From the NCBI RefSeq assembly GCF_015209745.1, contig NZ_CP063657.1, forward strand, positions 2,604,001 through 2,668,000: a DNA stretch of 64,000 nt, in the 5' to 3' direction. The translations under genes and the position numbers were made by a program. Every line of letters starts with the position of its first letter. The first letter of the stretch is position 1. Shown here piece after piece: positions 1-64,000 of this stretch. This stretch comes from Lysobacter avium (lineage in GTDB: Bacteria; Pseudomonadota; Gammaproteobacteria; Xanthomonadales; Xanthomonadaceae). The notes under the pieces are model-generated. The model was not told where the DNA came from and did not search any database. It saw only the letters and a list, made by a program, of their open reading frames with translations.

Positions 1-1462
1 CCAGCACTGCCAGCGGCCCGTCCCAGGCCACGCCCGGCTCGTCGTCGCCGTTGACCGTGACCCGGCCGCCGGACTCGCGCACCTGGACCACCGGGCCCTG
101 GTCGATGAACAGGCCGGTCAGCTCGATTGCCTCGTTCAGCGAACCACCGCCGTTGTTGCGCAGATCCAGCACCACGCCGTCCACGCCCTGCTTCTTCATG
201 TCCACCAGCAGCTTGGCGACGTCGCGGGTGGCCGAGGCGTAATCGCCGTTGTTGAGGCGGCGGCCCTCGAAGTCCTGGTAGAAACCGGGCAGCTCGATCA
301 CGCCCACGTGCTTGGCCGGCGCATCGCCAATGCCGGGAATCTCCAGCACCTTGGACTTGGCGGCCTGGTCCTCCAGGCGCACCTTGTCACGGGTAATCAC
401 CACCCGCACGGGCTCGCTGTCCAGGCCGGCGCTCGCCGGCACCACGTCCAGGCGGACCTTGGAATCCTTGGGCCCGCGGATCTTCTCGACCACGTTGTCG
501 ATGCGCCAGCCGATCACGTCTTCCATGTTGCCGCTGGTGCCCTGGCCGACCGCCACGACGCGGTCGCCTGGAGCAAGCACGCCGGACTTGTCGGCGGGGC
601 CACCGGGCACGATCTCGCGGATCGCGACGATGTCGTCCTGCTTCTGCAGCACCGCGCCGATGCCTTCCAGCGACAGCGACATGGACAGGTTGAAGTTTTC
701 CGCCGAACGCGGGGTGAAGTAGCTGGTGTGCGGATCGATCGCGTTGGTGTAGCTGTTGAGGAAGGTCTGGAAGACGTCCTGGCCTTCCAACTGGGCGACG
801 TTGTCGGCCAGGTTGGCGTAGCGCTTGTCCAGCGTCTTCGCGATGTCCTTCGATTCCTTGCCCGCCAGCTTCAGGCGCAGCCAGTCGTTGCGGACCGACT
901 GCTTCCACAGCTCGTCCAGCTCGGCGGTGTCTTCCGCCCACGGCGCCTTCTTGCGGTCGTAGTGGAACTGCTCATCACCGCTGAAATCGAAGATGTCCTG
1001 CTTGAGCAGCCCGCGGGCGTGGCGGATGCGCTCGTTCACCCGCTGCCGGTAGAGCGCGAAGATCGCGTAGCCCGGCTCCAGCTCGCCGCTCTTGATGGCG
1101 TCGTCCAGCCGAGTCTTGTAGCGGTCGAACCCGGCGATGTCGGCGGCGGTGAAAAACTGCTTGCCGCCGTCCAGCGCTTCCAGGTAACGCTTGTAGATAT
1201 CAGCCGAGAGCGCGTCGTCCAGCGGCTGCGGCCGGTAGGCATAGCGGCTGTCGGAGAGCAGTCCATAGACCAGCTTGGCCGCAGTGGCCTGGTCAGCGGT
1301 CGGGCCGCTGGGCAGGACCGCCGGCTTGCTGCTGGTGGTGCGGGTCGTCGTCGCCGGCGCCTCGATGGAGGTCGGCGCGGCCACCGGCGCATTGTCGGCG
1401 CGCGCCAGCAGCGCCCACGGAGCGGTCAACAGCAGGGCAAGCAGGGGAGTCTTGGAGATCAT
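1..1462 (-). CDS. prc: Carboxy-terminal processing (tail-specific) protease, Prc/CtpA type, C-terminus cut off
   Basis: Reading from the ATG at 1462, the protein has a signal peptide (MISKTPLLALLL, then an alanine-rich stretch), an N-terminal helical Prc region, a PDZ domain (around GIGAVLQKQDDIVAIREIV and GGPADKSGVLAPGDRV) and the start of the S41 catalytic domain with the DLRNNGGGSLNEA motif. The window ends about 20 residues before the expected catalytic serine, so the Ser-Lys dyad cannot be checked. Family members act in the periplasm and cleave proteins from the C-terminus, including PBP3 and peptidoglycan hydrolases. That fits the downstream neighbours, which include lytic transglycosylases and DacA. 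No strong ribosome binding site is visible. The family call is firm; the activity is inferred. Confidence 0.93.
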   Translation of the reverse strand, partial: MISKTPLLALLLTAPWALLARADNAPVAAPTSIEAPATTTRTTSSKPAVLPSGPTADQATAAKLVYGLLSDSRYAYRPQPLDDALSADIYKRYLEALDGGKQFFTAADIAGFDRYKTRLDDAIKSGELEPGYAIFALYRQRVNERIRHARGLLKQDIFDFSGDEQFHYDRKKAPWAEDTAELDELWKQSVRNDWLRLKLAGKESKDIAKTLDKRYANLADNVAQLEGQDVFQTFLNSYTNAIDPHTSYFTPRSAENFNLSMSLSLEGIGAVLQKQDDIVAIREIVPGGPADKSGVLAPGDRVVAVGQGTSGNMEDVIGWRIDNVVEKIRGPKDSKVRLDVVPASAGLDSEPVRVVITRDKVRLEDQAAKSKVLEIPGIGDAPAKHVGVIELPGFYQDFEGRRLNNGDYASATRDVAKLLVDMKKQGVDGVVLDLRNNGGGSLNEAIELTGLFIDQGPVVQVRESGGRVTVNGDDEPGVAWDGPLAVL

Positions 1463-1745
1463 GAAATTGAGGCTGGAGGGCCGACAGTGAAGGGGATGCA
1501 ACGGACTGGCGCAGTACGGGAAATTCAGATTGCTGACCGCTGGAACCCCCTGACAGTGCCGAAAGTCGCGGGCGCTGTCACGCCGTCATGGCACGGTCAG
1601 GAAGCGATCAGGAGCGGGCGGAGCAAACGCTCGGGGGAAGCTTAGACACGTCAATGCGAAGAACGTGTACGCAAGCACCCAGCGGACGGATGCGCCGCGT
1701 CGGCCAACGCTGACGCCGACGCAACACACCCGGTTGTCGCCTCGC

Positions 1746-2759
1746 TCAGGCGGAAACGGCCAGACCGGCCTCCGCCGCGCTGCGGTCGGCGTGGTAGGAC
1801 GAGCGCACCAGCGGGCCGGAGGCGACGTGGGTAAAGCCCAACGCCAGGCCGAACGTTTCGAAGTGCTTGTACTCCTCCGGCGTCCAGTAGCGCATCACCG
1901 GATGGTGGTGGGCGCTGGGCTGCAGGTACTGGCCGATGGTGATCATGTCCACGTCGTGTGCGCGCAGGTCCCGCAGGGTCTGCTCGACCTGTTCGCGCTC
2001 CTCGCCCAGTCCCAGCATGATCCCGGACTTGGTCACCACGTCGGGATGCTGGGCCTTGAACTTCTGCAGCAGGGTCAGCGACCACTGGTAGTCGGCGCCG
2101 GGGCGCACGTTGCGGTACAGCTCGGGCACCGTTTCCAGGTTGTGGTTGAACACGTCCGGTGGGTTGGCCGCGAGGATTTCCAGCGCGCGCTCCATCCGGC
2201 CCTTGCCGCGGAAGTCCGGGGTCAGGATCTCGATCCGGGTGCCCGGGCTCTGGGCGCGGATCGCGGCGATGCACTCCACGAAATGGGCGGCGCCGCCGTC
2301 GCGCAGGTCGTCGCGGTCGACCGAGGTCACCACCACGTATTTCAGGCCCATGTCGGCGACGGTGCGCGCCAGGTTGGCCGGCTCGGACGCATCCGGCGGC
2401 TTGGGCCGGCCGTGGGCGACGTCGCAGAAACTGCAGCGGCGGGTGCAGACCTCGCCCAGGATCATGAAGGTCGCGGTGCCGTGACCGAAGCACTCGTGAA
2501 TGTTGGGGCAGCTGGCTTCCTCGCACACGGTGACCAGACGGTTCGCGCGCAGCTTCTCCTTCAGCTTGGCCACCGCGTTGCCCGATGGGATGCGGACCCG
2601 GATCCATGACGGCTTGCGCAGCACCGGCGCTTCGGCGAACTGCACCGGCGAGCGGCTGATCTTGTCGCCGGCCAACTGCTTCACGCCCGGCTGCAGGGAC
2701 GCGGGAGCGTCGCCGCTGACAATCGCGAGGGGGATGGACTTGCTGACGCTATCGCTCAT
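1746..2759 (-). CDS. lipA: Lipoyl synthase (radical SAM)
   Basis: The 337-residue protein inserts two sulfur atoms into protein-bound octanoyl groups to make lipoyl cofactors. Both iron-sulfur cluster motifs are intact: the auxiliary cluster CX4CX5C (Cys79, Cys84, Cys90) and the radical SAM CX3CX2C (Cys105, Cys109, Cys112). Length is normal for LipA, with a short variable N-terminus. It lies 34 bp downstream of lipB on the same strand, so the octanoyl-transfer and sulfur-insertion steps are probably co-transcribed. A client protein, GcvH, is encoded in this window near 47.8 kb. I found no clear terminator after the gene. Confidence 0.98.
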
Positions 2760-2793
2760 GGAGAATCCGGGACGTGGATGCGGGGGACGCCGC

Positions 2794-3552
2794 TCAGAGC
2801 GTGGGCAGGGCCGGCGGCGGGGCCTCGTCGACCTTCAGGCCAAACTGCGCGGCGAAGTGTTCGACCAGCGCCGGCTTGACGGCCTGCAGCCCCGAGGGAC
2901 CGCCCAAGTCTACCATCGAGGTCACCCGCAAACCCGCGTAACCACAGGGATTGATGCGTGTGAACGGGGACAGGTCCATGTCGATGTTGAAGGCCAGGCC
3001 GTGGAAGCTGCAGCCTCGGCGGACGCGGATGCCGAGCGCGGCGATCTTGGCTCCGGCGACGTACACGCCGGGCGCGCCGTCGCGGCGGCCGGCCTCGATA
3101 TTCCAGTCCGCCAGCGTGTCGATCACCGCCTGCTCCACCCGGGCCACGTAGTCGCGTACGCCGACCTTGACCCGGCGCAGGTCCAGCAACGGATACAGCA
3201 CCAGCTGGCCGGGGCCGTGGTAGGTCACCTGACCGCCGCGGTCGACCTGGACCACGGGGATGTCGCCAGCCGCCAGGACGTGCTCGGCGCGACCGCTCTG
3301 GCCGAGGGTGAACACCGGATCGTGTTCCACCAGCCACAGCTCATCGGGCGTATCGCCGTTGCGGTGATCGGTGAAGTCCTGCATCGCGCGCCAGACCGGT
3401 TCATACGGCCGCCGGCCGAGGTCGCGCAGCACGGCGTTAGGCAGAGTGCGCGCGGCCGTGCTCGACTGCACCGCTGCGGCTGGCATTGCGTCGGGGGCGA
3501 GGCCAGGGTCGTGGGGTTCGAGGGCGTTTGCAGAGCGCGTTACAGCGTCCAC
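2794..3552 (-). CDS. lipB: Octanoyltransferase (lipoate biosynthesis)
   Basis: LipB moves the octanoyl group from acyl carrier protein onto lipoyl domains, the step before LipA. The family core is visible from about residue 40: [11 protein letters not shown], the [16 protein letters not shown] block, [19 protein letters not shown], and the later [13 protein letters not shown] block with the conserved lysine, followed by [13 protein letters not shown]. The first ATG overlaps the end of the DUF493 gene by 13 bp and adds about 35 poorly conserved residues. An internal ATG at 3486 (MPAAAVQ) is an alternative start, because the conserved region only begins later. The overlap suggests translational coupling with DUF493, as in the ybeD-lipB neighbourhood of enterobacteria. 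Confidence 0.97.
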
Positions 3553-3818
3553 TTCACTTCCGGATGGTCGCGCAGCAGCTGGTGGGCAAAGTCGTACTGC
3601 TCACGGCTCTCGGCGTGGAAGGTCAGGCGCACGCACACGTAGCGGCTGTTACGCGAATGCCTGCAGTCGGTGCGCTCGGTCAGCACCTGGATGCCGCCAT
3701 CGATCAGTCGCTGGGGAAGTTCGGTCTCCAGCCCGGAGTCGGCGGCGCCCATCGCGCTGAGCTCGAACTCACCGGGAAACTGGAAGCCATGTTCGGGATT
3801 GTCGGATGTCAGTTCCAT
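3540..3818 (-). CDS. DUF493 / YbeD family protein
   Basis: A 92-residue cytosolic protein of the UPF0250 (YbeD) family, with the typical [13 protein letters not shown] start, a central [11 protein letters not shown] segment and the family-type [21 protein letters not shown] strand-helix region, which resembles a small ACT-like alpha-beta fold. Its position between dacA and lipB is the same as in Escherichia coli (dacA-ybeD-lipB-lipA), which supports the assignment. Function is unknown. The conserved neighbourhood is the only hint, pointing at lipoylation or envelope biogenesis. Confidence 0.93.
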
Positions 3819-3852
3819 GCTTCAACTCGCTTGTCTGTCAGCTCTGAATCGG

Positions 3853-5088
3853 TCAGGTCGACTTCCACCACATCAGCAGCTCGTGCCACAGGCGCTTGAA
3901 GAAGCCTGCGCGCTCGACCGCCTGCAGTGCAACCAGCGGGCGCTCGGCGACGACCTCGCCATCGAGCATCACTTTCACGGTGCCGATCGCCTGCCCCTTC
4001 TCGATCGGGGCGACCAGCGTGGCCGGCACGTCCATGGTGGGCTGCAACTGCTCGTAACGGCCGCGCGGCACCGTCACCAGCAGCGGCTCGGCGACGCCCA
4101 GCTCCAGCGTATCCACGGCGCCCTTCCACAGCTTGTGGGTCGCCACCGCGGTGTTGCCGTCGTACAGCTTGTGGGTTTCGTAGAAGCGGAAGCCCCAGTT
4201 GAGCAGCGCCTGGCTGTCGCTGGCCCGCTGCTTCTCGGAGGTGGAGCCGAGGACGACGGACACCAGGCGCTGATCATCCCGCTTGGCCGAGGCCATCAGG
4301 CAGTAGCCGGCGCCGGAGGTATGACCGGTCTTGATGCCGTCCACGGTGCTGTCGCGCCACAGGAGCACGTTGCGGTTGGGCTGGGTGATCGGCCCGACCG
4401 TGAACTCCTTGATCTTGTTGTAGGAGTAGGTCTCGGGGAAGTCGCGCGCAAGGCCGATGCCGAGCAGCGCCAGATCGTGCGCGGAGGACAGGTGGCCCTC
4501 GTCGGGCAGTCCGGTCGCGTTGGCGAAGTGGGAGTTCTTCATGCCCAGGCGCTTGGCGTACTGGTTCATCAGCGCGGCGAAGGCGGATTCGCTGCCGGCG
4601 ACGTGCTCGGCCAGGGCGATCGCGGCATCGTTGCCGGACTGCACCACCATGCCTTTTTCCATCTCCAGCAGCGGCGCGGTCTGGTTGACCTGGAAGCCGG
4701 AGTAACTGCCGTCGGTGCCCGCCCCGCCCTTGCGCCACGCGTTCTCGGTCATCATCACCTGGTCGGTCGGCTTGACCTTGCCGCCGGCCATCTCGGCGGC
4801 GATGACGTAGCTGGTCATCACCTTGGTGATGCTGGCCGGCTCCAGGGGTTCGTCGATGTTCTCGCCAGCCAGGACATTGCCGCTGGCGGCATCCATCAGG
4901 ATCCACGCGGTGCCGACGATCGCCGGAGGCGGCGGTACCGGAAGCGCCTCGCTGGCCGGCGCCTGTTCGGCAGCCTCGGGCTGCGGAGTCGGTTGCGGGG
5001 TGGGCTGGGGCGCCGGGGTCTGTGCGAACGCGAGGCCGAAAGCGAAAGTGGTGAGCGCGGCGATGCCAATTGCGCGGTAGGACTTCAT
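3853..5088 (-). CDS. dacA: D-alanyl-D-alanine carboxypeptidase (PBP5/6 type)
   Basis: This 411-residue periplasmic enzyme trims the terminal D-alanine from peptidoglycan pentapeptides. The penicillin-binding motifs are complete: SITK (Ser86, Lys89), SGN (151-153) and KTG (253-255). A signal peptide (MKSYRAIGIAALTTFAFGLAFA) is followed by a proline-glutamine-rich linker with PQPT repeats. The C-terminal domain ends in a short amphipathic anchor, MWWKST. I start it at the ATG with a GGAG Shine-Dalgarno about ten bases upstream. The reading frame stays open much further upstream, but only as an antisense-free shadow of rlpA. It lies 61 bp after rlpA and shares its transcription direction. Confidence 0.96.
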   Translation of the reverse strand: MKSYRAIGIAALTTFAFGLAFAQTPAPQPTPQPTPQPEAAEQAPASEALPVPPPPAIVGTAWILMDAASGNVLAGENIDEPLEPASITKVMTSYVIAAEMAGGKVKPTDQVMMTENAWRKGGAGTDGSYSGFQVNQTAPLLEMEKGMVVQSGNDAAIALAEHVAGSESAFAALMNQYAKRLGMKNSHFANATGLPDEGHLSSAHDLALLGIGLARDFPETYSYNKIKEFTVGPITQPNRNVLLWRDSTVDGIKTGHTSGAGYCLMASAKRDDQRLVSVVLGSTSEKQRASDSQALLNWGFRFYETHKLYDGNTAVATHKLWKGAVDTLELGVAEPLLVTVPRGRYEQLQPTMDVPATLVAPIEKGQAIGTVKVMLDGEVVAERPLVALQAVERAGFFKRLWHELLMWWKST

Positions 5089-5149
5089 TGGTGAACTGCT
5101 CCGGGTCGGCGCGGGGCCGATGGGTATCGATGTCGAAAGGGAAACGAAA

Positions 5150-6550
5150 CTAGTCTTTGACGCGTTGCGGCGTGCCGAAGCCGAGGCCGGCGATACGGCT
5201 GGCCAGGCCGTTGGCGGCCGCCGCTTCCAGCGGACCGACCCGCACGCGCCAGACCTGGCGGCCGTTGGCCATGCCGTCGTGCAGGTTGGCGGCGGCGATG
5301 CCGGCACCGCGCAGGGTGGCCAACGCGCGGTCGGCATTGTCGCGCGCGGTGAAACTGGCCACCTGCAGGACCACGCCCTCGCCAACGTCGCTGGCCTGGA
5401 TGACGCCGGCGGTCGCGGCAGATGCAGGAGCCGCCGCTGGAACGGTGTTCGATGTGGCCGGGGCGCCCGTCGGCGCGCGAGCCGGGACTGCGGCAGCGGT
5501 CGCCTGGGCAGAGGCTTTCGCGCCCTCAGGAGCGTTCCGCACGACATGGCCACCAACGATGCTGATGTGGCGCTCGGCCATCCACGCATCGAAATCATCG
5601 GCGGTCATCGCGCGGCCGTCGCGGCTCATCTGGAACCGCCAGTCTTCGGCGTCGCCCTTGGCCGCGACGGACGCGGGGGCGGGGACGGAGGCGGCAAGGG
5701 CCACAGGCGCAGCGCTGGCTGCGGTCGCTGAAGTCGCTGAAGTCGCCGCAGTCGCCGCAGTCGCCGCAGGCAGTTTGGCGACCAGCGAATCCATCGAACT
5801 GGTGGTGGTCGGCGTCGCGGCAACCCGCTTGGATGCAGTAGCGGTCGGGGTGGTAGCAGAAGCCGGCGCCGGCGCGGCCACAAATTGCGTCGGCGGCGAC
5901 TCACCGGGTTGCAGCGCGCGCACCTCGACCCGGCCGGTACCGGCGGGATGGACGCCCAGCTTGACCGCCGCGGCGTAGCTCAGGTCCACCACCCGGCCAT
6001 CGTGGAACGGTCCGCGGTCGTTGACCCGGACCACCACCGAGCGGCCGTTGTCCAGGTTGGTGATCCGGGCAAAACTGGGCAGCGGCAGCGACTTGTGCGC
6101 GGCGGTGAAGGCATACATGTCGTAGACCTCCATGTTGGAGGTGCGCCGTCCGTGGAACTTGTTGCCGTAATAGGACGCAGTGCCGCGCTCGACGAAACCC
6201 GTGGTGTCGTTGAGCACCTGGTAGTTCTTGCCCAGCACGGCATAGGTTGGCCGGTTGCCGTAGGCCGAACGTGGCTCGGCGACCACTTCGGGCTCGGGAA
6301 TCAGCGAGACATCGATGTCGATGTTCGGCGCGGAGTCCTTGATGTGCGGCGCGTAGAGCCCGCCGGCCGTGTAGTGGCCGCGCTTGGACAGGTCTTCCTG
6401 CGCCGGCGGATACGGCGACTTTCCGCGCACCGTGTGACCGGCCGCCTTGGCCGTGCCCGCCGTGTCAGCCGGAGGATCGGATTTCTTGCCGGGACCGCTG
6501 GCGCAGGCGGCCAGGCCGAGGACGAGGCCGGCCCCCAGCAGCCGCTTCAT
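5150..6550 (-). CDS. rlpA: Septal ring lytic transglycosylase RlpA, lipoprotein with SPOR domain
   Basis: A 466-residue outer-membrane lipoprotein. The lipobox is LAAC in MKRLLGAGLVLGLAACASG. The double-psi beta-barrel RlpA domain lies around residues 120-215 (FVERGTASYYGNKFHGRRTS and VVRVNDRGPFHDGRVVDLS, with the catalytic-type Asp and His-Gly residues). A long Ala/Thr-rich low-complexity linker with runs of ATAATSA repeats follows. The C-terminus (about 385-460, VLQVASFTARDNADRALATL) is a SPOR domain that binds denuded septal glycan. Its start overlaps the stop of mltB by four bases (ATGA), so the two transglycosylases are translationally coupled. The repeat-rich linker may vary in length between strains. 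Confidence 0.95.
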   Translation of the reverse strand: MKRLLGAGLVLGLAACASGPGKKSDPPADTAGTAKAAGHTVRGKSPYPPAQEDLSKRGHYTAGGLYAPHIKDSAPNIDIDVSLIPEPEVVAEPRSAYGNRPTYAVLGKNYQVLNDTTGFVERGTASYYGNKFHGRRTSNMEVYDMYAFTAAHKSLPLPSFARITNLDNGRSVVVRVNDRGPFHDGRVVDLSYAAAVKLGVHPAGTGRVEVRALQPGESPPTQFVAAPAPASATTPTATASKRVAATPTTTSSMDSLVAKLPAATAATAATSATSATAASAAPVALAASVPAPASVAAKGDAEDWRFQMSRDGRAMTADDFDAWMAERHISIVGGHVVRNAPEGAKASAQATAAAVPARAPTGAPATSNTVPAAAPASAATAGVIQASDVGEGVVLQVASFTARDNADRALATLRGAGIAAANLHDGMANGRQVWRVRVGPLEAAAANGLASRIAGLGFGTPQRVKD

Positions 6551-7701
6551 GCGCCCGGACGGCCACTGGCCGGAACTGCCGCGAGCGGATTCTCCCGCCC
6601 CGCGATCGCCTCGGACAGCTGGTACACCGCCATCGCGTAGTGCTTGGAGATGTTGTAGCGGGTGATCGCGTAGAAGTTCTGGTAGCCCAGCCAGTACTCC
6701 GGCCCGTTCACGCCGTCCAGGTTGAGCAGGGTTGCGTTGCCGGCACCGGCGATGGGCGTCTGCGGCTTGTAACCCCGTGCAGCCAGCTGCTCCAGCGTGT
6801 AGCGCGGCTCCAGACCTTCCGGCTCGAACGCAGCGGCACCCTTGGCCCGCACCGCGCGCGAGACGATCGGCTCGCCGCGCTTCCAGCCGCCCTTCTTGAC
6901 GAAGTAGTTGGCGACCGAGGCGAACACGTCATCGAGGTTGTTGAACAGGTCGACCTTGCCGTCGCCATTGCCGTCGACCGCGTAGTCGCGGTAACTGGAC
7001 GGCATGAACTGGCCCCAGCCCATCGCCCCGGCGTAGCTGCCCTTGAGCGTGGTCACGTCGAAGCCGTTTTCCTTGCCCATCGCAAACAGCTGGGCGAGCT
7101 CGTCGCGGAAGAACTGCTCGCGGTTGTTCTCGCGCTCGATCCGGCCGGGTTCGTTGGTCCGCGGGTACGCGAAAGCGAGGGTGTACAGGGCATCCACCAC
7201 CGGGTAACTGCCGGTGTTGCCGCCGTAGCTGGTTTCCACCCCGATGATCGCGACGATGATCTCGGCGGGGACGCCGTATTGCGCCTCGACCTTGTGCAGC
7301 GCGGCGCGGTGCTTGGCGAGGAACGCCTTGCCGGCGGTGATGCGCTGCTGGGAGATGAAGATCGGCCGGTAGTCCTTCCACGGCTTGGCTTCGGCCGGCC
7401 GCGACATGGCCGCGATGATGCCCTCGCGCATCTGCGCCTTGGCCATCACCGAAGTGATGTAGGCGGCATCGACGTCGTACTTGGCCGAGGTGGTGCGGAT
7501 GAACTCGGGGACGGCGACCGAGAGAGGTTGCGCGTTGGACACCACCGGCTGGCTCGGCGGCTTCGGCGGGGAGGTCTCGTCGGGCACCAGGATCGTGGAT
7601 GCGGAGGACGGGTTTTCAGTGGGCTGGACCGGCGTGGCGCAGGCGACCAGGGCGAACGGGAGCGCACATAGCAGGGCGCGGCTGGCAAGGGTTCGGCTCA
7701 T
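6547..7701 (-). CDS. mltB: Lytic murein transglycosylase B, lipoprotein
   Basis: A 384-residue enzyme that cleaves glycan strands to 1,6-anhydro-muramyl products. The start chosen gives a lipoprotein signal (MSRTLASRALLCALPFALVACA, lipobox LVAC). The catalytic-type glutamate lies in AIIGVETSYGGNTGSYPVVDAL, followed by AGAMGWGQFMPSSYRDYAVD, both hallmarks of the SltB/MltB family. The frame remains open 37 codons upstream, into the end of rodA, but that start would hide the signal peptide. A minus-10-like box lies seven bases before the chosen ATG. The 3' end overlaps rlpA by four bases. Confidence 0.96.
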   Translation of the reverse strand: MSRTLASRALLCALPFALVACATPVQPTENPSSASTILVPDETSPPKPPSQPVVSNAQPLSVAVPEFIRTTSAKYDVDAAYITSVMAKAQMREGIIAAMSRPAEAKPWKDYRPIFISQQRITAGKAFLAKHRAALHKVEAQYGVPAEIIVAIIGVETSYGGNTGSYPVVDALYTLAFAYPRTNEPGRIERENNREQFFRDELAQLFAMGKENGFDVTTLKGSYAGAMGWGQFMPSSYRDYAVDGNGDGKVDLFNNLDDVFASVANYFVKKGGWKRGEPIVSRAVRAKGAAAFEPEGLEPRYTLEQLAARGYKPQTPIAGAGNATLLNLDGVNGPEYWLGYQNFYAITRYNISKHYAMAVYQLSEAIAGRENPLAAVPASGRPGA

Positions 7702-7708
7702 TGGGACG

Positions 7709-7737
7709 AGGTTAGCACTTGTTCGCAAATGCCTGAA
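7709..7737 (-). promoter_or_regulatory. Candidate promoter directly abutting mltB
   Basis: On the minus strand TTCAGG and TAACCT are separated by 17 bp. TAACCT ends seven bases before the mltB ATG, with no Shine-Dalgarno between. This would start transcription at or next to the start codon, giving a leaderless mltB-rlpA-dacA mRNA in addition to read-through from rodA. The boxes were found by eye only. Confidence 0.4.
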
Positions 7738-7801
7738 CCGCCCCAGGGCGACGAATGACGCCCAGTCAGCGTGTGTTGTCGATGCATCCGGACCGCCGTT
7801 T

Positions 7802-8914
7802 TCAATGGCCATGGACCGGGCGATGGGCGCGCACCGCCATGACCACGCCCATCCCGGCCAGCAGCGACACCGCCGAGGTGCCGCCGTAGCTGAGCAGCGG
7901 CATCGGTACCCCGACCACCGGCAACATGCCGGCGACCATGCCGCCGTTGACCACCACGTAGACGAAGAACGCCAGCCCGAGCGCGCCAGTCAGCAGCCGC
8001 GAATACCCGTCCCGCGCCTGCGCCGATACCCACAGGCAGCGCCCGACCACGAACAGGTAAAGGCCCAGCGTGATTGCCACGCCGATCCAGCCGAACTCCT
8101 CGCTGAGGACGGCGAAGATGAAGTCGGTGGTGTGCTCGGGAATGTAGTTCAGGTGCGACTGGCTGCCATCGCCCCAGCCCTTGCCGGTCAGGCCGCCTCC
8201 GCCGATGGCAATCTTGGACTGGATGATGTTCCAGCCGGCGCCCAGCGGGTCGCGCTCGGGATCCAGGAACATCAGGATGCGGTCCTTCTGGTAGGGCCTG
8301 AACATCCAGAACCACGCCGCCGGCGCGGCCACGGCAATGCTCCCCGCCGCGGCGACGAACCACCACCACGACAGCCCGGCCAGGTAGAGCACGAACGCGC
8401 CGCTGATGCCGACCAGCAAGGCCGTGCCCAGGTCCGGTTGCAGCAGGACCAGTCCGGTCGGCAGCGCGATCAGGACCATCGCGACCACGGTGGCGCGGAA
8501 GGACGGCGGCAACGGCGCGCGGTTGAGTTGCCAGGCGACCATCATCGGCAGGCTCAGCTTGAGCACCTCGGCCGGCTGGAAGTAGAACACCCCCAGGTTG
8601 ATCCAGTGCCCGCCGTGGCGGCCCTGGCCAATGAACAGGACGATCAGCAGCGGCACGATCGTCGCGGCGTAGGCCAGCGGCGTCCAGTTGCGCAGTTGCA
8701 GCGGCGATACCCGCGATAGCAGCCACATCACTCCCAGGCCGATGACGAAGCGCGAGGCCTGCGCCATCACCAGCGCCTCGGACTTGCCGCCGGCGCTGTA
8801 GAGCACGGCCAGGCCAATGCCCATCAGCGCCAGCAGGGCCGCCAGCAACAGCAGGTCCAGGGTGCGGGTGAATCGCGCGGCCATGTCCAGCAGCCAGCGC
8901 AGGATGGTCCTCAT
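7802..8914 (-). CDS. rodA: Rod-shape peptidoglycan polymerase RodA (SEDS family)
   Basis: A 370-residue integral membrane glycosyltransferase of the SEDS family that polymerises lipid II during cell elongation in partnership with PBP2. About ten hydrophobic segments are visible. SEDS signature blocks include the LLQPDLGTALLVGISG region, the large periplasmic loop with GAGWNIIQSKIAIGGGGLTGKGW and PEHTTDFIFAVLSEEFGW, and the C-terminal GVPMPLLSYGGTS. Its ATG overlaps the mrdA stop codon by four bases, so RodA and PBP2 are translationally coupled, as expected for a one-to-one complex. Confidence 0.98.
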   Translation of the reverse strand: MRTILRWLLDMAARFTRTLDLLLLAALLALMGIGLAVLYSAGGKSEALVMAQASRFVIGLGVMWLLSRVSPLQLRNWTPLAYAATIVPLLIVLFIGQGRHGGHWINLGVFYFQPAEVLKLSLPMMVAWQLNRAPLPPSFRATVVAMVLIALPTGLVLLQPDLGTALLVGISGAFVLYLAGLSWWWFVAAAGSIAVAAPAAWFWMFRPYQKDRILMFLDPERDPLGAGWNIIQSKIAIGGGGLTGKGWGDGSQSHLNYIPEHTTDFIFAVLSEEFGWIGVAITLGLYLFVVGRCLWVSAQARDGYSRLLTGALGLAFFVYVVVNGGMVAGMLPVVGVPMPLLSYGGTSAVSLLAGMGVVMAVRAHRPVHGH

Positions 8915-10920
8915 TGCGCCGGGTCCGTAGTGGAGTCAGCCGCGGCTTCGCCGGCGTCCGCGCCCGTTTCGGTCGCGGCTTCGGCATCCACCGCGTCCTG
9001 CGCCATCTCCACCGCGGCCTCCAGCGGGTCGGTCACCGCGTCGTCGGTCGGCTCCATGCCCTCGGGCATCTTGCCCAGCAACCAGGCGTCGAAAATCGTG
9101 CGGGCGATGGGCGCGGCCGCGCTGCCGCCGTAACCGCCATGCTCCACCACTACGGCGACCGCGATCTGGGGATCCTCGGCCGGCGCGTAGCCGGTGAACA
9201 GCGCGGTATGGCGCAGGTGGTAAGGCAGCGTGTGCGGGTTGAGGCTGACGTTGCCCTTGCGGCTGGAGCGCTGGGCGGTACCGGTCTTGCCCGCCATCGT
9301 GTACGACGCGCCAACCGCCATGCGACGGGCGGTGCCGCCTGGTCCGTTGACCGTGGCGATCATGCCCTCCTGCACCGCGCGCAGGTTGGCCGGCTTGTCG
9401 GTGATGCGGTGGCTGGGCGTGGGCGGCAGGTCCTGCCACGGCGACTCGTAGCCGTCGCGGCGCGACTGCAGCAGGCGCAGCTCGTGCAGGTCACCGCCGT
9501 TGGCGACCGCCGCGGTGGAGCGGGCGATCTGCAAGGCGGTGGCGATCCAGTAGCCCTGCCCGATCCCGGAGATCACCGTCTCGCCCGGATACCAGGACTC
9601 CCTGCTGATGGTGCGCTTGTACTCGCGCGAGGGCACCACGCCGGCGTTCTCGCCCAGCAGGTCGATGCCGCTCTTCTCGCCGAACCCATAGAGATGCATG
9701 TACTCGGAGAGCCGGTCGATGCCCATGTCCAGGGCGAGCTTGTAGTAGTAGGTGTTGACCGAGCGGGAGATCGAATCGCGCAGGTCGGTCCAGCCGTGGC
9801 CGCCGCCGGAGGCATCGCGGTAGCCACGCGCCTGACCGGGGATGCGGAACTCGCCGGTGGAGAGGATGCGGTCGGACGGCGTGCGCAATCCGCTGTCGAG
9901 CCCGGCCAGCGCCATGACTGGCTTGATCGTCGAACCCGGCGGGCCGCCGCCGAGCACATTGCGGTTGAACAGCGGGCGCGAGGGATTGTTGATCAGGCCG
10001 TTGTAGTCGGCGTGGGAGATGCCGTTGACGAACAGGTTGGTGTCATACGAGGGCAGGCTGACCATCGCCAGCACCTGGCCGGTTTTGGTGTCCACCGCGA
10101 TCGCCGAGCCGTCGGCATCGCCAAACGCGGCCACCATCGCCCGCTGCAGATCCAGGTCCACCGACAGGCGCAGGTCCGCGCCGGGCACCGCCGGCACCCG
10201 GCCGACGATCCGCATCGGCCGGCCGTCGACGTTGGTCTCGACCTTCTCGTAACCCAGCTTGCCGCGCAGCGCTTCCTCATAGGAGCGCTCCAGCCCGGTC
10301 TTGCCGGTGTGGCTGAAGACGCTGCCGGCCTCGCCCATCTCGGCCAGGTCGGCCTCATCGATGCGGCCGACGTAGCCGATCACGTGAGCGAACAGCTCGC
10401 CGTGCAGGTAGCGCCGCTGCAGGTAGGAGACCACCTCCACGCCGGGGTACTTCCACCGGTCCACGGCCAGCCGCGCCAGTTCGTCGGGCTTCACCCGCAG
10501 CTTGAGGATGATCGGCTTGTAGCTGCGGGTGACCTTGCGCGCGGCCAGGAAGTCGTCGATCTCCTGCTCGGACAGGTCGATGATGCCGGCCAGTCCGGGC
10601 AGCCAGTCTTCCGGGTCACCGGCTTCGCGCGGGGTGACCTCCAGGCGGAACGCGGGCACGTTGTCGGCCAGGATGCGGCCCTTGCGGTCGTAGATCAGGC
10701 CGCGACCGGGCACCACCGGGCGCAGCTTGATCCGGTTCTGCTCCGCACGCGTCGCGTACTCGTCGTGATGCCAGACCTGCAGGCGGTAGTAGCCCAGCGC
10801 CAGTCCCGACAGCACCAGGGTCACGCCGATAAAAGCAATGATCACGCGGGTGCGAAAGTGGCGGACTTCGGCCGCGGCGTCCTTGAGCACGCGCCGTGGG
10901 CGGCGCCGGATCGGGCGCAT
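8911..10920 (-). CDS. mrdA: Penicillin-binding protein 2, elongation transpeptidase
   Basis: A 669-residue class B PBP that cross-links peptidoglycan in the elongasome. A single N-terminal membrane helix (VIIAFIGVTLVLSGLALGYY) is followed by the pedestal domain and a transpeptidase domain with the motifs STIK (Ser330, Lys333), SVN (387-389) and KTG (545-547). The C-terminus carries an unusual acidic, Ala/Asp/Glu-rich tail of about 45 residues (EAAVEMAQDAVDAEAATET and following) beyond the usual domain end, likely disordered. The gene lies three bases after mreD and overlaps rodA. Confidence 0.98.
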   Translation of the reverse strand: MRPIRRRPRRVLKDAAAEVRHFRTRVIIAFIGVTLVLSGLALGYYRLQVWHHDEYATRAEQNRIKLRPVVPGRGLIYDRKGRILADNVPAFRLEVTPREAGDPEDWLPGLAGIIDLSEQEIDDFLAARKVTRSYKPIILKLRVKPDELARLAVDRWKYPGVEVVSYLQRRYLHGELFAHVIGYVGRIDEADLAEMGEAGSVFSHTGKTGLERSYEEALRGKLGYEKVETNVDGRPMRIVGRVPAVPGADLRLSVDLDLQRAMVAAFGDADGSAIAVDTKTGQVLAMVSLPSYDTNLFVNGISHADYNGLINNPSRPLFNRNVLGGGPPGSTIKPVMALAGLDSGLRTPSDRILSTGEFRIPGQARGYRDASGGGHGWTDLRDSISRSVNTYYYKLALDMGIDRLSEYMHLYGFGEKSGIDLLGENAGVVPSREYKRTISRESWYPGETVISGIGQGYWIATALQIARSTAAVANGGDLHELRLLQSRRDGYESPWQDLPPTPSHRITDKPANLRAVQEGMIATVNGPGGTARRMAVGASYTMAGKTGTAQRSSRKGNVSLNPHTLPYHLRHTALFTGYAPAEDPQIAVAVVVEHGGYGGSAAAPIARTIFDAWLLGKMPEGMEPTDDAVTDPLEAAVEMAQDAVDAEAATETGADAGEAAADSTTDPAQ

Positions 10921-10923
10921 CGC

Positions 10924-11409
10924 TCAGCTCCTGCGCCAGCTGCCCAGACGCAGCGCGTCCAGCAGCAGGAACACCGGCGGCCACAGCGCCATCCCGGTCA
11001 GCGGGGCCAGCCAGAACATCGCCGGCAGCGAGGGAATGCCGAGGGCCACGTGTACCGCGGCGACCACGATGCGGTCATTCAACAGCAGGCCGCCGATCGC
11101 CAGCGCCTGCTGCCACAGCGGAAAGAAGCGCAGGCGCGCGCGGAATCGCTGGATGATGAAGGTCATCACCACCAGCCGCAGTGCCTGCTCGCCGAGCAGG
11201 CCGCCGAAGGTGATGTCGGCCAGCACGCCGGCAAGGAATGCGAATCCCAGCCCCACGCGCTCGGGATCCTCGATCACCCAGTAGGCGACCACCAGGGCCA
11301 GCCAGTACGGGCGCAGGCCCTGCAACAGCAGCGGCAGCGGCAACAGCCCCAGCAAAAGGGCGGCGACGATGCTGGCCGGCAGCAGCCACGGCTGGTAGCG
11401 GCGGGTCAT
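10924..11409 (-). CDS. mreD: Rod-shape-determining protein MreD
   Basis: A 161-residue inner-membrane protein with five or six hydrophobic segments, typical of MreD in length and hydropathy (PWLLPASIVAALLLGLLPLP, FLAGVLADITFGGLLGEQAL, and a final PLTGMALWPPVFLLLDALR). It links MreC and the PBP2-RodA machine to the membrane. Its start overlaps the mreC stop by four bases, and mrdA follows after three, so mreC-mreD-mrdA-rodA form a tightly coupled unit. Confidence 0.95.
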   Translation of the reverse strand: MTRRYQPWLLPASIVAALLLGLLPLPLLLQGLRPYWLALVVAYWVIEDPERVGLGFAFLAGVLADITFGGLLGEQALRLVVMTFIIQRFRARLRFFPLWQQALAIGGLLLNDRIVVAAVHVALGIPSLPAMFWLAPLTGMALWPPVFLLLDALRLGSWRRS

Positions 11410-12413
11410 CGCCGGTCACCGGAGGCGGGGGCGGTCGCCGGTACGGGCAGCGCGTCCGGGGCGGCCTTCTGTGCAGCGTCCGCGGTGCCGTGCGCGGCGC
11501 CAGGAGCAGCGTCCGGCGCTTCTTCCGCATCGCCGTCCAGCGAATCGCTTCCGGCCGCTGCCGATCGCTCGTCCGGACCGCCGCGCAGCAGGAGGACGTC
11601 GCGGCCACGGTCCAGCTGCGCTGCCGGCATCACCTCGCCGATCAGGAACGCGCGGCTGTCATCGGGCTGCAACGACACGATCGTCCCCACCGGGAAGCCG
11701 GCGACGAAGCGCCCGCCAAGCCCGGAGGTCAGCAGGCGGTCACCGACCTTGACGTCGCTGGACAGGGGGATGCTGTGCAGGCGCAGCATGTCGCTGCGTC
11801 CCTCGCCGTAGGCCACCAGGCGAACGCCGTTGCGCTCGATCGCCACCGGCACCGCGTGGGCCGCGTCGGTGACCAGCAGCACGGTGGACACCGCCGGCTG
11901 CACGTCGATGATCTGGCCCAGCAGGCCGCCGGCGTCGATCACGCTCTGGCCCGGTCGGACCGACTCGTTGCTGCCCGCGCCCAGCACCAGGCGTTGCCTC
12001 GTGGGGTCCAGGTCGATGTCCAGGATCGGCGCCAGCTGCACGTCGAGCTGGTTGTTGTGGGCCGCATCGAGCAGCCCGCGCAGGCGCGTGTTGTCGGAGG
12101 CAAGCGTCTGCAGCCGGGCCATGCGGGCGCTGTTGACCAGCAGCTCATTGCGCAGGCGGCGATTGTCCTCGGCCAGCTGGCTCAGGGTGCCGGCGTCGTC
12201 GTACAGGCGGGTGATCGCCCGACCCGGCCAGCCCGCGGCGATCCACAGCGGCTGCACCAGCAAGGTGGCATGCCCTCGGGCCTGGTTCAGCCAGCCGCCA
12301 CGGTGGTCCAGCACGATCAGCACCACCGCCAGCGCCAGGTAGGCCGACAGCCACAGCGTTGCGGACACGTCGCCTGGACGGTTCGGAGTCGAAGGGCTGG
12401 CGTAGGAGCGCAA
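11406..12413 (-). CDS. mreC: Rod-shape-determining protein MreC
   Basis: A 335-residue bitopic protein: a short cytoplasmic N-terminus, one membrane helix (LWLSAYLALAVVLIVLDH), a coiled-coil region with LAEDNRRLRNELL, then the beta-barrel domain with ARVVDI-like family blocks (LVLGAGSNESVRPGQSVID, DVKVGDRLLTSGLGGRFVAG). The last 55 residues are an Ala/Asp/Pro-rich tail, unusually long and probably disordered. MreC scaffolds and activates PBP2 in the periplasm. It follows mreB after 134 bp of non-coding DNA in which I see nothing distinctive. Confidence 0.96.
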   Translation of the reverse strand: MRSYASPSTPNRPGDVSATLWLSAYLALAVVLIVLDHRGGWLNQARGHATLLVQPLWIAAGWPGRAITRLYDDAGTLSQLAEDNRRLRNELLVNSARMARLQTLASDNTRLRGLLDAAHNNQLDVQLAPILDIDLDPTRQRLVLGAGSNESVRPGQSVIDAGGLLGQIIDVQPAVSTVLLVTDAAHAVPVAIERNGVRLVAYGEGRSDMLRLHSIPLSSDVKVGDRLLTSGLGGRFVAGFPVGTIVSLQPDDSRAFLIGEVMPAAQLDRGRDVLLLRGGPDERSAAAGSDSLDGDAEEAPDAAPGAAHGTADAAQKAAPDALPVPATAPASGDRR

Positions 12414-12547
12414 TGGAAGGGAAACCGGCTGATCTGGCGTGGCGGACCGTCAATGGTGGCACAGGCCGCCGGCCCACCCGCCGCGGCATGCTTCGGTGTC
12501 GCGGCAATCAGGCGCGGCACAACGCCGTGACGGTCACCGCATCGCCA

Positions 12548-14837
<2,290 letters not shown>

Positions 14838-14854
14838 CAGCACGCTGACGGCGC

Positions 14855-15646
14855 ATGCGAATCGACCGGTTTCCAGTGCGGTTAGCACTGCTTGCCGCAG
14901 TGACGCTGGCGCTGGCGGGCTGTGGAATCCGGCAACTGGCGCGCGCCGAGGCCCTGGTGCCGGATCACGGTGGGCACGCCGTCAGGGTGCTGACGATCGG
15001 CAATGTGGGGCTCTACGACTTCATGTCGGTACTGCCCGGCGGCGCAGGTGATCGTTGTCCGTTGGCTGAAGCCAGCTCCAAAAGGATCACGGTTGGCGGC
15101 TGCGGCAACGATGCGCGGGAGATGCTGCCCTGGCTTGAGGCCTTGCTGCCTGCGATCGAGGCCTACCTTCCGGAGATTCACGTATCCCGGCTGCGGGTTT
15201 CCCTGCACCGGCCCGGCTCCAGGGTGCTGAAGAGGGGATGGCGATCGTCCGCACTGGACAACATGACGGTGGCGATGTCATTTCGCTACGCGCCGGGGAG
15301 CGAGCGACATGCGAGATACGCGGTGCGCGTCCTGGCGCACGAGCTGACCCATGTCGCGCACAAGCGCAGACCCCTCCAGGGCGAATCAGAAGAGTATTTC
15401 GGCGCCCTCGCCGAATCCTGCGTCGAGTACGCCGGATTCGGGTCCACGTCTGGCTACGCGTTCGAAACCGACGTGAAGGCAACGATCTCCGACGACTTTA
15501 ACGACGCGCAACGGGAATCAGCGACGGAGGCCCAGCGCGCCTACAGGTCGGTCATCGAATTTGCGGGGGATGACGGAACCGTCCGTCAGCCCAATACGGC
15601 TTTTGAGGCATTTTGTACTGCAAGCATTGGAGTCAGCAAGGCATGA
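14855..15646 (+). CDS. Unrecognised lipoprotein with a HELTH zinc-metallopeptidase motif
   Basis: A 263-residue protein I do not recognise. It has a lipoprotein signal (lipobox LAGC, Cys23) and, at 162-166, HELTH: an HExxH zinc-binding motif inside a helix (VRVLAHELTHVAHKRR). Glutamates at 179, 180 and 187, 13 to 21 residues after the second His, are candidates for a third zinc ligand of gluzincin type. Four further cysteines (68, 83, 189, 254) could form disulfides in the periplasm. It starts 17 bp after the kinase gene without an obvious Shine-Dalgarno, so it may depend on read-through translation. It is probably a secreted peptidase or a pseudo-peptidase; the substrate is unknown. Confidence 0.75.
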   Translation: MRIDRFPVRLALLAAVTLALAGCGIRQLARAEALVPDHGGHAVRVLTIGNVGLYDFMSVLPGGAGDRCPLAEASSKRITVGGCGNDAREMLPWLEALLPAIEAYLPEIHVSRLRVSLHRPGSRVLKRGWRSSALDNMTVAMSFRYAPGSERHARYAVRVLAHELTHVAHKRRPLQGESEEYFGALAESCVEYAGFGSTSGYAFETDVKATISDDFNDAQRESATEAQRAYRSVIEFAGDDGTVRQPNTAFEAFCTASIGVSKA

Positions 15647-15704
15647 GCATCGCGGTGGTCGCAACAAAGGCAAACTGCGCGACGCAACTCCGACGACCCG
15701 GCAG

Positions 15705-16484
15705 TTAGTTCCAGCCCGGCATCCGCTCCGGATCGAGCCCGCCGACCTCGAATGACGCGGTGCGTTTGCCGCCAGCTTTGACCGGGAACTCGATGCTGAG
15801 CACGCGCGCCTGTTTGGCCAGCTTCCACAGGGTCTTCTCGTCCTCGACGAACATCGCTATCGCATCGTCGGTGTGGGGGCGGCTGCCGGCCATGGAGCGC
15901 GGCTTTTCTTCGTCGACGGTGACGGCGAGCTTGCAGCCCTTGTAGCAGTCGAAGTCACCGGCCTCCAGGACGAGGTAGCTGCTGCGGCCCCACTCGGGGT
16001 GGTCGCGGAAGATCAATCGCACCGGCCGGGCTGAAGTGCCGTCGGTTTCGACGTTTTCACGCGCGTAGATCGCCGCCGACAGCTGCTCCTTCTTGCCGAC
16101 CGGCTGGCTCTGGTAGGTCCATAACCCGGTCAGCCGTCGGGTCTCGCGTATCTCATTGGCTTTTGCCGCCGCCTCCTCGTGCCGACCGGCGATGCGTTCG
16201 GCGGCCGCGCTGTCGGGGTATTCGGCGATCAGCACGTCACCGTGCGCCTTGGCCAGGTCCCACTTGCCGGCATCGAACTGGGCGTCGAACTCGGCCGCCA
16301 TCGCCTCGGCCTGGCGGTCCAGCGCGGCGGCCTGCTCGGCGCGGGCGATCTCGGGATCCGGCTCGGGCTTGCACCCGCCCAGGAGCACCGCGCACGTCAG
16401 GGCGACGAGCATCGGCAATCCGCGCGTCAGTTGTGGACCGGATTGCGGTGGGTGGTCGGCGGGCTCGAAGGGCTTACAGGTCAT
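15705..16484 (-). CDS. Hypothetical lipoprotein
   Basis: A 259-residue protein with an N-terminal segment LPMLVALTCAVLLGGCKPEPDPE that looks like a lipoprotein signal (lipobox LGGC). It is preceded by about 24 hydrophilic residues, so the true start may be an internal codon nearer the hydrophobic core. The chosen ATG has a GAAAGAGAA Shine-Dalgarno-like stretch. A helical region rich in Ala/Glu (about 45-115) is followed by a beta-rich domain with GLWTYQSQPVGKKEQLSA and DFDCYKGCKLAVTVD. I recognise no named family. It converges on the HELTH lipoprotein gene. Confidence 0.7.
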   Translation of the reverse strand: MTCKPFEPADHPPQSGPQLTRGLPMLVALTCAVLLGGCKPEPDPEIARAEQAAALDRQAEAMAAEFDAQFDAGKWDLAKAHGDVLIAEYPDSAAAERIAGRHEEAAAKANEIRETRRLTGLWTYQSQPVGKKEQLSAAIYARENVETDGTSARPVRLIFRDHPEWGRSSYLVLEAGDFDCYKGCKLAVTVDEEKPRSMAGSRPHTDDAIAMFVEDEKTLWKLAKQARVLSIEFPVKAGGKRTASFEVGGLDPERMPGWN

Positions 16485-16602
16485 TGCGTGGTTCTCTTTC
16501 AGTTCAGGACTCAAGCGTGCCTGATTTTCAGTCGGTCTTCCCGCGTTGCCGTGTGGGTCCATGGCGTCCATGGGGTCTTTGGTCGGGCTCTGGCGGGAGA
16601 GC

Positions 16603-16692
16603 CGGGGGTGAACGCCCTTGCGGCGAATGTCCCCCGGCACCGATGAAACCGGTGCCTCCTCCTTTATTTCGCCGCAAGGGCATTCACCCCCG
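16603..16692 (-). repeat. Structured intergenic repeat, family 1, copy A
   Basis: A near-perfect 24-bp inverted repeat (arms 16603-16626 and 16669-16692, 23 of 24 paired) encloses two conserved strands. Read on the minus strand these are AAATAAAGGAGGAGG (16655-16669) and CCGGGGGACATT (16626-16637), separated by an inner 7-bp stem with a 7-nt loop (16636-16642 with 16650-16656). The same two strands recur in copy B in opposite orientation with different arm sequences. Confidence 0.8.
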
Positions 16693-16746
16693 TCATTGCG
16701 AGAACGCGGTGGTTGCAGGAGCGAGAATCCACCAGTTCCGGCGCGG

Positions 16747-16830
16747 TCTGTATGCCTTCCGGGCGAAATAAAGGAGGAGGCCTGCGCCGCAGGCGGAGGC
16801 CGGGGGACATTCGCCCGGAAGACATGCAGA
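16747..16830 (+). repeat. Structured intergenic repeat, family 1, copy B
   Basis: The outer arms 16747-16766 and 16811-16830 pair at 18 of 20 positions. Inside are the same conserved strands as copy A, now on the plus strand: AAATAAAGGAGGAGG (16766-16780) and CCGGGGGACATT (16800-16811), around an inner GCCTGC/GCAGGC stem. Arm and inner-stem sequences differ from copy A but remain self-complementary. The pair fills most of the 454-bp gap between a lipoprotein gene and the M1 peptidase gene. Confidence 0.8.
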
Positions 16831-16938
16831 TCACGCCCCGAAATCCATCCAGATGAGCGCGGATACGAAAGCCGGAAGCCGGATACAACGCGACCGCCCG
16901 GAGGCGGCCGCGAAGAAGACGTCCAATCAACTGAGCGA

Positions 16939-18888
16939 TCAGTCGACCGGCTTGGTCACCGACTTGTCGCCCTTGGCCTCGGCGATGACGGCATCCACCG
17001 AACCGGTGGTGATCGGATGGTAGCCGGGACGTGCCTGGGCGAGCACCTTCTCGGCCATTGCCAGGCCTTCCGGAGTCTTCACCAGCTCGGCGTAGGTCGG
17101 CATGATCAGCTTGCGGCGGCCGACGCGCTCCAGGAACGCGGCAATCGCGTCATTGGCTTGCGGATAGCCGCTACGCACGGTCAGCGGGTACCAGCGCATC
17201 GCGATCTCGCCGTTGGGGGTGCCGGTGAACTTGTAGGCGGCGTCCAGCGCGGCCAGCTGCTCGTGGCTCAGCGTCTGCGGCATGCCTTCCAGGAAGTGCA
17301 GCCACTCCTGCGTGCTCCACTTGGCGGTGACGTCGCTGGCCGGCAGGGTGCCGTCGTCCAGCCAGGCCTTGCGCACGGTGTCGACCGCGTCGAACTGCGG
17401 CGACCTGGTCACCGGCGCGGACTCGGGGATCCCCTGGCCGTAGATCCACTCGTCCAGCTCGGCCTCGGTGACTTTGCCGGGGTGCTTGGCCAGCAGGTTG
17501 TCCTTGGCGTACTGGATGAAGGTCGTGGTCGGGATCGACTGGAACGCGAAATGGTCGAAGTAGCCGCGCAGGAACGGGTCGAAGTCCTCGCGGCCGAAGC
17601 GGTGCTCCAGGAACATCATGAACCAGGCGCCCTTGTCGTAAGCGACCTCGGTCAGGGTGTCGCCGGCCTTGACGTGGATGTCGGGGCGGATCGCCAGCGC
17701 CTGCGCCTGCGGCTCCATGTCGCCGATGGTCTTGCGCAGCTCGTTCTGGGCGATCGCCGCTTCCATGTTGGCGAAGTCCTTGCCGTACAGCGACTCGATG
17801 ATGCGGTTCTCGACGTAACTGGTGATGCCCTCGTTCATCCACTGGTCTTTCGGGCTGGAGAAGGTCACCAGGTTGCCGGCCCAGCTGTGCGCCAGCTCGT
17901 GGGCGATCAGCGAGACCAGCGACTTGTCGCCCACGATCACGGTCGGGGTGGCGAAGGTCAGGCGCGGGTTTTCCATGCCGCCGTAGGGGAAGGACGGCGG
18001 CAGCACGAGGATGTCGTAGCGGCCCCAGCGGTACGGGCCGTACATCGCCTCGGTGGCCTCGATCATCTTCTCGGTGTCGGCGAACTCGGCGGTGGCCTTG
18101 TCGACCATGGCCGGCTCGGCCCACACGCCGCTGCGATCGGAGATCGGCTTGAACTCCAGGTCGCCGGCGGCGATGGCCAGCAGGTAGGACGGGATCGCCT
18201 GCGGCATGGCGAAGGTGTAGTCGCCGTCACGCTCCGCCTTGGGATCGTTGTCGGCGCTCATCAGCACCATCACGTCCTTGGGGCTGGTCACGTGCGCGCT
18301 GTAGGTGAAGCGCACGCGCGGCGTGTCTTGCAGCGGCACCCAGGAGCGGGCGTGGATCTGCTGCGACTGGCTGAACATGAAGGGCTGCTTGCCGCCCTCG
18401 GTCATCGCCGGGGTCAGCCACTGCAGGCCCGATGCGTCCGGCGAGGTGCGGTAGGTCACGCGCACGCGCTTGTTGCGGTCGGGCACCTGGATGGTCAGCT
18501 TGCTGCCCAGGCGCTTGTCGGCATCGGCCAGCTCGTACTTGAGGTCGGTCCACTTGTCGTCGCTGCGCTCACCGACCACCTTCTCGATGGTCAGGTCGCG
18601 GGTGTCGAGCACCAGTTCGTTGGCGTCATCGGCGACCCAGTCCAGGTCGTAGGTGGCGCTGCCGCTGATTTCCCTGGCGTCGAAGTCGACGTTGAGGGCG
18701 AGCGCGAGGTCCTTGATGCGGACCTTGTCGGGCTCGGCGTAGGACAGCGAGTCGTACTCGGCGGGTGCGGCGGTGGCCACATCGCCATCGGGTTTGGCGG
18801 CCGTATCCGCGGCCGGCGCGTTGTCGCGCGAGCAGCCGCCCAGTACCACGGCGGCGGCAAAAAACAGGGTCAGGATCGAGGAGCGCAT
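16939..18888 (-). CDS. M1 family aminopeptidase, membrane-anchored lipoprotein
   Basis: A 649-residue zinc aminopeptidase of the M1 family, LTA4-hydrolase-like branch. The lipobox is LGGC (Cys19). The exopeptidase motif GGMEN is at 303-307, and the zinc motif HELAH at 330-334 has its third ligand Glu353 in WMNEGITSYVE. The C-terminal helical domain (about 480-640) is of the LTA4H type. It probably sits on the periplasmic side, releasing N-terminal residues from peptides. It follows ubiE on the same strand after about 70 bp. Confidence 0.95.
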   Translation of the reverse strand: MRSSILTLFFAAAVVLGGCSRDNAPAADTAAKPDGDVATAAPAEYDSLSYAEPDKVRIKDLALALNVDFDAREISGSATYDLDWVADDANELVLDTRDLTIEKVVGERSDDKWTDLKYELADADKRLGSKLTIQVPDRNKRVRVTYRTSPDASGLQWLTPAMTEGGKQPFMFSQSQQIHARSWVPLQDTPRVRFTYSAHVTSPKDVMVLMSADNDPKAERDGDYTFAMPQAIPSYLLAIAAGDLEFKPISDRSGVWAEPAMVDKATAEFADTEKMIEATEAMYGPYRWGRYDILVLPPSFPYGGMENPRLTFATPTVIVGDKSLVSLIAHELAHSWAGNLVTFSSPKDQWMNEGITSYVENRIIESLYGKDFANMEAAIAQNELRKTIGDMEPQAQALAIRPDIHVKAGDTLTEVAYDKGAWFMMFLEHRFGREDFDPFLRGYFDHFAFQSIPTTTFIQYAKDNLLAKHPGKVTEAELDEWIYGQGIPESAPVTRSPQFDAVDTVRKAWLDDGTLPASDVTAKWSTQEWLHFLEGMPQTLSHEQLAALDAAYKFTGTPNGEIAMRWYPLTVRSGYPQANDAIAAFLERVGRRKLIMPTYAELVKTPEGLAMAEKVLAQARPGYHPITTGSVDAVIAEAKGDKSVTKPVD

Positions 18889-18960
18889 GGGCAGGCCCGG
18901 GGTTGCAGGACAATCCCCGAGTGTAGCCGCGCCCGCGCGGGGCGCGAAGTGACTTCCGTC

Positions 18961-19800
18961 CTACACCTTGTAGCCGGTGTGGATGGCGACGATGCCGGCG
19001 GACATGTTGCGGTAGCTGCAGCGGGCGAAACCCGCGCGCTCCATCATCGCTTTGAGCTCGTCCTGCGGCGGGTGCTTGCGGATGCTCTCGGCCAGGTACT
19101 GGTAGCTGTCGGCATCCCTGGCGAACAGCTGGCCCAGGCGCGGCAGGATCTTGAAGGAGTGGAAGTCGTAGATCGGCTTGAACCACTCCGGCTTGACCTC
19201 GGAGAACTCCAGTACCCGCGCCTGGCCGCCGACCTTCAGCACGCGGTGCATCTCGGCCAGCGCCGCGTCCTTGTCGGTCACGTTGCGCAGGCCGAAGGCG
19301 ATGGTGACCAGGTCGAAGCTCGCGTCCGGGAACGGCAGCTTCTCGGCATTCATCTGCACGTATTCAAAGCCGGCGACCTTGCCCTTGTCGGTCATCCGGT
19401 CGCGGCCGACGCGCAGCATCGCGCCGTTGATGTCGCCCAGCACGATCGAGCCGGTATCGCCGACGCGGTCCTTGAGCAGGAGCGCGATATCGCCGGTGCC
19501 GCCGGCCAGGTCCAGCACCCGGTCGCCGCGCTTGACCTGCGCGGTGGCGACGAAGAACCGCTTCCAGATCCGGTGGATGCCCATCGACATGAGGTCGTTC
19601 ATCAGGTCGTAACTGCCGGCGACCGAGGAGAACACCTCCTCGACCAGCTTCTGCTTGTCTCGGGTGGGAACATCGCGGAAGCCGAAATGGGTCGTGCCGG
19701 CGGGACCGGCCTGCGGCGCCGGCGGCGCCGTGGACGCATCGGGCGCGCGAACGGTGTCGGCGGCGGTATCGGAGGCGTTATTCGGGTTTGGATCGTTCAT
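18961..19800 (-). CDS. ubiE: Ubiquinone/menaquinone biosynthesis C-methyltransferase UbiE
   Basis: A 279-residue SAM-dependent methyltransferase that methylates the quinone ring. Family motifs are [36 protein letters not shown] (SAM binding), [21 protein letters not shown] and the C-terminal [15 protein letters not shown]. The first about 40 residues ([15 protein letters not shown] and following) are an extra Ala/Pro/Thr-rich leader compared with the usual start near THFGF. The chosen ATG is preceded by GATAAT and a 6-bp gap with no Shine-Dalgarno, so the mRNA may be leaderless. That arrangement supports this ATG as the true start despite the extension. Confidence 0.96.
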
Positions 19801-19806
19801 GCGCCG

Positions 19807-19812
19807 ATTATC
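19807..19812 (-). promoter_or_regulatory. Minus-10 box of a probably leaderless ubiE promoter
   Basis: GATAAT on the minus strand lies exactly six bases upstream of the ubiE ATG. No convincing minus-35 hexamer and no ribosome binding site are visible. This is the same geometry as upstream of dusB, hemC and the esterase gene. Confidence 0.5.
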
Positions 19813-19900
19813 GCACCGCCCCGCCGGCGTTGCGCTCACGTGCTCGACATCCCGCGTGGGCGCGGCGACGATCCCTCCACCCACCGCTACCGGCCGACCG

Positions 19901-20353
19901 ATGATCAGCACCCCCGACTACCCCGCCCTGCTCGCCACCGCCGTCGCCGAAGCGCGCCAGGGCTTGGCCGAAGGCGGCATCCCGATCGGCGCCGCGCTGT
20001 ACCACGCCGACGGCCGCCTGCTGGGCTGCGGCCACAACCGCCGCGTGCAGGACGGCGACCCGTCCAGCCACGGCGAGACGGACGCGTTTCGCAAGGCCGG
20101 ACGCCAGCGCAATTACCGCGACACCATCATGGTCACGACCCTGGCGCCGTGCTGGTACTGCAGCGGCCTGATCCGGCAGTTCAATATCGGCACCGTGGTG
20201 GTTGGGGAATCGGAAACGTTCCGCGGCGGGATCGACTGGTTGCGGGAAAACGGCACGAAAGTCATCGATCTGGCGGATAGGAATTGCATGGAGATGATGC
20301 AGCGCTATATTGCGGCTAATCCTGAGGTTTGGGATGAGGATATTGGGGAGTGA
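19901..20353 (+). CDS. Cytosine deaminase of the small, fungal (Fcy1-like) type
   Basis: A 150-residue zinc deaminase of the CDA fold. The HGE motif is at 57-59 (SSHGETDAF) and PCWYC at 83-87 supplies the two cysteine ligands. It resembles yeast cytosine deaminase along its length: [11 protein letters not shown] near the active site, [11 protein letters not shown], and a C-terminus [10 protein letters not shown] that mirrors the yeast Trp/Asp substrate-closing tail. It is therefore likelier a cytosine or related nucleobase deaminase than TadA, which has PC-x2-C but a different C-terminus. It is divergent from ubiE, with about 100 bp between them. Confidence 0.85.
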
Positions 20354-20519
20354 GAGGACGTTTTCTACCCGAAACAGACGGCACTTTGTCTGAGACGGAT
20401 TGATTAGGGTGAGGGGGCTCCCGCACATTGCGCCGGGTAACTGGAAATAGACACAAGGAATAGGCACCCATTTGGCGCCTGACAGGTGTTGAACACAGCT
20501 TTGGGAGTAGGTCGCGGAC

Positions 20520-20792
20520 ATGGATAAGACGCAAGCTGATGCGATTGCTCAGGCGATACTCGATCCTGAGCCACTTGCAAAAGAAGAATCCCGTCGGAAG
20601 CGAGCCCGTCAAGCGGAGAAGGTTGCAAGCCAAAGGCGGCAAGCTAAATTCGTCCTCGCAGGGTACGCGTTGGGTGCCGCAAGCGGCTACTTTATCTCCG
20701 GAAGAGTTGGCTCTTTTGGGCTATTGGGCGCGTTAGTTGGCATATTACTCAGCATCGTATTGAAGCGGTTCCATGAAAGCGCCGCTGTCTAG
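20520..20792 (+). CDS. Small hypothetical membrane protein
   Basis: A 90-residue protein. The first 45 residues are hydrophilic and strongly basic (SRRKRARQAEKVASQRRQAK), followed by two Gly/Leu-rich hydrophobic segments (FVLAGYALGAASGYFISG and FGLLGALVGILLSIVLKRF). It is likely an inner-membrane hairpin with a cytoplasmic basic N-terminus. The local base composition is less GC-rich than the surrounding genes. No family is recognised. It is grouped with another small membrane ORF 125 bp downstream. Confidence 0.55.
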   Translation: MDKTQADAIAQAILDPEPLAKEESRRKRARQAEKVASQRRQAKFVLAGYALGAASGYFISGRVGSFGLLGALVGILLSIVLKRFHESAAV

Positions 20793-20917
20793 CTGGTCGC
20801 TCAGGCCCAGCTCGCGAAGTTTCATTTCCAAACAGATTCATGGTCCGGTTTCGATCAACAGCCGGCCAACTCGCTTGGGGGGCGGCCTAACTACGGTGTT
20901 AGAGGGACAACGTAACC

Positions 20918-21145
20918 ATGTTGCAAAAAGCGTTTGGAATACTGGGATGCTTGCTCGGTCTAGGGCTGGCCTTTTCGCACGGCGGCCTAATGGGTGTCGG
21001 CATCATCGCTCTTTCGCTCGCTGTGTTTAATGGTCTCGCGCACGATGCCTGGATGAGTTTTGACATGAGCGGAGACGATGACTTTGGAGACGGATCAGAC
21101 GGTGCTGACGGTGGTGGAGGAGATGGCGGAGGCGGCGGTGACTAG
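20918..21145 (+). CDS. Small membrane protein with an Asp/Gly-only tail
   Basis: A 75-residue protein with one or two hydrophobic segments (FGILGCLLGLGLAFS, LMGVGIIALSLAVF). Its last about 25 residues are almost entirely Asp and Gly (DMSGDDDFGDGSDGADGG and onward). The tail is highly acidic and presumably disordered. It starts at an ATG that follows GAGGGACAACGTAACC. I recognise no family. The lower GC of this stretch suggests it and the preceding small gene may be accessory. Confidence 0.5.
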   Translation: MLQKAFGILGCLLGLGLAFSHGGLMGVGIIALSLAVFNGLAHDAWMSFDMSGDDDFGDGSDGADGGGGDGGGGGD

Positions 21146-21373
21146 CGGCAGGCCCCTAAGAACTCGTTCAAGTTGAAACGGTAGTTCTTTCCGTCCAGTG
21201 GACCGGCGCCACGGCGGCTTCTGACCCCTGATACCTCAGCAGCGAGGCTTTTTTTGCTCAACGTCGGCGCCGGGTGCTCGGCGAGTGGGGTTCATAGTTG
21301 CCCGCAAGGGCGTGCAGCGGCTGCCGCTATCTATCGAACGTAGAATTGCTCTCTCCCCCCGCGGACATTTCCG

Positions 21374-21775
21374 ATGATCAAACGGGTAGGCGGCGTCGCG
21401 GTCCAACCCAACCACCGGGCGTCCTGCCATTGCGGCGCGGTCGAGCTGGAGCTCGACCTCGCACACGGTATCGTCGATCCCCGTCGCTGCGACTGCTCCG
21501 TCTGCAGGCGCAAGGGCGCGATCGTTGCCTCGGTTGCCTTGGACGGGTTGCGTGTCACGCAGGGATCGGAGCAGCTGACGCTCTACCAGTTCAACACCCA
21601 TACGGCGAAGCACTACTTCTGCCGGACCTGCGGCATCTACACGCATCACCAGCGCCGGTCCGATCCAACGCAGTACGGCTACAACGTCGGCTGCCTGGAG
21701 GGCATCAACCCGTTTGATCTGCCCGGCGTGGAGACCGAAGATGGTGTCCACCATCCGGCAGACCGATTTGACTAG
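21374..21775 (+). CDS. GFA / CENP-V family zinc-binding protein
   Basis: A 133-residue protein of the glutathione-dependent formaldehyde-activating (GFA)/CENP-V fold. Zinc-binding cysteines are all present: Cys18 and Cys20 (SCHCGAVELE), Cys39, Cys41 and Cys44 (RCDCSVCRR), Cys83 and Cys86 (YFCRTCGIYTHH). The family name overstates what is known, and many members have no proven activity. Its 3' end overlaps the proposed fabR start by 35 bp, so the two are likely co-transcribed. Confidence 0.9.
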   Translation: MIKRVGGVAVQPNHRASCHCGAVELELDLAHGIVDPRRCDCSVCRRKGAIVASVALDGLRVTQGSEQLTLYQFNTHTAKHYFCRTCGIYTHHQRRSDPTQYGYNVGCLEGINPFDLPGVETEDGVHHPADRFD

Positions 21776-22415
21776 CGAAATCCCGCTCCCGACCGCCCCC
21801 GCCGGCGACGCCCGTCGCCGACCGATCACGCGTGAAGACCTGATCGAGGCGGCGCTGGCGATCCTCGGGCCCAACCGCAGCGTCTCCACGCTCGGCCTGC
21901 GCGAGGTGGCGCGCGAGGCGAAGATCGCGCCTAACAGTTTCTACCGGCATTTCCGCGACATCGACGAGCTGGCCGTGGTGCTGATCGAGCGTGCGGGCAC
22001 GTCCTTGCGCGCCATCATCGGGCGGGCGCGCAACCGTGCAGATCCCAACGGCGGCGTGGTGCGCAGTTCGGTGGAGGCGTTCTTCGAGCAACTGCGGGCG
22101 GACGACAAGCTGCTGCACCTCTTGCTACGCGAGGGCCTGGTGGGCTCGGATGCGTACAAGGAGGCAGTCGACCGGCAGTTGCGCTTCTTCGAGGAAGAGC
22201 TGCGGGTGGACCTGATCCGGCTATCCAAGCTCAACCGTGTGCCGATGCACGAGCCGGCCCTGGTGGCCCGGGCAATCACGCGGCTGGTGTTTGCCGTCGG
22301 TGGCAGCGCGATGGACCTGCCGCCGGAGCGCTACCCGCAGCAGATCGACGAGCTCACCACCATGGTGCGGATGATCGTCAATGGTGCCCAGGCGACGAAC
22401 CTGGCGGGCAGATAA
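21741..22415 (+). CDS. fabR: TetR-family regulator FabR (unsaturated fatty acid synthesis)
   Basis: A 224-residue repressor. The N-terminal TetR helix-turn-helix reads STLGLREVAREAKIAPNSFYRHFRDIDEL. The C-terminal half carries FabR-type blocks (LRADDKLLHLLLREGLVGSDAY, FFEEELRVDLIRL, ITRLVFAVGGSAMDL). In Escherichia coli FabR represses fabA/fabB according to the acyl-CoA/ACP pool. The start lies inside the GFA gene. An in-frame codon nine residues upstream is possible, but MVSTIRQTD fits better. The target genes are not in the window. Confidence 0.88.
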   Translation: MVSTIRQTDLTSEIPLPTAPAGDARRRPITREDLIEAALAILGPNRSVSTLGLREVAREAKIAPNSFYRHFRDIDELAVVLIERAGTSLRAIIGRARNRADPNGGVVRSSVEAFFEQLRADDKLLHLLLREGLVGSDAYKEAVDRQLRFFEEELRVDLIRLSKLNRVPMHEPALVARAITRLVFAVGGSAMDLPPERYPQQIDELTTMVRMIVNGAQATNLAGR

Positions 22416-22418
22416 CGG

Positions 22419-22961
22419 TCAGCGCAACAGCTCGGCGCGCTCGCGGCGAAGGCTGCGGATCCTTCGCAGCATCTGCCAGGTGCGCACGCCCAGATAGGGC
22501 AGATACAAGGCGCCTGCCAGCACGGTGCCGCTCTGCACCTTCTCAAGATGGATGCTCGGAATCAGCACCCACGCAAAGGCGACCATCACCAGCGCGATGG
22601 GCACGCCGGCCCAGTGCGTCGCCAGGATGAAGCGGGCGCGGCCAATCTCGGCGTCGATCAACCCCACCAGTCCGCGCTCGGGCGAGCCGAACAGGCGATA
22701 GCGCCGACGCAGCACGAGGTAGATCCCCTGGCAAGCGACCAACAGCACGCCGGCGACCACCAGCCAGCGGCGCATGCCGGGATCATCCACCCACGCCCAC
22801 CCGATCATCGCCAGGGCAAGCGCGAACGCACCCAGCTCGCCAATCAGCCCAAGGTGCGTGCGGCGCGCATGGCGACGCAGCCGTTGCTGCAGGACTGCCG
22901 GATCGCCCACGCTCATCGAGTCCCATTGCGCGGCGAGCGCGTCCCATTCCTGATTGCTCAT
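22419..22961 (-). CDS. Membrane protein partnered with a sigma factor (candidate anti-sigma factor)
   Basis: A 180-residue protein with a cytoplasmic N-terminus (MSNQEWDALAAQWDSM, then an Arg-rich helix RLRRHARRTH), two adjacent hydrophobic helices (LGLIGELGAFALALAMIGWA and WLVVAGVLLVACQGIYLVL), a basic loop, and two more near residues 120-165. Its ATG overlaps the stop of the sigma factor gene by four bases. That coupling and topology suggest it holds the sigma factor inactive at the membrane. It lacks the HxxxCxxC zinc motif of ZAS anti-sigmas, so the role is inferred from context only. Confidence 0.7.
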   Translation of the reverse strand: MSNQEWDALAAQWDSMSVGDPAVLQQRLRRHARRTHLGLIGELGAFALALAMIGWAWVDDPGMRRWLVVAGVLLVACQGIYLVLRRRYRLFGSPERGLVGLIDAEIGRARFILATHWAGVPIALVMVAFAWVLIPSIHLEKVQSGTVLAGALYLPYLGVRTWQMLRRIRSLRRERAELLR

Positions 22962-23527
22962 TTCGCGGCCTCCAGAAGCGTGCGCAGATGCTGTCGCGCC
23001 CGCGACAGGCGTTGATCGACGGTGTTGCCGGGCATGCCGAGGATCTCGGCGATCTCGCGATTGCTGAAGCCCTCCAGCACCAGCAGCACGCACTCGCGCT
23101 GGCCGACCGGCAGGTTGCGCACTGCCTGCAGCAAGTGCTGGCGGCGCTGCGATTGGCCGGCGTGCTCGTCGGGACGCGGGTCGTGGCTCTCAAAGCTGTC
23201 GTCGATGGCGTCCCCGTCGAAGCGGTTGGAGCGCTTGCGCACGTGATCCAGCGCAGCGAACTGCGCGGTACGCGCGACGAAGGCCTTCAGCGGGCCGTCG
23301 CCACGGAAGGCGGGAAGCGCCTTCCACACCGCCACCGACATCTCCTGGGCAAGGTCATCGCGCGCCGCGTTGGTGCGTGTGTAACCCGAGGCGATGCGGA
23401 ACAGCATCGCGCCGTGCTCGCGCAGCACCGCATCGATATCGGTCACCGGCCGGGCCCGACTCATTCTGTCGCGCCCTGCCCGTGCGCCGCTGTTTGCGAG
23501 CTCCATGCACGCCTCGTTTGCATCCAC
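22958..23527 (-). CDS. ECF-like RNA polymerase sigma factor
   Basis: A 189-residue sigma-70-family protein with region 2 (MLFRIASGYTRTNAARDDLAQEMSV, then WKALPAFRGDGPLKAFVARTA) and region 4 (LPVGQRECVLLVLEGFSNRE, IAEILGMPGNTVDQRLSRARQ). There is no region 3, so it is of extracytoplasmic-function type. Alternative starts lie at residues 8 and 22; MSRARPVTDIDAVL (23464) is just upstream of the conserved part. It is translationally coupled to the downstream membrane protein, the usual sigma/anti-sigma order. I could not identify a repeated promoter motif that would reveal its regulon. Confidence 0.9.
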   Translation of the reverse strand: MDANEACMELANSGARAGRDRMSRARPVTDIDAVLREHGAMLFRIASGYTRTNAARDDLAQEMSVAVWKALPAFRGDGPLKAFVARTAQFAALDHVRKRSNRFDGDAIDDSFESHDPRPDEHAGQSQRRQHLLQAVRNLPVGQRECVLLVLEGFSNREIAEILGMPGNTVDQRLSRARQHLRTLLEAAK

Positions 23528-23630
23528 ATAGCCTTGTTAGACGTGGGCGTCGCAGGAAACCTGACAAGTCCGTCGCGGGAGCCCACGCGCGAACGCGCCA
23601 TCAACTCGTGAACGTGCGCGTCTCCCCAGG

Positions 23631-23656
23631 AAAAAGCCCGCCGGTTGGCGGGCTTT
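23631..23656 (-). terminator. Intrinsic terminator after hslU
   Basis: A 10-bp stem (23633-23642 with 23647-23656) with a 4-nt loop, followed on the minus strand by a run of five T. It lies about 12 bp past the hslU stop and ends the hslVU transcript. Confidence 0.85.
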
Positions 23657-23668
23657 CGGTCCAGCGAT

Positions 23669-25051
23669 TTAGAGGATGTAGCGGCTCAGATCCGGATCCT
23701 TCACCAGCTCGCCGAGGTTGGCATCGACGTAGTTGCGGTCGATGGTGATCGCCTGGCCGTCGCGATCCGGCGCCTCGTAGCTGAGGGTATCCAGCAGGCG
23801 CTCCAGCACGGTGTGCAGGCGGCGGGCACCGATGTTTTCCTGGCGTTCGTTGACCAGCGCGGCGATCTCGGCGATGCGCTCGATGGCATCGTCGGTAAAC
23901 GCCAGGCTGACGCCTTCGGTCTTCATCAGCTCGATGTACTGGACGGTCAGGGCCGCCTTGGGCTCGGTCAGGATGCGGATGAAGTCGCCCTTGGTCAGCG
24001 CCGACAGCTCGACCCGGATCGGGAAGCGGCCCTGCAGTTCCGGGATCAGGTCCGATGGCTTGGCCATGTGGAACGCGCCCGAGGCGATGAAGAGGATGTG
24101 GTCGGTCTTCACCGAGCCGTATTTGGTGCTGACGGTCGAGCCTTCCACCAGCGGCAGCAGGTCGCGCTGCACGCCTTCGCGGCTGACATCGCCGCCACCC
24201 ACATTCTCTCCGCGCTTGGCAACCTTGTCGATCTCGTCCAGGAACACGATGCCGTGTTGCTCGCAGGCCTCGATCGCGGCTTCGCGGACCTCGTCCTCGT
24301 TGACGAGCTTGCCGGCCTCCTCTTCGATCAGCAGTGGGCGCGCGGTCTTGATGGTCATGGTCTTGGTGTTGGTCTTGCTGCTGCCCAGCTGGGAGAACAT
24401 CTGCCGCAGCTGCTGGCCCATCTCCTCCATGCCCGGCGGCGCCATGATGTCCACGCCGCTGACGTTGACCGCGGTCTCGATATCGATCTGGCGCTCGTCC
24501 AGCTCGCCGGCGCGCAGCTGGCGACGCAGCTTGATGCGTGTCTCGGACTCCTGCGCCGACGGCTCCTCGGCCGCCGCCTTGGGATCGAAACCGATACCGC
24601 CGCCCAGCCCCTTGGTGCGCCTGGGCAGGAGCGCATCGAGGATGCGGTCCTCGGCGCGCTCTTCGGCCTCGGTGCGGACCTTCTGCTTGGCCTGCTCGCG
24701 ATACAGCTTGACCGCGGTATCGGCCAGGTCGCGGATGATCTGCTCCACGTCCTTGCCCACGTAGCCGACCTCGGTGAAGCGCGTCGCCTCGACCTTCACG
24801 AACGGCGCGTTGGCCAGGGTCGCCAGGCGCCGCGCGATCTCGGTCTTGCCCACGCCGGTCGGGCCGATCATCAGGATGTTCTTGGGCATGACCTCGTTGC
24901 GCAGGTCGTCGGCGAGCATGCTGCGACGCCAGCGGTTGCGCAGCGCGATGGCCACGGCGCGCTTGGCGTCCTGCTGGCCGATGATGTGGGTATCGAGCGA
25001 CTGTACGATCTCGCGCGGCGTCATCGTCGCGCTGGTGTGGTTGAACTTCAT
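23669..25051 (-). CDS. hslU: ATP-dependent protease ATPase subunit HslU (ClpY)
   Basis: A 460-residue AAA+ unfoldase that feeds substrates to HslV. Walker A GPTGVGKT is at 63-70 and Walker B ([12 protein letters not shown]) follows the intermediate I-domain (about 110-240), which here has an expanded acidic/Glu-rich part. The pore-loop GYVGKDVE block is present. The C-terminus LSRYIL matches the tail that inserts into HslV. It starts two bases after hslV stops. Confidence 0.98.
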
Positions 25052-25053
25052 GC

Positions 25054-25605
25054 TTACAGCTCCTCAACCACGACGTTGCGGTTGGTGTAGATGCACACGT
25101 CGCCGGCGATGTTGATCGCCTCGGTGGCGATGGTGCGGGCGTCCAGTTCGGTGTGGGCGTACAGCGCGCGGGCGGCGGACAGGGCGTACATGCCGCCCGA
25201 GCCGATGGCGATGATGCCGTCGTCGGGCTCGATGACGTCGCCGGTACCGCTGATGATCAGGGAGGTTTCCTTGTCGGCCACCGCGAGCAGCGCCTCGAGC
25301 TTCCCGAAGCGGCGCTCGGTGCGCCAGTCCTTGGCCATCTCGACGGCGGCGCGGGTCAGCTGGCCGTGTTTCTCGAGCTTCGCTTCGAAGACTTCAAACA
25401 GGGTGAACGCATCGGCGGCGGCGCCGGCGAACCCGGCGATGACCTGCTCGTCGCGGCCGAGGCGGCGGATCTTGCGGGCGTTGGACTTCATCACCGTGTT
25501 GCCCAGGGTGACCTGGCCGTCACCGGCGATGGCGACGCGGCCGTTGCGGCGCACCGAGACAATGGTGGTGGCGTGGAAGACGGTGGGGTTCTGGCTGGGA
25601 TCCAT
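25054..25605 (-). CDS. hslV: ATP-dependent protease subunit HslV, with propeptide
   Basis: A 183-residue N-terminal-threonine peptidase. The catalytic sequence [16 protein letters not shown] begins at residue 13, after [12 protein letters not shown]. So here the active-site threonine must be exposed by removal of a short propeptide, whereas in Escherichia coli only the initiator Met is lost. The rest ([37 protein letters not shown]) is standard. The frame is open upstream, but that region is the C element of the intergenic repeats. It is co-transcribed with hslU. Confidence 0.97.
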
Positions 25606-25689
25606 GTGGGCTCCGTGGTCGAACCTCATGGATGGGGGTCGCGCGGCGCTGTTCAAGCGCTGCGGGCTGAATGGTGGGGATGCGCGGGG

Positions 25690-25758
25690 GCGGCTGCCGG
25701 GTACCGTTTCCAGTCGCTCCACGAAATTCGCTTTGTGGAAACGGCACCCGGCAGCCGC
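25690..25758 (-). repeat. Structured intergenic repeat, family 2, copy C
   Basis: A 23-bp inverted repeat (25690-25712 with 25736-25758, 22 of 23 paired) surrounds a 23-nt loop. On the minus strand the loop contains AAGCGAATTTCGTGGAGCG. The loop is 21 of 23 identical to the loop of copy D, while the arms are unrelated. It lies about 85 bp upstream of hslV and may be part of its leader. Confidence 0.82.
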
Positions 25759-26020
25759 TCTCGGAGGCCACGGTGATCTGGTGGGGCAAGCAAGAGCACG
25801 GCGCGCAAGCGTGTATCTCTTCGGTGACAAATAGCGCCACGTGCTCGACGACTCACAACCCACGTTTTGCGACGAGGCAAGATGCGATGTGCAATGCGAT
25901 TACCTAGGATGCGGCGCACTCCAACAACCCGCGGTCATCGGCGCCTGCCAAAGCCAGACGCGAGTGAACGCGAACGCAGGAAGCAAGGCCGCTCGCCCCC
26001 AAGTCACGGCGTAAACCGTT

Positions 26021-26093
26021 GGGCGGGGCGCGGGATCCGGTTCAACCAAGCGAATATCGTGGAGCGACTTGAACCGGGTCCCGCGCCCCGCCC
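26021..26093 (+). repeat. Structured intergenic repeat, family 2, copy D
   Basis: A 25-bp inverted repeat (26021-26045 with 26069-26093, 24 of 25 paired) surrounds a 23-nt loop containing AAGCGAATATCGTGGAGCG on the plus strand. It lies in opposite orientation to copy C and just beyond the xerC stop codon. Together C and D occupy the 512-bp hslV-xerC gap, which otherwise shows no gene. Confidence 0.82.
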
Positions 26094-26117
26094 GCTCGTG
26101 CTTTAAACCCAACCCCC

Positions 26118-27050
26118 TCAATCTTTCGAAGGCGGTCTCCGTTTGGCACGAGGGTGAGCCGCGTCGTACACCGTCGCCAGGTGCTGGAAGTCGAGGTGGG
26201 TGTAGATCTGCGTGGTGGCGATGTCCGCGTGGCCAAGCAGCTCCTGCACGCCGCGCAGGTCGCCGGAGGACTCCAGGATGTGGCTGGCGAAGCTGTGGCG
26301 GAGCAGGTGCGGGTGGACGGCTTTGGTCAGGCCCTGGCGCTGGGCCAGTTGGCGTAGCCGGTATTGCACCGCGCGCGGGGTAATCGGGCCGTTGCGGCCG
26401 GGGAAGACCGGGCTGTCATTGCCGGCGCCGGTCGAGCCGCGCCACTCGGCCAAGGCGGCGCGGGCGTAGGACCCCAGCGGCACGCTGCGTTGGCGGCTGC
26501 CCTTGCCGAGCACGGTCACCAAGCCGTCGTCGAGTTCCAGGTCGCGCCAATGCAGGGCGCACAGCTCCGACAGGCGCAGGCCGGAGGAATAGAACAGCTC
26601 CAGCAGGGCGCGGTCGCGCAGGCCGAGCGGCGCGTCGGTGGGGATCTCGACCAGCACTTTGACCTCGTCGGCGTCCAGGACCTGCGGCAGCTTCCGCGGC
26701 GCGCGCGGGGCGCGGATGGCGGCGGCGGGGCTGGCGGTGATGCGGCCGTGGCGCAGGAGCCACGCGTAGAAGCTGCGGCAGGCGGACAAGCGGCGCTGCA
26801 GGCTCTTGGGCGCGAGTCCGCGGCGGTGTTGGTCGGCGATAAAGCTGCGCAGGGAGTCGGCCTCCAGCCCGACCAGGTCGAGTGCCTGCCCGGCGGCCCA
26901 CTGCGCCAGCGCGGTCAGGTCGCGGCGGTAGGCATCCAGCGTATGCGCGGAGACTGCACGTTCAACCTGCAGATGGTCCAGGAACTGGGCGACCGCGGGA
27001 TCAAGCGGCGCAGCCGGCGCAGCCGCCGGAGCACCGGAATCAGCGGGCAT
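26118..27050 (-). CDS. xerC: Tyrosine recombinase XerC
   Basis: A 310-residue site-specific recombinase that resolves chromosome dimers at dif together with XerD. Catalytic residues are all visible: Arg159 (SSGLRLSELC), Lys184 (LGKGSRQR), His248 and Arg251 (HPHLLRHSFA), His274 (LLGHADI) and the nucleophile Tyr283 (TQIYTHLD). The N-terminal SAM-like DNA-binding domain spans about 15-105, preceded by an Ala/Pro-rich lead. It overlaps the DUF484 gene by 11 bp in the conserved dapF-DUF484-xerC order. The alternative XerD is less likely given this context. Confidence 0.95.
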   Translation of the reverse strand: MPADSGAPAAAPAAPLDPAVAQFLDHLQVERAVSAHTLDAYRRDLTALAQWAAGQALDLVGLEADSLRSFIADQHRRGLAPKSLQRRLSACRSFYAWLLRHGRITASPAAAIRAPRAPRKLPQVLDADEVKVLVEIPTDAPLGLRDRALLELFYSSGLRLSELCALHWRDLELDDGLVTVLGKGSRQRSVPLGSYARAALAEWRGSTGAGNDSPVFPGRNGPITPRAVQYRLRQLAQRQGLTKAVHPHLLRHSFASHILESSGDLRGVQELLGHADIATTQIYTHLDFQHLATVYDAAHPRAKRRPPSKD

Positions 27051-27714
27051 ACCTCGCCAGCGCTGTTTCCAGCGCCTCGCCCATCATCTGCAGGAACAGC
27101 GTGCCCATGCCCGGAAAGAACCGGTTGGGATCGCGGCTGCCCACCGCTACCAGGCCCAGCGCGGGCAGCGGCAGCAATGCGGTCGACTGCACCTGGTCGG
27201 CGTTGTCGCCGTAGAGCAGCGCGTGCTTTTCCGGCTGCAGGCGGCCGCATAGGGGCTCGCCGTCGGCCAGGCAATCGCGGAACGGCTGCAGGCGCGCGTC
27301 GTCGCGCTTGACCACCTGCAGCCACTCGTTCTCGTCCAGACCGTCGATGGGCTCGAACAGGACCAGTTGCACCAGGTCGCCGTTGAAGTCCTCCGCCAGC
27401 GTCGCCGCCATTGCGCGCACGGTGTCGGCCGCGGTGTCCTGGCGCATCAGGGCCAAGGCCAGCTGATGGGTCCGCACCGCCAGCCGCTCGTTTTCCTCGG
27501 CGTTGGCGAACAGCTCGCGCAGGCGCTTGGACAGTTCCCGATTCTTGTCGCGCAGCACCTCCAGCTGGTAGCTGGCCAGCGAGGCGGCCGAGCCCTCCTC
27601 GCGCGGGACCACCAGGCTGACCGACAGGTCGGGGAACTGCTGCAGGAAGGTTGGATGGCGGCGCAGCCAGGCGGCGACCTCGTGCGCACCCAGGGTTTCG
27701 GTGGTCTCGCTCAT
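27040..27714 (-). CDS. DUF484 family protein (YigA-like)
   Basis: A 224-residue protein of the DUF484 family, which has a GAF-like fold. The typical N-terminus is [21 protein letters not shown], followed by a coiled-coil-like segment ([22 protein letters not shown]) and the domain with [24 protein letters not shown]. An in-frame ATG three codons further upstream is possible. The same dapF-yigA-xerC order occurs in enterobacteria. Function is unknown. It overlaps both neighbours, so the three proteins are probably made in a fixed ratio. Confidence 0.92.
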
Positions 27715-28577
27715 GCGTTCCATTCTCCTTCAAATACGAATTCGGCCGCGCCGGTCATTACCACCGGCTGGTCGTCGGCGGGCCAGCTGATCTGCAGGTC
27801 GCCGCCGGGCAGGGAGACCTGCACGTCGCGATCGACCAGGCCGCGACGGGCGAGGATGGCGACGGCCGCGCACGCGCCGCTGCCGCAGGCCAGGGTTTCA
27901 CCGACGCCGCGCTCGTACACGCGCAGGCGGATGCGGTCGCGGCCAAGGATCTGGGCGAAGCCGACATTGACCGATTCGGGAAACGCCGGGTGGTCCTGCA
28001 ATCCAGGACCGGCCATCTCCATGTCAGCGGCGTCGATGTCCTCAACCTCGATCAGCGCATGCGGATTGCCCATCGATACCGCGCCCACCGGCATGATGCT
28101 GCCGCGCACCGGCAGCACGTAGGGATCGCGCGGAGCGTCGAAGCCTTCCATGGGAATGCGTGCCGGCTCGAACTCCGGCACGCCCATGTCGACGCGGTAG
28201 CGGCCATCCTGGAGGCTGTGCACCGTGTGGGCACCGATCGGGCTGTCGAGCTGGAAGTCGCCTGACGCCGGTGCGCTGCCGTCGCGCACCAGCCAGGCGG
28301 CGACGCAACGGGCGCCGTTGCCGCATTGCTGCGAGGTCGAGCCGTCCGCGTTCCAGATGCGGTAGCTGGCGATGGCGGCCGCGGTGCGCGGCGCCTCGAT
28401 GGTCAGGATCTGGTCGCAGCCCACGCCGTGGTGGCGATGGGCGATGGCGCGGCACAGATCCGGTTCGGGTGCGTGGCGGTCACCGCGCAGGTCCAGCACG
28501 ACGAAGTCGTTGCCGGCGCCGTGCATCTTGCTGAAAGGCAGGGCGGAACTGGATCCGGTCCGCGCTGCTTCAGTCAT
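27711..28577 (-). CDS. dapF: Diaminopimelate epimerase
   Basis: A 288-residue cofactor-free epimerase converting L,L- to meso-diaminopimelate for lysine and peptidoglycan. The two catalytic cysteines are present: Cys85 in QQCGNGARC and Cys231 in [10 protein letters not shown]. The family N-terminus [14 protein letters not shown] lies at 17-30. I chose the ATG giving [11 protein letters not shown], which overlaps the lptM stop. Starting at KMHG itself would leave out the first strand. It sits at the head of dapF-DUF484-xerC. Confidence 0.97.
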
Positions 28578-28782
28578 TCCCGTCGTCGTCACCGCCCACC
28601 TCGGGGATCGGGTCGGCACCGAGTTCTTCGATCGTATCGTCGGTCGTGGCGTCGTCATCGACCGGGGTATCGGCAGGAGCGGCCTGGGGGAGGACCAAGG
28701 GGCCGGTGTTGCCGCAACCGGCAACCGCCAGCGGCAGGGCAATGACGAGGGCGAGCAGGCGAATCGGGAGTCGTGCGTTCAT
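28570..28782 (-). CDS. lptM: LPS assembly accessory lipoprotein LptM (YifL)
   Basis: A 70-residue lipoprotein with the signal [23 protein letters not shown] (lipobox VAGC). Immediately after the cysteine comes GNTGPLVLP, the short CGxxGPLxLP motif that defines the LptM/YifL family. In Escherichia coli this peptide inserts into the LptDE translocon and helps LptD fold. The remainder is an acidic Asp/Thr-rich tail. Its position just before dapF, overlapping it by 8 bp, matches yifL-dapF of enterobacteria. Confidence 0.88.
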
Positions 28783-28822
28783 CGCCGCAGTGTAACGGCG
28801 CCAGCGGGCAAGGCGATACCGC

Positions 28823-29212
28823 TCAGCGCTCCGGCTCGGGCCGCAGCCACAGCCAGCACGCGATGACGGCCATGGTGGCCGTGGCGATGGCGGCGATCCA
28901 CAGGTGCGGAGCCGTCAGGAACGCGATGGCAGCGGCCAGCAACATCGACGCGCTGGCAAGCCACTTGGCGCGCCGCGAGACCGCACCGTGACGTTGCCAG
29001 TCACGGATCATCGGGCCGAACACACGATGGGTCAGCAACCGCTGGTGCAGCTGTTTGGAGCCCCGCGCGGCTGCGTACGCGGCCAGCAGCACGAAAGGCA
29101 CCGTGGGCAGCAGCGGCAGGACCACGCCTGCCGCAGCCAGTCCCAGGCTCACGTACGCGAGCAACAACCAGGCCCAGCGCACGGGCCCATGCGGGTCGCG
29201 CCCCATCGGCAT
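28823..29212 (-). CDS. DUF454 (YbaN) family inner-membrane protein
   Basis: A 129-residue protein with the YbaN/DUF454 layout: a first hairpin of two membrane helices (WAWLLLAYVSLGLAAAGVVLPLLPTVPF), a polar middle containing RGSKQLHQRLLTHRVFGPMIRDWQRHGAV, and a second hairpin (ASMLLAAAIAFLTAPHL and IAAIATATMAVIACWLWL). The LLPTVPF and FGPMIRDW motifs are diagnostic. Function is unknown. It begins five bases after the ptrB-type peptidase gene ends, so it is probably in that operon. Confidence 0.9.
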   Translation of the reverse strand: MPMGRDPHGPVRWAWLLLAYVSLGLAAAGVVLPLLPTVPFVLLAAYAAARGSKQLHQRLLTHRVFGPMIRDWQRHGAVSRRAKWLASASMLLAAAIAFLTAPHLWIAAIATATMAVIACWLWLRPEPER

Positions 29213-29217
29213 GGCGG

Positions 29218-31410
29218 CTACCGGGAAGCGGCTGTCCCGACCGCCAACTGGTCGAGCATGAACGCGTACATCTCGGCCAGCTCGCGATAACGCCGGAAAC
29301 GGCCGGACTTGCCGCCGTGGCCGGCGTCCATGTTGGTGCGGAACAGGATCGGCGCGCTGCTGGTGTCGAGGTCACGCAAGCGGGCGACGTACTTGGCCGG
29401 CTCCCAGTACTGGACCTGCGAGTCCCACAGGCCGGTGCCGATGAACATCGCCGGGTAGTCCTGCGCGACCAGGTTGTCGTACGGCGAATACGCCAGCATC
29501 ACGTCGTAGAACGCCTTGTCCTCCGGATTTCCCCACTGGTCGTACTCGTTGGTGGTCAGCGGGATGCTGGCATCCAGCATGGTGGTGACCACGTCCACGA
29601 ACGGCACCTGGGAGAGGATCACGCGGTAGTCGTGGGGCGCCTGGTTGGAAATCGCGCCCATCAGCAAACCGCCCGCGCTGCCACCGTAGGCCGCCACACG
29701 ATCCTTTGCGGCGTAGCCCTGCCCGACCAGGAACCGGGTGACGTCGATGAAGTCGTTGAAGGTGTTCTGCTTGTGCTCCAGCTTGCCGGCGTCATACCAC
29801 TTGCGGCCCATCTCCTGGCCGCCGCGGACGTGGGCGATCGCGTAGACCATGCCGCGATCGAGCAGGCTGACAACCGGCAGGTTGAAGGCCGGGTCCATCG
29901 AATAGCCGTAGCTGCCGTAGGCGTACTGCAGCAACGCGGCGGTGCCGTCCTTCTTGAAGCCCTTGCGATAGACCACCGAGACCGGCACCTTGCTGCCGTC
30001 GCGCGCGCTCGCCCACAGCCGCTCGGTGGTGTAGAGCGCGGGGTCGTAGCCGATCACCGGCTGCTGCTTGAGCTGGCGGCGCTCGCCGGTGCGGGTGTTG
30101 AGCTCGTAGGTGGTGTCCGGCGTGGTCAACGAGGTGTAGCTGTAGCGCAGCCAGTCGGTGTCGGGCTCAGAATTGGTCGACAGGCCCATCGAGTAGGCGC
30201 TCTCGTCGGCCTTGACGTATTCGGAGGCCGGGTCGACCTGGCCGACGTCGCCGCGGATCAGGCGCAGCCGCTCCAGCCCGCCGGAGCGCTCGGCCACCGC
30301 GGTGAAGCCGTCAAACAGCTCGAAGCCGTCGATGAACACGTCCTCGTCGACGCCGATCCACTCCTGCCACTGCGCGCGCGAGGTCGCGTCGCTGGGCGCG
30401 GTCATCAGCTTGAAGTTGTCGGCCGGCCTGCCGTCCGCGCCGGGTGCGTTGGTGCGGATGACCCAGCGACCGTCGTGGTGGTCGGCGCTGTATTCCACGT
30501 CGCGCTCGCGCGGGGCCAGCACGGTGAACGTGCCCGGGTCGGCGGCCAGCGCACAGCGGCTCTCACTGGACACGGTGCTTTCCACACCGATGCAGATGTA
30601 CCGGTCATCGCGGGTGCGACCGATGCCCATGTAGAAGCTGTCGTCGTGCTCCTCGTAGACCAGCACGTCATCGGCGACCGGAGTGCCGAGCACGTGCTTC
30701 CTGACGCGCACGGTGAGCAGGGTCTCCGGGTCGTTCTCGACGTAGAAGACCGTGCGGTTGTCGTCGGCCCAGACCACGTTGGCTGACACGCCTGGGATGG
30801 CATCGTCGAGGATCCTGCCGGTGTCCAGGTCCTTGAAGCGGATCACGTACTGGCGCCGGCCTACGGCGTCATCGGCCCAGGCCAGAAGGCGGTTGTCCTG
30901 GCTGACCTGGTAGTCGCCGACGCTGAAATACTCCTTGCCGGCGGCCATCGCATTGACGTCCAGCAGGACCTGCTCGTCGGCCTCCATGGAACCCTTGCGG
31001 CGCGCATGGATCGGGTAATCCTGGCCGGTCTCGAAGCGCGTGTAGTACCACCAGCCGCGCTCGCGGTAGGGCACAGAGCTGTCGTCCTGCTTGATGCGGC
31101 CCACGATTTCCTCGTACAGCGTGTCCTCAAGCCCCTTCAGCGGCGCCATCACGGTGTCCACGTAGGCGTTCTCCGCTTCCAGATAGGCCAGCATCGCCGG
31201 GTCCTTGCGGGTGTCGTCGCGCAGCCAGTAGTACTCGTCCTGCCGCGTTGCACCGTGCGGGGCTGTAACCACGTGCGGGCGTTTCTCGACATCGGGCGGG
31301 GTGATGCGCGCGGCGGGGGACGGTGCGGAATCGACAGACATGGAAGAACTCGTGGCGAGGGCCGGCGTGGCGGCGGTCATCAGGACGGCAAGCAGCAAGG
31401 CGGGCTTCAT
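29218..31410 (-). CDS. S9 family peptidase, oligopeptidase B type, secreted
   Basis: A 730-residue serine peptidase. A signal peptide (MKPALLLAVLMTAATPALA) precedes the beta-propeller domain (about 60-470) and the alpha/beta-hydrolase domain with the nucleophile in GGSAGG (Ser578), an Asp in GLWDSQVQYWEP (Asp663) and the catalytic His in MDAGHGGKSGRFR (His698). Those C-terminal motifs are of the oligopeptidase B subfamily, which cleaves after Arg/Lys in short peptides. Escherichia coli PtrB is cytosolic, so the signal peptide suggests a periplasmic role in this lineage. A second S9 gene precedes it on the same strand. Confidence 0.95.
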   Translation of the reverse strand: MKPALLLAVLMTAATPALATSSSMSVDSAPSPAARITPPDVEKRPHVVTAPHGATRQDEYYWLRDDTRKDPAMLAYLEAENAYVDTVMAPLKGLEDTLYEEIVGRIKQDDSSVPYRERGWWYYTRFETGQDYPIHARRKGSMEADEQVLLDVNAMAAGKEYFSVGDYQVSQDNRLLAWADDAVGRRQYVIRFKDLDTGRILDDAIPGVSANVVWADDNRTVFYVENDPETLLTVRVRKHVLGTPVADDVLVYEEHDDSFYMGIGRTRDDRYICIGVESTVSSESRCALAADPGTFTVLAPRERDVEYSADHHDGRWVIRTNAPGADGRPADNFKLMTAPSDATSRAQWQEWIGVDEDVFIDGFELFDGFTAVAERSGGLERLRLIRGDVGQVDPASEYVKADESAYSMGLSTNSEPDTDWLRYSYTSLTTPDTTYELNTRTGERRQLKQQPVIGYDPALYTTERLWASARDGSKVPVSVVYRKGFKKDGTAALLQYAYGSYGYSMDPAFNLPVVSLLDRGMVYAIAHVRGGQEMGRKWYDAGKLEHKQNTFNDFIDVTRFLVGQGYAAKDRVAAYGGSAGGLLMGAISNQAPHDYRVILSQVPFVDVVTTMLDASIPLTTNEYDQWGNPEDKAFYDVMLAYSPYDNLVAQDYPAMFIGTGLWDSQVQYWEPAKYVARLRDLDTSSAPILFRTNMDAGHGGKSGRFRRYRELAEMYAFMLDQLAVGTAASR

Positions 31411-31516
31411 GGATGGGGGCTCCCGGGAGAAAGCGCAACGGCGAAGCAACTGGAGGTCGGCGGACAGCGTGCCCGCAGGCGGACAAAAGGTGGTCCCTGG
31501 GACCCGAAATTCCATG

Positions 31517-31545
31517 AAAAGAGGCCGGGCGACAGACCCGGCCTC
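31517..31545 (-). terminator. Intrinsic terminator after the upstream prolyl oligopeptidase gene
   Basis: A GC-rich 9-bp stem (31521-31529 with 31537-31545) with four T after it on the minus strand. It lies about 40 bp beyond the stop of the prolyl oligopeptidase gene and separates it from the oligopeptidase B-like gene. Confidence 0.75.
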
Positions 31546-31585
31546 TCTGAATCCGGTGGCGTCTCACCTGCCACCCGGGCGCGCA

Positions 31586-33700
31586 TCAATCGGCCAGCTG
31601 GTTCCACAGGAAGGTGTAGGCCAGCGCGCTCATGTGCGCGGCCTGCTGGTTGTTGGCCGAACCGCCGTGGCCGCCCTCGATGTTCTCGTAGTAGCGCACA
31701 TCCTTTCCGGCCTCCATCATTTTGGCCATCATCTTGCGGGCATGGCCCGGGTGGACGCGGTCATCGCGGGTGGAGGTGGTGAACAGGGTAGGCGGGTAGT
31801 CCTTGTCGGCGTCGAACAGGTGGTAGGGAGAGAAGGTCTTGATGAACTCCCACTCCTCCGGCTTGTCCGGGTCGCCGTACTCGGCCATCCACGACGCGCC
31901 GGCCAGCAGCTTGTGGTAGCGCTGCATGTCCAGCAGCGGCACCTGGATCACCACCGCGCCAAACAGCTCCGGGTACTGGGTCAGCATGTTGCCGGTGAGC
32001 AGGCCGCCGTTGCTGCCGCCCTGGATGCCCAGGTGCTTGGGAGATGTCACCTTGCGGGCGACCAGATCCTTGGCCACCGCGGCGAAATCCTCGTACGCCT
32101 TGTGCCGGTTGGCCTTCAGCGCGGCCTGGTGCCAGCGCGGACCGTACTCGCCGCCGCCGCGGATGTTGGCCACCGCGTACGCGCCGCCCTTCTCCAGCCA
32201 GCCCTTGCCGACCGCGCCGGAATACCCCGGCGTCAGCGAGATCTCGAAACCGCCGTAGCCGTACAGCAGGGTCGGTGTACTGCCATCCAGCGGCATGCCC
32301 TTGGGATGGACCAGGAAGTAAGGCACGCGGGTGCCGTCCTTGCTGGTGGCGAAATGCTGCTCGACCACCTCGTTGGAGGCGTCGAAGAACGTCGGCATGG
32401 TCTTCAGCACTTCCGGCGCCTGGCCGATGGTTGCCAGCGACAGCGACTGCGGGTTGAGGTAGTCGGACGCCATCACCCACAGATCGTCGTTGTTGTCGGC
32501 GTCCACCGCGGCGACGCTGACCGTGCCTTTGGGCTGGTCAACAAAAGCACTGCGCTTCCATTCGCCGCCCGCCTCCTTGGGCGGGGTCAGCACGCTGAGC
32601 CGGTTCTTGACGTCCTCCAGCACGTTCAGCACGAGGTGGTTGGCGGTCCAGGTCGAGCTTGCGAGCGATGACGTTTCCGTCGGCACGAACAGGTTGGTGA
32701 AATCGCGCTTGCCGGCCATGAAGTCGTCGAAGTTGATCGCGATCAGGCTGCCTGCCGGCCAGGTCCTGCCGCCGGCTTCATACGGCTCGCGCAGTTCCAG
32801 GACCATCCAGTCCTTGTGCACGGACTTCATCGCCGAGTTGGGCGCATCGATCTTGGTCAGCTTGCCGTCGGCGCCGCGCAGGTAGAGCTCGTCGTTGTAG
32901 AACGCCAGGGTGCGGGTGACGAAGTCGCGCTCGTAGCCCGGCGTGTGGTCGCGACCGGCGGCGATGTACATGTCGTCGGGCTTGCCCTCGTAAACCAGCG
33001 TCGCGCTGTCCATCGGCGTACCGCGCTGCCATTGCTTGACGATGCGCGGGTAGCCCGACTCGGTCATCGTGCCGGGACCGAAATCGGTGAACAGGTAGAC
33101 GCTGTCGCGGTCGATCCAGCCCAGGCCGCCCTTGGCCTCGTCACGGAAGAAACCGTCCGTGACCCAGCCCATCGCGCCCAGGTCGAACTCGCGGGTGACG
33201 TCGGCATCGGCGCCACCACGCGACAGGGCGACCAGGCAGCGCTGGTACTCGGGCTTCAGGCAGTCGGCGCCGTGCCAGACCCAGTTCTCGCCCTCAGCCT
33301 TGTTCAGCGCATCCAGGTCGATCACCGTCTGCCACTGCGGCTTGTCCTTGCGGAACTCGGCCAGCGAGGTGCGACGCCAGAGGCCGCGCTGGTGCTGCGC
33401 GTCCTTCCAGAAGTTGTAGTAGTAGTCGCCGATCTTCTCGACGTAGGGAATCTTGGCGTCCGAATCGAGGATCGCCAGGATTTGCGACTCCAGCTGCTTG
33501 AAGGCGGGCGTGTCGGCCAGTTCGGCCTCGGCCGCGGCATTGCGGGCCTTGACCCACTCCAGCGCCTTGGGCGCTTCGACGTCTTCCAGCCATTGGTACG
33601 GGTCGGACACGGGGGCCTCCTGGGCGTGGGCGCTGCCCATCGCCACTGCGAGGCCGGCAACAAGGATGGCGGCCCGACGGGCCTTCAGCAGCTGCGACAT
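31586..33700 (-). CDS. S9A prolyl oligopeptidase, secreted
   Basis: A 704-residue serine peptidase cleaving short peptides after proline. It has a signal peptide (AAILVAGLAVAMGSAHA), then the POP N-terminal PYQWLEDVEAPKALEWVKARN motif, a propeller domain to about 440, and a catalytic domain with GGSNGG (Ser563), Asp646/647 in STRDDRVHPGHA and His678 in EGGHGG. The family call is secure and distinct from the oligopeptidase B-like neighbour. The chosen start gives the signal peptide; the frame is open 86 codons upstream without homology. Confidence 0.96.
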   Translation of the reverse strand: MSQLLKARRAAILVAGLAVAMGSAHAQEAPVSDPYQWLEDVEAPKALEWVKARNAAAEAELADTPAFKQLESQILAILDSDAKIPYVEKIGDYYYNFWKDAQHQRGLWRRTSLAEFRKDKPQWQTVIDLDALNKAEGENWVWHGADCLKPEYQRCLVALSRGGADADVTREFDLGAMGWVTDGFFRDEAKGGLGWIDRDSVYLFTDFGPGTMTESGYPRIVKQWQRGTPMDSATLVYEGKPDDMYIAAGRDHTPGYERDFVTRTLAFYNDELYLRGADGKLTKIDAPNSAMKSVHKDWMVLELREPYEAGGRTWPAGSLIAINFDDFMAGKRDFTNLFVPTETSSLASSTWTANHLVLNVLEDVKNRLSVLTPPKEAGGEWKRSAFVDQPKGTVSVAAVDADNNDDLWVMASDYLNPQSLSLATIGQAPEVLKTMPTFFDASNEVVEQHFATSKDGTRVPYFLVHPKGMPLDGSTPTLLYGYGGFEISLTPGYSGAVGKGWLEKGGAYAVANIRGGGEYGPRWHQAALKANRHKAYEDFAAVAKDLVARKVTSPKHLGIQGGSNGGLLTGNMLTQYPELFGAVVIQVPLLDMQRYHKLLAGASWMAEYGDPDKPEEWEFIKTFSPYHLFDADKDYPPTLFTTSTRDDRVHPGHARKMMAKMMEAGKDVRYYENIEGGHGGSANNQQAAHMSALAYTFLWNQLAD

Positions 33701-33788
33701 GGGCGCTCCGGTGTGCAAATTGGGGACAGGGTGAGACAACCATGGAAAGTTAGCACAGCCCCACTTCCCCCCCGGCCGGTGGCGCCAG

Positions 33789-34139
33789 TTATGCGGCCTC
33801 GGCGATGCGCCGGCGCGCGCCGCCGCGCGCCGGACGCAGCGGCAGCGTGGCTGAAGCGCGGAGATGGGCTGCGGGCCACGCCTGCGTACCGGCCCGGGCT
33901 CCGCGACGCAGCGCCGGAGCGGCGGCCTGCCGACGCGCGAGCCAGTGCAGCACGGCAAGGGCGCTCAAGGGCATGCCGAGCAGCCACAGCGGCAGCCAGC
34001 CGATCAGCTCGTGCGAGCCGCGCGCGGCGGGCAGCACGATCAGCAGCGTTATGCCGACCGCCAGGGCATGGCACAGGGCCGCATGCAGGCGTGGCGCCAG
34101 GCGATGGGCGGGCAGCGGGCGGTTGGCGGGATCGGTCAT
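33789..34139 (-). CDS. Hypothetical small membrane protein
   Basis: A 116-residue protein with two hydrophobic segments (LCHALAVGITLLIVLPAA and LIGWLPLWLLGMPLSALAVLHWLA) joined by a short GSHE loop. A basic, Arg/Ala-rich C-terminal half follows (RRQAAAPALRRGARAGTQAW). The start chosen is an internal ATG (MTDPANRP) preceded by GAGGAGCTCTGCC, a good Shine-Dalgarno. No family is recognised. The Arg/Pro-rich tail could be partly an artefact of high GC, so the end of the functional protein is uncertain. Confidence 0.5.
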   Translation of the reverse strand: MTDPANRPLPAHRLAPRLHAALCHALAVGITLLIVLPAARGSHELIGWLPLWLLGMPLSALAVLHWLARRQAAAPALRRGARAGTQAWPAAHLRASATLPLRPARGGARRRIAEAA

Positions 34140-34246
34140 GGCAGAGCTCCTCGGTGGCGATGCGCCGAGGATTGCGCCGGACCATCTCAAGGGCTGCGAC
34201 CGCGCAGCGGACGGGCCAGGCCGGCGTCAGCGCGCGAGCCGGCGGC

Positions 34247-35224
34247 TCAGACCGGATCGCGGTCGTAGTTGCTGATCGCCAGGCTCAGCAGGGCCCGCGC
34301 CTGCTCGCGCAGGGACGGCGGCGCGGTGATCTCCGCATCGCTGCCGTAGTGCAAAACGTCCATCAGCAACTCGCGGCCGGAGCTGAAGGGGATTTTCAGC
34401 TCGTAGCGCCCGTCCGGCAGGAAGCGGCCTTCCTGCTGCGAGTGCCAGTGCTCATCGGCCACCCAGCGCGCCGCCTTGGCACTGAACACGATCGTCGCCC
34501 AGCCCTTGGGCGTGCCCGAGAAGATGCCGTAGCTGGAGGCCAGCTGGCGGTCGAGCTCCTCGTTGGGCACGTCGCGGGCGACCTCCTCCAGCTGGCGGGC
34601 GGCGCTGATCCGGTCCACGGCGAAGCTGCGCAGCGCGTCGCGGTCGTGGTCGAAGGCGTCCAGGTACCAGTTGTCGCGGTAATGGGTCAGCCGCTGCGGC
34701 GATACCGTGCGCCGGGTCAGCTGGTCCGTCGAGCGCGCGCGGTAGTCGAACACCAGCTGGCGCCGGTCCAGCACCGCGGTGGCGACGTGGCGGAACGCGG
34801 TTTCTTCCAGTCGGCGGGTGCGATGGGCGACCACCCTGACCCGCTCCACCGGCACCCGGCGCCCGCCGGCGTGGTCGTCGAGCAGTTTCTCGATGCGCTG
34901 CTGCAGCGGCGCCAGCGCATTGGCCAGCACGCCTCCGCCGCTGCGCAGCATCAGCTGCTGTGCCGCCAGCAAGGAGTGCAGCTCGTCCGAGCTCAGCCAC
35001 AGGCCCGGCAGCTCGAAGCGGTGGCTGTCCTCGGGGTCGTAGCGGAAGCCGGCCTCGCCGTTGCCGATCACCGGGGCCATCAGCTGGTCACGCAGATAGG
35101 CCAGGTCGCGGTAGACCGTGGCCCGCGAGCACTCGAGCTCTTCCTGCAGGCGTGGCACCGTGACCGGATAGCGCGCGCCGGTCAGGATGCGGTGGAGGGC
35201 GTGGATGCGTTCGATACGTTCCAT
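34247..35224 (-). CDS. WYL-domain transcriptional regulator (YafY family)
   Basis: A 325-residue regulator. The N-terminal DeoR-like winged helix reads RIHALHRILTGARYPVTVPRL, then ELECSRATVYRDLAYLRD. The central WYL domain (about 140-230) includes LVFDYRARSTDQLTRRTVSPQRLTHYRDNWYLDAFDH, and a WCX C-terminal segment follows. WYL domains sense ligands, often nucleotides or nucleic acid fragments; the ligand here is unknown. The ATG has no Shine-Dalgarno, and a TAAAGT box lies seven bases upstream, again suggesting a leaderless mRNA. It diverges from the SLC13 transporter gene. Confidence 0.92.
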   Translation of the reverse strand: MERIERIHALHRILTGARYPVTVPRLQEELECSRATVYRDLAYLRDQLMAPVIGNGEAGFRYDPEDSHRFELPGLWLSSDELHSLLAAQQLMLRSGGGVLANALAPLQQRIEKLLDDHAGGRRVPVERVRVVAHRTRRLEETAFRHVATAVLDRRQLVFDYRARSTDQLTRRTVSPQRLTHYRDNWYLDAFDHDRDALRSFAVDRISAARQLEEVARDVPNEELDRQLASSYGIFSGTPKGWATIVFSAKAARWVADEHWHSQQEGRFLPDGRYELKIPFSSGRELLMDVLHYGSDAEITAPPSLREQARALLSLAISNYDRDPV

Positions 35225-35306
35225 GGTGCGCACTTTAGACGGTTCCACGACGTCCTACGCCACCAACGCACTCCGGCGCAACTCGCCCACGTTCCCCGCC
35301 AGCGGG

Positions 35307-35312
35307 CACAAT
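35307..35312 (+). promoter_or_regulatory. Minus-10 box for the leader peptide and SLC13 transporter transcript
   Basis: CACAAT lies seven bases upstream of the leader ORF ATG at 35320, the same spacing seen at other probably leaderless genes in the window. No clear minus-35 box is visible. Confidence 0.4.
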
Positions 35313-35319
35313 GCGCCCC

Positions 35320-35406
35320 ATGCATGACAGTCCCCGCCCCATGACAGCGCCGGCTCCCGCCATGCGAACCATGCCCGAGCCCCGCCCCGCGCGAGCCAGC
35401 CGCTGA
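35320..35406 (+). CDS. 28-codon leader ORF stop-start coupled to the SLC13 transporter
   Basis: The short frame runs ATG to TGA and encodes 28 residues, MHDSPRPMTAPAPAMRTMPE followed by PRPARASR. It is rich in Pro (7), Arg and Met. Its TGA shares the final A with the ATG of the transporter gene (TGATG). A minus-10-like box seven bases before its ATG suggests leaderless initiation. The transporter has no separate Shine-Dalgarno (CGCGAGCCAGCCGC precedes it), so it may rely on ribosomes terminating on the leader. Consecutive proline codons could slow ribosomes and give EF-P or proline-dependent control. This is inference from sequence only. Confidence 0.5.
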   Translation: MHDSPRPMTAPAPAMRTMPEPRPARASR

Positions 35407-37169
35407 TGCAGATCGACCTCTGGCTGACGCTGGCCGTCCTGGCCGGCGCGGTTTACCTGTTTGTCAGCGAGAAGCTGGCCACCGACGTGGTCGCCCTGCT
35501 GGTGCTCGCCTCGTTGCTGGTGCTGGGGCTTGTGTCGCCGACGGAGGCGTTGTCGGGTTTCAGCAGCGAGGCGACGATCACCGTGGCGGCGATGTTCGTG
35601 CTCAGCGCCGGCCTGCAACGCAGCGGCGCATTGGAGGGCCTGGGCGAGGCGCTGGCGCGGATCCGCTGGAGCTGGCTGTTCGCGCTGGTGATGATGGTGG
35701 TGATCGCCTTCATCTCCGCCTTCGTCAACAACACCGCGGCGGTCGCGGTGTTCCTGCCGCTGGTGATCGCGGCCGCCATCTCCCAGCGCCGCGCCCCCTC
35801 CAAGTTGTTGATCCCCCTGTCCTACGCTGCGCAGTTCGGCGGCGTGTGCACGCTGGTGGGCACCTCGACCAACCTGCTGGTGAACTCGCTGGCGGTGCAA
35901 TCGGGCCGTGAAGGTTTCGGCCTGTTCGAGTTCGCGCCGCTGGGAATCATCTTCGTCGGCATCGGCATCACCTACCTCATGCTGTTCGGTCGCTTCCTGC
36001 TGCCGGACCTGGGCGTGCCGGAAGTCGATGACGGCGGCCTGGACGGCATCTTCCTGGTCGAACTGTTGGTTCCGGAAGGCTCGCCGGTCATCGGCACCGA
36101 AGCGATGAAGGCACTGCCGGAGGACATGGCGTCCAGGATGACCCTCAAGCTGGTCCGCGACGGTGCGATCCGGCCGCGCCGCAACACCAGCGTCGAGGCC
36201 GGCGATCGGCTGCTGCTGCGCGGGGAATGGAGCCTGATCCAACGCCTGCGCAAGCAGCTCAAGCTGGAGTTCGACCACGTCGCGCGCGATCTGGAGGGCG
36301 ACGTCGAAGCAGCGCGCCTGCACGCCAAGGTGATGATCGCGCCCGGCTCGCACCTGGTCGGCCACACCCTGGCCAGCCTGCGCTTCGGCCATGTCTACCG
36401 GGCCCGCGTGAGGGGCATGCAGAGGCAACAGCGCGCACCGTTCTGGCAGCACATCGACCATGCGCCACTGGCCGTCGGCGACATCCTGCTGGTGGACAGC
36501 ACCGAGGCCGCGCTGTCGACGCTGCGCGACGACGCCAATTTTGTCGTTTTGGCGGAACGCGTGCAGCCGCGGGTGGACAAGCAGCGCGCGTGGACCTCGT
36601 TCCTGGTCATGTTCGCGGTGATCGGCGCGGCGGGTCTGGGCCTGCTGCCGATCGTGGCCTCGGCGATCCTGGGCTGCGTGGCGCTGATCGTCCTGCGCTG
36701 CCTGGAGCCCGACGAGGCCTACGCGGCGGTCGACTGGCGGGTGGTGATGCTGCTGGCCGGCGTCCTCCCGCTGGGCATCGCCCTGGAGCGTTCGGGCGGC
36801 GCGGACTGGCTGGCCCATAACGCCATTGGCCTGGTCGGACATATGGGCCCGGTGGTCTCGCTGGCGGTGATCTACCTCATGACCTCGGTGCTGACAGAGA
36901 TGATGAGCAACAACGCCGCCGCGGTGTTGATCGTGCCGATCGCGATCGCCACGGCCGAGTCACTGGGCGTGGATGCCAAGCCCTTCCTGGTCGCGGTGGC
37001 CTTCGCCGCCTCCACCGCCTTCGCCACCCCGGTGGGCTACCAGACCAACGCCATGGTCCACGCGGCCGGTGGCTACAAGTTCTCCGATTTCATGCGCATC
37101 GGGCTGCCACTGACGGTGATCTTCTGGGTCACCGCGGTACTGCTCATTCCGGTCTACTTCCCGTTCTGA
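35406..37169 (+). CDS. SLC13/SAC1-type anion:sodium symporter with two RCK_C (TrkA_C) domains
   Basis: A 587-residue inner-membrane transporter. There are roughly six hydrophobic helices before residue 205 and about six after 390. Between them lie two soluble TrkA_C/RCK_C domains (about 210-285, EDMASRMTLKLVRDGAIRP; about 305-395, LRFGHVYRARVRG). Transport signatures are AFVNNTAAVAVFLPLV and GTSTNLLVNSLAV in the first half and MMSNNAAAVLIVPIAIA with ATPVGYQTNAMV in the second. Such proteins carry sulfate, phosphate or dicarboxylates; the substrate is not decided here. The start codon overlaps the leader ORF stop. Confidence 0.92.
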   Translation: MQIDLWLTLAVLAGAVYLFVSEKLATDVVALLVLASLLVLGLVSPTEALSGFSSEATITVAAMFVLSAGLQRSGALEGLGEALARIRWSWLFALVMMVVIAFISAFVNNTAAVAVFLPLVIAAAISQRRAPSKLLIPLSYAAQFGGVCTLVGTSTNLLVNSLAVQSGREGFGLFEFAPLGIIFVGIGITYLMLFGRFLLPDLGVPEVDDGGLDGIFLVELLVPEGSPVIGTEAMKALPEDMASRMTLKLVRDGAIRPRRNTSVEAGDRLLLRGEWSLIQRLRKQLKLEFDHVARDLEGDVEAARLHAKVMIAPGSHLVGHTLASLRFGHVYRARVRGMQRQQRAPFWQHIDHAPLAVGDILLVDSTEAALSTLRDDANFVVLAERVQPRVDKQRAWTSFLVMFAVIGAAGLGLLPIVASAILGCVALIVLRCLEPDEAYAAVDWRVVMLLAGVLPLGIALERSGGADWLAHNAIGLVGHMGPVVSLAVIYLMTSVLTEMMSNNAAAVLIVPIAIATAESLGVDAKPFLVAVAFAASTAFATPVGYQTNAMVHAAGGYKFSDFMRIGLPLTVIFWVTAVLLIPVYFPF

Positions 37170-37233
37170 TCCCGCGCCGCCCGCCACGGCGGGACCGGCA
37201 ACCGCCCAACTGGCCCGCGGCGGCGCAAGCGGG

Positions 37234-37239
37234 GACAAT
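37234..37239 (+). promoter_or_regulatory. Minus-10 box of a probably leaderless esterase gene
   Basis: GACAAT lies exactly six bases before the ATG at 37246, with no ribosome binding site between. Confidence 0.45.
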
Positions 37240-37245
37240 GGCGCC

Positions 37246-37929
37246 ATGGAAACCAACGCTGCAATGCTCGAGACCGTCGAGCACGAGACCGGCCCGGCGC
37301 CGGAATGGTCGGTGATCTGGCTGCATGGCCTGGGTGCCGACGGCAACGACTTCGCCCCGATCGTCCCGGAACTGGTGGGTCGCGACTGGCCCGCACTGCG
37401 CTTCGTGTTCCCGCATGCGCCGGTGCGCGCGGTGACGGTCAACAACGGCGCGCGGATGCGGGCCTGGTACGACATCCGCGATTTCGACCTGGCCAACCGT
37501 GCCGACGAGGTCGGGGTGGAGGAATCCGTCGCCCAGGTCGAGGCGCTGATTGCACGCGAAGTGCAGCGTGGGGTGCCGGCTGGTCGGATCCTCCTGGCGG
37601 GGTTTTCCCAGGGCGGCGCAATCGTGCTGGCCACCGGGCTGCGCCGGCGCGAACCACTGGCCGGGCTGGTCGCGCTGTCGACCTACCTGCCCATGGCCAA
37701 CCGCGCAGAGGAACTGCTGCAGGCGGGCGCGGGCGCGCAGCCGCTGTTCATGGCCCACGGCACGCACGATCCGGTGGTGCCGTTCCAGGCCGGTGAGCGC
37801 AGCGCGGAGGCGATGCGCAAACTGGGCTTCAACGTCGAGTGGCATGCCTACCCGATGGCGCACCAGGTGTGCGCCGAACAGATCCAGGCGCTGGGTGAGT
37901 GGATGGCGGCGCGTTTCGTCGCGGCTTGA
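37246..37929 (+). CDS. Carboxylesterase/phospholipase of the alpha/beta-hydrolase fold
   Basis: A 227-residue cytosolic esterase of the Abhydrolase_2 (acyl-protein thioesterase/YpfH-like) family. The oxyanion-hole sequence is WLHGLGADGNDF. The nucleophile is Ser121 in GFSQGG, with Asp175 in HGTHDPVVPF and His206 in YPMAHQVC completing the triad. An ATG six codons downstream (MLETVE) is an alternative start, but the first ATG sits at the right distance from a minus-10 box. Substrates are probably short acyl esters. It lies 76 bp after the transporter gene. Confidence 0.94.
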   Translation: METNAAMLETVEHETGPAPEWSVIWLHGLGADGNDFAPIVPELVGRDWPALRFVFPHAPVRAVTVNNGARMRAWYDIRDFDLANRADEVGVEESVAQVEALIAREVQRGVPAGRILLAGFSQGGAIVLATGLRRREPLAGLVALSTYLPMANRAEELLQAGAGAQPLFMAHGTHDPVVPFQAGERSAEAMRKLGFNVEWHAYPMAHQVCAEQIQALGEWMAARFVAA

Positions 37930-37968
37930 ACGGGGAAGCGGCTGCACGGCCGCAATGGGGGAGAAGCG

Positions 37969-38724
37969 ATGAAGGTGGTCATAGCCGACGATGAGCCGCT
38001 GGCCCGCACGCGCCTGCGCAGCCTGCTCAACGACATGCCGGGGATCGAGCTGGTCGCCGAGGCCGGCGACGGGCACCAGGCCCTGCAGGCATGCGCGGAG
38101 CATGCACCGGACCTGGTCCTGCTGGACATCGCCATGCCTGGCATGGACGGGCTGGAAGCCGCGCGCCACATGGCCACCCTGGAAGCGCGCCCGGCGGTGG
38201 TGTTCTGCACCGCCTACGACGCCCACGCGCTGTCCGCCTTCGAGGCCGAAGCCATCGACTACCTGGTCAAGCCGGTGCGTGCGGAGCGGCTGACCGCGGC
38301 GCTGGACCGCGTGCGTACCTTCCGCGCCGGCGCGGCGCGCAGCGCAACCGCGCTTGACGGAGCCACGCCGCCGTCCGCCGTTGATAGCGCCCCGCGCAGC
38401 CACCTGTGCGCGCGGCTGCGCGGTGGCCTGCGGCTGATTCCACTGGACGAGGTGCGCTACCTGTTTGCCGACGAGAAGTACGTCGTGGTCCACCACGCCG
38501 GCGGCGAGGACCTGATCGAGGAATCGCTGCGTTCGCTGGAGGAGGAATTCAGCGAGCGCTTCGTGCGCATCCATCGCAACTGCCTGGTGGCGCGCGACCG
38601 CATCGTCGAGCTGCGACGCAGCCCGGAGGGCCAGGTCACGGTGATCCTGCGCGCGGTGGAGCAACCGTTGGAGGTCAGTCGCCGCTGCGTCGCGGCCGTT
38701 CGTGAAACCCTCCTGCAGCTGTAA
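37969..38724 (+). CDS. LytTR response regulator (AlgR type)
   Basis: A 251-residue two-component regulator. The receiver domain has the acidic pair Asp7/Asp8, phospho-acceptor Asp53 ([11 protein letters not shown]) and Lys101 ([11 protein letters not shown]). After an Ala/Pro linker, the LytTR DNA-binding domain spans about 145-248 ([40 protein letters not shown]). A good Shine-Dalgarno, GGGGGAGAAGCG, precedes the ATG. No AlgZ-type histidine kinase is adjacent, so its partner is elsewhere. The position directly before hemC matches the algR-hemC order of pseudomonads and xanthomonads. Confidence 0.93.
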
Positions 38725-38729
38725 CCGGC

Positions 38730-38735
38730 GATAAT
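38730..38735 (+). promoter_or_regulatory. Minus-10 box of a probably leaderless hemC gene
   Basis: GATAAT lies six bases before the hemC ATG and directly after the stop codon of the LytTR gene. There is no Shine-Dalgarno. Confidence 0.5.
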
Positions 38736-38741
38736 GGGCGC

Positions 38742-39659
38742 ATGACGACCCTGCGCATCGCCACCCGTAAAAGCCCGCTCGCCCTGTGGCAGAGCGAACA
38801 TGTCGCCACCGCCCTGCGCGCCGCCCATCCCGGCCTGCAGGTCGAGCTGGTGCCTATGAGCACCCGGGGCGACGAGGTGCTGGACCGGCCGCTGGCGGCG
38901 ATCGGTGGCAAGGGTCTGTTCCTGAAGGAGCTCGAGGTCGCGATGCTGCGCGGCGAGGCCGACTGCGCGGTGCACTCGCTCAAGGACGTGCCGATGGACC
39001 TGGAGCCCGGCTTCGCCCTGCCGGCCATCCTGGAGCGTGCCGACTACGCCGATGCCTTCATCAGCAACCGCTTCGAGGATATCGGCAGCCTGCCCCAGGG
39101 CGCGGTGGTCGGCACCTCATCGCTGCGCCGGCAGGCCCAGCTGCGCGCGCTGCGCCCGGACCTGCAGTTGCGCGACCTGCGCGGCAACGTCAACACCCGC
39201 CTGGCCAAGCTGGATGCCGGCGACTACGACGCCATCGTGCTTGCGTGCGCCGGCCTGCACCGGCTCGGCCTGGGCGATCGGATCCGCTCCCGGCTGCTGG
39301 TGCCCGACTGGCTGCCGGCACCCGCCCAGGGCGCGATCGCGATCGAGTGCCGGGACGACGATCCGGCCATCGCCTCCATCTGCGCGGCGCTGGATCACGC
39401 CCACACCCGCACCTGCGTGGAGGCCGAGCGCGCGATGAACCGCGCCTTGCACGGCAGTTGCCATGTGCCGGTCGCCGGCTACGCCGCGCTGGACGGTGAT
39501 GCGTTGTCGCTGCACGGGATGGTCGGTTGCGCCGAGGACGGCCGCTCGGTGCGCGCATTCAGCACCGGCCGCGCCGATGACCCCGCAGCGCTGGGTCGCG
39601 ACGTGGCGGAAGGGCTGCTCAGGCAGGGTGCCGGCGAGTTCCTGCCGCCGCGCGGCTGA
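38742..39659 (+). CDS. hemC: Porphobilinogen deaminase (hydroxymethylbilane synthase)
   Basis: A 305-residue cytosolic enzyme that assembles four porphobilinogens into hydroxymethylbilane for haem. The N-terminus reads [17 protein letters not shown]. Conserved arginines lie in [11 protein letters not shown] and [12 protein letters not shown], and the dipyrromethane cofactor is attached at Cys240 in [13 protein letters not shown]. Length and motifs are standard. It follows the LytTR regulator by 17 bp but appears to have its own minus-10 element. Confidence 0.98.
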
Positions 39660-39684
39660 CACGCGCACGGCCTGACCGAAGCAA

Positions 39685-40350
39685 TCAGAACCTCCGACGC
39701 AGCTTGAGCGTCGACTCCGCGGACTCCGATCCGCTCTGCCCGGTTTCCCGGTGGCGAATCTGGAAATCGCTTTCCAGCGTCCACTCCGGCCACAGCGACA
39801 CGTCCAGCCCGAAGGACTGTTTGACGAAGGTGCTGCCGTCCTGGCCGGCCTCGAACTGGATGCGCTGCGACCAGTTGGCGCGGTCGTTGATGCGATGGCC
39901 AAAATCCACCGCCCCGCGCAGCACCGCGCCACGATGGTCGATCCCGTCATCGTTCAGCGGCGCCAGGCGGTAACCGGCGCCCACCTGCAGGCCGAGGCGG
40001 GTCGGACCGTCACGCAGCGCATCGACGTGGTAGCGCGTGCCGACGCGCCAGTTGTTGGAGTAGCTGGCTGTGCGATCGCGTGGGCGCGCCGGTGCCCACA
40101 GACTGATCCAGCGCTGGCTGCCCGGCAGTGCCGGCCGTGCCTTGCGCTTGTCGTGGAAGGTCAGGCTTGGTGCCAATGCCGAGCCGCGCCGCCACTCCTC
40201 GTCGCCGCAGCGGGTGGAGTAGCAGAACTGCCGCAGTTGCGCCGGATCGCTTCCCAGCTGGACCAGCGTGGGATCACCGGACACCGCGGAGGCAGCAGGC
40301 AAGGTGGTGAACGGAATGACCGCCAGGGCCATTCCCAGTACGACGCTCAT
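39685..40350 (-). CDS. Putative outer-membrane beta-barrel protein
   Basis: A 221-residue protein with an N-terminal signal-like segment (MSVVLGMALAVIPFTTLPAASA). Alternating hydrophobic/polar strands follow (YSNNWRVGTRYHVDAL, TRLGLQVGAGYRLAPL, TLESDFQIRHRE), and the last residue is Phe, as in outer-membrane barrels. The closest style I can suggest is a DUF481/YdiY-like barrel, but the match is weak. It converges on hemC with 25 bp between them and no obvious terminator. Confidence 0.6.
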   Translation of the reverse strand: MSVVLGMALAVIPFTTLPAASAVSGDPTLVQLGSDPAQLRQFCYSTRCGDEEWRRGSALAPSLTFHDKRKARPALPGSQRWISLWAPARPRDRTASYSNNWRVGTRYHVDALRDGPTRLGLQVGAGYRLAPLNDDGIDHRGAVLRGAVDFGHRINDRANWSQRIQFEAGQDGSTFVKQSFGLDVSLWPEWTLESDFQIRHRETGQSGSESAESTLKLRRRF

Positions 40351-40447
40351 TGTTGAACATGCTTAACACGGGCCCGTGAGTATGCCCCGAAGCCCGCGCC
40401 AGGTTGGATACCGCGCTTAAACGGCGCACCGACGATCGATGCCGACG

Positions 40448-41791
40448 TCAGCGCTTTTCGTGCGCTCGCTCGTCGGGCAGGTCGCGCTGCGCGCGAACGA
40501 TCCCCCATGCGCCCAGCGTCATGCCCAGCGCGACGAAGATGCCGGCCGCAAACACCATGCTCGAACCCAGCACCGCGAGCGCCTTGTGCAACCACACGAA
40601 GGTCAGGTCACCGCCGCGGTAGACCACCGTGTCGATCACCGCCTTGGCTTTGTAGCGCGACTCGCGGTCTACACGCGTGTACAGCGTCTCGCGCGCCGGC
40701 TTGGCCAGGGAGAACTCACCGGAGCGGGTCACCACCTGCACGATCGCCACCATCAGCGGCAGCGGCGAGGCTGCCAGCAGGCAGTAGCCCAGCAGGATCG
40801 CAATGGCCGGGCCCAGCAGCGCCGGCGCCACCCCGAAACGCTGAAGCAGCGAGCGGGTGACGAATATCTGCACCAGCAGGGTCACGCCGTTGACAGCCCA
40901 GTCGACCGTCGCGTAATACCAGGTGCCCGCCTCCGCACCGGGATAGAACTGTTTCACGATCGCCGCCTGCTCGTTGTAGAGCAAGGTGCCCACACCGACC
41001 CCGAAAAACATGGTGATCGCCAGCGCGCGCAGCAGGGGCCGCTGCCAGACCAGTTTCAGCCCGGCCAGCATCGAGCCACCCATCGCCTGCTCGCCGCCGG
41101 TCTCGCCGTGCTGCTCCTCGCGTCGCCGCGCCCACGGGCGCAGCTTGAGGATGCACAGCAGGCAGATGGCGAGGAATCCGGCCGACACCAGCAGCAGGTT
41201 GGCCACGCCGATCACCTCGACCAGCAGGCGGGTGATGCCGGGCCCGACCAGCGCACCGATCGTGCCGCCCGCGCCGATGTAGCCGTACACCAGCTTGGCC
41301 TGCTGGTTGTCGAACACGTCGGCCATGAAGCTCCAGAACACGGTCACCGCGAACAGGTTGAACACCGCCGTCCAGATGAAGAACGCCCCGCCTCGGCCGG
41401 CGACGCCGGTATGGAAAAGGCCGAAGAAAAACAGCAGACAGGCGATGAAAAACAGATACACGACCGGCAGGAACACGCGCCGCGGAAAGCGCGCGACCAG
41501 CGCGCCGTACACCGGCTGCAGCACCACCATCGTGACAAACGTGCCGGTGAACAGCAGTTGCAGGGTGTACTCGCCCAGGGCGAAGCCCGCGCCGTCGGCC
41601 AAGTCCAGCAGCCACTGCGGAAACACCGTGCTGGGATCGCCGGAGGCGCCCATCGCATCGCGTACCGGCCGCACCACGTAGTAACCACACAGCAGGCTGA
41701 AGAAATACAGCAGCGACCACCACAGCGGCGGCGACTCGGCCAGCGCCGCGCGCAGTCGCCGGACCCGGCCCAGACCGCTGGAATCGCTCAC
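40448..41791 (-). CDS. MFS-type carrier resembling ADP/ATP (NTP) translocases
   Basis: A 447-residue membrane protein with about twelve hydrophobic segments. It opens with SLLYFFSLLCGYYVVRPVRDAMG, a sequence style shared with the Tlc/NTT ADP:ATP exchangers and their free-living bacterial relatives in the major facilitator group. Other marks are FWSFMADVFDNQQAKLVYGYIGAGGTIGALVGP and VDRESRYKAKAVIDTVVYRGGD. In a free-living bacterium it is unlikely to be an energy parasite transporter; the substrate is unknown. It overlaps the M48 protease gene by four bases, so the two are co-translated. Confidence 0.8.
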   Translation of the reverse strand: MSDSSGLGRVRRLRAALAESPPLWWSLLYFFSLLCGYYVVRPVRDAMGASGDPSTVFPQWLLDLADGAGFALGEYTLQLLFTGTFVTMVVLQPVYGALVARFPRRVFLPVVYLFFIACLLFFFGLFHTGVAGRGGAFFIWTAVFNLFAVTVFWSFMADVFDNQQAKLVYGYIGAGGTIGALVGPGITRLLVEVIGVANLLLVSAGFLAICLLCILKLRPWARRREEQHGETGGEQAMGGSMLAGLKLVWQRPLLRALAITMFFGVGVGTLLYNEQAAIVKQFYPGAEAGTWYYATVDWAVNGVTLLVQIFVTRSLLQRFGVAPALLGPAIAILLGYCLLAASPLPLMVAIVQVVTRSGEFSLAKPARETLYTRVDRESRYKAKAVIDTVVYRGGDLTFVWLHKALAVLGSSMVFAAGIFVALGMTLGAWGIVRAQRDLPDERAHEKR

Positions 41792-43695
41792 GCCTGGGCC
41801 AGCATCGGCGGCAACGGGCAGTGCAGCACGCCGCAGACGGTGCGCAGCAGCTCCGATTCGGCTACCGTCACGCGGCCGTCGTGACCGATCGCCAGTGTGA
41901 TCGCCTCAACCAGCAGGCGCTTGGCCAGCGGGTCCAGGGAATCCAGCGGAACCCACACATCCTCCAGCGCCAGCACCCCCTGCGATGGAACCACGTACGG
42001 CAGGGTCGCCTGCGGCAGTATCCGCTGCATGCCGGCGATGTAGGCCCGCCGCGCCACCGCGGCATCGGGATGACCGGACGAGGCCACCACCGCGAGCATG
42101 ATGGCGATTTCCTGCTTGACCTTCGGCGGACTGCGTCGGCCGGTCCGGGCGTAACGCGACGGATCCAGCGACTCGCGCAGCTGCACTGTCAGCAGACGAC
42201 CCAGGCAATATTCAAACAGTGACACGCTGCCATCGGCGAGCACCATCGCATTGGCAGCATCCAGGAACAGCTCCAGCTCCGGCCGGGGCCGCCGGCGCAG
42301 CACCGGGAACGCCAGCGCGGCCAGCGGCATCCGCAACGCCGGGTGCAGGCCCCGCAGTGGCTCTGCCATCGTCGCCAGGTCGGCGGCGACCGCACGACCC
42401 AGCCGCGCGCCGACCCCGAAAAGCTGTTTGTCGGCAATCGGCCTCTGGTCGTCCAGCAACAGGCCGAGGATCAACGGCATGACCTTTTCGCGGTCGGCGG
42501 CGAACACCCGCAGCTCTTCGGGAATCGCGGCCACGATGCCGCCCGCATGGCGGTAGTCGGTCGCGTCGGGCTGGCCTACGTGGCCCGACACCCGCTGTTC
42601 GTCGACGCGATAGTCGGCGCCGCTGGCCGGCAGCGGGCTGCTGTCATGCAATCCCAGTTGCACATCCTCTTCCAGCCCATGCGGCGGATGGTCCATCCAG
42701 CGCCGGGCCAGGGTGTCCAGTCGGGCGTTGGTAAATGAAGGATCCAATGCCTTGATCCGTTCCAGCACAGGCGGGTGCGTGGCCAACATCGGACCAAACA
42801 GGCTGCCGAAACGCAGGCCCTCGCCAAACAGCATATGGCTGATTTCCTCCGCGTCCGCGACGGCGAACAGATGCGAGCCGTCGGGCAACCCGGCGATCTT
42901 TTTCAAAGCCCCCGCCAGGCCCGTCGTCTGGCGCGTGAACTGGACAGCGCTTGCATCGGCCAGCCGCTCGCGGCTGCGGCTGATGCCGGCACGGATCATG
43001 CGCGCGAAGAACAGGCCGATCCAACCGACCACGAGGGCCACCACTGCGCCGGCCATCATGAAGATCGCTGCGGTGGGACCGCGCCCGCCGTCGCGCGAAC
43101 CGTACAAGCCGAAATGCAGCACCTTGTGCCCGATCAGCGCGATCATCGAGATCCCGAACAGCACTCCCACCAGACGCAGGTTGAGGCGCATGTCGCCATT
43201 GAGGATGTGGCTGAACTCATGCGCCACCACCGCCTGCAGCTCGTCGCGGTTCAGCCGCTCCAAGGCGCCACGCGTCACCGCGACCACCGCATCGGACGGC
43301 GAGTAACCGGCGGCGAAGGCGTTGATCCCGGCATCGTGCTCCAGCACATACAGCCGCGGCATCGGCACACCGGAGGCGATCGCCATTTCCTCGACCACAT
43401 TGCGGAAGCGCCGCAGGTCCGGATCGGTGCTGTCTTCCGGCGCGGGCTCGCCACCCATCTCCATCGCGATCGACTCGCCACCCCGACCCAGGCTCGCAAG
43501 GCGGTACAGCGAACCCATCCCGATCACCAGCAGGGTCAGCACCGTGCACCAGGCCAGAACCGCCACGTTGCTGCCGGCCACCGACCACGCGACGAGGTCT
43601 ACCGCCAGCACCACCGACACGACGGCAAGCGAAAACAATGCCAACAGGCGCGCGGAACTGCGCCGGGCAGCCGCCTGGTGTTCGAAGAAGTTCAT
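41788..43695 (-). CDS. HtpX-like M48 membrane protease with a C-terminal TerB-like extension
   Basis: A 635-residue protein, more than twice the length of HtpX. Two N-terminal membrane helices precede the M48 domain with zinc motif HEFSH (159-163) and a downstream helix pair. The second half (about 330-635) is not HtpX. It contains two acidic helical segments, AANAMVLADGSVSLFEYCL and EAITLAIGHDGRVTVAESEL, of the kind found in TerB/DjlA-like domains. It lies 33 bp after lemA. LemA and M48 proteases are a recurrent pair in bacteria. The extension may bind partners or metal; this is inferred. Confidence 0.9.
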   Translation of the reverse strand: MNFFEHQAAARRSSARLLALFSLAVVSVVLAVDLVAWSVAGSNVAVLAWCTVLTLLVIGMGSLYRLASLGRGGESIAMEMGGEPAPEDSTDPDLRRFRNVVEEMAIASGVPMPRLYVLEHDAGINAFAAGYSPSDAVVAVTRGALERLNRDELQAVVAHEFSHILNGDMRLNLRLVGVLFGISMIALIGHKVLHFGLYGSRDGGRGPTAAIFMMAGAVVALVVGWIGLFFARMIRAGISRSRERLADASAVQFTRQTTGLAGALKKIAGLPDGSHLFAVADAEEISHMLFGEGLRFGSLFGPMLATHPPVLERIKALDPSFTNARLDTLARRWMDHPPHGLEEDVQLGLHDSSPLPASGADYRVDEQRVSGHVGQPDATDYRHAGGIVAAIPEELRVFAADREKVMPLILGLLLDDQRPIADKQLFGVGARLGRAVAADLATMAEPLRGLHPALRMPLAALAFPVLRRRPRPELELFLDAANAMVLADGSVSLFEYCLGRLLTVQLRESLDPSRYARTGRRSPPKVKQEIAIMLAVVASSGHPDAAVARRAYIAGMQRILPQATLPYVVPSQGVLALEDVWVPLDSLDPLAKRLLVEAITLAIGHDGRVTVAESELLRTVCGVLHCPLPPMLAQA

Positions 43696-43728
43696 CCGAT
43701 CAACCCATCGTCGACGGCTTGACGCCGG

Positions 43729-44325
43729 TCAGAACGCGACTTTCGGGCTCTGCCGCATCTCGGCCTCTGCGCTCGGAATGGCGAGCAGGCCGGCCGGTCT
43801 GAAGCCGCAGTTCCCGGCGATCAGGCTCGCCGGGAACACTTCGCGGCGGTTGTTGTAAACGGTTACCCCGTCGTTGTATGCCTGACGGGAGAACGCTACC
43901 CGGTTCTCCGTGCTTCGCAGCTCTTCGGTCAACTCGCGCATGGTCTGGTTGGCCTGCAGTTCGGGGTAGGCCTCGGCCACCATCATGAGACGTCCCAGCG
44001 CGCCGCCGAGTACTCCTTCGCTGCTGCCAAGCCGGGCCATCGCCGCAGGATCACCTGGCACGCTCTTGGCCGCGGCCGCACCCGACATCGCCGCCGAGCG
44101 CGCGGTCATCACCGCTTCCAGGGTCTCGCGCTCGTGCGCCATGTAGCGCTTGGCGATCTCGACCAGGTTGGGGATCAGCTCGAAACGCCGCTGCAGCTGC
44201 ACATCGATCTGTGCGAACGCGTTCTTGTACGCGTTGCGGGCCGCGATCAGGCCGTTGTAGATCGCCACTACCCAGAAGATGAACAGGAGGACTAACCCCA
44301 ATAGAATCAGGAAGCTGAACATCAT
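43729..44325 (-). CDS. LemA family membrane protein
   Basis: A 198-residue protein of the LemA family. One N-terminal membrane helix (FSFLILLGLVLLFIFWVVAIYN) is followed by the family core NAFAQIDVQLQRRFELIPNL, then VEIAKRYMAHERETLEAV and an all-helical domain with the C-terminal NNRREVFPASLIAG block. I start it at the first of two adjacent ATGs, with AGAGG upstream. The long open frame upstream lies antisense to the serine hydrolase gene. It heads the lemA-M48-carrier operon. Confidence 0.95.
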   Translation of the reverse strand: MMFSFLILLGLVLLFIFWVVAIYNGLIAARNAYKNAFAQIDVQLQRRFELIPNLVEIAKRYMAHERETLEAVMTARSAAMSGAAAAKSVPGDPAAMARLGSSEGVLGGALGRLMMVAEAYPELQANQTMRELTEELRSTENRVAFSRQAYNDGVTVYNNRREVFPASLIAGNCGFRPAGLLAIPSAEAEMRQSPKVAF

Positions 44326-44383
44326 TGCTCGCAAACCTCTGGAAAACGGCGTTATGATCGGGTGAACCCAGCATACGCAGGCG

Positions 44384-45823
44384 ATGCGACCGATGAAAGA
44401 CGAATCGAACCGGCGGACAAGGCTCGCCAGGCGCGTAGCCGCACTGACCTTCCTGCTTACGGTGGCGTTGGCGTCTACGGCGCAGACCTCGCTGTTGGGC
44501 GGCGATCCGCAAGCCAGCGCGCCGCTGCCCGTCCACAGCTCGCCGATGGACGCCTTTATCGCGACCCAGGTCGTGCCGGACCAGCGCCCGGTGCAGGCGT
44601 CGCCTGCGCCGCTTGCGCTCAAGCCGCAAGGCCCTGCACTGCCGGCCGGATTCGACGTCGCCACCTTTGAAGCCATTGCCCAGCAGATGGTTGCCGACCA
44701 GCGCGTGCCGGGCATGGCGATGGCCATCGTGCACAACGGCCAGGTGCTCAGCGCCCGCGGGTATGGCATCACCGATGTCAGCGACGCGCAGCCGGTCGAC
44801 GCACACACCGTGTTCCGTCTGGCGTCGCTGTCCAAGAGTTTCGCCGGGACCATGGCCGGACTGCTGGTCAACAACGGCACCCTGCGCTGGGACAGCCACC
44901 TGACCGACTACGTGCCCGACTTCCGCATGAGCCAGCCCGGTGCCGCCCAGCAGATCACCGTTGCCGACATCCTCAGCCACCGCGTCGGCCTGACCAACAA
45001 CGCCTACGACCGCGACCTTGAGGGCTACGTGCCCTATCGCGACCTCAGCCGCAGGCTGGCGGCAGCGCCCATGAAGTGCGCGCCCGGCACCTGCTACGCC
45101 TACCAGAACGTTGCCTTCAGCCTGATCGGCGACATCGTGTTCGCGACCACCGGCGACTTCTACAGCCAGGAAGTCAGCCGTCGCCTGCTCAAGCCGCTGG
45201 GCATGAACGACGCCAGCCTGGGCCTGGAAGGGATCGAATCGAGCGCGCGCTGGGCCAAGCCGCACGTTCGGGGCAAGGGCGGCTGGGTGTCGGTGATGCC
45301 CAAGTCCACCTATTACGAAGTGGCGCCAGCGGCCGGAGTCAATGCCAGCGCCAGCGACATGGCGCAATGGCTGCTCGCCCACACCGGTCATCGCCCTGAC
45401 GTCCTGCCGGCGCCACTGCTTGCCACCCTGCACGAGCCGCTGGTGGATACGCCTGACCAGACGCGTTCGTCGGCATGGAGGCGCGCGCGCCTGGATTCCG
45501 CCGGCTACGCACTTGGGTGGCGGGTGTACGAATATGCCGGCCACCGCGTGGTTTACCACGCCGGCGCGGTGCAGGGTTACCGCGGCATGATCGCCCTGGT
45601 GCCCGATACGGATCTGGGCATTGTGATGTTGTGGAATGGCGAAAGCACGCTGCCAACCGGCCTGCTGCCGACCATGCTGGATCGGGCGCTGGATATCCCG
45701 TCTTCGATGACCGCATGGCTTGATCCGAAGATCGATCCCAGCATCCGCTATGCCTCATGGCCGCAGCAGAACAGCGACGCTCCGGGTTCGACCGCAACGC
45801 GCTCGACCGCCGCTCCGCAGTAA
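44384..45823 (+). CDS. Serine hydrolase of the beta-lactamase/class C PBP family, secreted
   Basis: A 479-residue protein with a signal peptide (AALTFLLTVALASTAQT) after an Arg-rich start. The penicillin-binding motifs are SLSK (148-151), YQN (240-242) and HAG (392-394), where the last replaces the classic KTG as usual in the esterase/AmpC-like family. It is probably a periplasmic esterase, D-amino-peptidase or beta-lactamase-like enzyme. The sequence does not decide which. An ATG three codons downstream is an alternative start. It diverges from lemA and ends before a bidirectional terminator. Confidence 0.9.
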   Translation: MRPMKDESNRRTRLARRVAALTFLLTVALASTAQTSLLGGDPQASAPLPVHSSPMDAFIATQVVPDQRPVQASPAPLALKPQGPALPAGFDVATFEAIAQQMVADQRVPGMAMAIVHNGQVLSARGYGITDVSDAQPVDAHTVFRLASLSKSFAGTMAGLLVNNGTLRWDSHLTDYVPDFRMSQPGAAQQITVADILSHRVGLTNNAYDRDLEGYVPYRDLSRRLAAAPMKCAPGTCYAYQNVAFSLIGDIVFATTGDFYSQEVSRRLLKPLGMNDASLGLEGIESSARWAKPHVRGKGGWVSVMPKSTYYEVAPAAGVNASASDMAQWLLAHTGHRPDVLPAPLLATLHEPLVDTPDQTRSSAWRRARLDSAGYALGWRVYEYAGHRVVYHAGAVQGYRGMIALVPDTDLGIVMLWNGESTLPTGLLPTMLDRALDIPSSMTAWLDPKIDPSIRYASWPQQNSDAPGSTATRSTAAPQ

Positions 45824-45889
45824 GCACCCGGCGTCTTCGTCGGCTGATGATCTGCCGCGCTCTCTTTCACCTGACACGGCCCGCATTGA

Positions 45890-45926
45890 AAAAGCCCTCT
45901 ACCGCACCGATCGGTAGAGGGCTTTT
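45890..45926. terminator. Bidirectional intrinsic terminator between convergent genes
   Basis: A perfect 15-bp stem (45890-45904 with 45912-45926) with a 7-nt loop and A/T runs at both ends. It lies between the serine hydrolase gene (plus) and the histone-H1-like gene (minus) and can serve both. Confidence 0.9.
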
Positions 45927-45958
45927 CTGTCACAGCCTGTTTGGCCCGGCGTAGCTCC

Positions 45959-46942
45959 CTAGAGCAGGGCCTTGGGCGTCTCGGGGGTCGCGGTCGGCGG
46001 CATGACCGACTTTTTCTTGCTGGAGGACTTCCGGGCTGCTGCCGGCTTCTTGCCTGCGCCCGACTCGCCCGCCGACTTTGCTGCGCGCTTCGCGGGGGTC
46101 TTTGAGCTTGCGGAGCTGGCGGGCTTCTTCGCAGCAGCTTTCTTTGCCGGAGCCTTCTTGCTCGCCGTCTTGGCGGTGGCGGCCTTCTTCGCGGGCACCT
46201 TCCTGGCGGCCGCCTTCTTTGGCGCAGCCTTCTTTGCTGCGGTCTTGCTGGCTGCGGCTTTCTTCGCACCGGTCTTCGCCGAGGCGCTCTTGCCGGCCGT
46301 GGCCTTCTTCGTTGCGCTCGTCCTGGTTGCCGCCTTCTTCGTCGCGGTCTTCCCGGCTGCCGCTTTCTTGGCTGGAGCCTTCTTGGCCGAGGTCTTCTTC
46401 GCCGTTGCCTTTTTGGTCGCGGCGCTCTTGGTCGCCTTCGCTGCGGTTGCGGCCTTGGCGGTTGCCTTCTTCGCAGGTGTCTTTTTCGCCACTGCCTTCT
46501 TGGCTGTGACCTTCTTTGCCGTTGCCTTCTTCGCAGTCGCCTTCTTGGCAGCGGCCTTTTTCACTGCGGGCTTTTTCACGCTGGCTTTTTTCGCCGTCGC
46601 TTTTTTCGCGGCGGTCTTGGTGGTCGCCGCTTTCTTCACCGTCGCCTTCTTTGCCGTGGCGCCAGCGGAGGCCGACTTGCTGGCAGCGGATTTCGTGGTG
46701 GCAGTCTTCTTCGCGGCAGCCTTCTTGGCCGGCGCCTTTGCCATCGCGGTCTTCTTGGATGGCGTCTTGCGTGCGGCGGGCTTGGCGGCGGCCGTCATCC
46801 CGTCCGCCTGCGCGGCGCTGGCACCCATCCCATCGGTGGCCGCGCCGTTGCTGCCGGAGTTGGTGGCCGACGGTTTCGCGGCTGATTTGCTTGCCGTCTT
46901 TCTCGGGGTGGGCGATTTCGTTGCAGCTTTTCTCATGGCCAT
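45959..46942 (-). CDS. Histone H1-like, Lys/Ala-rich DNA-binding protein
   Basis: A 327-residue low-complexity protein made mainly of Lys, Ala and Thr. From residue 70 to 300 it is a chain of degenerate KKATAKKA or KKAAAKK pentad-like repeats, as in the C-terminal tail of eukaryotic histone H1 and the bacterial AlgP/Hc1-like proteins. The start gives [20 protein letters not shown]; a second ATG lies two codons later. It is probably a nucleoid-associated protein. AlgP of Pseudomonas is the nearest functional analogue I can name. The repeats may expand or contract by slippage between strains. Confidence 0.85.
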
Positions 46943-47035
46943 GCGATGGTTCCTCGTCAGTGGTCTATCGTGGATACAACCCGGTTCCAGGCAACGCCGT
47001 CTGCACGGCTTTCCGACGCCAACACGCCGCACCCT

Positions 47036-47077
47036 GAAAAACAAAAACCCGGCTCTCCACGAGGGAAGGACCGGGTT
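47036..47077 (-). terminator. Terminator-like hairpin of the candidate small RNA
   Basis: On the minus strand AACCCGG and CCGGGTT (47071-47077 with 47046-47052) form a stem, followed by a T-rich run TTTTTGTTTTT. It lies about 100 bp upstream of the histone-like gene and about 190 bp downstream of a good promoter. Confidence 0.7.
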
Positions 47078-47231
47078 CGGCGCGATACGTATTCCGGAGC
47101 TCGGACCTCGCCGAGTGGATCAGCGACGTCGGAGACATGACCGCCACGCCATCGATATGGGCGGTGGTCGGTTCAACAATACGACTGGTCGTCGTGGCTT
47201 TGCTCACTCTTATCCGCGCAAGTCTGTACTT
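47041..47231 (-). ncRNA. Candidate small RNA of about 190 nt
   Basis: Between a near-consensus sigma-70 promoter and a U-rich terminator hairpin there is about 190 nt without a recognisable protein family. A GTG-started frame (residues beginning MSKATTTSRIVEPTTAHIDG) crosses the region and the terminator, ending at 46965. So a small protein is the competing explanation, but its codons run through the hairpin and the frame has only a weak Shine-Dalgarno. The sequence does not resemble 6S RNA, RNase P, tmRNA or SRP RNA as far as I can judge. Confidence 0.5.
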
Positions 47232-47236
47232 CGCGC

Positions 47237-47265
47237 AACCTAGTCACGCGATTTGCCGGTGTCAA
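47237..47265 (-). promoter_or_regulatory. Sigma-70 promoter for the candidate small RNA
   Basis: On the minus strand a perfect TTGACA (47260-47265) is followed by a 17-bp spacer and TAGGTT (47237-47242). This is the best consensus match I noticed in the window. The predicted start is near 47230. Confidence 0.6.
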
Positions 47266-47437
47266 CAAAGTTGACGCGCCGCGCGCGTCCATCGATCCCG
47301 ATGACGCTGAGGTGCGTGATCGAAGCAACGGCGCGGCATCCCGACCCGCACCAGAAAAACCCGCACACGATGATGGGTTGATCGCTGCAACCCGCGCGGC
47401 ACAAGGCTGGCACCATTTCCCGCACGCGTAGAAGGAA

Positions 47438-47474
47438 GTGGTGAAACTTTAACCACCTTCTATTGGGTGGTGAA
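47438..47474. repeat. Direct repeat GTGGTGAA flanking its own complement
   Basis: GTGGTGAA occurs at 47438-47445 and 47467-47474, with ACCACC (47452-47457) between. The middle ACCACC can pair with either flanking copy, giving two mutually exclusive hairpins. The stretch is clearly AT-richer than its surroundings. It may be an operator with two half-sites or a switch-like RNA element; no attached gene is certain. Confidence 0.4.
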
Positions 47475-47594
47475 TTATTGACCAGTTGGCGCTGCAGCAA
47501 AGTGACGCGAATCCATCGCCGGTTTCGCGCTGCACCAAAGCATTTGCGCAGCACCGGAGCACTTCGCGCACGACGTACGCAGTGCGCGGCGGAC

Positions 47595-47627
47595 AAAAAA
47601 ACACCCGCGCCGTTTCCGGCGCGGGTG
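47595..47627 (-). terminator. Intrinsic terminator after gcvH
   Basis: A perfect 11-bp GC stem (47602-47612 with 47617-47627), a 4-nt loop and a run of A on the plus strand (T on the minus strand). It lies 22 bp past the gcvH stop. Confidence 0.9.
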
Positions 47628-47649
47628 CGATCAGGCCATGTCGGGAAAC

Positions 47650-48045
47650 TCAGGCGTCGTCGTCTTCCACCATCGCCGTGTACGCGTCGGGATCGAGCAG
47701 GTCGTTGAGCTGGTCGGGATCCTCGATCTTGATGGTGAACATCCAGCCTTCGCCGAACGCGTCCTCGTTGATCGTCTCCGGCTTGTCCTCGAGGGCGTCA
47801 TTGATCGCCTCGACGGTGCCGGTGACCGGCGCGTAGATGTCCGATGCCGCCTTGACCGACTCGACCACGGCGCAGGCGTTGCCGACCTCGACCCGATCGC
47901 CCACCGCGGGCAGTTCGACATAGACCAGGTCGCCGAGCATGCCCTGGGCGTGGTCGGAAATACCGATGGTGACCGTGCCGTCATCTTCGACGCGCACCCA
48001 CTCGTGTGATTTCAGGAACTTCAGGTCGCCGGGGATCTCACTCAT
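47650..48045 (-). CDS. gcvH: Glycine cleavage system H protein
   Basis: A 131-residue lipoyl carrier protein that shuttles the aminomethyl group between the P, T and L proteins. The lipoylation lysine is in [14 protein letters not shown], and the family ends [20 protein letters not shown] and [17 protein letters not shown] are present. It is a substrate of LipB/LipA, encoded near the window start. It lies 86 bp after gcvT on the same strand with its own TACACT-like minus-10 box in the gap. Confidence 0.98.
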
Positions 48046-48131
48046 GGCATTGCTCCGCTTACCGCTGGTGGATGAAGGGTCGCTAGTGTAACCAAGCCGG
48101 CCGGCGGCGAGCGCGCGGCCTGGAGTCGGCG

Positions 48132-49268
48132 TCAGTCGAGCACGCCCGGCTGCGCCTGGCCATCGCGGACGAACGGGAACTTCACCACGCGCAGAGGCAC
48201 TTCCTTGCCACGGATGTCGACGCGCACGTTGCCCGCGCGGCCCTGCGCGATCTCGCCCGCCGGCACCCGGGCGAAGGCGATGCCCTTGCCCAGGGTCGGC
48301 GAAAAAGTCCCCGAAAGGATCTCGCCGTCGCCCAGATCGGTGAGCACTTTCTGGCCGTGCCGGAGCACGCCGCGATCGTCCATCACCAGGGCGATCATCT
48401 GCCATCCGGCACCGTCGCGGTGTTGGCGCTCGATGACGTCGCGGCCGATGAAATCACGGCCTTCGTCCAGGCTCACCGTCCAGCCGAGCGCGGCCTGATA
48501 AGGCGTGACGTCCTCGTCCATGTCCTGCCCGTAGAGATTCATCCCCGCCTCCAGGCGCAGGGTGTCGCGCGCGCCCAAGCCCGCCGGTTTGACGCCGGCA
48601 TCCAGCAACGCCTGCCAGGTGGACACCGTCGCCGACTCGGGCAGGACCAGCTCGAAGCCGTCCTCGCCGGTGTAGCCGGTCCGCGCGATGAAGATGTCGG
48701 TGCAATCGCTGCCGCGGGTCTGGGTGAAGGAGAACTTGGGCAGCTTGCCGATGCGCTCGCGCTCGGCGGGATCCAGCAGTTCGATGACCCTGTCGCGCGC
48801 CTGCGGTCCCTGCACCGCGATCAGGCCGAAGTCGGCGCGCTCGTCGACGCTGACATCGAAGGCCTTGGCGTGGCGTTCAATCCAGGCCAGGTCCTTGTCG
48901 CGGGTGGACGCGTTGGAGACCAGGCGGAAGAAGTCCTCGGCGATGAAGTAGATGATCAGGTCGTCGATCACGCCACCGCGCTCGTTGAGCATGCAGGTGT
49001 AGAGCGCCTTACCCGGCTTCTTCAGCTTGTCGATCGAGTTGGCCATCAGCAGCCGCAGCAGCTCGCGGGTGCGCGGGCCGCGCAGGTCGATGACCGTCAT
49101 GTGGCTGACGTCGAACATCCCGGCGGACTGGCGCACCAGATGGTGCTCGTCGATCTGCGATCCGTAGTGGATCGGCATGTCCCAGCCGCCGAAGTCGACC
49201 ATCTTGGCGCCAAGCGCTCGGTGATGGGCGTTGAGGACGGTGTGCTGCGGGGCCTTGGTGGGGGTCAT
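48132..49268 (-). CDS. gcvT: Glycine cleavage system aminomethyltransferase (T protein)
   Basis: A 378-residue tetrahydrofolate-dependent aminomethyltransferase. It starts [20 protein letters not shown], followed by [16 protein letters not shown]. The folate-binding Asp lies in the [15 protein letters not shown] block, and [15 protein letters not shown] and [20 protein letters not shown] are typical. The ATG has AGGA upstream and the frame is open 18 codons further without homology. gcvP is not in the window. I looked for a glycine riboswitch upstream and saw none. Confidence 0.97.
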
Positions 49269-49368
49269 GGTCGATCCTGGCAGGAATGATCCGGCCATTA
49301 TCCCAGACAGCACGGCTGCCACGGGGCACCGGCGTACGGTGGCCGTGGCCGCGCGCGAAACGCGGCGC

Positions 49369-49806
49369 CTATTCCGCGATCTGCACCCGCAGCGTCATGC
49401 CTTCGCTGCCGACCACGCGCACCCTCGTGCCGGCGGGGAGCTCCGGCCCGGTCACGTCCCAGTACGCATCGGCGATCTGGACCCGGCCGCGCCCCTGCAC
49501 GATGTCCGTGTGCAGGGTGGCCACATGGCCGACCAGCGCATCGGCGCGGCGGTTGAGGCTGGGCCGGTCACTCTGGCGGCCGCGACCGCGGAAGCGGGTG
49601 CGATAGATCTGGATGGAGATCACGCTGAGCACGACGAACGCCACCGCCTGCGAGAGCAGCGAGAGGTCGAACAGCAGCAGCAGCACGAACACCGCCGCGG
49701 CGGCGACGCCGAGCCAGAGCAGGAAGGCGCCGGGTATCAGTGTCTCCGCGGCGATCAGCACCAGCGCGACCACCGCCCATGTGACCGCCTGCCAATCCCA
49801 GTGCAT
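49369..49806 (-). CDS. NfeD family membrane protein
   Basis: A 145-residue short NfeD protein. Two or three membrane helices ([27 protein letters not shown], then [23 protein letters not shown]) are followed by a C-terminal OB-fold ([44 protein letters not shown]). It begins three bases after the band-7 gene ends. Short NfeD and SPFH proteins form a conserved membrane-domain pair; the exact job is unclear. Confidence 0.93.
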
Positions 49807-49809
49807 GGC

Positions 49810-50763
49810 TCAGCGTCCGATCCGGGGCGCTGCGGACGCGGCGCCGGGTTGCGCGCCCAGCGCGTCCTTGGCCAGCTCGGCGATGCCGGCCAGCGAGCCG
49901 ATCACGCCGGCCGATTCCATCGGCATCAGCACGAACTTCTGGTTGGGCGCCTCGGCCAGCGCCTTGAACGCCTCGATGTACTTCTGGGCGACGAAATAGT
50001 TGATCGCCTGCACGTTGCCGTTGGCGATCGCGTTGGACACCATCTCGGTTGCCTTCGCCTCGGCCTCGGCCAGCCGCTCGCGCGCTTCGGCTTCGCGGAA
50101 GGCGGCTTCCTTCTCGCCCTCGGCGTGCAGGATCGCGCCCTGCTTCTGGCCCTCGGCCTTGAGGATCTCGGCCTGGCGGAAGCCCTCGGCCTCCAGGATG
50201 TTGGCGCGCTTCTCGCGCTCGGCCTTCATCTGCCGCGCCATGGCATCAACCAGGTCGCGCGGAGGCGCGATGTCCTTGAGCTCGATGCGGTTGACCTTCA
50301 GGCCCCACGGGTGAGTCGCCTGGTCCACGGCCACCAGCACCTTGGCGTTGATCTCGTCGCGCCGCGACAGCGATTCGTCCAAGTCCATCGAACCGATCGA
50401 GGTGCGGATGTTGGTCATCACCAGGCTGAGCGTGGCGATCTCCAGCTGGGCGACCTCGTAGGCGGCCTTGGCGGCGTCCAGGACCTGGAAATAGACCACG
50501 CCATCGACCTTGACCACGGCGTTGTCCTTGGTGATGACATCCTGGCTGGGCACGTCGAGCACCTGCTCCATCATGTTGATCTTGCGTCCGATGCTCTGGT
50601 AGATCGGGATCAGGAAATGCAGGCCGGGCGAGAGCGTGTGGGTGTATTTACCGAAGGCCTCCACGGTCCATTCGTAGCCCTGTGGAACCATGCGCACGGC
50701 CTTGAACACGACCACCACGAAAACCACCAGCAGCACCACCGCCAAGCCCGATCCCAGATTCAT
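49810..50763 (-). CDS. qmcA: SPFH/band-7 membrane protein (QmcA/paraslipin type)
   Basis: A 317-residue protein with an N-terminal membrane anchor (LAVVLLVVFVVVVFKAVRMV), the SPFH domain (about 30-200, YEWTVEAFGKYTHTLSPGLHFLIP, LDVPSQDVITKDNAVVKVDG, DIAPPRDLVDAMARQMKAER) and a coiled coil rich in AEGEKEAAFREAEARE. The C-terminus is Ala/Gly-rich. The start is the ATG directly before the anchor. It pairs with NfeD. QmcA-like proteins form large ring-shaped assemblies in the inner membrane linked to protease quality control. Confidence 0.94.
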   Translation of the reverse strand: MNLGSGLAVVLLVVFVVVVFKAVRMVPQGYEWTVEAFGKYTHTLSPGLHFLIPIYQSIGRKINMMEQVLDVPSQDVITKDNAVVKVDGVVYFQVLDAAKAAYEVAQLEIATLSLVMTNIRTSIGSMDLDESLSRRDEINAKVLVAVDQATHPWGLKVNRIELKDIAPPRDLVDAMARQMKAEREKRANILEAEGFRQAEILKAEGQKQGAILHAEGEKEAAFREAEARERLAEAEAKATEMVSNAIANGNVQAINYFVAQKYIEAFKALAEAPNQKFVLMPMESAGVIGSLAGIAELAKDALGAQPGAASAAPRIGR

Positions 50764-50866
50764 CCCTGCATCCCCTTCAGTGAGAACGCGAGTATAGACA
50801 CGCGCCGGCGCCAATCGCGCGGCGCGCGGTCCGCGCCGCATTGGGTCGTTGGCAGGCGCGTCGGCG

Positions 50867-51838
50867 TCAGTTCGCTACCACGCGGATCTTGTGCCAGCAG
50901 GCTTCCTCCAGCGTCTCCAGCACCTCGAGCGCCTGCAGGTTCTGCAGCAACTGATCCACGCTGGTTGCTCCCAGGATCACGCTGGACACGTGCGGGTTGC
51001 GCAGGCACCAGGCGATCGCCAGCGGCGCGGGGGCTACTCCAAACTCACGGGCCAGGCTGGTGAATTCGCGCGCGCGCTCGATCCGGCGCTGCTCGGGGTC
51101 GCCGATGACGAAGCCCCGCAACCAGCTGATGGCCGGGTCGGCCAGCCGGCTCTGCTCGGGGATGCCGTCGTTGTACTTGCCGGTGAGCAGGCCCGATGCC
51201 AGCGGCGACCACACCGTCGCACCCATTCCGTATTCGGCATACAGCGGCGCGTACTCGAGTTCGACGCGCTCGCGGTGCAGCAGGTTGTACTGCGGCTGCT
51301 CCATCGTCGGCGCGACCAGATGGTTCTGCCGCGCCACCTTGTGCGCTTCGCGGATCTGCCCCACCGACCATTCCGAGGTGCCCCAGTAGAGCACCTTGCC
51401 CTGGCGCACCAGCGCGTCCATCGCCCACACGGTTTCCTCCACCGGTGTATCGGGGTCGGGGCGGTGGCAGTAAAACAGGTCCAGATAGTCGACCCGCAGC
51501 CGGCGCAGGGCGGCGTGGCAGGCGTCGGTCACGTGCTTGCGCGACAGCCCGCGCTGGGTCGGCCGCGGATCTTCGTTCGCGCCGAAGAACACCTTGCTCG
51601 ACACGCAATAGCCGTCGCGCGGCAGGCGCAGGTCGGCGATGACGTCGCCCATCAGCGATTCGGCCACGCCGTGCCCGTAGCCCTCGGCGTTGTCGAAGAA
51701 GTTGATGCCGTTGTCCCAGGCCGCCGCGATCAGCTTGCGCGCGGTCGTTCGTCCCACCTGGCCGCCGAAGGTCACCCAGGCGCCGAACGACAGCGCTGAC
51801 AACTGCAGGCCGGATGAACCGAGGCGACGGTATTGCAT
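50867..51838 (-). CDS. Aldo/keto reductase, Kv-beta/YghZ-like
   Basis: A 323-residue NADPH-dependent oxidoreductase. The TIM-barrel tetrad is visible: Asp and Tyr in FFDNAEGYGHGVAESLMG, Lys in VSSKVFFG and His in YLDLFYCHRPDPDTP. The C-terminal cofactor clamp SSVILGATSVDQLLQNLQAL completes the fold. Sequence style (MQYRRLGSSGLQLSALSFGAWVTFG, EYGMGATVWSPLASGLLTGKY) matches the potassium channel beta-subunit/YghZ group. AAGGAGCC provides a strong Shine-Dalgarno. The natural substrate is unknown; methylglyoxal and other aldehydes are plausible for the family. Confidence 0.94.
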   Translation of the reverse strand: MQYRRLGSSGLQLSALSFGAWVTFGGQVGRTTARKLIAAAWDNGINFFDNAEGYGHGVAESLMGDVIADLRLPRDGYCVSSKVFFGANEDPRPTQRGLSRKHVTDACHAALRRLRVDYLDLFYCHRPDPDTPVEETVWAMDALVRQGKVLYWGTSEWSVGQIREAHKVARQNHLVAPTMEQPQYNLLHRERVELEYAPLYAEYGMGATVWSPLASGLLTGKYNDGIPEQSRLADPAISWLRGFVIGDPEQRRIERAREFTSLAREFGVAPAPLAIAWCLRNPHVSSVILGATSVDQLLQNLQALEVLETLEEACWHKIRVVAN

Positions 51839-51950
51839 GGTGGCTCCTTGCTGGATGGCGCGGGGGCGCATGCCCGCAGTGTAAGCGCCGGCATCGCCAA
51901 CCGCGGTGGGCTCGCTGCATTCCCGCTTGCCGGCTAGACTGTCCGCGCTG

Positions 51951-52072
51951 TTCCTCCGGGGAGTAGCTCGTCTGCGCACTGCGCAGAAGCACGCATCAAC
52001 ATACTTGGCCCGCCGGCCATGGTGCATGCGGCCCGCGCCCAGTCGCGCAGGCTGAGCGAGACCGAAGGCAGG
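51951..52072 (+). promoter_or_regulatory. yybP-ykoY manganese riboswitch
   Basis: The two conserved loop segments of the yybP-ykoY aptamer are present and in order: GGGGAGTAGC near the 5' end, ATCAACATACTT in the middle, and GCTGAGCGAGACC near the 3' end. The closing stem is formed by the CCTCCGG and CCGAAGG ends, with one mismatch. It lies upstream of a UPF0016 manganese exporter gene, its classical target. Between aptamer and gene a perfect 10-bp GC hairpin (52108-52117 with 52142-52151) ends 11 bases before the ATG and looks like the expression platform. Confidence 0.93.
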
Positions 52073-52162
52073 TTTGCGCGAACAACCCATGCTGGCCACC
52101 GGCCATCGGGGCCGGGCCGCGCGGCCTGCTTTCGCCTCGCCGCCCGGCCCCTTGCAGAATCC

Positions 52163-52741
52163 ATGATTGATGCGCTTCCGTTTTCGACCGCACTGATTTC
52201 CACCGCCACCGTTGCCTTGGCGGAAATCGGCGACAAGACCCAACTGCTGGCCCTGCTGCTGGCCGCGCGATTCCGCCGGCCGTGGCCGATCATCGCCGGC
52301 ATCGCCGTGGCGACGGTGCTCAACCATGCCGTAGCCGCCTGGGCCGGCAGCGCGGTAGCCGTCTGGCTGCAGCCGGACGTGCTGCGCTGGGTGGTCGCCG
52401 CCAGCTTCATCCTGGTGGCGCTGTGGACCCTGAAGCCCGACACCCTGGACGAGGAGACCCCGATTGCCACGCGCAGCGCCTTCATGGCCAGCACGGTGGC
52501 GTTCTTCATCGCCGAGATCGGTGACAAGACCCAGATCGCCACGGTGCTGCTCGCCGCCAGATACGTGCCGCTGTGGGAAGTGGTGGTCGGCACCACGTTG
52601 GGCATGCTGCTGGCGAATGTTCCGGTGGTGCTGCTCGGCAGCCGCTTTGCCAACCGCTTGCCGTTGACCGCCGCGCGCAGGACAGCCGCGGCGGTGTTCC
52701 TGTTGATCGGGTTGTGGGTGGCACTGCGCGGCCTCGGCTGA
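52163..52741 (+). CDS. UPF0016 (TMEM165/GDT1) family manganese exporter
   Basis: A 192-residue inner-membrane protein with six helices arranged as two repeats. Each repeat carries the family signature E-x-G-D-K-T: ALAEIGDKTQLLALLLAARF and FIAEIGDKTQIATVLLAARY. The start MIDALPFSTALIST lies just after the riboswitch expression platform; the open frame upstream runs through the aptamer and is not coding. Together with the manganese riboswitch this argues strongly for Mn2+ efflux, as for MneA. There is no ordinary Shine-Dalgarno, since TTGCAGAATCC precedes the ATG. Confidence 0.94.
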   Translation: MIDALPFSTALISTATVALAEIGDKTQLLALLLAARFRRPWPIIAGIAVATVLNHAVAAWAGSAVAVWLQPDVLRWVVAASFILVALWTLKPDTLDEETPIATRSAFMASTVAFFIAEIGDKTQIATVLLAARYVPLWEVVVGTTLGMLLANVPVVLLGSRFANRLPLTAARRTAAAVFLLIGLWVALRGLG

Positions 52742-52790
52742 ACACGACGCGGCGCGCGCTATCCTCACCCTTCAGGCCGGGGGAAGCGCG

Positions 52791-53924
52791 ATGGATGGCA
52801 ACCGCAGTATCGGCGCGATGGTGGGCACGGTGCTTTCGCGGCCGGACGAGATCATGCTCGCCGCCGGCGCGTCGGGTGAGTTGCTGGTCGCGCGTCTGCG
52901 GCTGGTATTGACCGCTTCCCTCCTGCTGCTGCCGCTGGCCAACACACTGGCTGGCGGCGAGAAGGGCGAGAGCCTGATCGGCTTCGGTGCCGCCATCGTC
53001 GTCAACGTCTTTGCGATGTTGTGGTTGCTTCTCGCCCACCGCTCCCGGCACTACCGCTGGCTGCCGTTTGCCACCGCAGCCTTTGATGTCACGGCCACCA
53101 CCTCGGTGCTGGCCTTGCTCGGGTCGCAGCATCTCTCGGCAGCGCTCAATTCGATGGTGGTCTGGTGCCTGTACGTGCTGGCGATCCTGATGACCGCGCT
53201 GCGCAGCGACGGCCGCATCACCCTGTTTGCCGGCCTCCTGGCGCTGCTGCAGTACGGCGCGCTCAACGCGGCCGTGTTTGCGATCGCCTCACCGGAGCAG
53301 TTGGTCTCGCCCGAATACGGCGCGGTCACCCGGGCCACCCAGATCCAGCGCCTGATCCTGCTGGCCCTCACCACCGCGCTCACGGCCACCATCGTCTATC
53401 GCATGCAGCGCCTGGTGCACATGTCCGGCATCGACGGCCTGACCCGCCTGCCCAACCGGACCTGGTTGATGCACCGCATGCCGCGGCTGCTCGAAGCCGC
53501 GCACGACCAGGGCCTCAGCCTGAGCCTGGCGCTGATCGACCTGGACAACTTCAAGGCGATCAATGCCGAGGTTGGCCATCGCATGGGTGACCGCGTGCTG
53601 TGCCACCTTGCCCGCGTCCTCCAGGATGGGCTGGAGGAAGACGAGTGGCTGGTCCGCCTCGGCGGCCAGGAGCTGGTCGTGGTGATGCCGCTGCCGGTGG
53701 GCGCGGCCTGGGAGCGCATGGAGGCGCTGCGGCGGCGGGTGGCCGCCCACCCGTTCGATCCGGGCACGGTCAACGACGAACCGATCCGGGTGACGCTGAG
53801 CGCGGGTATCGCGGCAAGCCCGCAAGACGGACGCGACACCTCGCATCTGCTGGGTCGCGCCGACCGCCGCCTGAAGATCGCCAAGCGCGAGGGACGCAAC
53901 CGCGTGGTCGTCCGCGACGACTGA
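52791..53924 (+). CDS. Membrane protein with a degenerate GGDEF domain
   Basis: A 377-residue protein. Five or six hydrophobic segments (about 35-205) form a membrane sensor module, followed by a GGDEF domain starting at DGLTRLPNRTWL. The signature is GGQEL at 291-295 instead of GGDEF, and the earlier FKxxND block reads FKAINAEVGH with Ala in place of Asp. The metal-binding acidic residue of the signature is therefore missing, and diguanylate cyclase activity is doubtful. It may bind GTP or c-di-GMP as a receptor or partner. It has an AGGCCGGGGGAAGCG leader and its own promoter region of about 50 bp. Confidence 0.9.
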   Translation: MDGNRSIGAMVGTVLSRPDEIMLAAGASGELLVARLRLVLTASLLLLPLANTLAGGEKGESLIGFGAAIVVNVFAMLWLLLAHRSRHYRWLPFATAAFDVTATTSVLALLGSQHLSAALNSMVVWCLYVLAILMTALRSDGRITLFAGLLALLQYGALNAAVFAIASPEQLVSPEYGAVTRATQIQRLILLALTTALTATIVYRMQRLVHMSGIDGLTRLPNRTWLMHRMPRLLEAAHDQGLSLSLALIDLDNFKAINAEVGHRMGDRVLCHLARVLQDGLEEDEWLVRLGGQELVVVMPLPVGAAWERMEALRRRVAAHPFDPGTVNDEPIRVTLSAGIAASPQDGRDTSHLLGRADRRLKIAKREGRNRVVVRDD

Positions 53925-54008
53925 GCGGGCGCTTCACTACGTCGCCGATTGCCACTACGCTGCCCGATTGCCGCGCGACGCCGCCGCGCACCCCGAGGAA
54001 GAGAACCG

Positions 54009-55280
54009 GTGAGCCTGAAACTCCGACTGATCCTGCTGAACTTTCTGCAATTCTTCATCTGGGGCTCGTGGCTGCTGACCATCGGTGCCTACTGGTTCCA
54101 GAACAAGGGCTGGTCGGGCACCGGCTTTGGCGCGATCTTCTCGACCATGGGCATCGCCTCGCTGTTCATGCCCTCGCTGATGGGGATCGTCGCCGACAAG
54201 TGGATCAACGCCGAGCGCCTGTACGGCATCCTCCACTTGTGCGGCGCGGCGGTGCTGTTTTACCTGCCACAGGTGGACAATCCACAGACGATGTTCTGGG
54301 TGATGCTGCTGTGCATGCTGTTCTATATGCCAACCATCGCGCTGGCGATCACGGTGGCCTACAACGCGCTGATCGTGGATGGCCGCGACGTGGTCAACGA
54401 CTACCCGCCGATCCGGGTCTGGGGGACGATCGGTTTCATCGTCGCGCTGTGGACGGTCAGCCTGCTGCAGCTGGAGCAATCGGCCGCGCAGTTCTACGTC
54501 GCCGCGGGTGCGTCGCTGGTGCTGGGCCTGTACGCCTTCACCCTGCCCAAGTGTCCGCCCAAGCTGGGCAAGGGTGAGAAGCGCAGCCTGGTCGACGTGC
54601 TGGGGCTGACCTCGTTCCGCCTGTTCCGCGACCGCAACATGGCGGTGTTCTTCGTCTTCGCGATGCTGCTGGGCGCGGCGCCGCAGCTGACCAACGCCTA
54701 CGGCGACACCTTCCTGCACGACTTCGCCAACGATGAGCGCTTTTCCGGCCTGCTGGCGGTGCGCTACCCGGCCATCATCATGTCGATCTCGCAGGCCTCC
54801 GAGGCGCTGTTCATCCTGACCATCCCGTTTTTCCTGAAGCGATTCGGGATCAAGGCGGTGATGACGATGAGCATGCTGGCCTGGTTCCTGCGCTTCGGGC
54901 TGTTCGCCTACGGCGATCCGGGCCCGGGCCTGTGGATGATCGTGCTGTCGTGCATCGTCTATGGCATGGCCTTCGACTTCTTCAACATTTCCGGCTCGCT
55001 GTTCGTGGAGAGCCAGAGCGATCCGAAGATCCGCGCCAGCGCGCAGGGCCTTTTCATGATGATGACCAACGGCTTCGGCGCCGTGCTGGGCAGCGTGCTC
55101 AGCGGCTACATCATCGAGCACTTCTTCACCTATCCCGACCAGAGCAAGAACTGGCACGGCATCTGGATGACGTTCGCCTTGTACTCGCTGACCCTGGCGG
55201 TGCTGTTCGTGCCGCTGTTCAAGCACAGGCACACCCGCGGCCCGGCGGCCGAGCGCGCTGCCGCCCGTCTCGGTGTCTGA
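54009..55280 (+). CDS. nupG: Nucleoside:proton symporter, NupG family
   Basis: A 423-residue twelve-helix major facilitator protein of the NupG/XapB nucleoside family. Typical blocks are LRLILLNFLQFFIWGSWLLT, MGIASLFMPSLMGIVADKW and FDFFNISGSLFVESQSDPKI. I use a GTG start because it has GAGGAAGAGAACCG in front and gives the family N-terminus. The frame extends 20 codons upstream without support. A ribokinase-type gene follows within 10 bp, so nucleoside uptake and ribose or nucleoside phosphorylation may be linked. Confidence 0.93.
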   Translation: MSLKLRLILLNFLQFFIWGSWLLTIGAYWFQNKGWSGTGFGAIFSTMGIASLFMPSLMGIVADKWINAERLYGILHLCGAAVLFYLPQVDNPQTMFWVMLLCMLFYMPTIALAITVAYNALIVDGRDVVNDYPPIRVWGTIGFIVALWTVSLLQLEQSAAQFYVAAGASLVLGLYAFTLPKCPPKLGKGEKRSLVDVLGLTSFRLFRDRNMAVFFVFAMLLGAAPQLTNAYGDTFLHDFANDERFSGLLAVRYPAIIMSISQASEALFILTIPFFLKRFGIKAVMTMSMLAWFLRFGLFAYGDPGPGLWMIVLSCIVYGMAFDFFNISGSLFVESQSDPKIRASAQGLFMMMTNGFGAVLGSVLSGYIIEHFFTYPDQSKNWHGIWMTFALYSLTLAVLFVPLFKHRHTRGPAAERAAARLGV

Positions 55281-55290
55281 GGACGCCGCG

Positions 55291-56259
55291 ATGGACACGG
55301 CCGTGCCCGCGCAGGTGGTGGTGATCGGGTCGTTCAACATCGACCACGTGTGGGCGCTGCCCGCGTTGCCACAGGTCGGCCAGACGCTGGTCGGCGAGTA
55401 CCACACCGGGCCGGGCGGCAAGGGCTTCAACCAGGCCACCGCCTGCGCGCGGGCCGGCGCCGCCACCGCGTTCGTGTGCTCGCTGGGATCCGACGCGGGC
55501 GGCCAGGTAGCACGCGAACTGGCCGATGCGGACGAGATCGCGCTGCACGTGCAGGCCAGCGATGCGCCCACCGGCACGGCCGGCATCTACGTCGACGCGC
55601 ACGGCCGCAATACCATTGTCATCGGCGCGGGCGCGAACGCCTCGCTGGACGCCGACTTCATCGGGGAGCAGTCAACGGCGCTGGAGGGCGCGGCGGTGGT
55701 GATCGCCCAGCTGGAATCACCCGCCGCGGCGGTGGAAGCCGGATTCCGCCTCGCCCGCGATGCCGGCGCTACAACGGTGCTTAACCCGGCGCCGGCGGAC
55801 GCTGTCCCAAGCGCCGCGCTGCTGGCATTGAGCGACGTCATTACCCCCAACGAGACCGAGTTCTGCGCGCAACTGCAGCGCCAGCAGGGTAGGCAACTTG
55901 CCGCCGATGCGGTCGCCGCGCTGGATGATGCGCAGTTGCACCGGTATTGCCGCGCCCTGCTGCCCGCCGGCAGCGTGGTCATCACCCTGGGCGCGGCGGG
56001 CTGTTTCGTCTCCCACCCGGAGGATCAGTGCCGCGGCGACGACGACGCGCATTACCGCGTCGCCGCCTCGCCGGCGAAGGCGATCGACACCACCGGCGCG
56101 GGCGATGCGTTCAACGGCGCACTGGTCGCGTCGATGGCGCAGTTCCCGGCGCGCGCGTTTTCGCGCCATGTCGCCTTCGCGACAGCGTACGCAGGCCGCG
56201 CCACCGAACGGCGCGGCGCAGCGGCGGCCATGCCCCGGCAGTCGCCACCGGCGGACTGA
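55291..56259 (+). CDS. rbsK: Ribokinase / PfkB-family kinase
   Basis: A 322-residue kinase. The N-terminal signature is HTGPGGKGFNQATACARAG and the C-terminal one is AIDTTGAGDAFNGALVASM, both of ribokinase type, with VLNPAPADAVPSAALLALSDVITPNETE between. I start at the ATG with GAGGACGCC upstream; a GTG six codons earlier overlaps the nupG stop. Ribokinase is the best name, but nucleoside specificity is possible given the neighbouring nucleoside transporter. Confidence 0.9.
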   Translation: MDTAVPAQVVVIGSFNIDHVWALPALPQVGQTLVGEYHTGPGGKGFNQATACARAGAATAFVCSLGSDAGGQVARELADADEIALHVQASDAPTGTAGIYVDAHGRNTIVIGAGANASLDADFIGEQSTALEGAAVVIAQLESPAAAVEAGFRLARDAGATTVLNPAPADAVPSAALLALSDVITPNETEFCAQLQRQQGRQLAADAVAALDDAQLHRYCRALLPAGSVVITLGAAGCFVSHPEDQCRGDDDAHYRVAASPAKAIDTTGAGDAFNGALVASMAQFPARAFSRHVAFATAYAGRATERRGAAAAMPRQSPPAD

Positions 56260-56291
56260 CTTCGGCGCAAGGCCGACCTTCGGCGCAGCGG

Positions 56292-56297
56292 TAGAAT
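56292..56297 (+). promoter_or_regulatory. Minus-10 box of a probably leaderless dusB gene
   Basis: TAGAAT lies six bases before the dusB ATG with no Shine-Dalgarno between. Two copies of TTCGGCGCA lie just upstream (near 56261 and 56279). Confidence 0.5.
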
Positions 56298-56303
56298 GGC
56301 GCG

Positions 56304-57302
56304 ATGCAGATCGGCGCTTACACGATCGACCCCAAAGTGATCCTGGCACCGATGGCCGGGGTCACCGACAAGCCGTTCCGGGTGCTGTGCAAGCGGCTGG
56401 GCGCGGGGCTGTGCGTGTCGGAGATGACCACCTCGGATCCGCGTTTCTGGACGACCAGCAAGTCGCTGCACCGGATGGACCACGCCGGTGAGCCGGCGCC
56501 GATCAGCGTGCAGATCGCCGGCACCGTGCCGGCGGTCATGGCCGACGCGGCGCGCCACAACGTCGACCAGGGCGCGCAGATCATCGACATCAACATGGGC
56601 TGCCCGGCGAAGAAGGTCTGCAACACGTGGGCCGGCTCGGCGCTGATGCGCGAGCCGGCGCTGGTGGCGGCGATCCTCGAGGCCGTGGTCAGCGCGGTGG
56701 ACGTGCCGGTGACCCTGAAGATCCGCACCGGCTGGGCGGCCAACCACCGCAACGCGCTGGAGATCGCCCGCATCGCCGAGTCGGCCGGCATCGCCGCGCT
56801 GGCGGTGCACGGGCGCACCCGCGACCAGCAATACAAAGGGCTGGCCGAGTACGACACGATTGCCGAGGTCAAGGCCGCGCTGTCGATCCCGGTCATGGCC
56901 AACGGCGACATCGACTCGCCGCTCAAGGCCGCGGAGGTGCTGCGCTACACGGGATGCGACGCGGTGCTGGTCGGCCGCGCCGCGCAGGGCCGGCCGTGGA
57001 TCCTGCGCGAGATCGCCCACTACCTGGCATCCGGCGAGCTGCTGCCGTCGCCGGGCCTGGGCGAGGTGCGCGACGTGCTGCTGGAGCATCTGCACGATCT
57101 GCACGCCTTCTATGGCGAGCGCTCCGGCGTGCGCATCGCGCGCAAGCACCTGGGCTGGTACGCCAAGGATCACCCGGAAAACGCGGCCTTCCGCGCCGTG
57201 GTCAACCGCGCCGAGAGCGCCGAGCTCCAGCTACGGCTGACCCGCGGCTACTTCGATGCGCTGATTGCAGGCGTGCCACCGGAACTTTGTGCAGCCGCGT
57301 GA
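56304..57302 (+). CDS. dusB: tRNA-dihydrouridine synthase B
   Basis: A 332-residue FMN enzyme that reduces uridine in the tRNA D-loop. The barrel starts DPKVILAPMAGVTDKPFR. The catalytic cysteine is Cys100 in INMGCPAKKVC, and FMN-phosphate contacts appear as AVHGRTRDQQYKG and MANGDIDSPLKA. The C-terminal helical tRNA-binding domain has RIARKHLGWYAKDHPE. Length and motifs are of the DusB branch. The usual downstream fis gene is absent here and metK follows instead. Confidence 0.96.
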   Translation: MQIGAYTIDPKVILAPMAGVTDKPFRVLCKRLGAGLCVSEMTTSDPRFWTTSKSLHRMDHAGEPAPISVQIAGTVPAVMADAARHNVDQGAQIIDINMGCPAKKVCNTWAGSALMREPALVAAILEAVVSAVDVPVTLKIRTGWAANHRNALEIARIAESAGIAALAVHGRTRDQQYKGLAEYDTIAEVKAALSIPVMANGDIDSPLKAAEVLRYTGCDAVLVGRAAQGRPWILREIAHYLASGELLPSPGLGEVRDVLLEHLHDLHAFYGERSGVRIARKHLGWYAKDHPENAAFRAVVNRAESAELQLRLTRGYFDALIAGVPPELCAAA

Positions 57303-57423
57303 GCCGTGCACCTTGACTGGCATTAACGGCGGGCAAACCCGCGCCCGGAGCTGGTGCGCCTTTACGGCGATGCCTGTATGATTCGCACCCATCCCTCTAT
57401 CCGAATGCAAGGATATAGCCCTG

Positions 57424-58659
57424 ATGTCCAGCTACCTTTTTACCTCCGAGTCGGTCTCCGAAGGCCACCCGGACAAAGTCGCCGACCAGATTTCCGATGC
57501 GGTGCTCGATGCGATCCTGACCCAGGACAAGCGCGCCCGCGTGGCCTGCGAGACCATGGTCAAGACGGGCGTGGCGATTGTCGCCGGCGAGATCACTACC
57601 TCGGCCTGGATCGATCTGGAGGAGCTGACCCGCAAGGTCATCGTCGACATCGGCTATAACAGCTCGGAAGTCGGTTTTGACGGCGCGACCTGCGGCGTCC
57701 TCAACCTGATCGGCAAGCAATCGCTGGACATCGCCGCGGGGGTGGATGGCAACGACAAGAAGCTGAAGAAGCCTGAGGAGCAAGGTGCCGGCGACCAGGG
57801 CCTGATGTTCGGCTACGCGTGCAACGAGGCGCCCGAGTTCATGCCTGCGCCGATCTATTACAGCCACCGGCTGGTCGAGCAACAGGCGAAGATGCGCAAG
57901 AAGCGCAACTCCCCGATGCCCTGGCTGCGCCCCGACGCAAAGAGCCAGGTCACCCTGCGCTACGACAATGCGGGCCAGATCGCCGGCCTGGATGCGGTGG
58001 TGCTCTCGACCCAGCACGACCCGGGCATCAAGCAGAAGGATCTTATCGAGGCCGTGCGCGAGCATATCCTCAAGCCGGTCCTGCCCAAGGAGTGGCTGGA
58101 CACGCTGCCCAAGAACAAGATCCACATCAACCCGACCGGCATCTTCGTGATCGGCGGCCCGGTGGGCGACTGCGGCCTGACCGGGCGCAAGATCATCGTC
58201 GATACCTACGGCGGCATGGCCCGTCACGGCGGCGGTGCGTTCTCGGGCAAGGACCCGTCCAAGGTCGATCGCTCGGCGGCGTATGCGGCACGCTACGTGG
58301 CCAAGAACATCGTCGCTGCCGGACTGGCCGACAAGTGCGAAGTGCAGTTGTCGTATGCCATCGGCGTGGCCGAGCCGACCTCGATTTCGGTGACGACCTT
58401 CGGTACTGGCAAGCTCAGCGACGACAAGATCGAGCTGCTGATCCGCAAGCACTTCGACCTGCGCCCGTACGGCATCGTCAAGATGCTCGACCTCATCCAT
58501 CCGGTCTACCAGTCCACCACAGCCTACGGCCACTTCGGTCGCAAGCCCAAGGTGGTCAAGTACAGGGACTCCGATGGGGCCGAGCACGAGGCGACGGCGT
58601 TCTCCTGGGAGAAGACCGATCGGGCTGAAGACCTGCGCAAGGCTGGCAAGCTGAACTAG
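57424..58659 (+). CDS. metK: S-adenosylmethionine synthetase
   Basis: A 411-residue enzyme making SAM from methionine and ATP. Signatures: [20 protein letters not shown] (His15), the [15 protein letters not shown]-binding hexapeptide region and the [17 protein letters not shown]-loop. It is longer than Escherichia coli MetK (384) because of an insertion after the [10 protein letters not shown] block ([11 protein letters not shown]), usual in xanthomonads. AAGGA lies 11 bases before the ATG. A TATGAT box is seen near 57377. I found no SAM-sensing riboswitch in the 121-bp leader region. Confidence 0.98.
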
Positions 58660-58693
58660 CAGCCAGCCAACTCAACCCGCACTCTCCAAACAG

Positions 58694-58721
58694 AACGGAC
58701 CGCATTGCGGTCCGTTTTTTT
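58694..58721 (+). terminator. Intrinsic terminator after metK
   Basis: A 10-bp stem (58694-58703 with 58707-58716) with a 3-nt loop, running into seven T. It lies 35 bp beyond the metK stop. Confidence 0.92.
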
Positions 58722-59232
58722 ATGTCCGATGAACCCGAAGACTCCCGCGATGCCTGACGATCCAGACGTATCCGTACTGTCCGGGATCGCTGCCGGCAGC
58801 GCCTGTGCAGCGAGGAGCGGGGCGGGAAGTGACCGGGATCTCAATTTCGCGCACTTTGCGGCAAGTGACAGTCGACGTCACATAGTGACGCACTGCAGCA
58901 TCGTGTCCGGACCAATGTGCGGGAGCCCTTTGGCCATGCATGTCGCGGCGATTTACTTGGAGGAACGGAACGAAATCCGGCGATTTTGCTGTTCACCACA
59001 CAGTCATTTTTATGCTATCGCTATAGCCGACGTGGTCAGTGGGATAACGATCACGTGCCTCCTGATCGCATCCCATGCTTGATGCCAACCAAGGACATCG
59101 GGCGTGTGGTGTGACTGACGATTGGACAGACGCAATCGTCCGACCTGCGATCCGGGAGGCAGAGTTTACGGGGGGCCACCGCGGTGAGCGCGGGCTCCGA
59201 GAACCTGATGCCCCAACGAGAGAAGATCATCC
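58722..59232 (+). promoter_or_regulatory. Long upstream region of the adhesin gene with repeated GTGAC half-sites
   Basis: This 511-bp gap holds no convincing gene. It contains GTGAC at 58829, GTGAC at 58865, its complement GTCAC at 58877 and GTGAC again at 58885, forming overlapping inverted repeats that look like an operator. A candidate minus-10 (TATGCT, 59011-59016) follows a TTGCTG at 58986 with a 19-bp spacer, within an AT-rich patch. A 125-codon open frame across the region has no features and I do not call it. Confidence 0.5.
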
Positions 59233-62200
59233 ATGCCCGTCTCTAAGACACCCAACAGCGCCGTTGCATCCGCCAACTCCGACCGACACTCACTTACCCG
59301 TCGCGCCCCACTCTACGTCGCTCTCGCCACCGTCCTGGCGATGAGCTCGGCCGGGGTCATGGCCGCGGAAACCTGCAAGACCACCGATCCGGCGAACGGC
59401 TCGGTCGCCAACGGCGCCGAGGCTCTTGCCTGCGGCGAGGGCAGCGTCGCCAGCCGCAAGGGCGCCACGGCCATTGGCGCCTACAGCAGCGCGACGGGCA
59501 AAGAGGCGACCGCGGTAGGAAACAACGCAAGTGCATCGCGCGCTTCCGCAACGGCACTGGGTGCCAACGCCACGGCAAGTTCAAAGGGCGCCACGGCAGT
59601 CGGCGCATCGGCGGAAGCCAGTGGCAGCGACTCGATCGCCACCGGCGATTCGGCCTACGCCGAAGGCGCGGGCAGCAGCGCGGTCGGCAGTGGCAGTTAC
59701 GCTGGCGGAGATGAATCCACGGCGGTCGGGTATCTGGCCGAAGCCACTGCGGACAACAGCGTCGCATTGGGAGCCAACTCCCTGGCGGATCGTGCAAATA
59801 CCGTGTCTGTCGGATCTGCCGGCAACGAGCGCCAGATCACCAACGTCGCCGCTGGTATCGAAGGCACCGACGCGGTGAACCTGGATCAGTTGGACGCGGT
59901 GGCTGCGGTCGCGGAAGAAACCGACCGGCACTTCAAGGCCACCGGCGACAGCGAGGCGATCGTGGATGGCGAGGACGCGGTTGCCGCAGGCAGCAACGCT
60001 TATGCCGGCGCCGACTACGCCACTGCCGTGGGCGCCAGCAGCAGCGCGTTTGGTGAAGGTGCCTCTGCTTTCGGCAGCGGCGCATTCGCATCCGGGGATT
60101 ACGCCACCGCCAGCGGCTACAACGCCACCGCCACCGGCACCGACAGCCTTGCCAGCGGCAGTGGCAGCCAGGCAGCGGGTGACGACAGCACCGCCGTCGG
60201 CTCCGGCGCGGCCGCGCTTGAGGTCGGCAGCACCGCCATGGGCGCGGATGCGCAGGCTTCCGGCGCCTATGCGACCGCCAGCGGCACCGAGTCGGTCGCC
60301 TCCGGCGGCCAGGCGACCGCCAACGGCTTCCGCAGCGAAGCGGACGGCGATGGCAGCAGCGCGATCGGCGGCTATTCCAGCGCCACGGGCTTCCTTTCCT
60401 CGGCGATCGGTTACAGCACCGACGCTTCGGGTGACTACGCCACCGCCGTCGGCGTCGGCGCCGCCGCAGCCGGGACGAGCAGCACAGCCGTCGGCGAATC
60501 GGCCGACGCTTCCGGCCTGGAAAGCACCGCCGTGGGCGGTACCGCTTACGGGTTCTTCGCCACCGAGGCCACCGGCGACGGCAGCGCGGCGTTTGGTAAT
60601 GGCGCCTGGGCCAGCGGCGATGAGAGCACCTCATTGGGCTGGATGAGCAGCGCCGATGGCGCCGGCTCCACCGCCGTGGGCGCCGCATCCTGGGCTGCCG
60701 AGGACGACTCCACTGCACTGGGCTACGGCGCCAACGCCGATGCAGCCAACAGCGTTGCGCTCGGTGCCGGTTCGGTGGCCGATCGCGAAAACAGCGTGTC
60801 CGTGGGTGAGGTCGGCGGCGAGCGCCAGATCACCAACGTCGCCGCCGGTACCGAGGGCACCGATGCGGTGAACCTGGACCAGCTCGACGCGGTTGCGGCC
60901 GTTGCGGACGAGACGAACAAATACTTCAAGGCGACCGGCAGCGACGACAGCGATGCTGGCTCCTACGCGGATGGAGATGACGCCACCGCCGCCGGCGAAG
61001 CCGCCAATGCTATCGGCGATGGCGCTTCCGCCTTCGGTGCCGGCGCCAACGCCATTGCGAACGGTGCCACTGCCGCGGGCTACAACTCGCTGGCACTTGG
61101 CGAGGACAGCACCGCCGTCGGCTCCGGCGCGGCCGCGCTTGAAGTCGGCAGCACCGCGATGGGCGCGGATGCAGAAGCCTCCGGTGCCTACGCCACCGCC
61201 AGCGGCACCGAAGCGGTCGCCTCCGGCGGCCAGGCGACCGCCAACGGCTTCCGCAGCGAGGCCAGCGGTGACGGCAGCAGCGCGATCGGTGGCTACTCCA
61301 GCGCCTCGGGCTTCCTGTCCTCGGCAATTGGTTACGGCACCGATGCTTCCGGTGACTACGCCACCGCTGTGGGCGTGGGCGCTGCGGCCGCGGGCGCGAG
61401 CAGCACTGCCGTCGGTGAATCGGCCGATGCTTCCGGCCTGGAAAGCACCGCCGTGGGCGGTACCGCTTACGGGTTCTTCGCCACCGAAGCCACCGGCGAC
61501 GGCAGCGCCGCGTTCGGTAACGGCGCATGGGCCAGCGGCGATGAGAGCACCTCGCTGGGCTGGATGAGCAGCGCCGATGGCGCCGGCTCCACCGCCGTGG
61601 GCGCCGCATCCTGGGCCGCGGAAGACGACTCCACCGCGCTGGGCTACGGCGCCTACGCCGATGCAGCCAACAGCGTCGCGCTCGGTGCCGGTTCGGTGGC
61701 CGATCGCGAAAACAGCGTGTCCGTGGGTGAGGTCGGCGGCGAGCGCCAGATCACCAACGTCGCCGCCGGTACCGAGGGCACCGATGCGGTGAACCTGGAC
61801 CAGCTCAACGAGGTGGCCGGTGTCGCCGACGAGACCAACCGCCTGTTCAAGGCCAGCGGTGACGGTGAAGCGATCGTGGATGGGGAGGACGCGGTCGCGG
61901 CAGGCAGCGATGCCTACGCCGGCGCCGACTACGCCACCGCGGTTGGCTCCAGCAGCAGCGCGTTCGGCGAAGGGTCTTCCGCGTTCGGCAGCGGCGCATT
62001 CGCATCCGGCGATTACGCCACCGCCAGCGGCTACAGCGCGACGGCGACTGGCGACGACAGCATCGCCAGCGGCAGCCACAGCCAAGCCAACGGCACCTCC
62101 AGCGTGGCGGTCGGCGGACGCCGCGCGATGCTGGATGACGACGGCAATCCGGTCCTGGATGGCGACGGCAACCCCGTCTACACCAACACCGTCGCTACGG

Positions 62201-64000
62201 CGGACGACAGCACCGCGATCGGTGCCGGTGCCAACGCGTCCGAGACCGGCGCCACGGCGCTGGGCGCAGGCGCCGACGCATCGGGTGCCTACGCCACCGC
62301 CAGCGGCACCGAAGCGGTCGCATCGGGCACCCAGGCCACCGCCAACGGCTTCCGCAGCGAGGCCAGCGGCGACGGCAGCAGCGTCATGGGTGGCTACTCC
62401 AGCGCCTCCGGCTTCCTGTCCTCCGCCCTCGGCTACGGCGCAGAGGCCAGCAGCGACTACGCGACTGCGGTGGGCGCCACGGCATCCGCCAGCGGTGCCG
62501 ACAGCACCGCGGTGGGCAGCGCCAGCATCGCCAGCGGCACCAACAGTGTCGCCGTCGGTGGGGCCCTGTTTGGAATCCTTGCTTCCGAGGCCTCGGGTGA
62601 TTACTCCACTGCCGTCGGCGGCGGCGCCTGGGCACCGGGCTACAGCAGCACGGCGCTGGGCAACGCGGCGATGGCCACCGCCGACAACAGCGTCGCCCTG
62701 GGCGCCGACTCGTACGCCGACCGGGAGAACTCCGTCTCGGTGGGCGATGTAGGCAACGAGCGCCAGATCACCAACGTCGCTGCCGGTACCGAGGACAACG
62801 ATGCGGTGAACCTGGGCCAGCTCAACGCCATCGCCGGAGTCGCCACGGAAACCAACAAGTACTTCAAGGCCAGCGGTGAGCTTGAAGCGACCGTTGACGG
62901 CGAGGACGCGGTGGCGGCGGGCAGTGACGCCTACGCCGGCGCCGACTACGCCACCGCGGTCGGCTCCAGCAGCAGCGCCTTTGGCGAGGGTGCCTCTGCG
63001 TTCGGCAGCGGCGCATTTGCATCTGGTGACTACGCCACCGCCAGCGGCTACAACGCAACCGCGAGCGGCACGGACAGCATCGCCAGCGGCAGCAGCAGCC
63101 AAGCCACCGGCAACTCCAGCGTGGCGGTCGGCGGACGCCGCGCGGTGATGGATGACGATGGCAACCCGGTGCTCGATGGCGATGGGAATCCCCTCTACAC
63201 CAACACCGTGGCATCGGCCGACGACAGCACCGCGATCGGTGCAGGTGCCAACGCGTCCGAGACCGGCGCCACGGCGCTGGGCGCAGGCGCCGACGCATCG
63301 GGTGCCTACGCCACCGCCAGCGGCACCGAAGCGGTCGCCTCCGGCGGCCAGGCGACCGCCAACGGCTTCCGCAGCGAGGCCAGCGGTGACGGCAGCAGCG
63401 CGATCGGTGGCTACTCCAGCGCCTCGGGCTTCCTGTCCTCGGCAATTGGTTACGGCACCGATGCTTCCGGTGACTACGCCACCGCTGTGGGCGTGGGCGC
63501 TGCGGCCGCGGGCGCGAGCAGCACTGCCGTCGGTGAATCGGCCGATGCTTCCGGCCTGGAAAGCACCGCCGTGGGCGGTACCGCTTACGGGTTCTTCGCC
63601 ACCGAAGCCACCGGCGACGGCAGCGCCGCGTTCGGTAACGGCGCATGGGCCAGCGGCGATGAGAGCACCTCGCTGGGCTGGATGAGCAGCGCCGATGGCG
63701 CCGGCTCCACCGCCGTGGGCGCCGCATCCTGGGCCGCGGAAGACGACTCCACCGCGCTGGGCTACGGCGCCTACGCCGATGCAGCCAACAGCGTCGCGCT
63801 CGGTGCCGGTTCGGTGGCCGATCGCGAAAACAGCGTGTCCGTGGGTGAGGTCGGCGGCGAGCGCCAGATCACCAACGTCGCCGCCGGTACCGAGGGCACC
63901 GATGCGGTGAACCTGGACCAGCTCAACGAGGTGGCCGGTGTCGCCGACGAGACCAACCGCCTGTTCAAGGCCAGCGGTGACGGTGAAGCGATCGTGGATG
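59233..64000 (+). CDS. Trimeric autotransporter adhesin (YadA-like), C-terminus beyond the window
   Basis: At least 1589 residues are visible and the frame is still open at the edge. A signal peptide with a 24-residue polar lead ends near GVMAAETC. The rest is YadA-type head repeats: 14-residue left-handed beta-roll units such as GSSAIGGYSSASG and DSTAVGSGA. They are interrupted by five neck motifs (ERQITNVAAG, then DAVNLxQL) at nt 59821, 60814, 61735, 62752 and 63853. Two modules carry an inserted DDDGNPVLDGDGNP segment. The protein is Ala/Gly/Ser/Asp-rich with almost no cysteine. The stalk and membrane anchor must lie outside the window. Such proteins mediate surface and cell-cell adhesion. 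Confidence 0.95.
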   Translation, partial: MPVSKTPNSAVASANSDRHSLTRRAPLYVALATVLAMSSAGVMAAETCKTTDPANGSVANGAEALACGEGSVASRKGATAIGAYSSATGKEATAVGNNASASRASATALGANATASSKGATAVGASAEASGSDSIATGDSAYAEGAGSSAVGSGSYAGGDESTAVGYLAEATADNSVALGANSLADRANTVSVGSAGNERQITNVAAGIEGTDAVNLDQLDAVAAVAEETDRHFKATGDSEAIVDGEDAVAAGSNAYAGADYATAVGASSSAFGEGASAFGSGAFASGDYATASGYNATATGTDSLASGSGSQAAGDDSTAVGSGAAALEVGSTAMGADAQASGAYATASGTESVASGGQATANGFRSEADGDGSSAIGGYSSATGFLSSAIGYSTDASGDYATAVGVGAAAAGTSSTAVGESADASGLESTAVGGTAYGFFATEATGDGSAAFGNGAWASGDESTSLGWMSSADGAGSTAVGAASWAAEDDSTALGYGANADAANSVALGAGSVADRENSVSVGEVGGERQITNVAAGTEGTDAVNLDQLDAVAAVADETNKYFKATGSDDSDAGSYADGDDATAAGEAANAIGDGASAFGAGANAIANGATAAGYNSLALGEDSTAVGSGAAALEVGSTAMGADAEASGAYATASGTEAVASGGQATANGFRSEASGDGSSAIGGYSSASGFLSSAIGYGTDASGDYATAVGVGAAAAGASSTAVGESADASGLESTAVGGTAYGFFATEATGDGSAAFGNGAWASGDESTSLGWMSSADGAGSTAVGAASWAAEDDSTALGYGAYADAANSVALGAGSVADRENSVSVGEVGGERQITNVAAGTEGTDAVNLDQLNEVAGVADETNRLFKASGDGEAIVDGEDAVAAGSDAYAGADYATAVGSSSSAFGEGSSAFGSGAFASGDYATASGYSATATGDDSIASGSHSQANGTSSVAVGGRRAMLDDDGNPVLDGDGNPVYTNTVATADDSTAIGAGANASETGATALGAGADASGAYATASGTEAVASGTQATANGFRSEASGDGSSVMGGYSSASGFLSSALGYGAEASSDYATAVGATASASGADSTAVGSASIASGTNSVAVGGALFGILASEASGDYSTAVGGGAWAPGYSSTALGNAAMATADNSVALGADSYADRENSVSVGDVGNERQITNVAAGTEDNDAVNLGQLNAIAGVATETNKYFKASGELEATVDGEDAVAAGSDAYAGADYATAVGSSSSAFGEGASAFGSGAFASGDYATASGYNATASGTDSIASGSSSQATGNSSVAVGGRRAVMDDDGNPVLDGDGNPLYTNTVASADDSTAIGAGANASETGATALGAGADASGAYATASGTEAVASGGQATANGFRSEASGDGSSAIGGYSSASGFLSSAIGYGTDASGDYATAVGVGAAAAGASSTAVGESADASGLESTAVGGTAYGFFATEATGDGSAAFGNGAWASGDESTSLGWMSSADGAGSTAVGAASWAAEDDSTALGYGAYADAANSVALGAGSVADRENSVSVGEVGGERQITNVAAGTEGTDAVNLDQLNEVAGVADETNRLFKASGDGEAIVD
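61183..61882 (+). repeat. Exact 700-bp repeat inside the adhesin, first copy
   Basis: Identical base for base, by eye, to 63301-64000 (offset 2118 bp). It covers part of a head module and the neck at 61735. A less similar earlier copy lies about 921 bp upstream. Confidence 0.9.
63301..64000 (+). repeat. Exact 700-bp repeat inside the adhesin, second copy
   Basis: The second copy reaches the window edge still identical to 61183-61882, so the true repeat is longer. Confidence 0.9.

Follow-up and report, generated by a model that had tools for sequence, protein, structure and literature searches.

The hairpin pair and its neighbouring genes

The window, i.e., the whole stretch of 64,000 nucleotides that was analysed (C1:2604001-2668000), belongs to a one-contig genome of 2,854,808 bases (G000). 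At the site described here, hairpin A on the minus strand and hairpin B on the plus strand lie head-to-head, 5′ end against 5′ end (Table 1). Their right-hand neighbour, a minus-strand frame (16939-18888) with its 3′ end toward the site, reads like an M1-type peptidase. The left-hand neighbour, also a minus-strand frame (listed as 15705-16640), reads like a lipoprotein; its listed start falls within hairpin A, so a later start is likely.

In each hairpin, an outer helix of about 25 bp and an inner stem enclose an internal loop whose strands are fixed. The arms of A (16603-16627/16668-16692) are 25 nt long and 96% complementary, and those of B (16740-16767/16810-16837) are 28 nt long and 86% complementary. 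An earlier note, made from the letters, had described a pair of structured repeats with both core strands exact, extending over 16603..16830. The pair itself is borne out by folding z-scores of the purine-rich strand of −9.1 (A) and −6.2 (B) and by the core strings found in both hairpins, whereas the end has to be moved, since the arms of B reach 16837 and the unit thus ends at about that position. Taken alone, CCGGGGGACATT is no rarer than expected by chance at two mismatches allowed. Recent insertion at the window site was ruled out by orthologous copies in G000, G002, G008, G001 and G007.

Table 1. Parts of the hairpin pair, in positions of the window
Feature	Position	Strand	Basis or remark
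Hairpin A (outer helix, purine core, inner helix)	16603..16692	-	pairing, folding, covariance-model match G000:C1:2620600-2620696
A core 3′ strand CCGGGGGACATT	16626..16637	-	exact string match
A inner stem-loop	16638..16654	-	pattern search, folding
A core 5′ strand AAATAAAGGAGGAGG	16655..16669	-	exact string match
Linker between outer arms	16693..16739	.	sequence poorly conserved between species, length constrained
Hairpin B (outer helix, purine core, inner helix)	16740..16837	+	pairing, folding, covariance-model match G000:C1:2620739-2620837
B core 5′ strand AAATAAAGGAGGAGG	16766..16780	+	exact string match
B inner stem-loop	16781..16799	+	pattern search, folding
B core 3′ strand CCGGGGGACATT	16800..16811	+	exact string match

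Copy number and distribution

Two objections foreseen in the earlier note, a lack of further copies and arms that are not complementary, both fall away: the arms pair as given above, and a strict two-part pattern found 23 copies in the genome and 0 for the reversed control. Judged by eye, every one of the 23 strict copies is faced by a partner or the remnant of one, in 22 cases of the opposite type (the partner of L001 is B-like, and L006 and L011 have remnants only). A looser scan recovered 35 hairpins at 19 sites in this 2.85-Mb genome, with a detected pair at 15 of the 19, a number of sites that is a lower bound because the scan covered stretches around known matches. A 36th hairpin (L194, 1274877), a chance match within an open frame, was dropped from the 35 and is still counted in the gene-context, strand-asymmetry and ortholog-divergence statistics below. 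A and B are two hairpin types making up one composite unit. The earlier reading missed this unit of near-constant spacing, as well as the strand asymmetry described below.

The strict pattern was present in 6 of 60 genomes including the own one, i.e., 5 of 10 of the genus and 1 of another genus. Covariance model R1 matched 20 of 149 genomes of the own family, from 7 of 54 genera, and gave 2 matches in a genome of the same genus (G004) that yet lacks the strict pattern. In a second family, that of G264, it matched 110 of 250 genomes; with 74 of the 141 sampled genera of that family as carriers, the repeat is widespread. A class-wide sample yielded model matches in 3 of 274 genomes, all within the same two families. 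Because no more than 15-27 candidates per genome were scored with the model, copy numbers are lower bounds. Among the matches listed from an exact scan (80 of at least 120 stretches) were Stenotrophomonas, Lysobacter, Luteimonas, Hydrogenophaga, Variovorax, Ramlibacter and Rhodoferax, and the second carrier family is probably the one to which the Burkholderiales among these named records belong. Plasmid and phage records contained no match to the repeat. Apart from records of Lysobacteraceae and Burkholderiales, the repeat occurred in JAHREJ01 records titled Bacillus subtilis SK7B5 (L061, L065, L069, L078), which are probably mislabelled or contaminated.

Covariation of the fold and composition of the core

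In 53 divergent hairpins from many genera, 90.4% of the pair cells were paired, compared with 61.3% after shuffling and 37-40% for slid partners; two-sided changes were found at 32 of 37 pairs, with a covariation score of 0.677 versus 0.170. Within the own genome, hairpins of the B type were 93.6% paired with two-sided changes at 23 of 38 pairs, and those of the A type 90.2% paired with such changes at 15 of 35 pairs; one pair column is misplaced in alignment A4. Both the covarying stems and the internal loop of fixed strands between two helices, which had been proposed from A and B, are therefore upheld by the covariance alignments.

The core consensus, derived from 333 hairpins chosen by core similarity with G·T counted as paired, a choice that favours G·T, comprises a closing 5 bp followed by 5′ RTAAAGGRGGA, with GGRGGACA on the 3′ side. 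The middle R bases of the 5′/3′ strands were A/G in 289, G/A in 18, A/A in 12 and G/G in 5 of these hairpins, and a Fisher test on 324 of the 333 hairpins, in which related sequences are counted repeatedly, gives p 1.6e-17 for covariation between the two core strands. GGAGG and GGGGG thus exchange strands in some hairpins, which indicates a constraint between the core strands and not to 16S rRNA, so that the earlier hint at an anti-16S (Shine-Dalgarno) role for AAGGAGG loses its ground. The closing pairs covary as well (GCGAA/TTCGC, GCGAC/GTCGC, GCGGC/GCCGC, GGGAC/GTCCC), and a variant, GCGAAGT/CATGAGC, would put tandem G·A pairs there. As far as the letters can tell, the core points to an ordered purine-purine structure, and a two-layer G-quadruplex would be possible.

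Strand asymmetry

Strand asymmetry is the decisive test of selection on the fold: the mismatches that the helices tolerate are strongly biased toward those compatible with folding of one strand. When read on the purine-rich strand, G·T exceeded A·C by 117:18, 44:4 and 20:4 in the alignments (columns less than 70% paired left out) and by 331:24 (all classes summed) in a sample whose arms were picked on Watson-Crick pairs only and of which 30 loci had been chosen by covariance model. In the latter sample, purine-purine mismatches exceeded pyrimidine-pyrimidine ones by 236:29. The inner stems had a weak asymmetry of 142:94, obtained by crude pairing and from hairpins whose choice counted G·T as paired, which favours G·T. 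Loci partly overlap in the strand-asymmetry, spacing and core-consensus samples, and orthologous sites are not independent.

The G·T:A·C ratio was 16:0 in the genus set and 50:2 in the wider set for hairpins antisense to both neighbours, and 11:1 and 42:1, respectively, for sense hairpins; it was 55:5 and 58:4 at convergent sites and 6:0 and 19:1 at divergent sites. Since the asymmetry is alike in all four classes, it is independent of neighbouring transcription, and since A and B lie on opposite strands at the same place, replication bias should not account for it. The fold of the purine-rich single strand appears to be selected in place.

Evolution at orthologous sites

For 13 of the 19 sites, stretches with a copy and matching flanks exist in each of G002, G008 and G001, and for the remaining six in one or two of these genomes; s05 is assigned to the latter group, since one pair only is present in the stretches of G008 and G001. 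In G007, both flanks around a G000 copy were found at 5 of 14 sites. Between G000 and G002, changes amounted to 10/588 in the core, 49/722 in the inner stems, 161/1829 in the arms and 150/738 in the linker, at a coding divergence of 5.6% and a divergence of other intergenic DNA of 11.4%. The corresponding core and linker counts were 11/397 and 97/469 between G008 and G001, and 28/513 and 167/667 between G000 and G008. Over the three species comparisons, the core thus diverged by 1.7-5.5% and the linker by 20-25%. The arms diverged by 8.8-11.8%, faster than coding DNA (5.6-8.7%) and near the class of other intergenic DNA (9.7-17.3%); taken whole, they are weakly constrained.

Two independent species pairs (G000-G002 and G008-G001, with 32 and 23 hairpins) were used for changes of base pairs between orthologs. 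One-sided changes from Watson-Crick pairs led to G·T in 54 cases, to A·C in 10 and to other mismatches in 39, and 12 two-sided Watson-Crick changes were found. Core constraint and strand asymmetry therefore seem to persist after insertion.

Several candidates for empty sites were rejected. One in G002 turned out to be an internal deletion, s35 and s36 held large unrelated inserts instead, and some non-carriers at the L195 locus had merely shorter intergenic gaps, too diverged for target duplications to be recognised, in an alignment that mixes orientations for reverse-strand loci. At the same site, the non-carrier G003 (L296) has a GTAG-type inverted repeat, TGTAGGAGCGGCTTCAGCCGCG, where carriers hold the hairpin pair. 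At L254:10966-11185 in G002, an internal deletion fuses the outer end of hairpin A with the 3′ half of hairpin B.

Possible roles as folded DNA or structured RNA at gene ends

The head-to-head arrangement stated for the window site was recovered widely: among 72 sites in four genomes of the genus, 48 were of the '-+' layout and 1 of '--+', 23 were single and 0 tail-to-tail, and in the wider set 63 of 112 sites were '-+' and 2 were isolated '+-'. The gap between cores was 80-129 bases in 95 of 110 pairs, and the linkers of different genera look unrelated. Gene neighbourhoods, here and in the strand-asymmetry classes, were called with a GC3-based script in place of annotation. In this genome, 11 of 18 intergenic sites had convergent neighbours, compared with 18 of 127 adjacent gene pairs (p 4e-5) and with 15 of 64 gaps of at least 100 bases (p 0.004), and 2 of 18 were divergent.

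We tentatively favour, as quite possible, the reading that the hairpin pair is a facing unit of a dispersed BIME-like repeat, of which the purine strand is kept foldable and the core would be a putative protein-docking site on single-stranded DNA. Transcription, replication or supercoiling could open the duplex and leave the purine-rich strand single, and the freed core would then fold compactly through G·A or G·G pairs, possibly as a two-layer G-quadruplex between two duplexes, to be bound by a putative protein. The facing pair with its fixed spacing might hold a dimer or two molecules, in the way that E. coli BIMEs bind gyrase or IHF; binding of gyrase, IHF or Pol I is a trait of BIMEs. The pair could spread on whatever carries it, which in G986 would be a small transposon-like unit with inverted ends. 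A more specific and, on present sequence evidence, rather unlikely version is that the host maintains the single-stranded hairpin pair, with a purine-purine or two-layer G-quadruplex core between duplexes, to recruit a dedicated putative protein to the ends of genes in Lysobacteraceae and Burkholderiales, the chromosomal site being read as folded single-stranded DNA and not as duplex or RNA.

A structured RNA at transcript ends is the main rival and a close one, possible if somewhat doubtful, in which the purine-strand hairpin would act as a terminator, a 3′-end stabiliser or a protein-binding site and the pair would serve both directions. Covarying helices, a fixed internal loop and strong tolerance of G·U are typical of RNA, and the wobble excess would be easier to explain. 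Many sites come shortly after a stop codon, frequently with convergent neighbours, whose transcription may cover both strands. Furthermore, a Bordetella repeat of similar size overlaps a region from which Northern blots detected RNAs of 80 and about 200 nt (PMC3110155), which would lend support if that repeat is related. Against an RNA stands the equal asymmetry of hairpins antisense to both neighbours. The linker had no sign of a conserved promoter at the window site, in the linkers of different genera or in the three species comparisons, and no T run, such as an intrinsic terminator would have, followed the hairpins in the copies inspected. Of the 67 classified genus sites, 38 were convergent, so that both strands may be transcribed there, whereas 7 were divergent, and no more than 30 of the 83 classified sites of the wider set were convergent. 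Taken together, the antisense asymmetry and the unconserved linker favour DNA, whereas wobble tolerance and gene-end position favour RNA.

If the purine strand acts as folded single-stranded DNA, the old question of the function of gene-end repeat palindromes would become directly testable, since the core is a defined target for mutation, the strand can be chosen, and one genus contains both carriers and non-carriers. As an RNA, it would be a structured RNA of two bacterial families for which no description was found in our literature search.

Mobility

A selfish non-autonomous mobile element, whose transposase would recognise the hairpins and their core, is an improbable explanation, although the repeat has dispersed recently in one relative. 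G986 has undergone a recent burst, with 18 complete near-identical pairs in 17 of the 20 stretches examined. A transposon-like unit of about 420 bp (commonly 410-436), in which the pair is embedded, occurs there in about 48 copies (L397-L416, L447-L466); it is bounded by inverted GGYTCTTC ends and flanked by AT-rich 8-bp sequences that match. The inverted ends, GGTTCTTCKCCCAA..., were counted as a 20-base motif 97 times versus 2 for the control. The flanking 8-mers of 31 units had a mean identity of 4.9/8, compared with 2.5 for mismatched ends, and 0 of 10000 permutations was as high; they were exact in 4 of the 31 units and at least 7/8 in 6, and A-rich or T-rich surroundings could add to this agreement. 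The unit was very likely moved by transposition, and 8-bp target duplications are likely. G986 units are often next to terminator-like T-tracts.

The inverted ends, however, lie beyond the hairpins. Four short units (L450, L451, L453, L456) possess both ends and no hairpin match, so the hairpins look like cargo unless they were lost later; they may be dispensable for movement of the unit, with later deletion as a possibility, and recognition of the hairpins by a transposase is already weakened as an explanation. Moreover, orthologous copies retain the core across species divergence. Ends of the GGYTCTTC type were not seen at the window copy or, by eye, in the copies of G1040, G1026 and G658 (4, 6 and 2 pairs), in which respect these copies differ from the ISL3-type MITEs that the G986 unit presumably resembles in its ends and flanks. 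No transposase for the G986 unit was found, nor was an autonomous element, and one candidate span of 5.5 kb in G986 (L447) seems to consist of two separate units.

Template switching on DNA, which would produce two-sided arm changes such as those observed and keep palindromes perfect with no selection, is very improbable, because it should be strand-symmetric and leaves the 331:24 ratio and the fixed unpaired core unexplained; palindrome correction alone is refuted by the asymmetry, unless strand-biased repair exists.

Relation to known repeats

REP/BIME/REPIN sequences are short intergenic palindromes, often inverted doublets, with species-specific amplification and compensatory stem changes (PMC2817692), and a REP measures 20-40 bp (PMC3733652). 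The hairpin pair shares all of these traits except size, its hairpins being about 85-105 nt, and has the BIME/REPIN layout of two inverted palindromes at regular spacing. It differs in that the internal loop strands are conserved, with the same core in two families, and in that the GT(A/G)G head 5′ of the REP palindrome is absent, the 333 hairpins having RTAAAGGRGGA/GGRGGACA cores in its place.

Movement as a REPIN/BIME by a RAYT (Y1) transposase, although suggested by intergenic inverted palindrome doublets and by the one Y1 (RAYT-like) frame in the genome (L024, G000:C1:2501139), is hardly credible and largely refuted as a general mechanism, since the GT(A/G)G head is lacking, the 3.2-kb locus of the Y1 gene in G000 holds no hairpin, whereas the cognate Y1 gene of a REP is flanked by the repeat, and Y1 presence is uncorrelated with carriers. 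Within the genus, 2 of the 5 genomes that carry the strict pattern have Y1, as do 3 of the 5 that lack it; G004, one of those lacking it, has 2 model matches and no Y1. In the second family, Y1 was found in 84 of 110 carriers versus 102 of 140 non-carriers (p 0.56), and G264, despite at least 16 model matches, contains no Y1 candidate.

The earlier statement that no named element has this layout holds for Rfam 15, which gave no match above the gathering score in window positions 15500-18000, the best sub-threshold models being microRNAs. It is less secure for two repeat families described in Bordetella, which may be relatives of the hairpin family, as judged from their descriptions. The Beta-proteobacterial repeat element (BRE) is described as about 90 bp long, GC-rich and mostly intergenic, from Bordetella and Comamonadaceae, and as tandem repeats with few bases between (PMC3110155). 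The Bor-1 stem-loop family is intergenic and has 128 copies of 93 bp in B. pertussis and 196 copies of 117 bp in B. bronchiseptica, with RNAz scores of 0.93 and 0.86 (PMC2267715); by description, its size and intergenic position are similar to those of the hairpins. In a literature search for the core, with figures and most subscription papers outside it, no description was found and the core letters appeared only in works with unrelated titles. BRE forms direct tandem arrays, whereas the hairpins here mostly form head-to-head pairs with partial tandem copies beside some. These partial tandem duplications of hairpin pieces adjoin complete pairs in a VNTR-like manner (L199:3924-4230; L478, L479).
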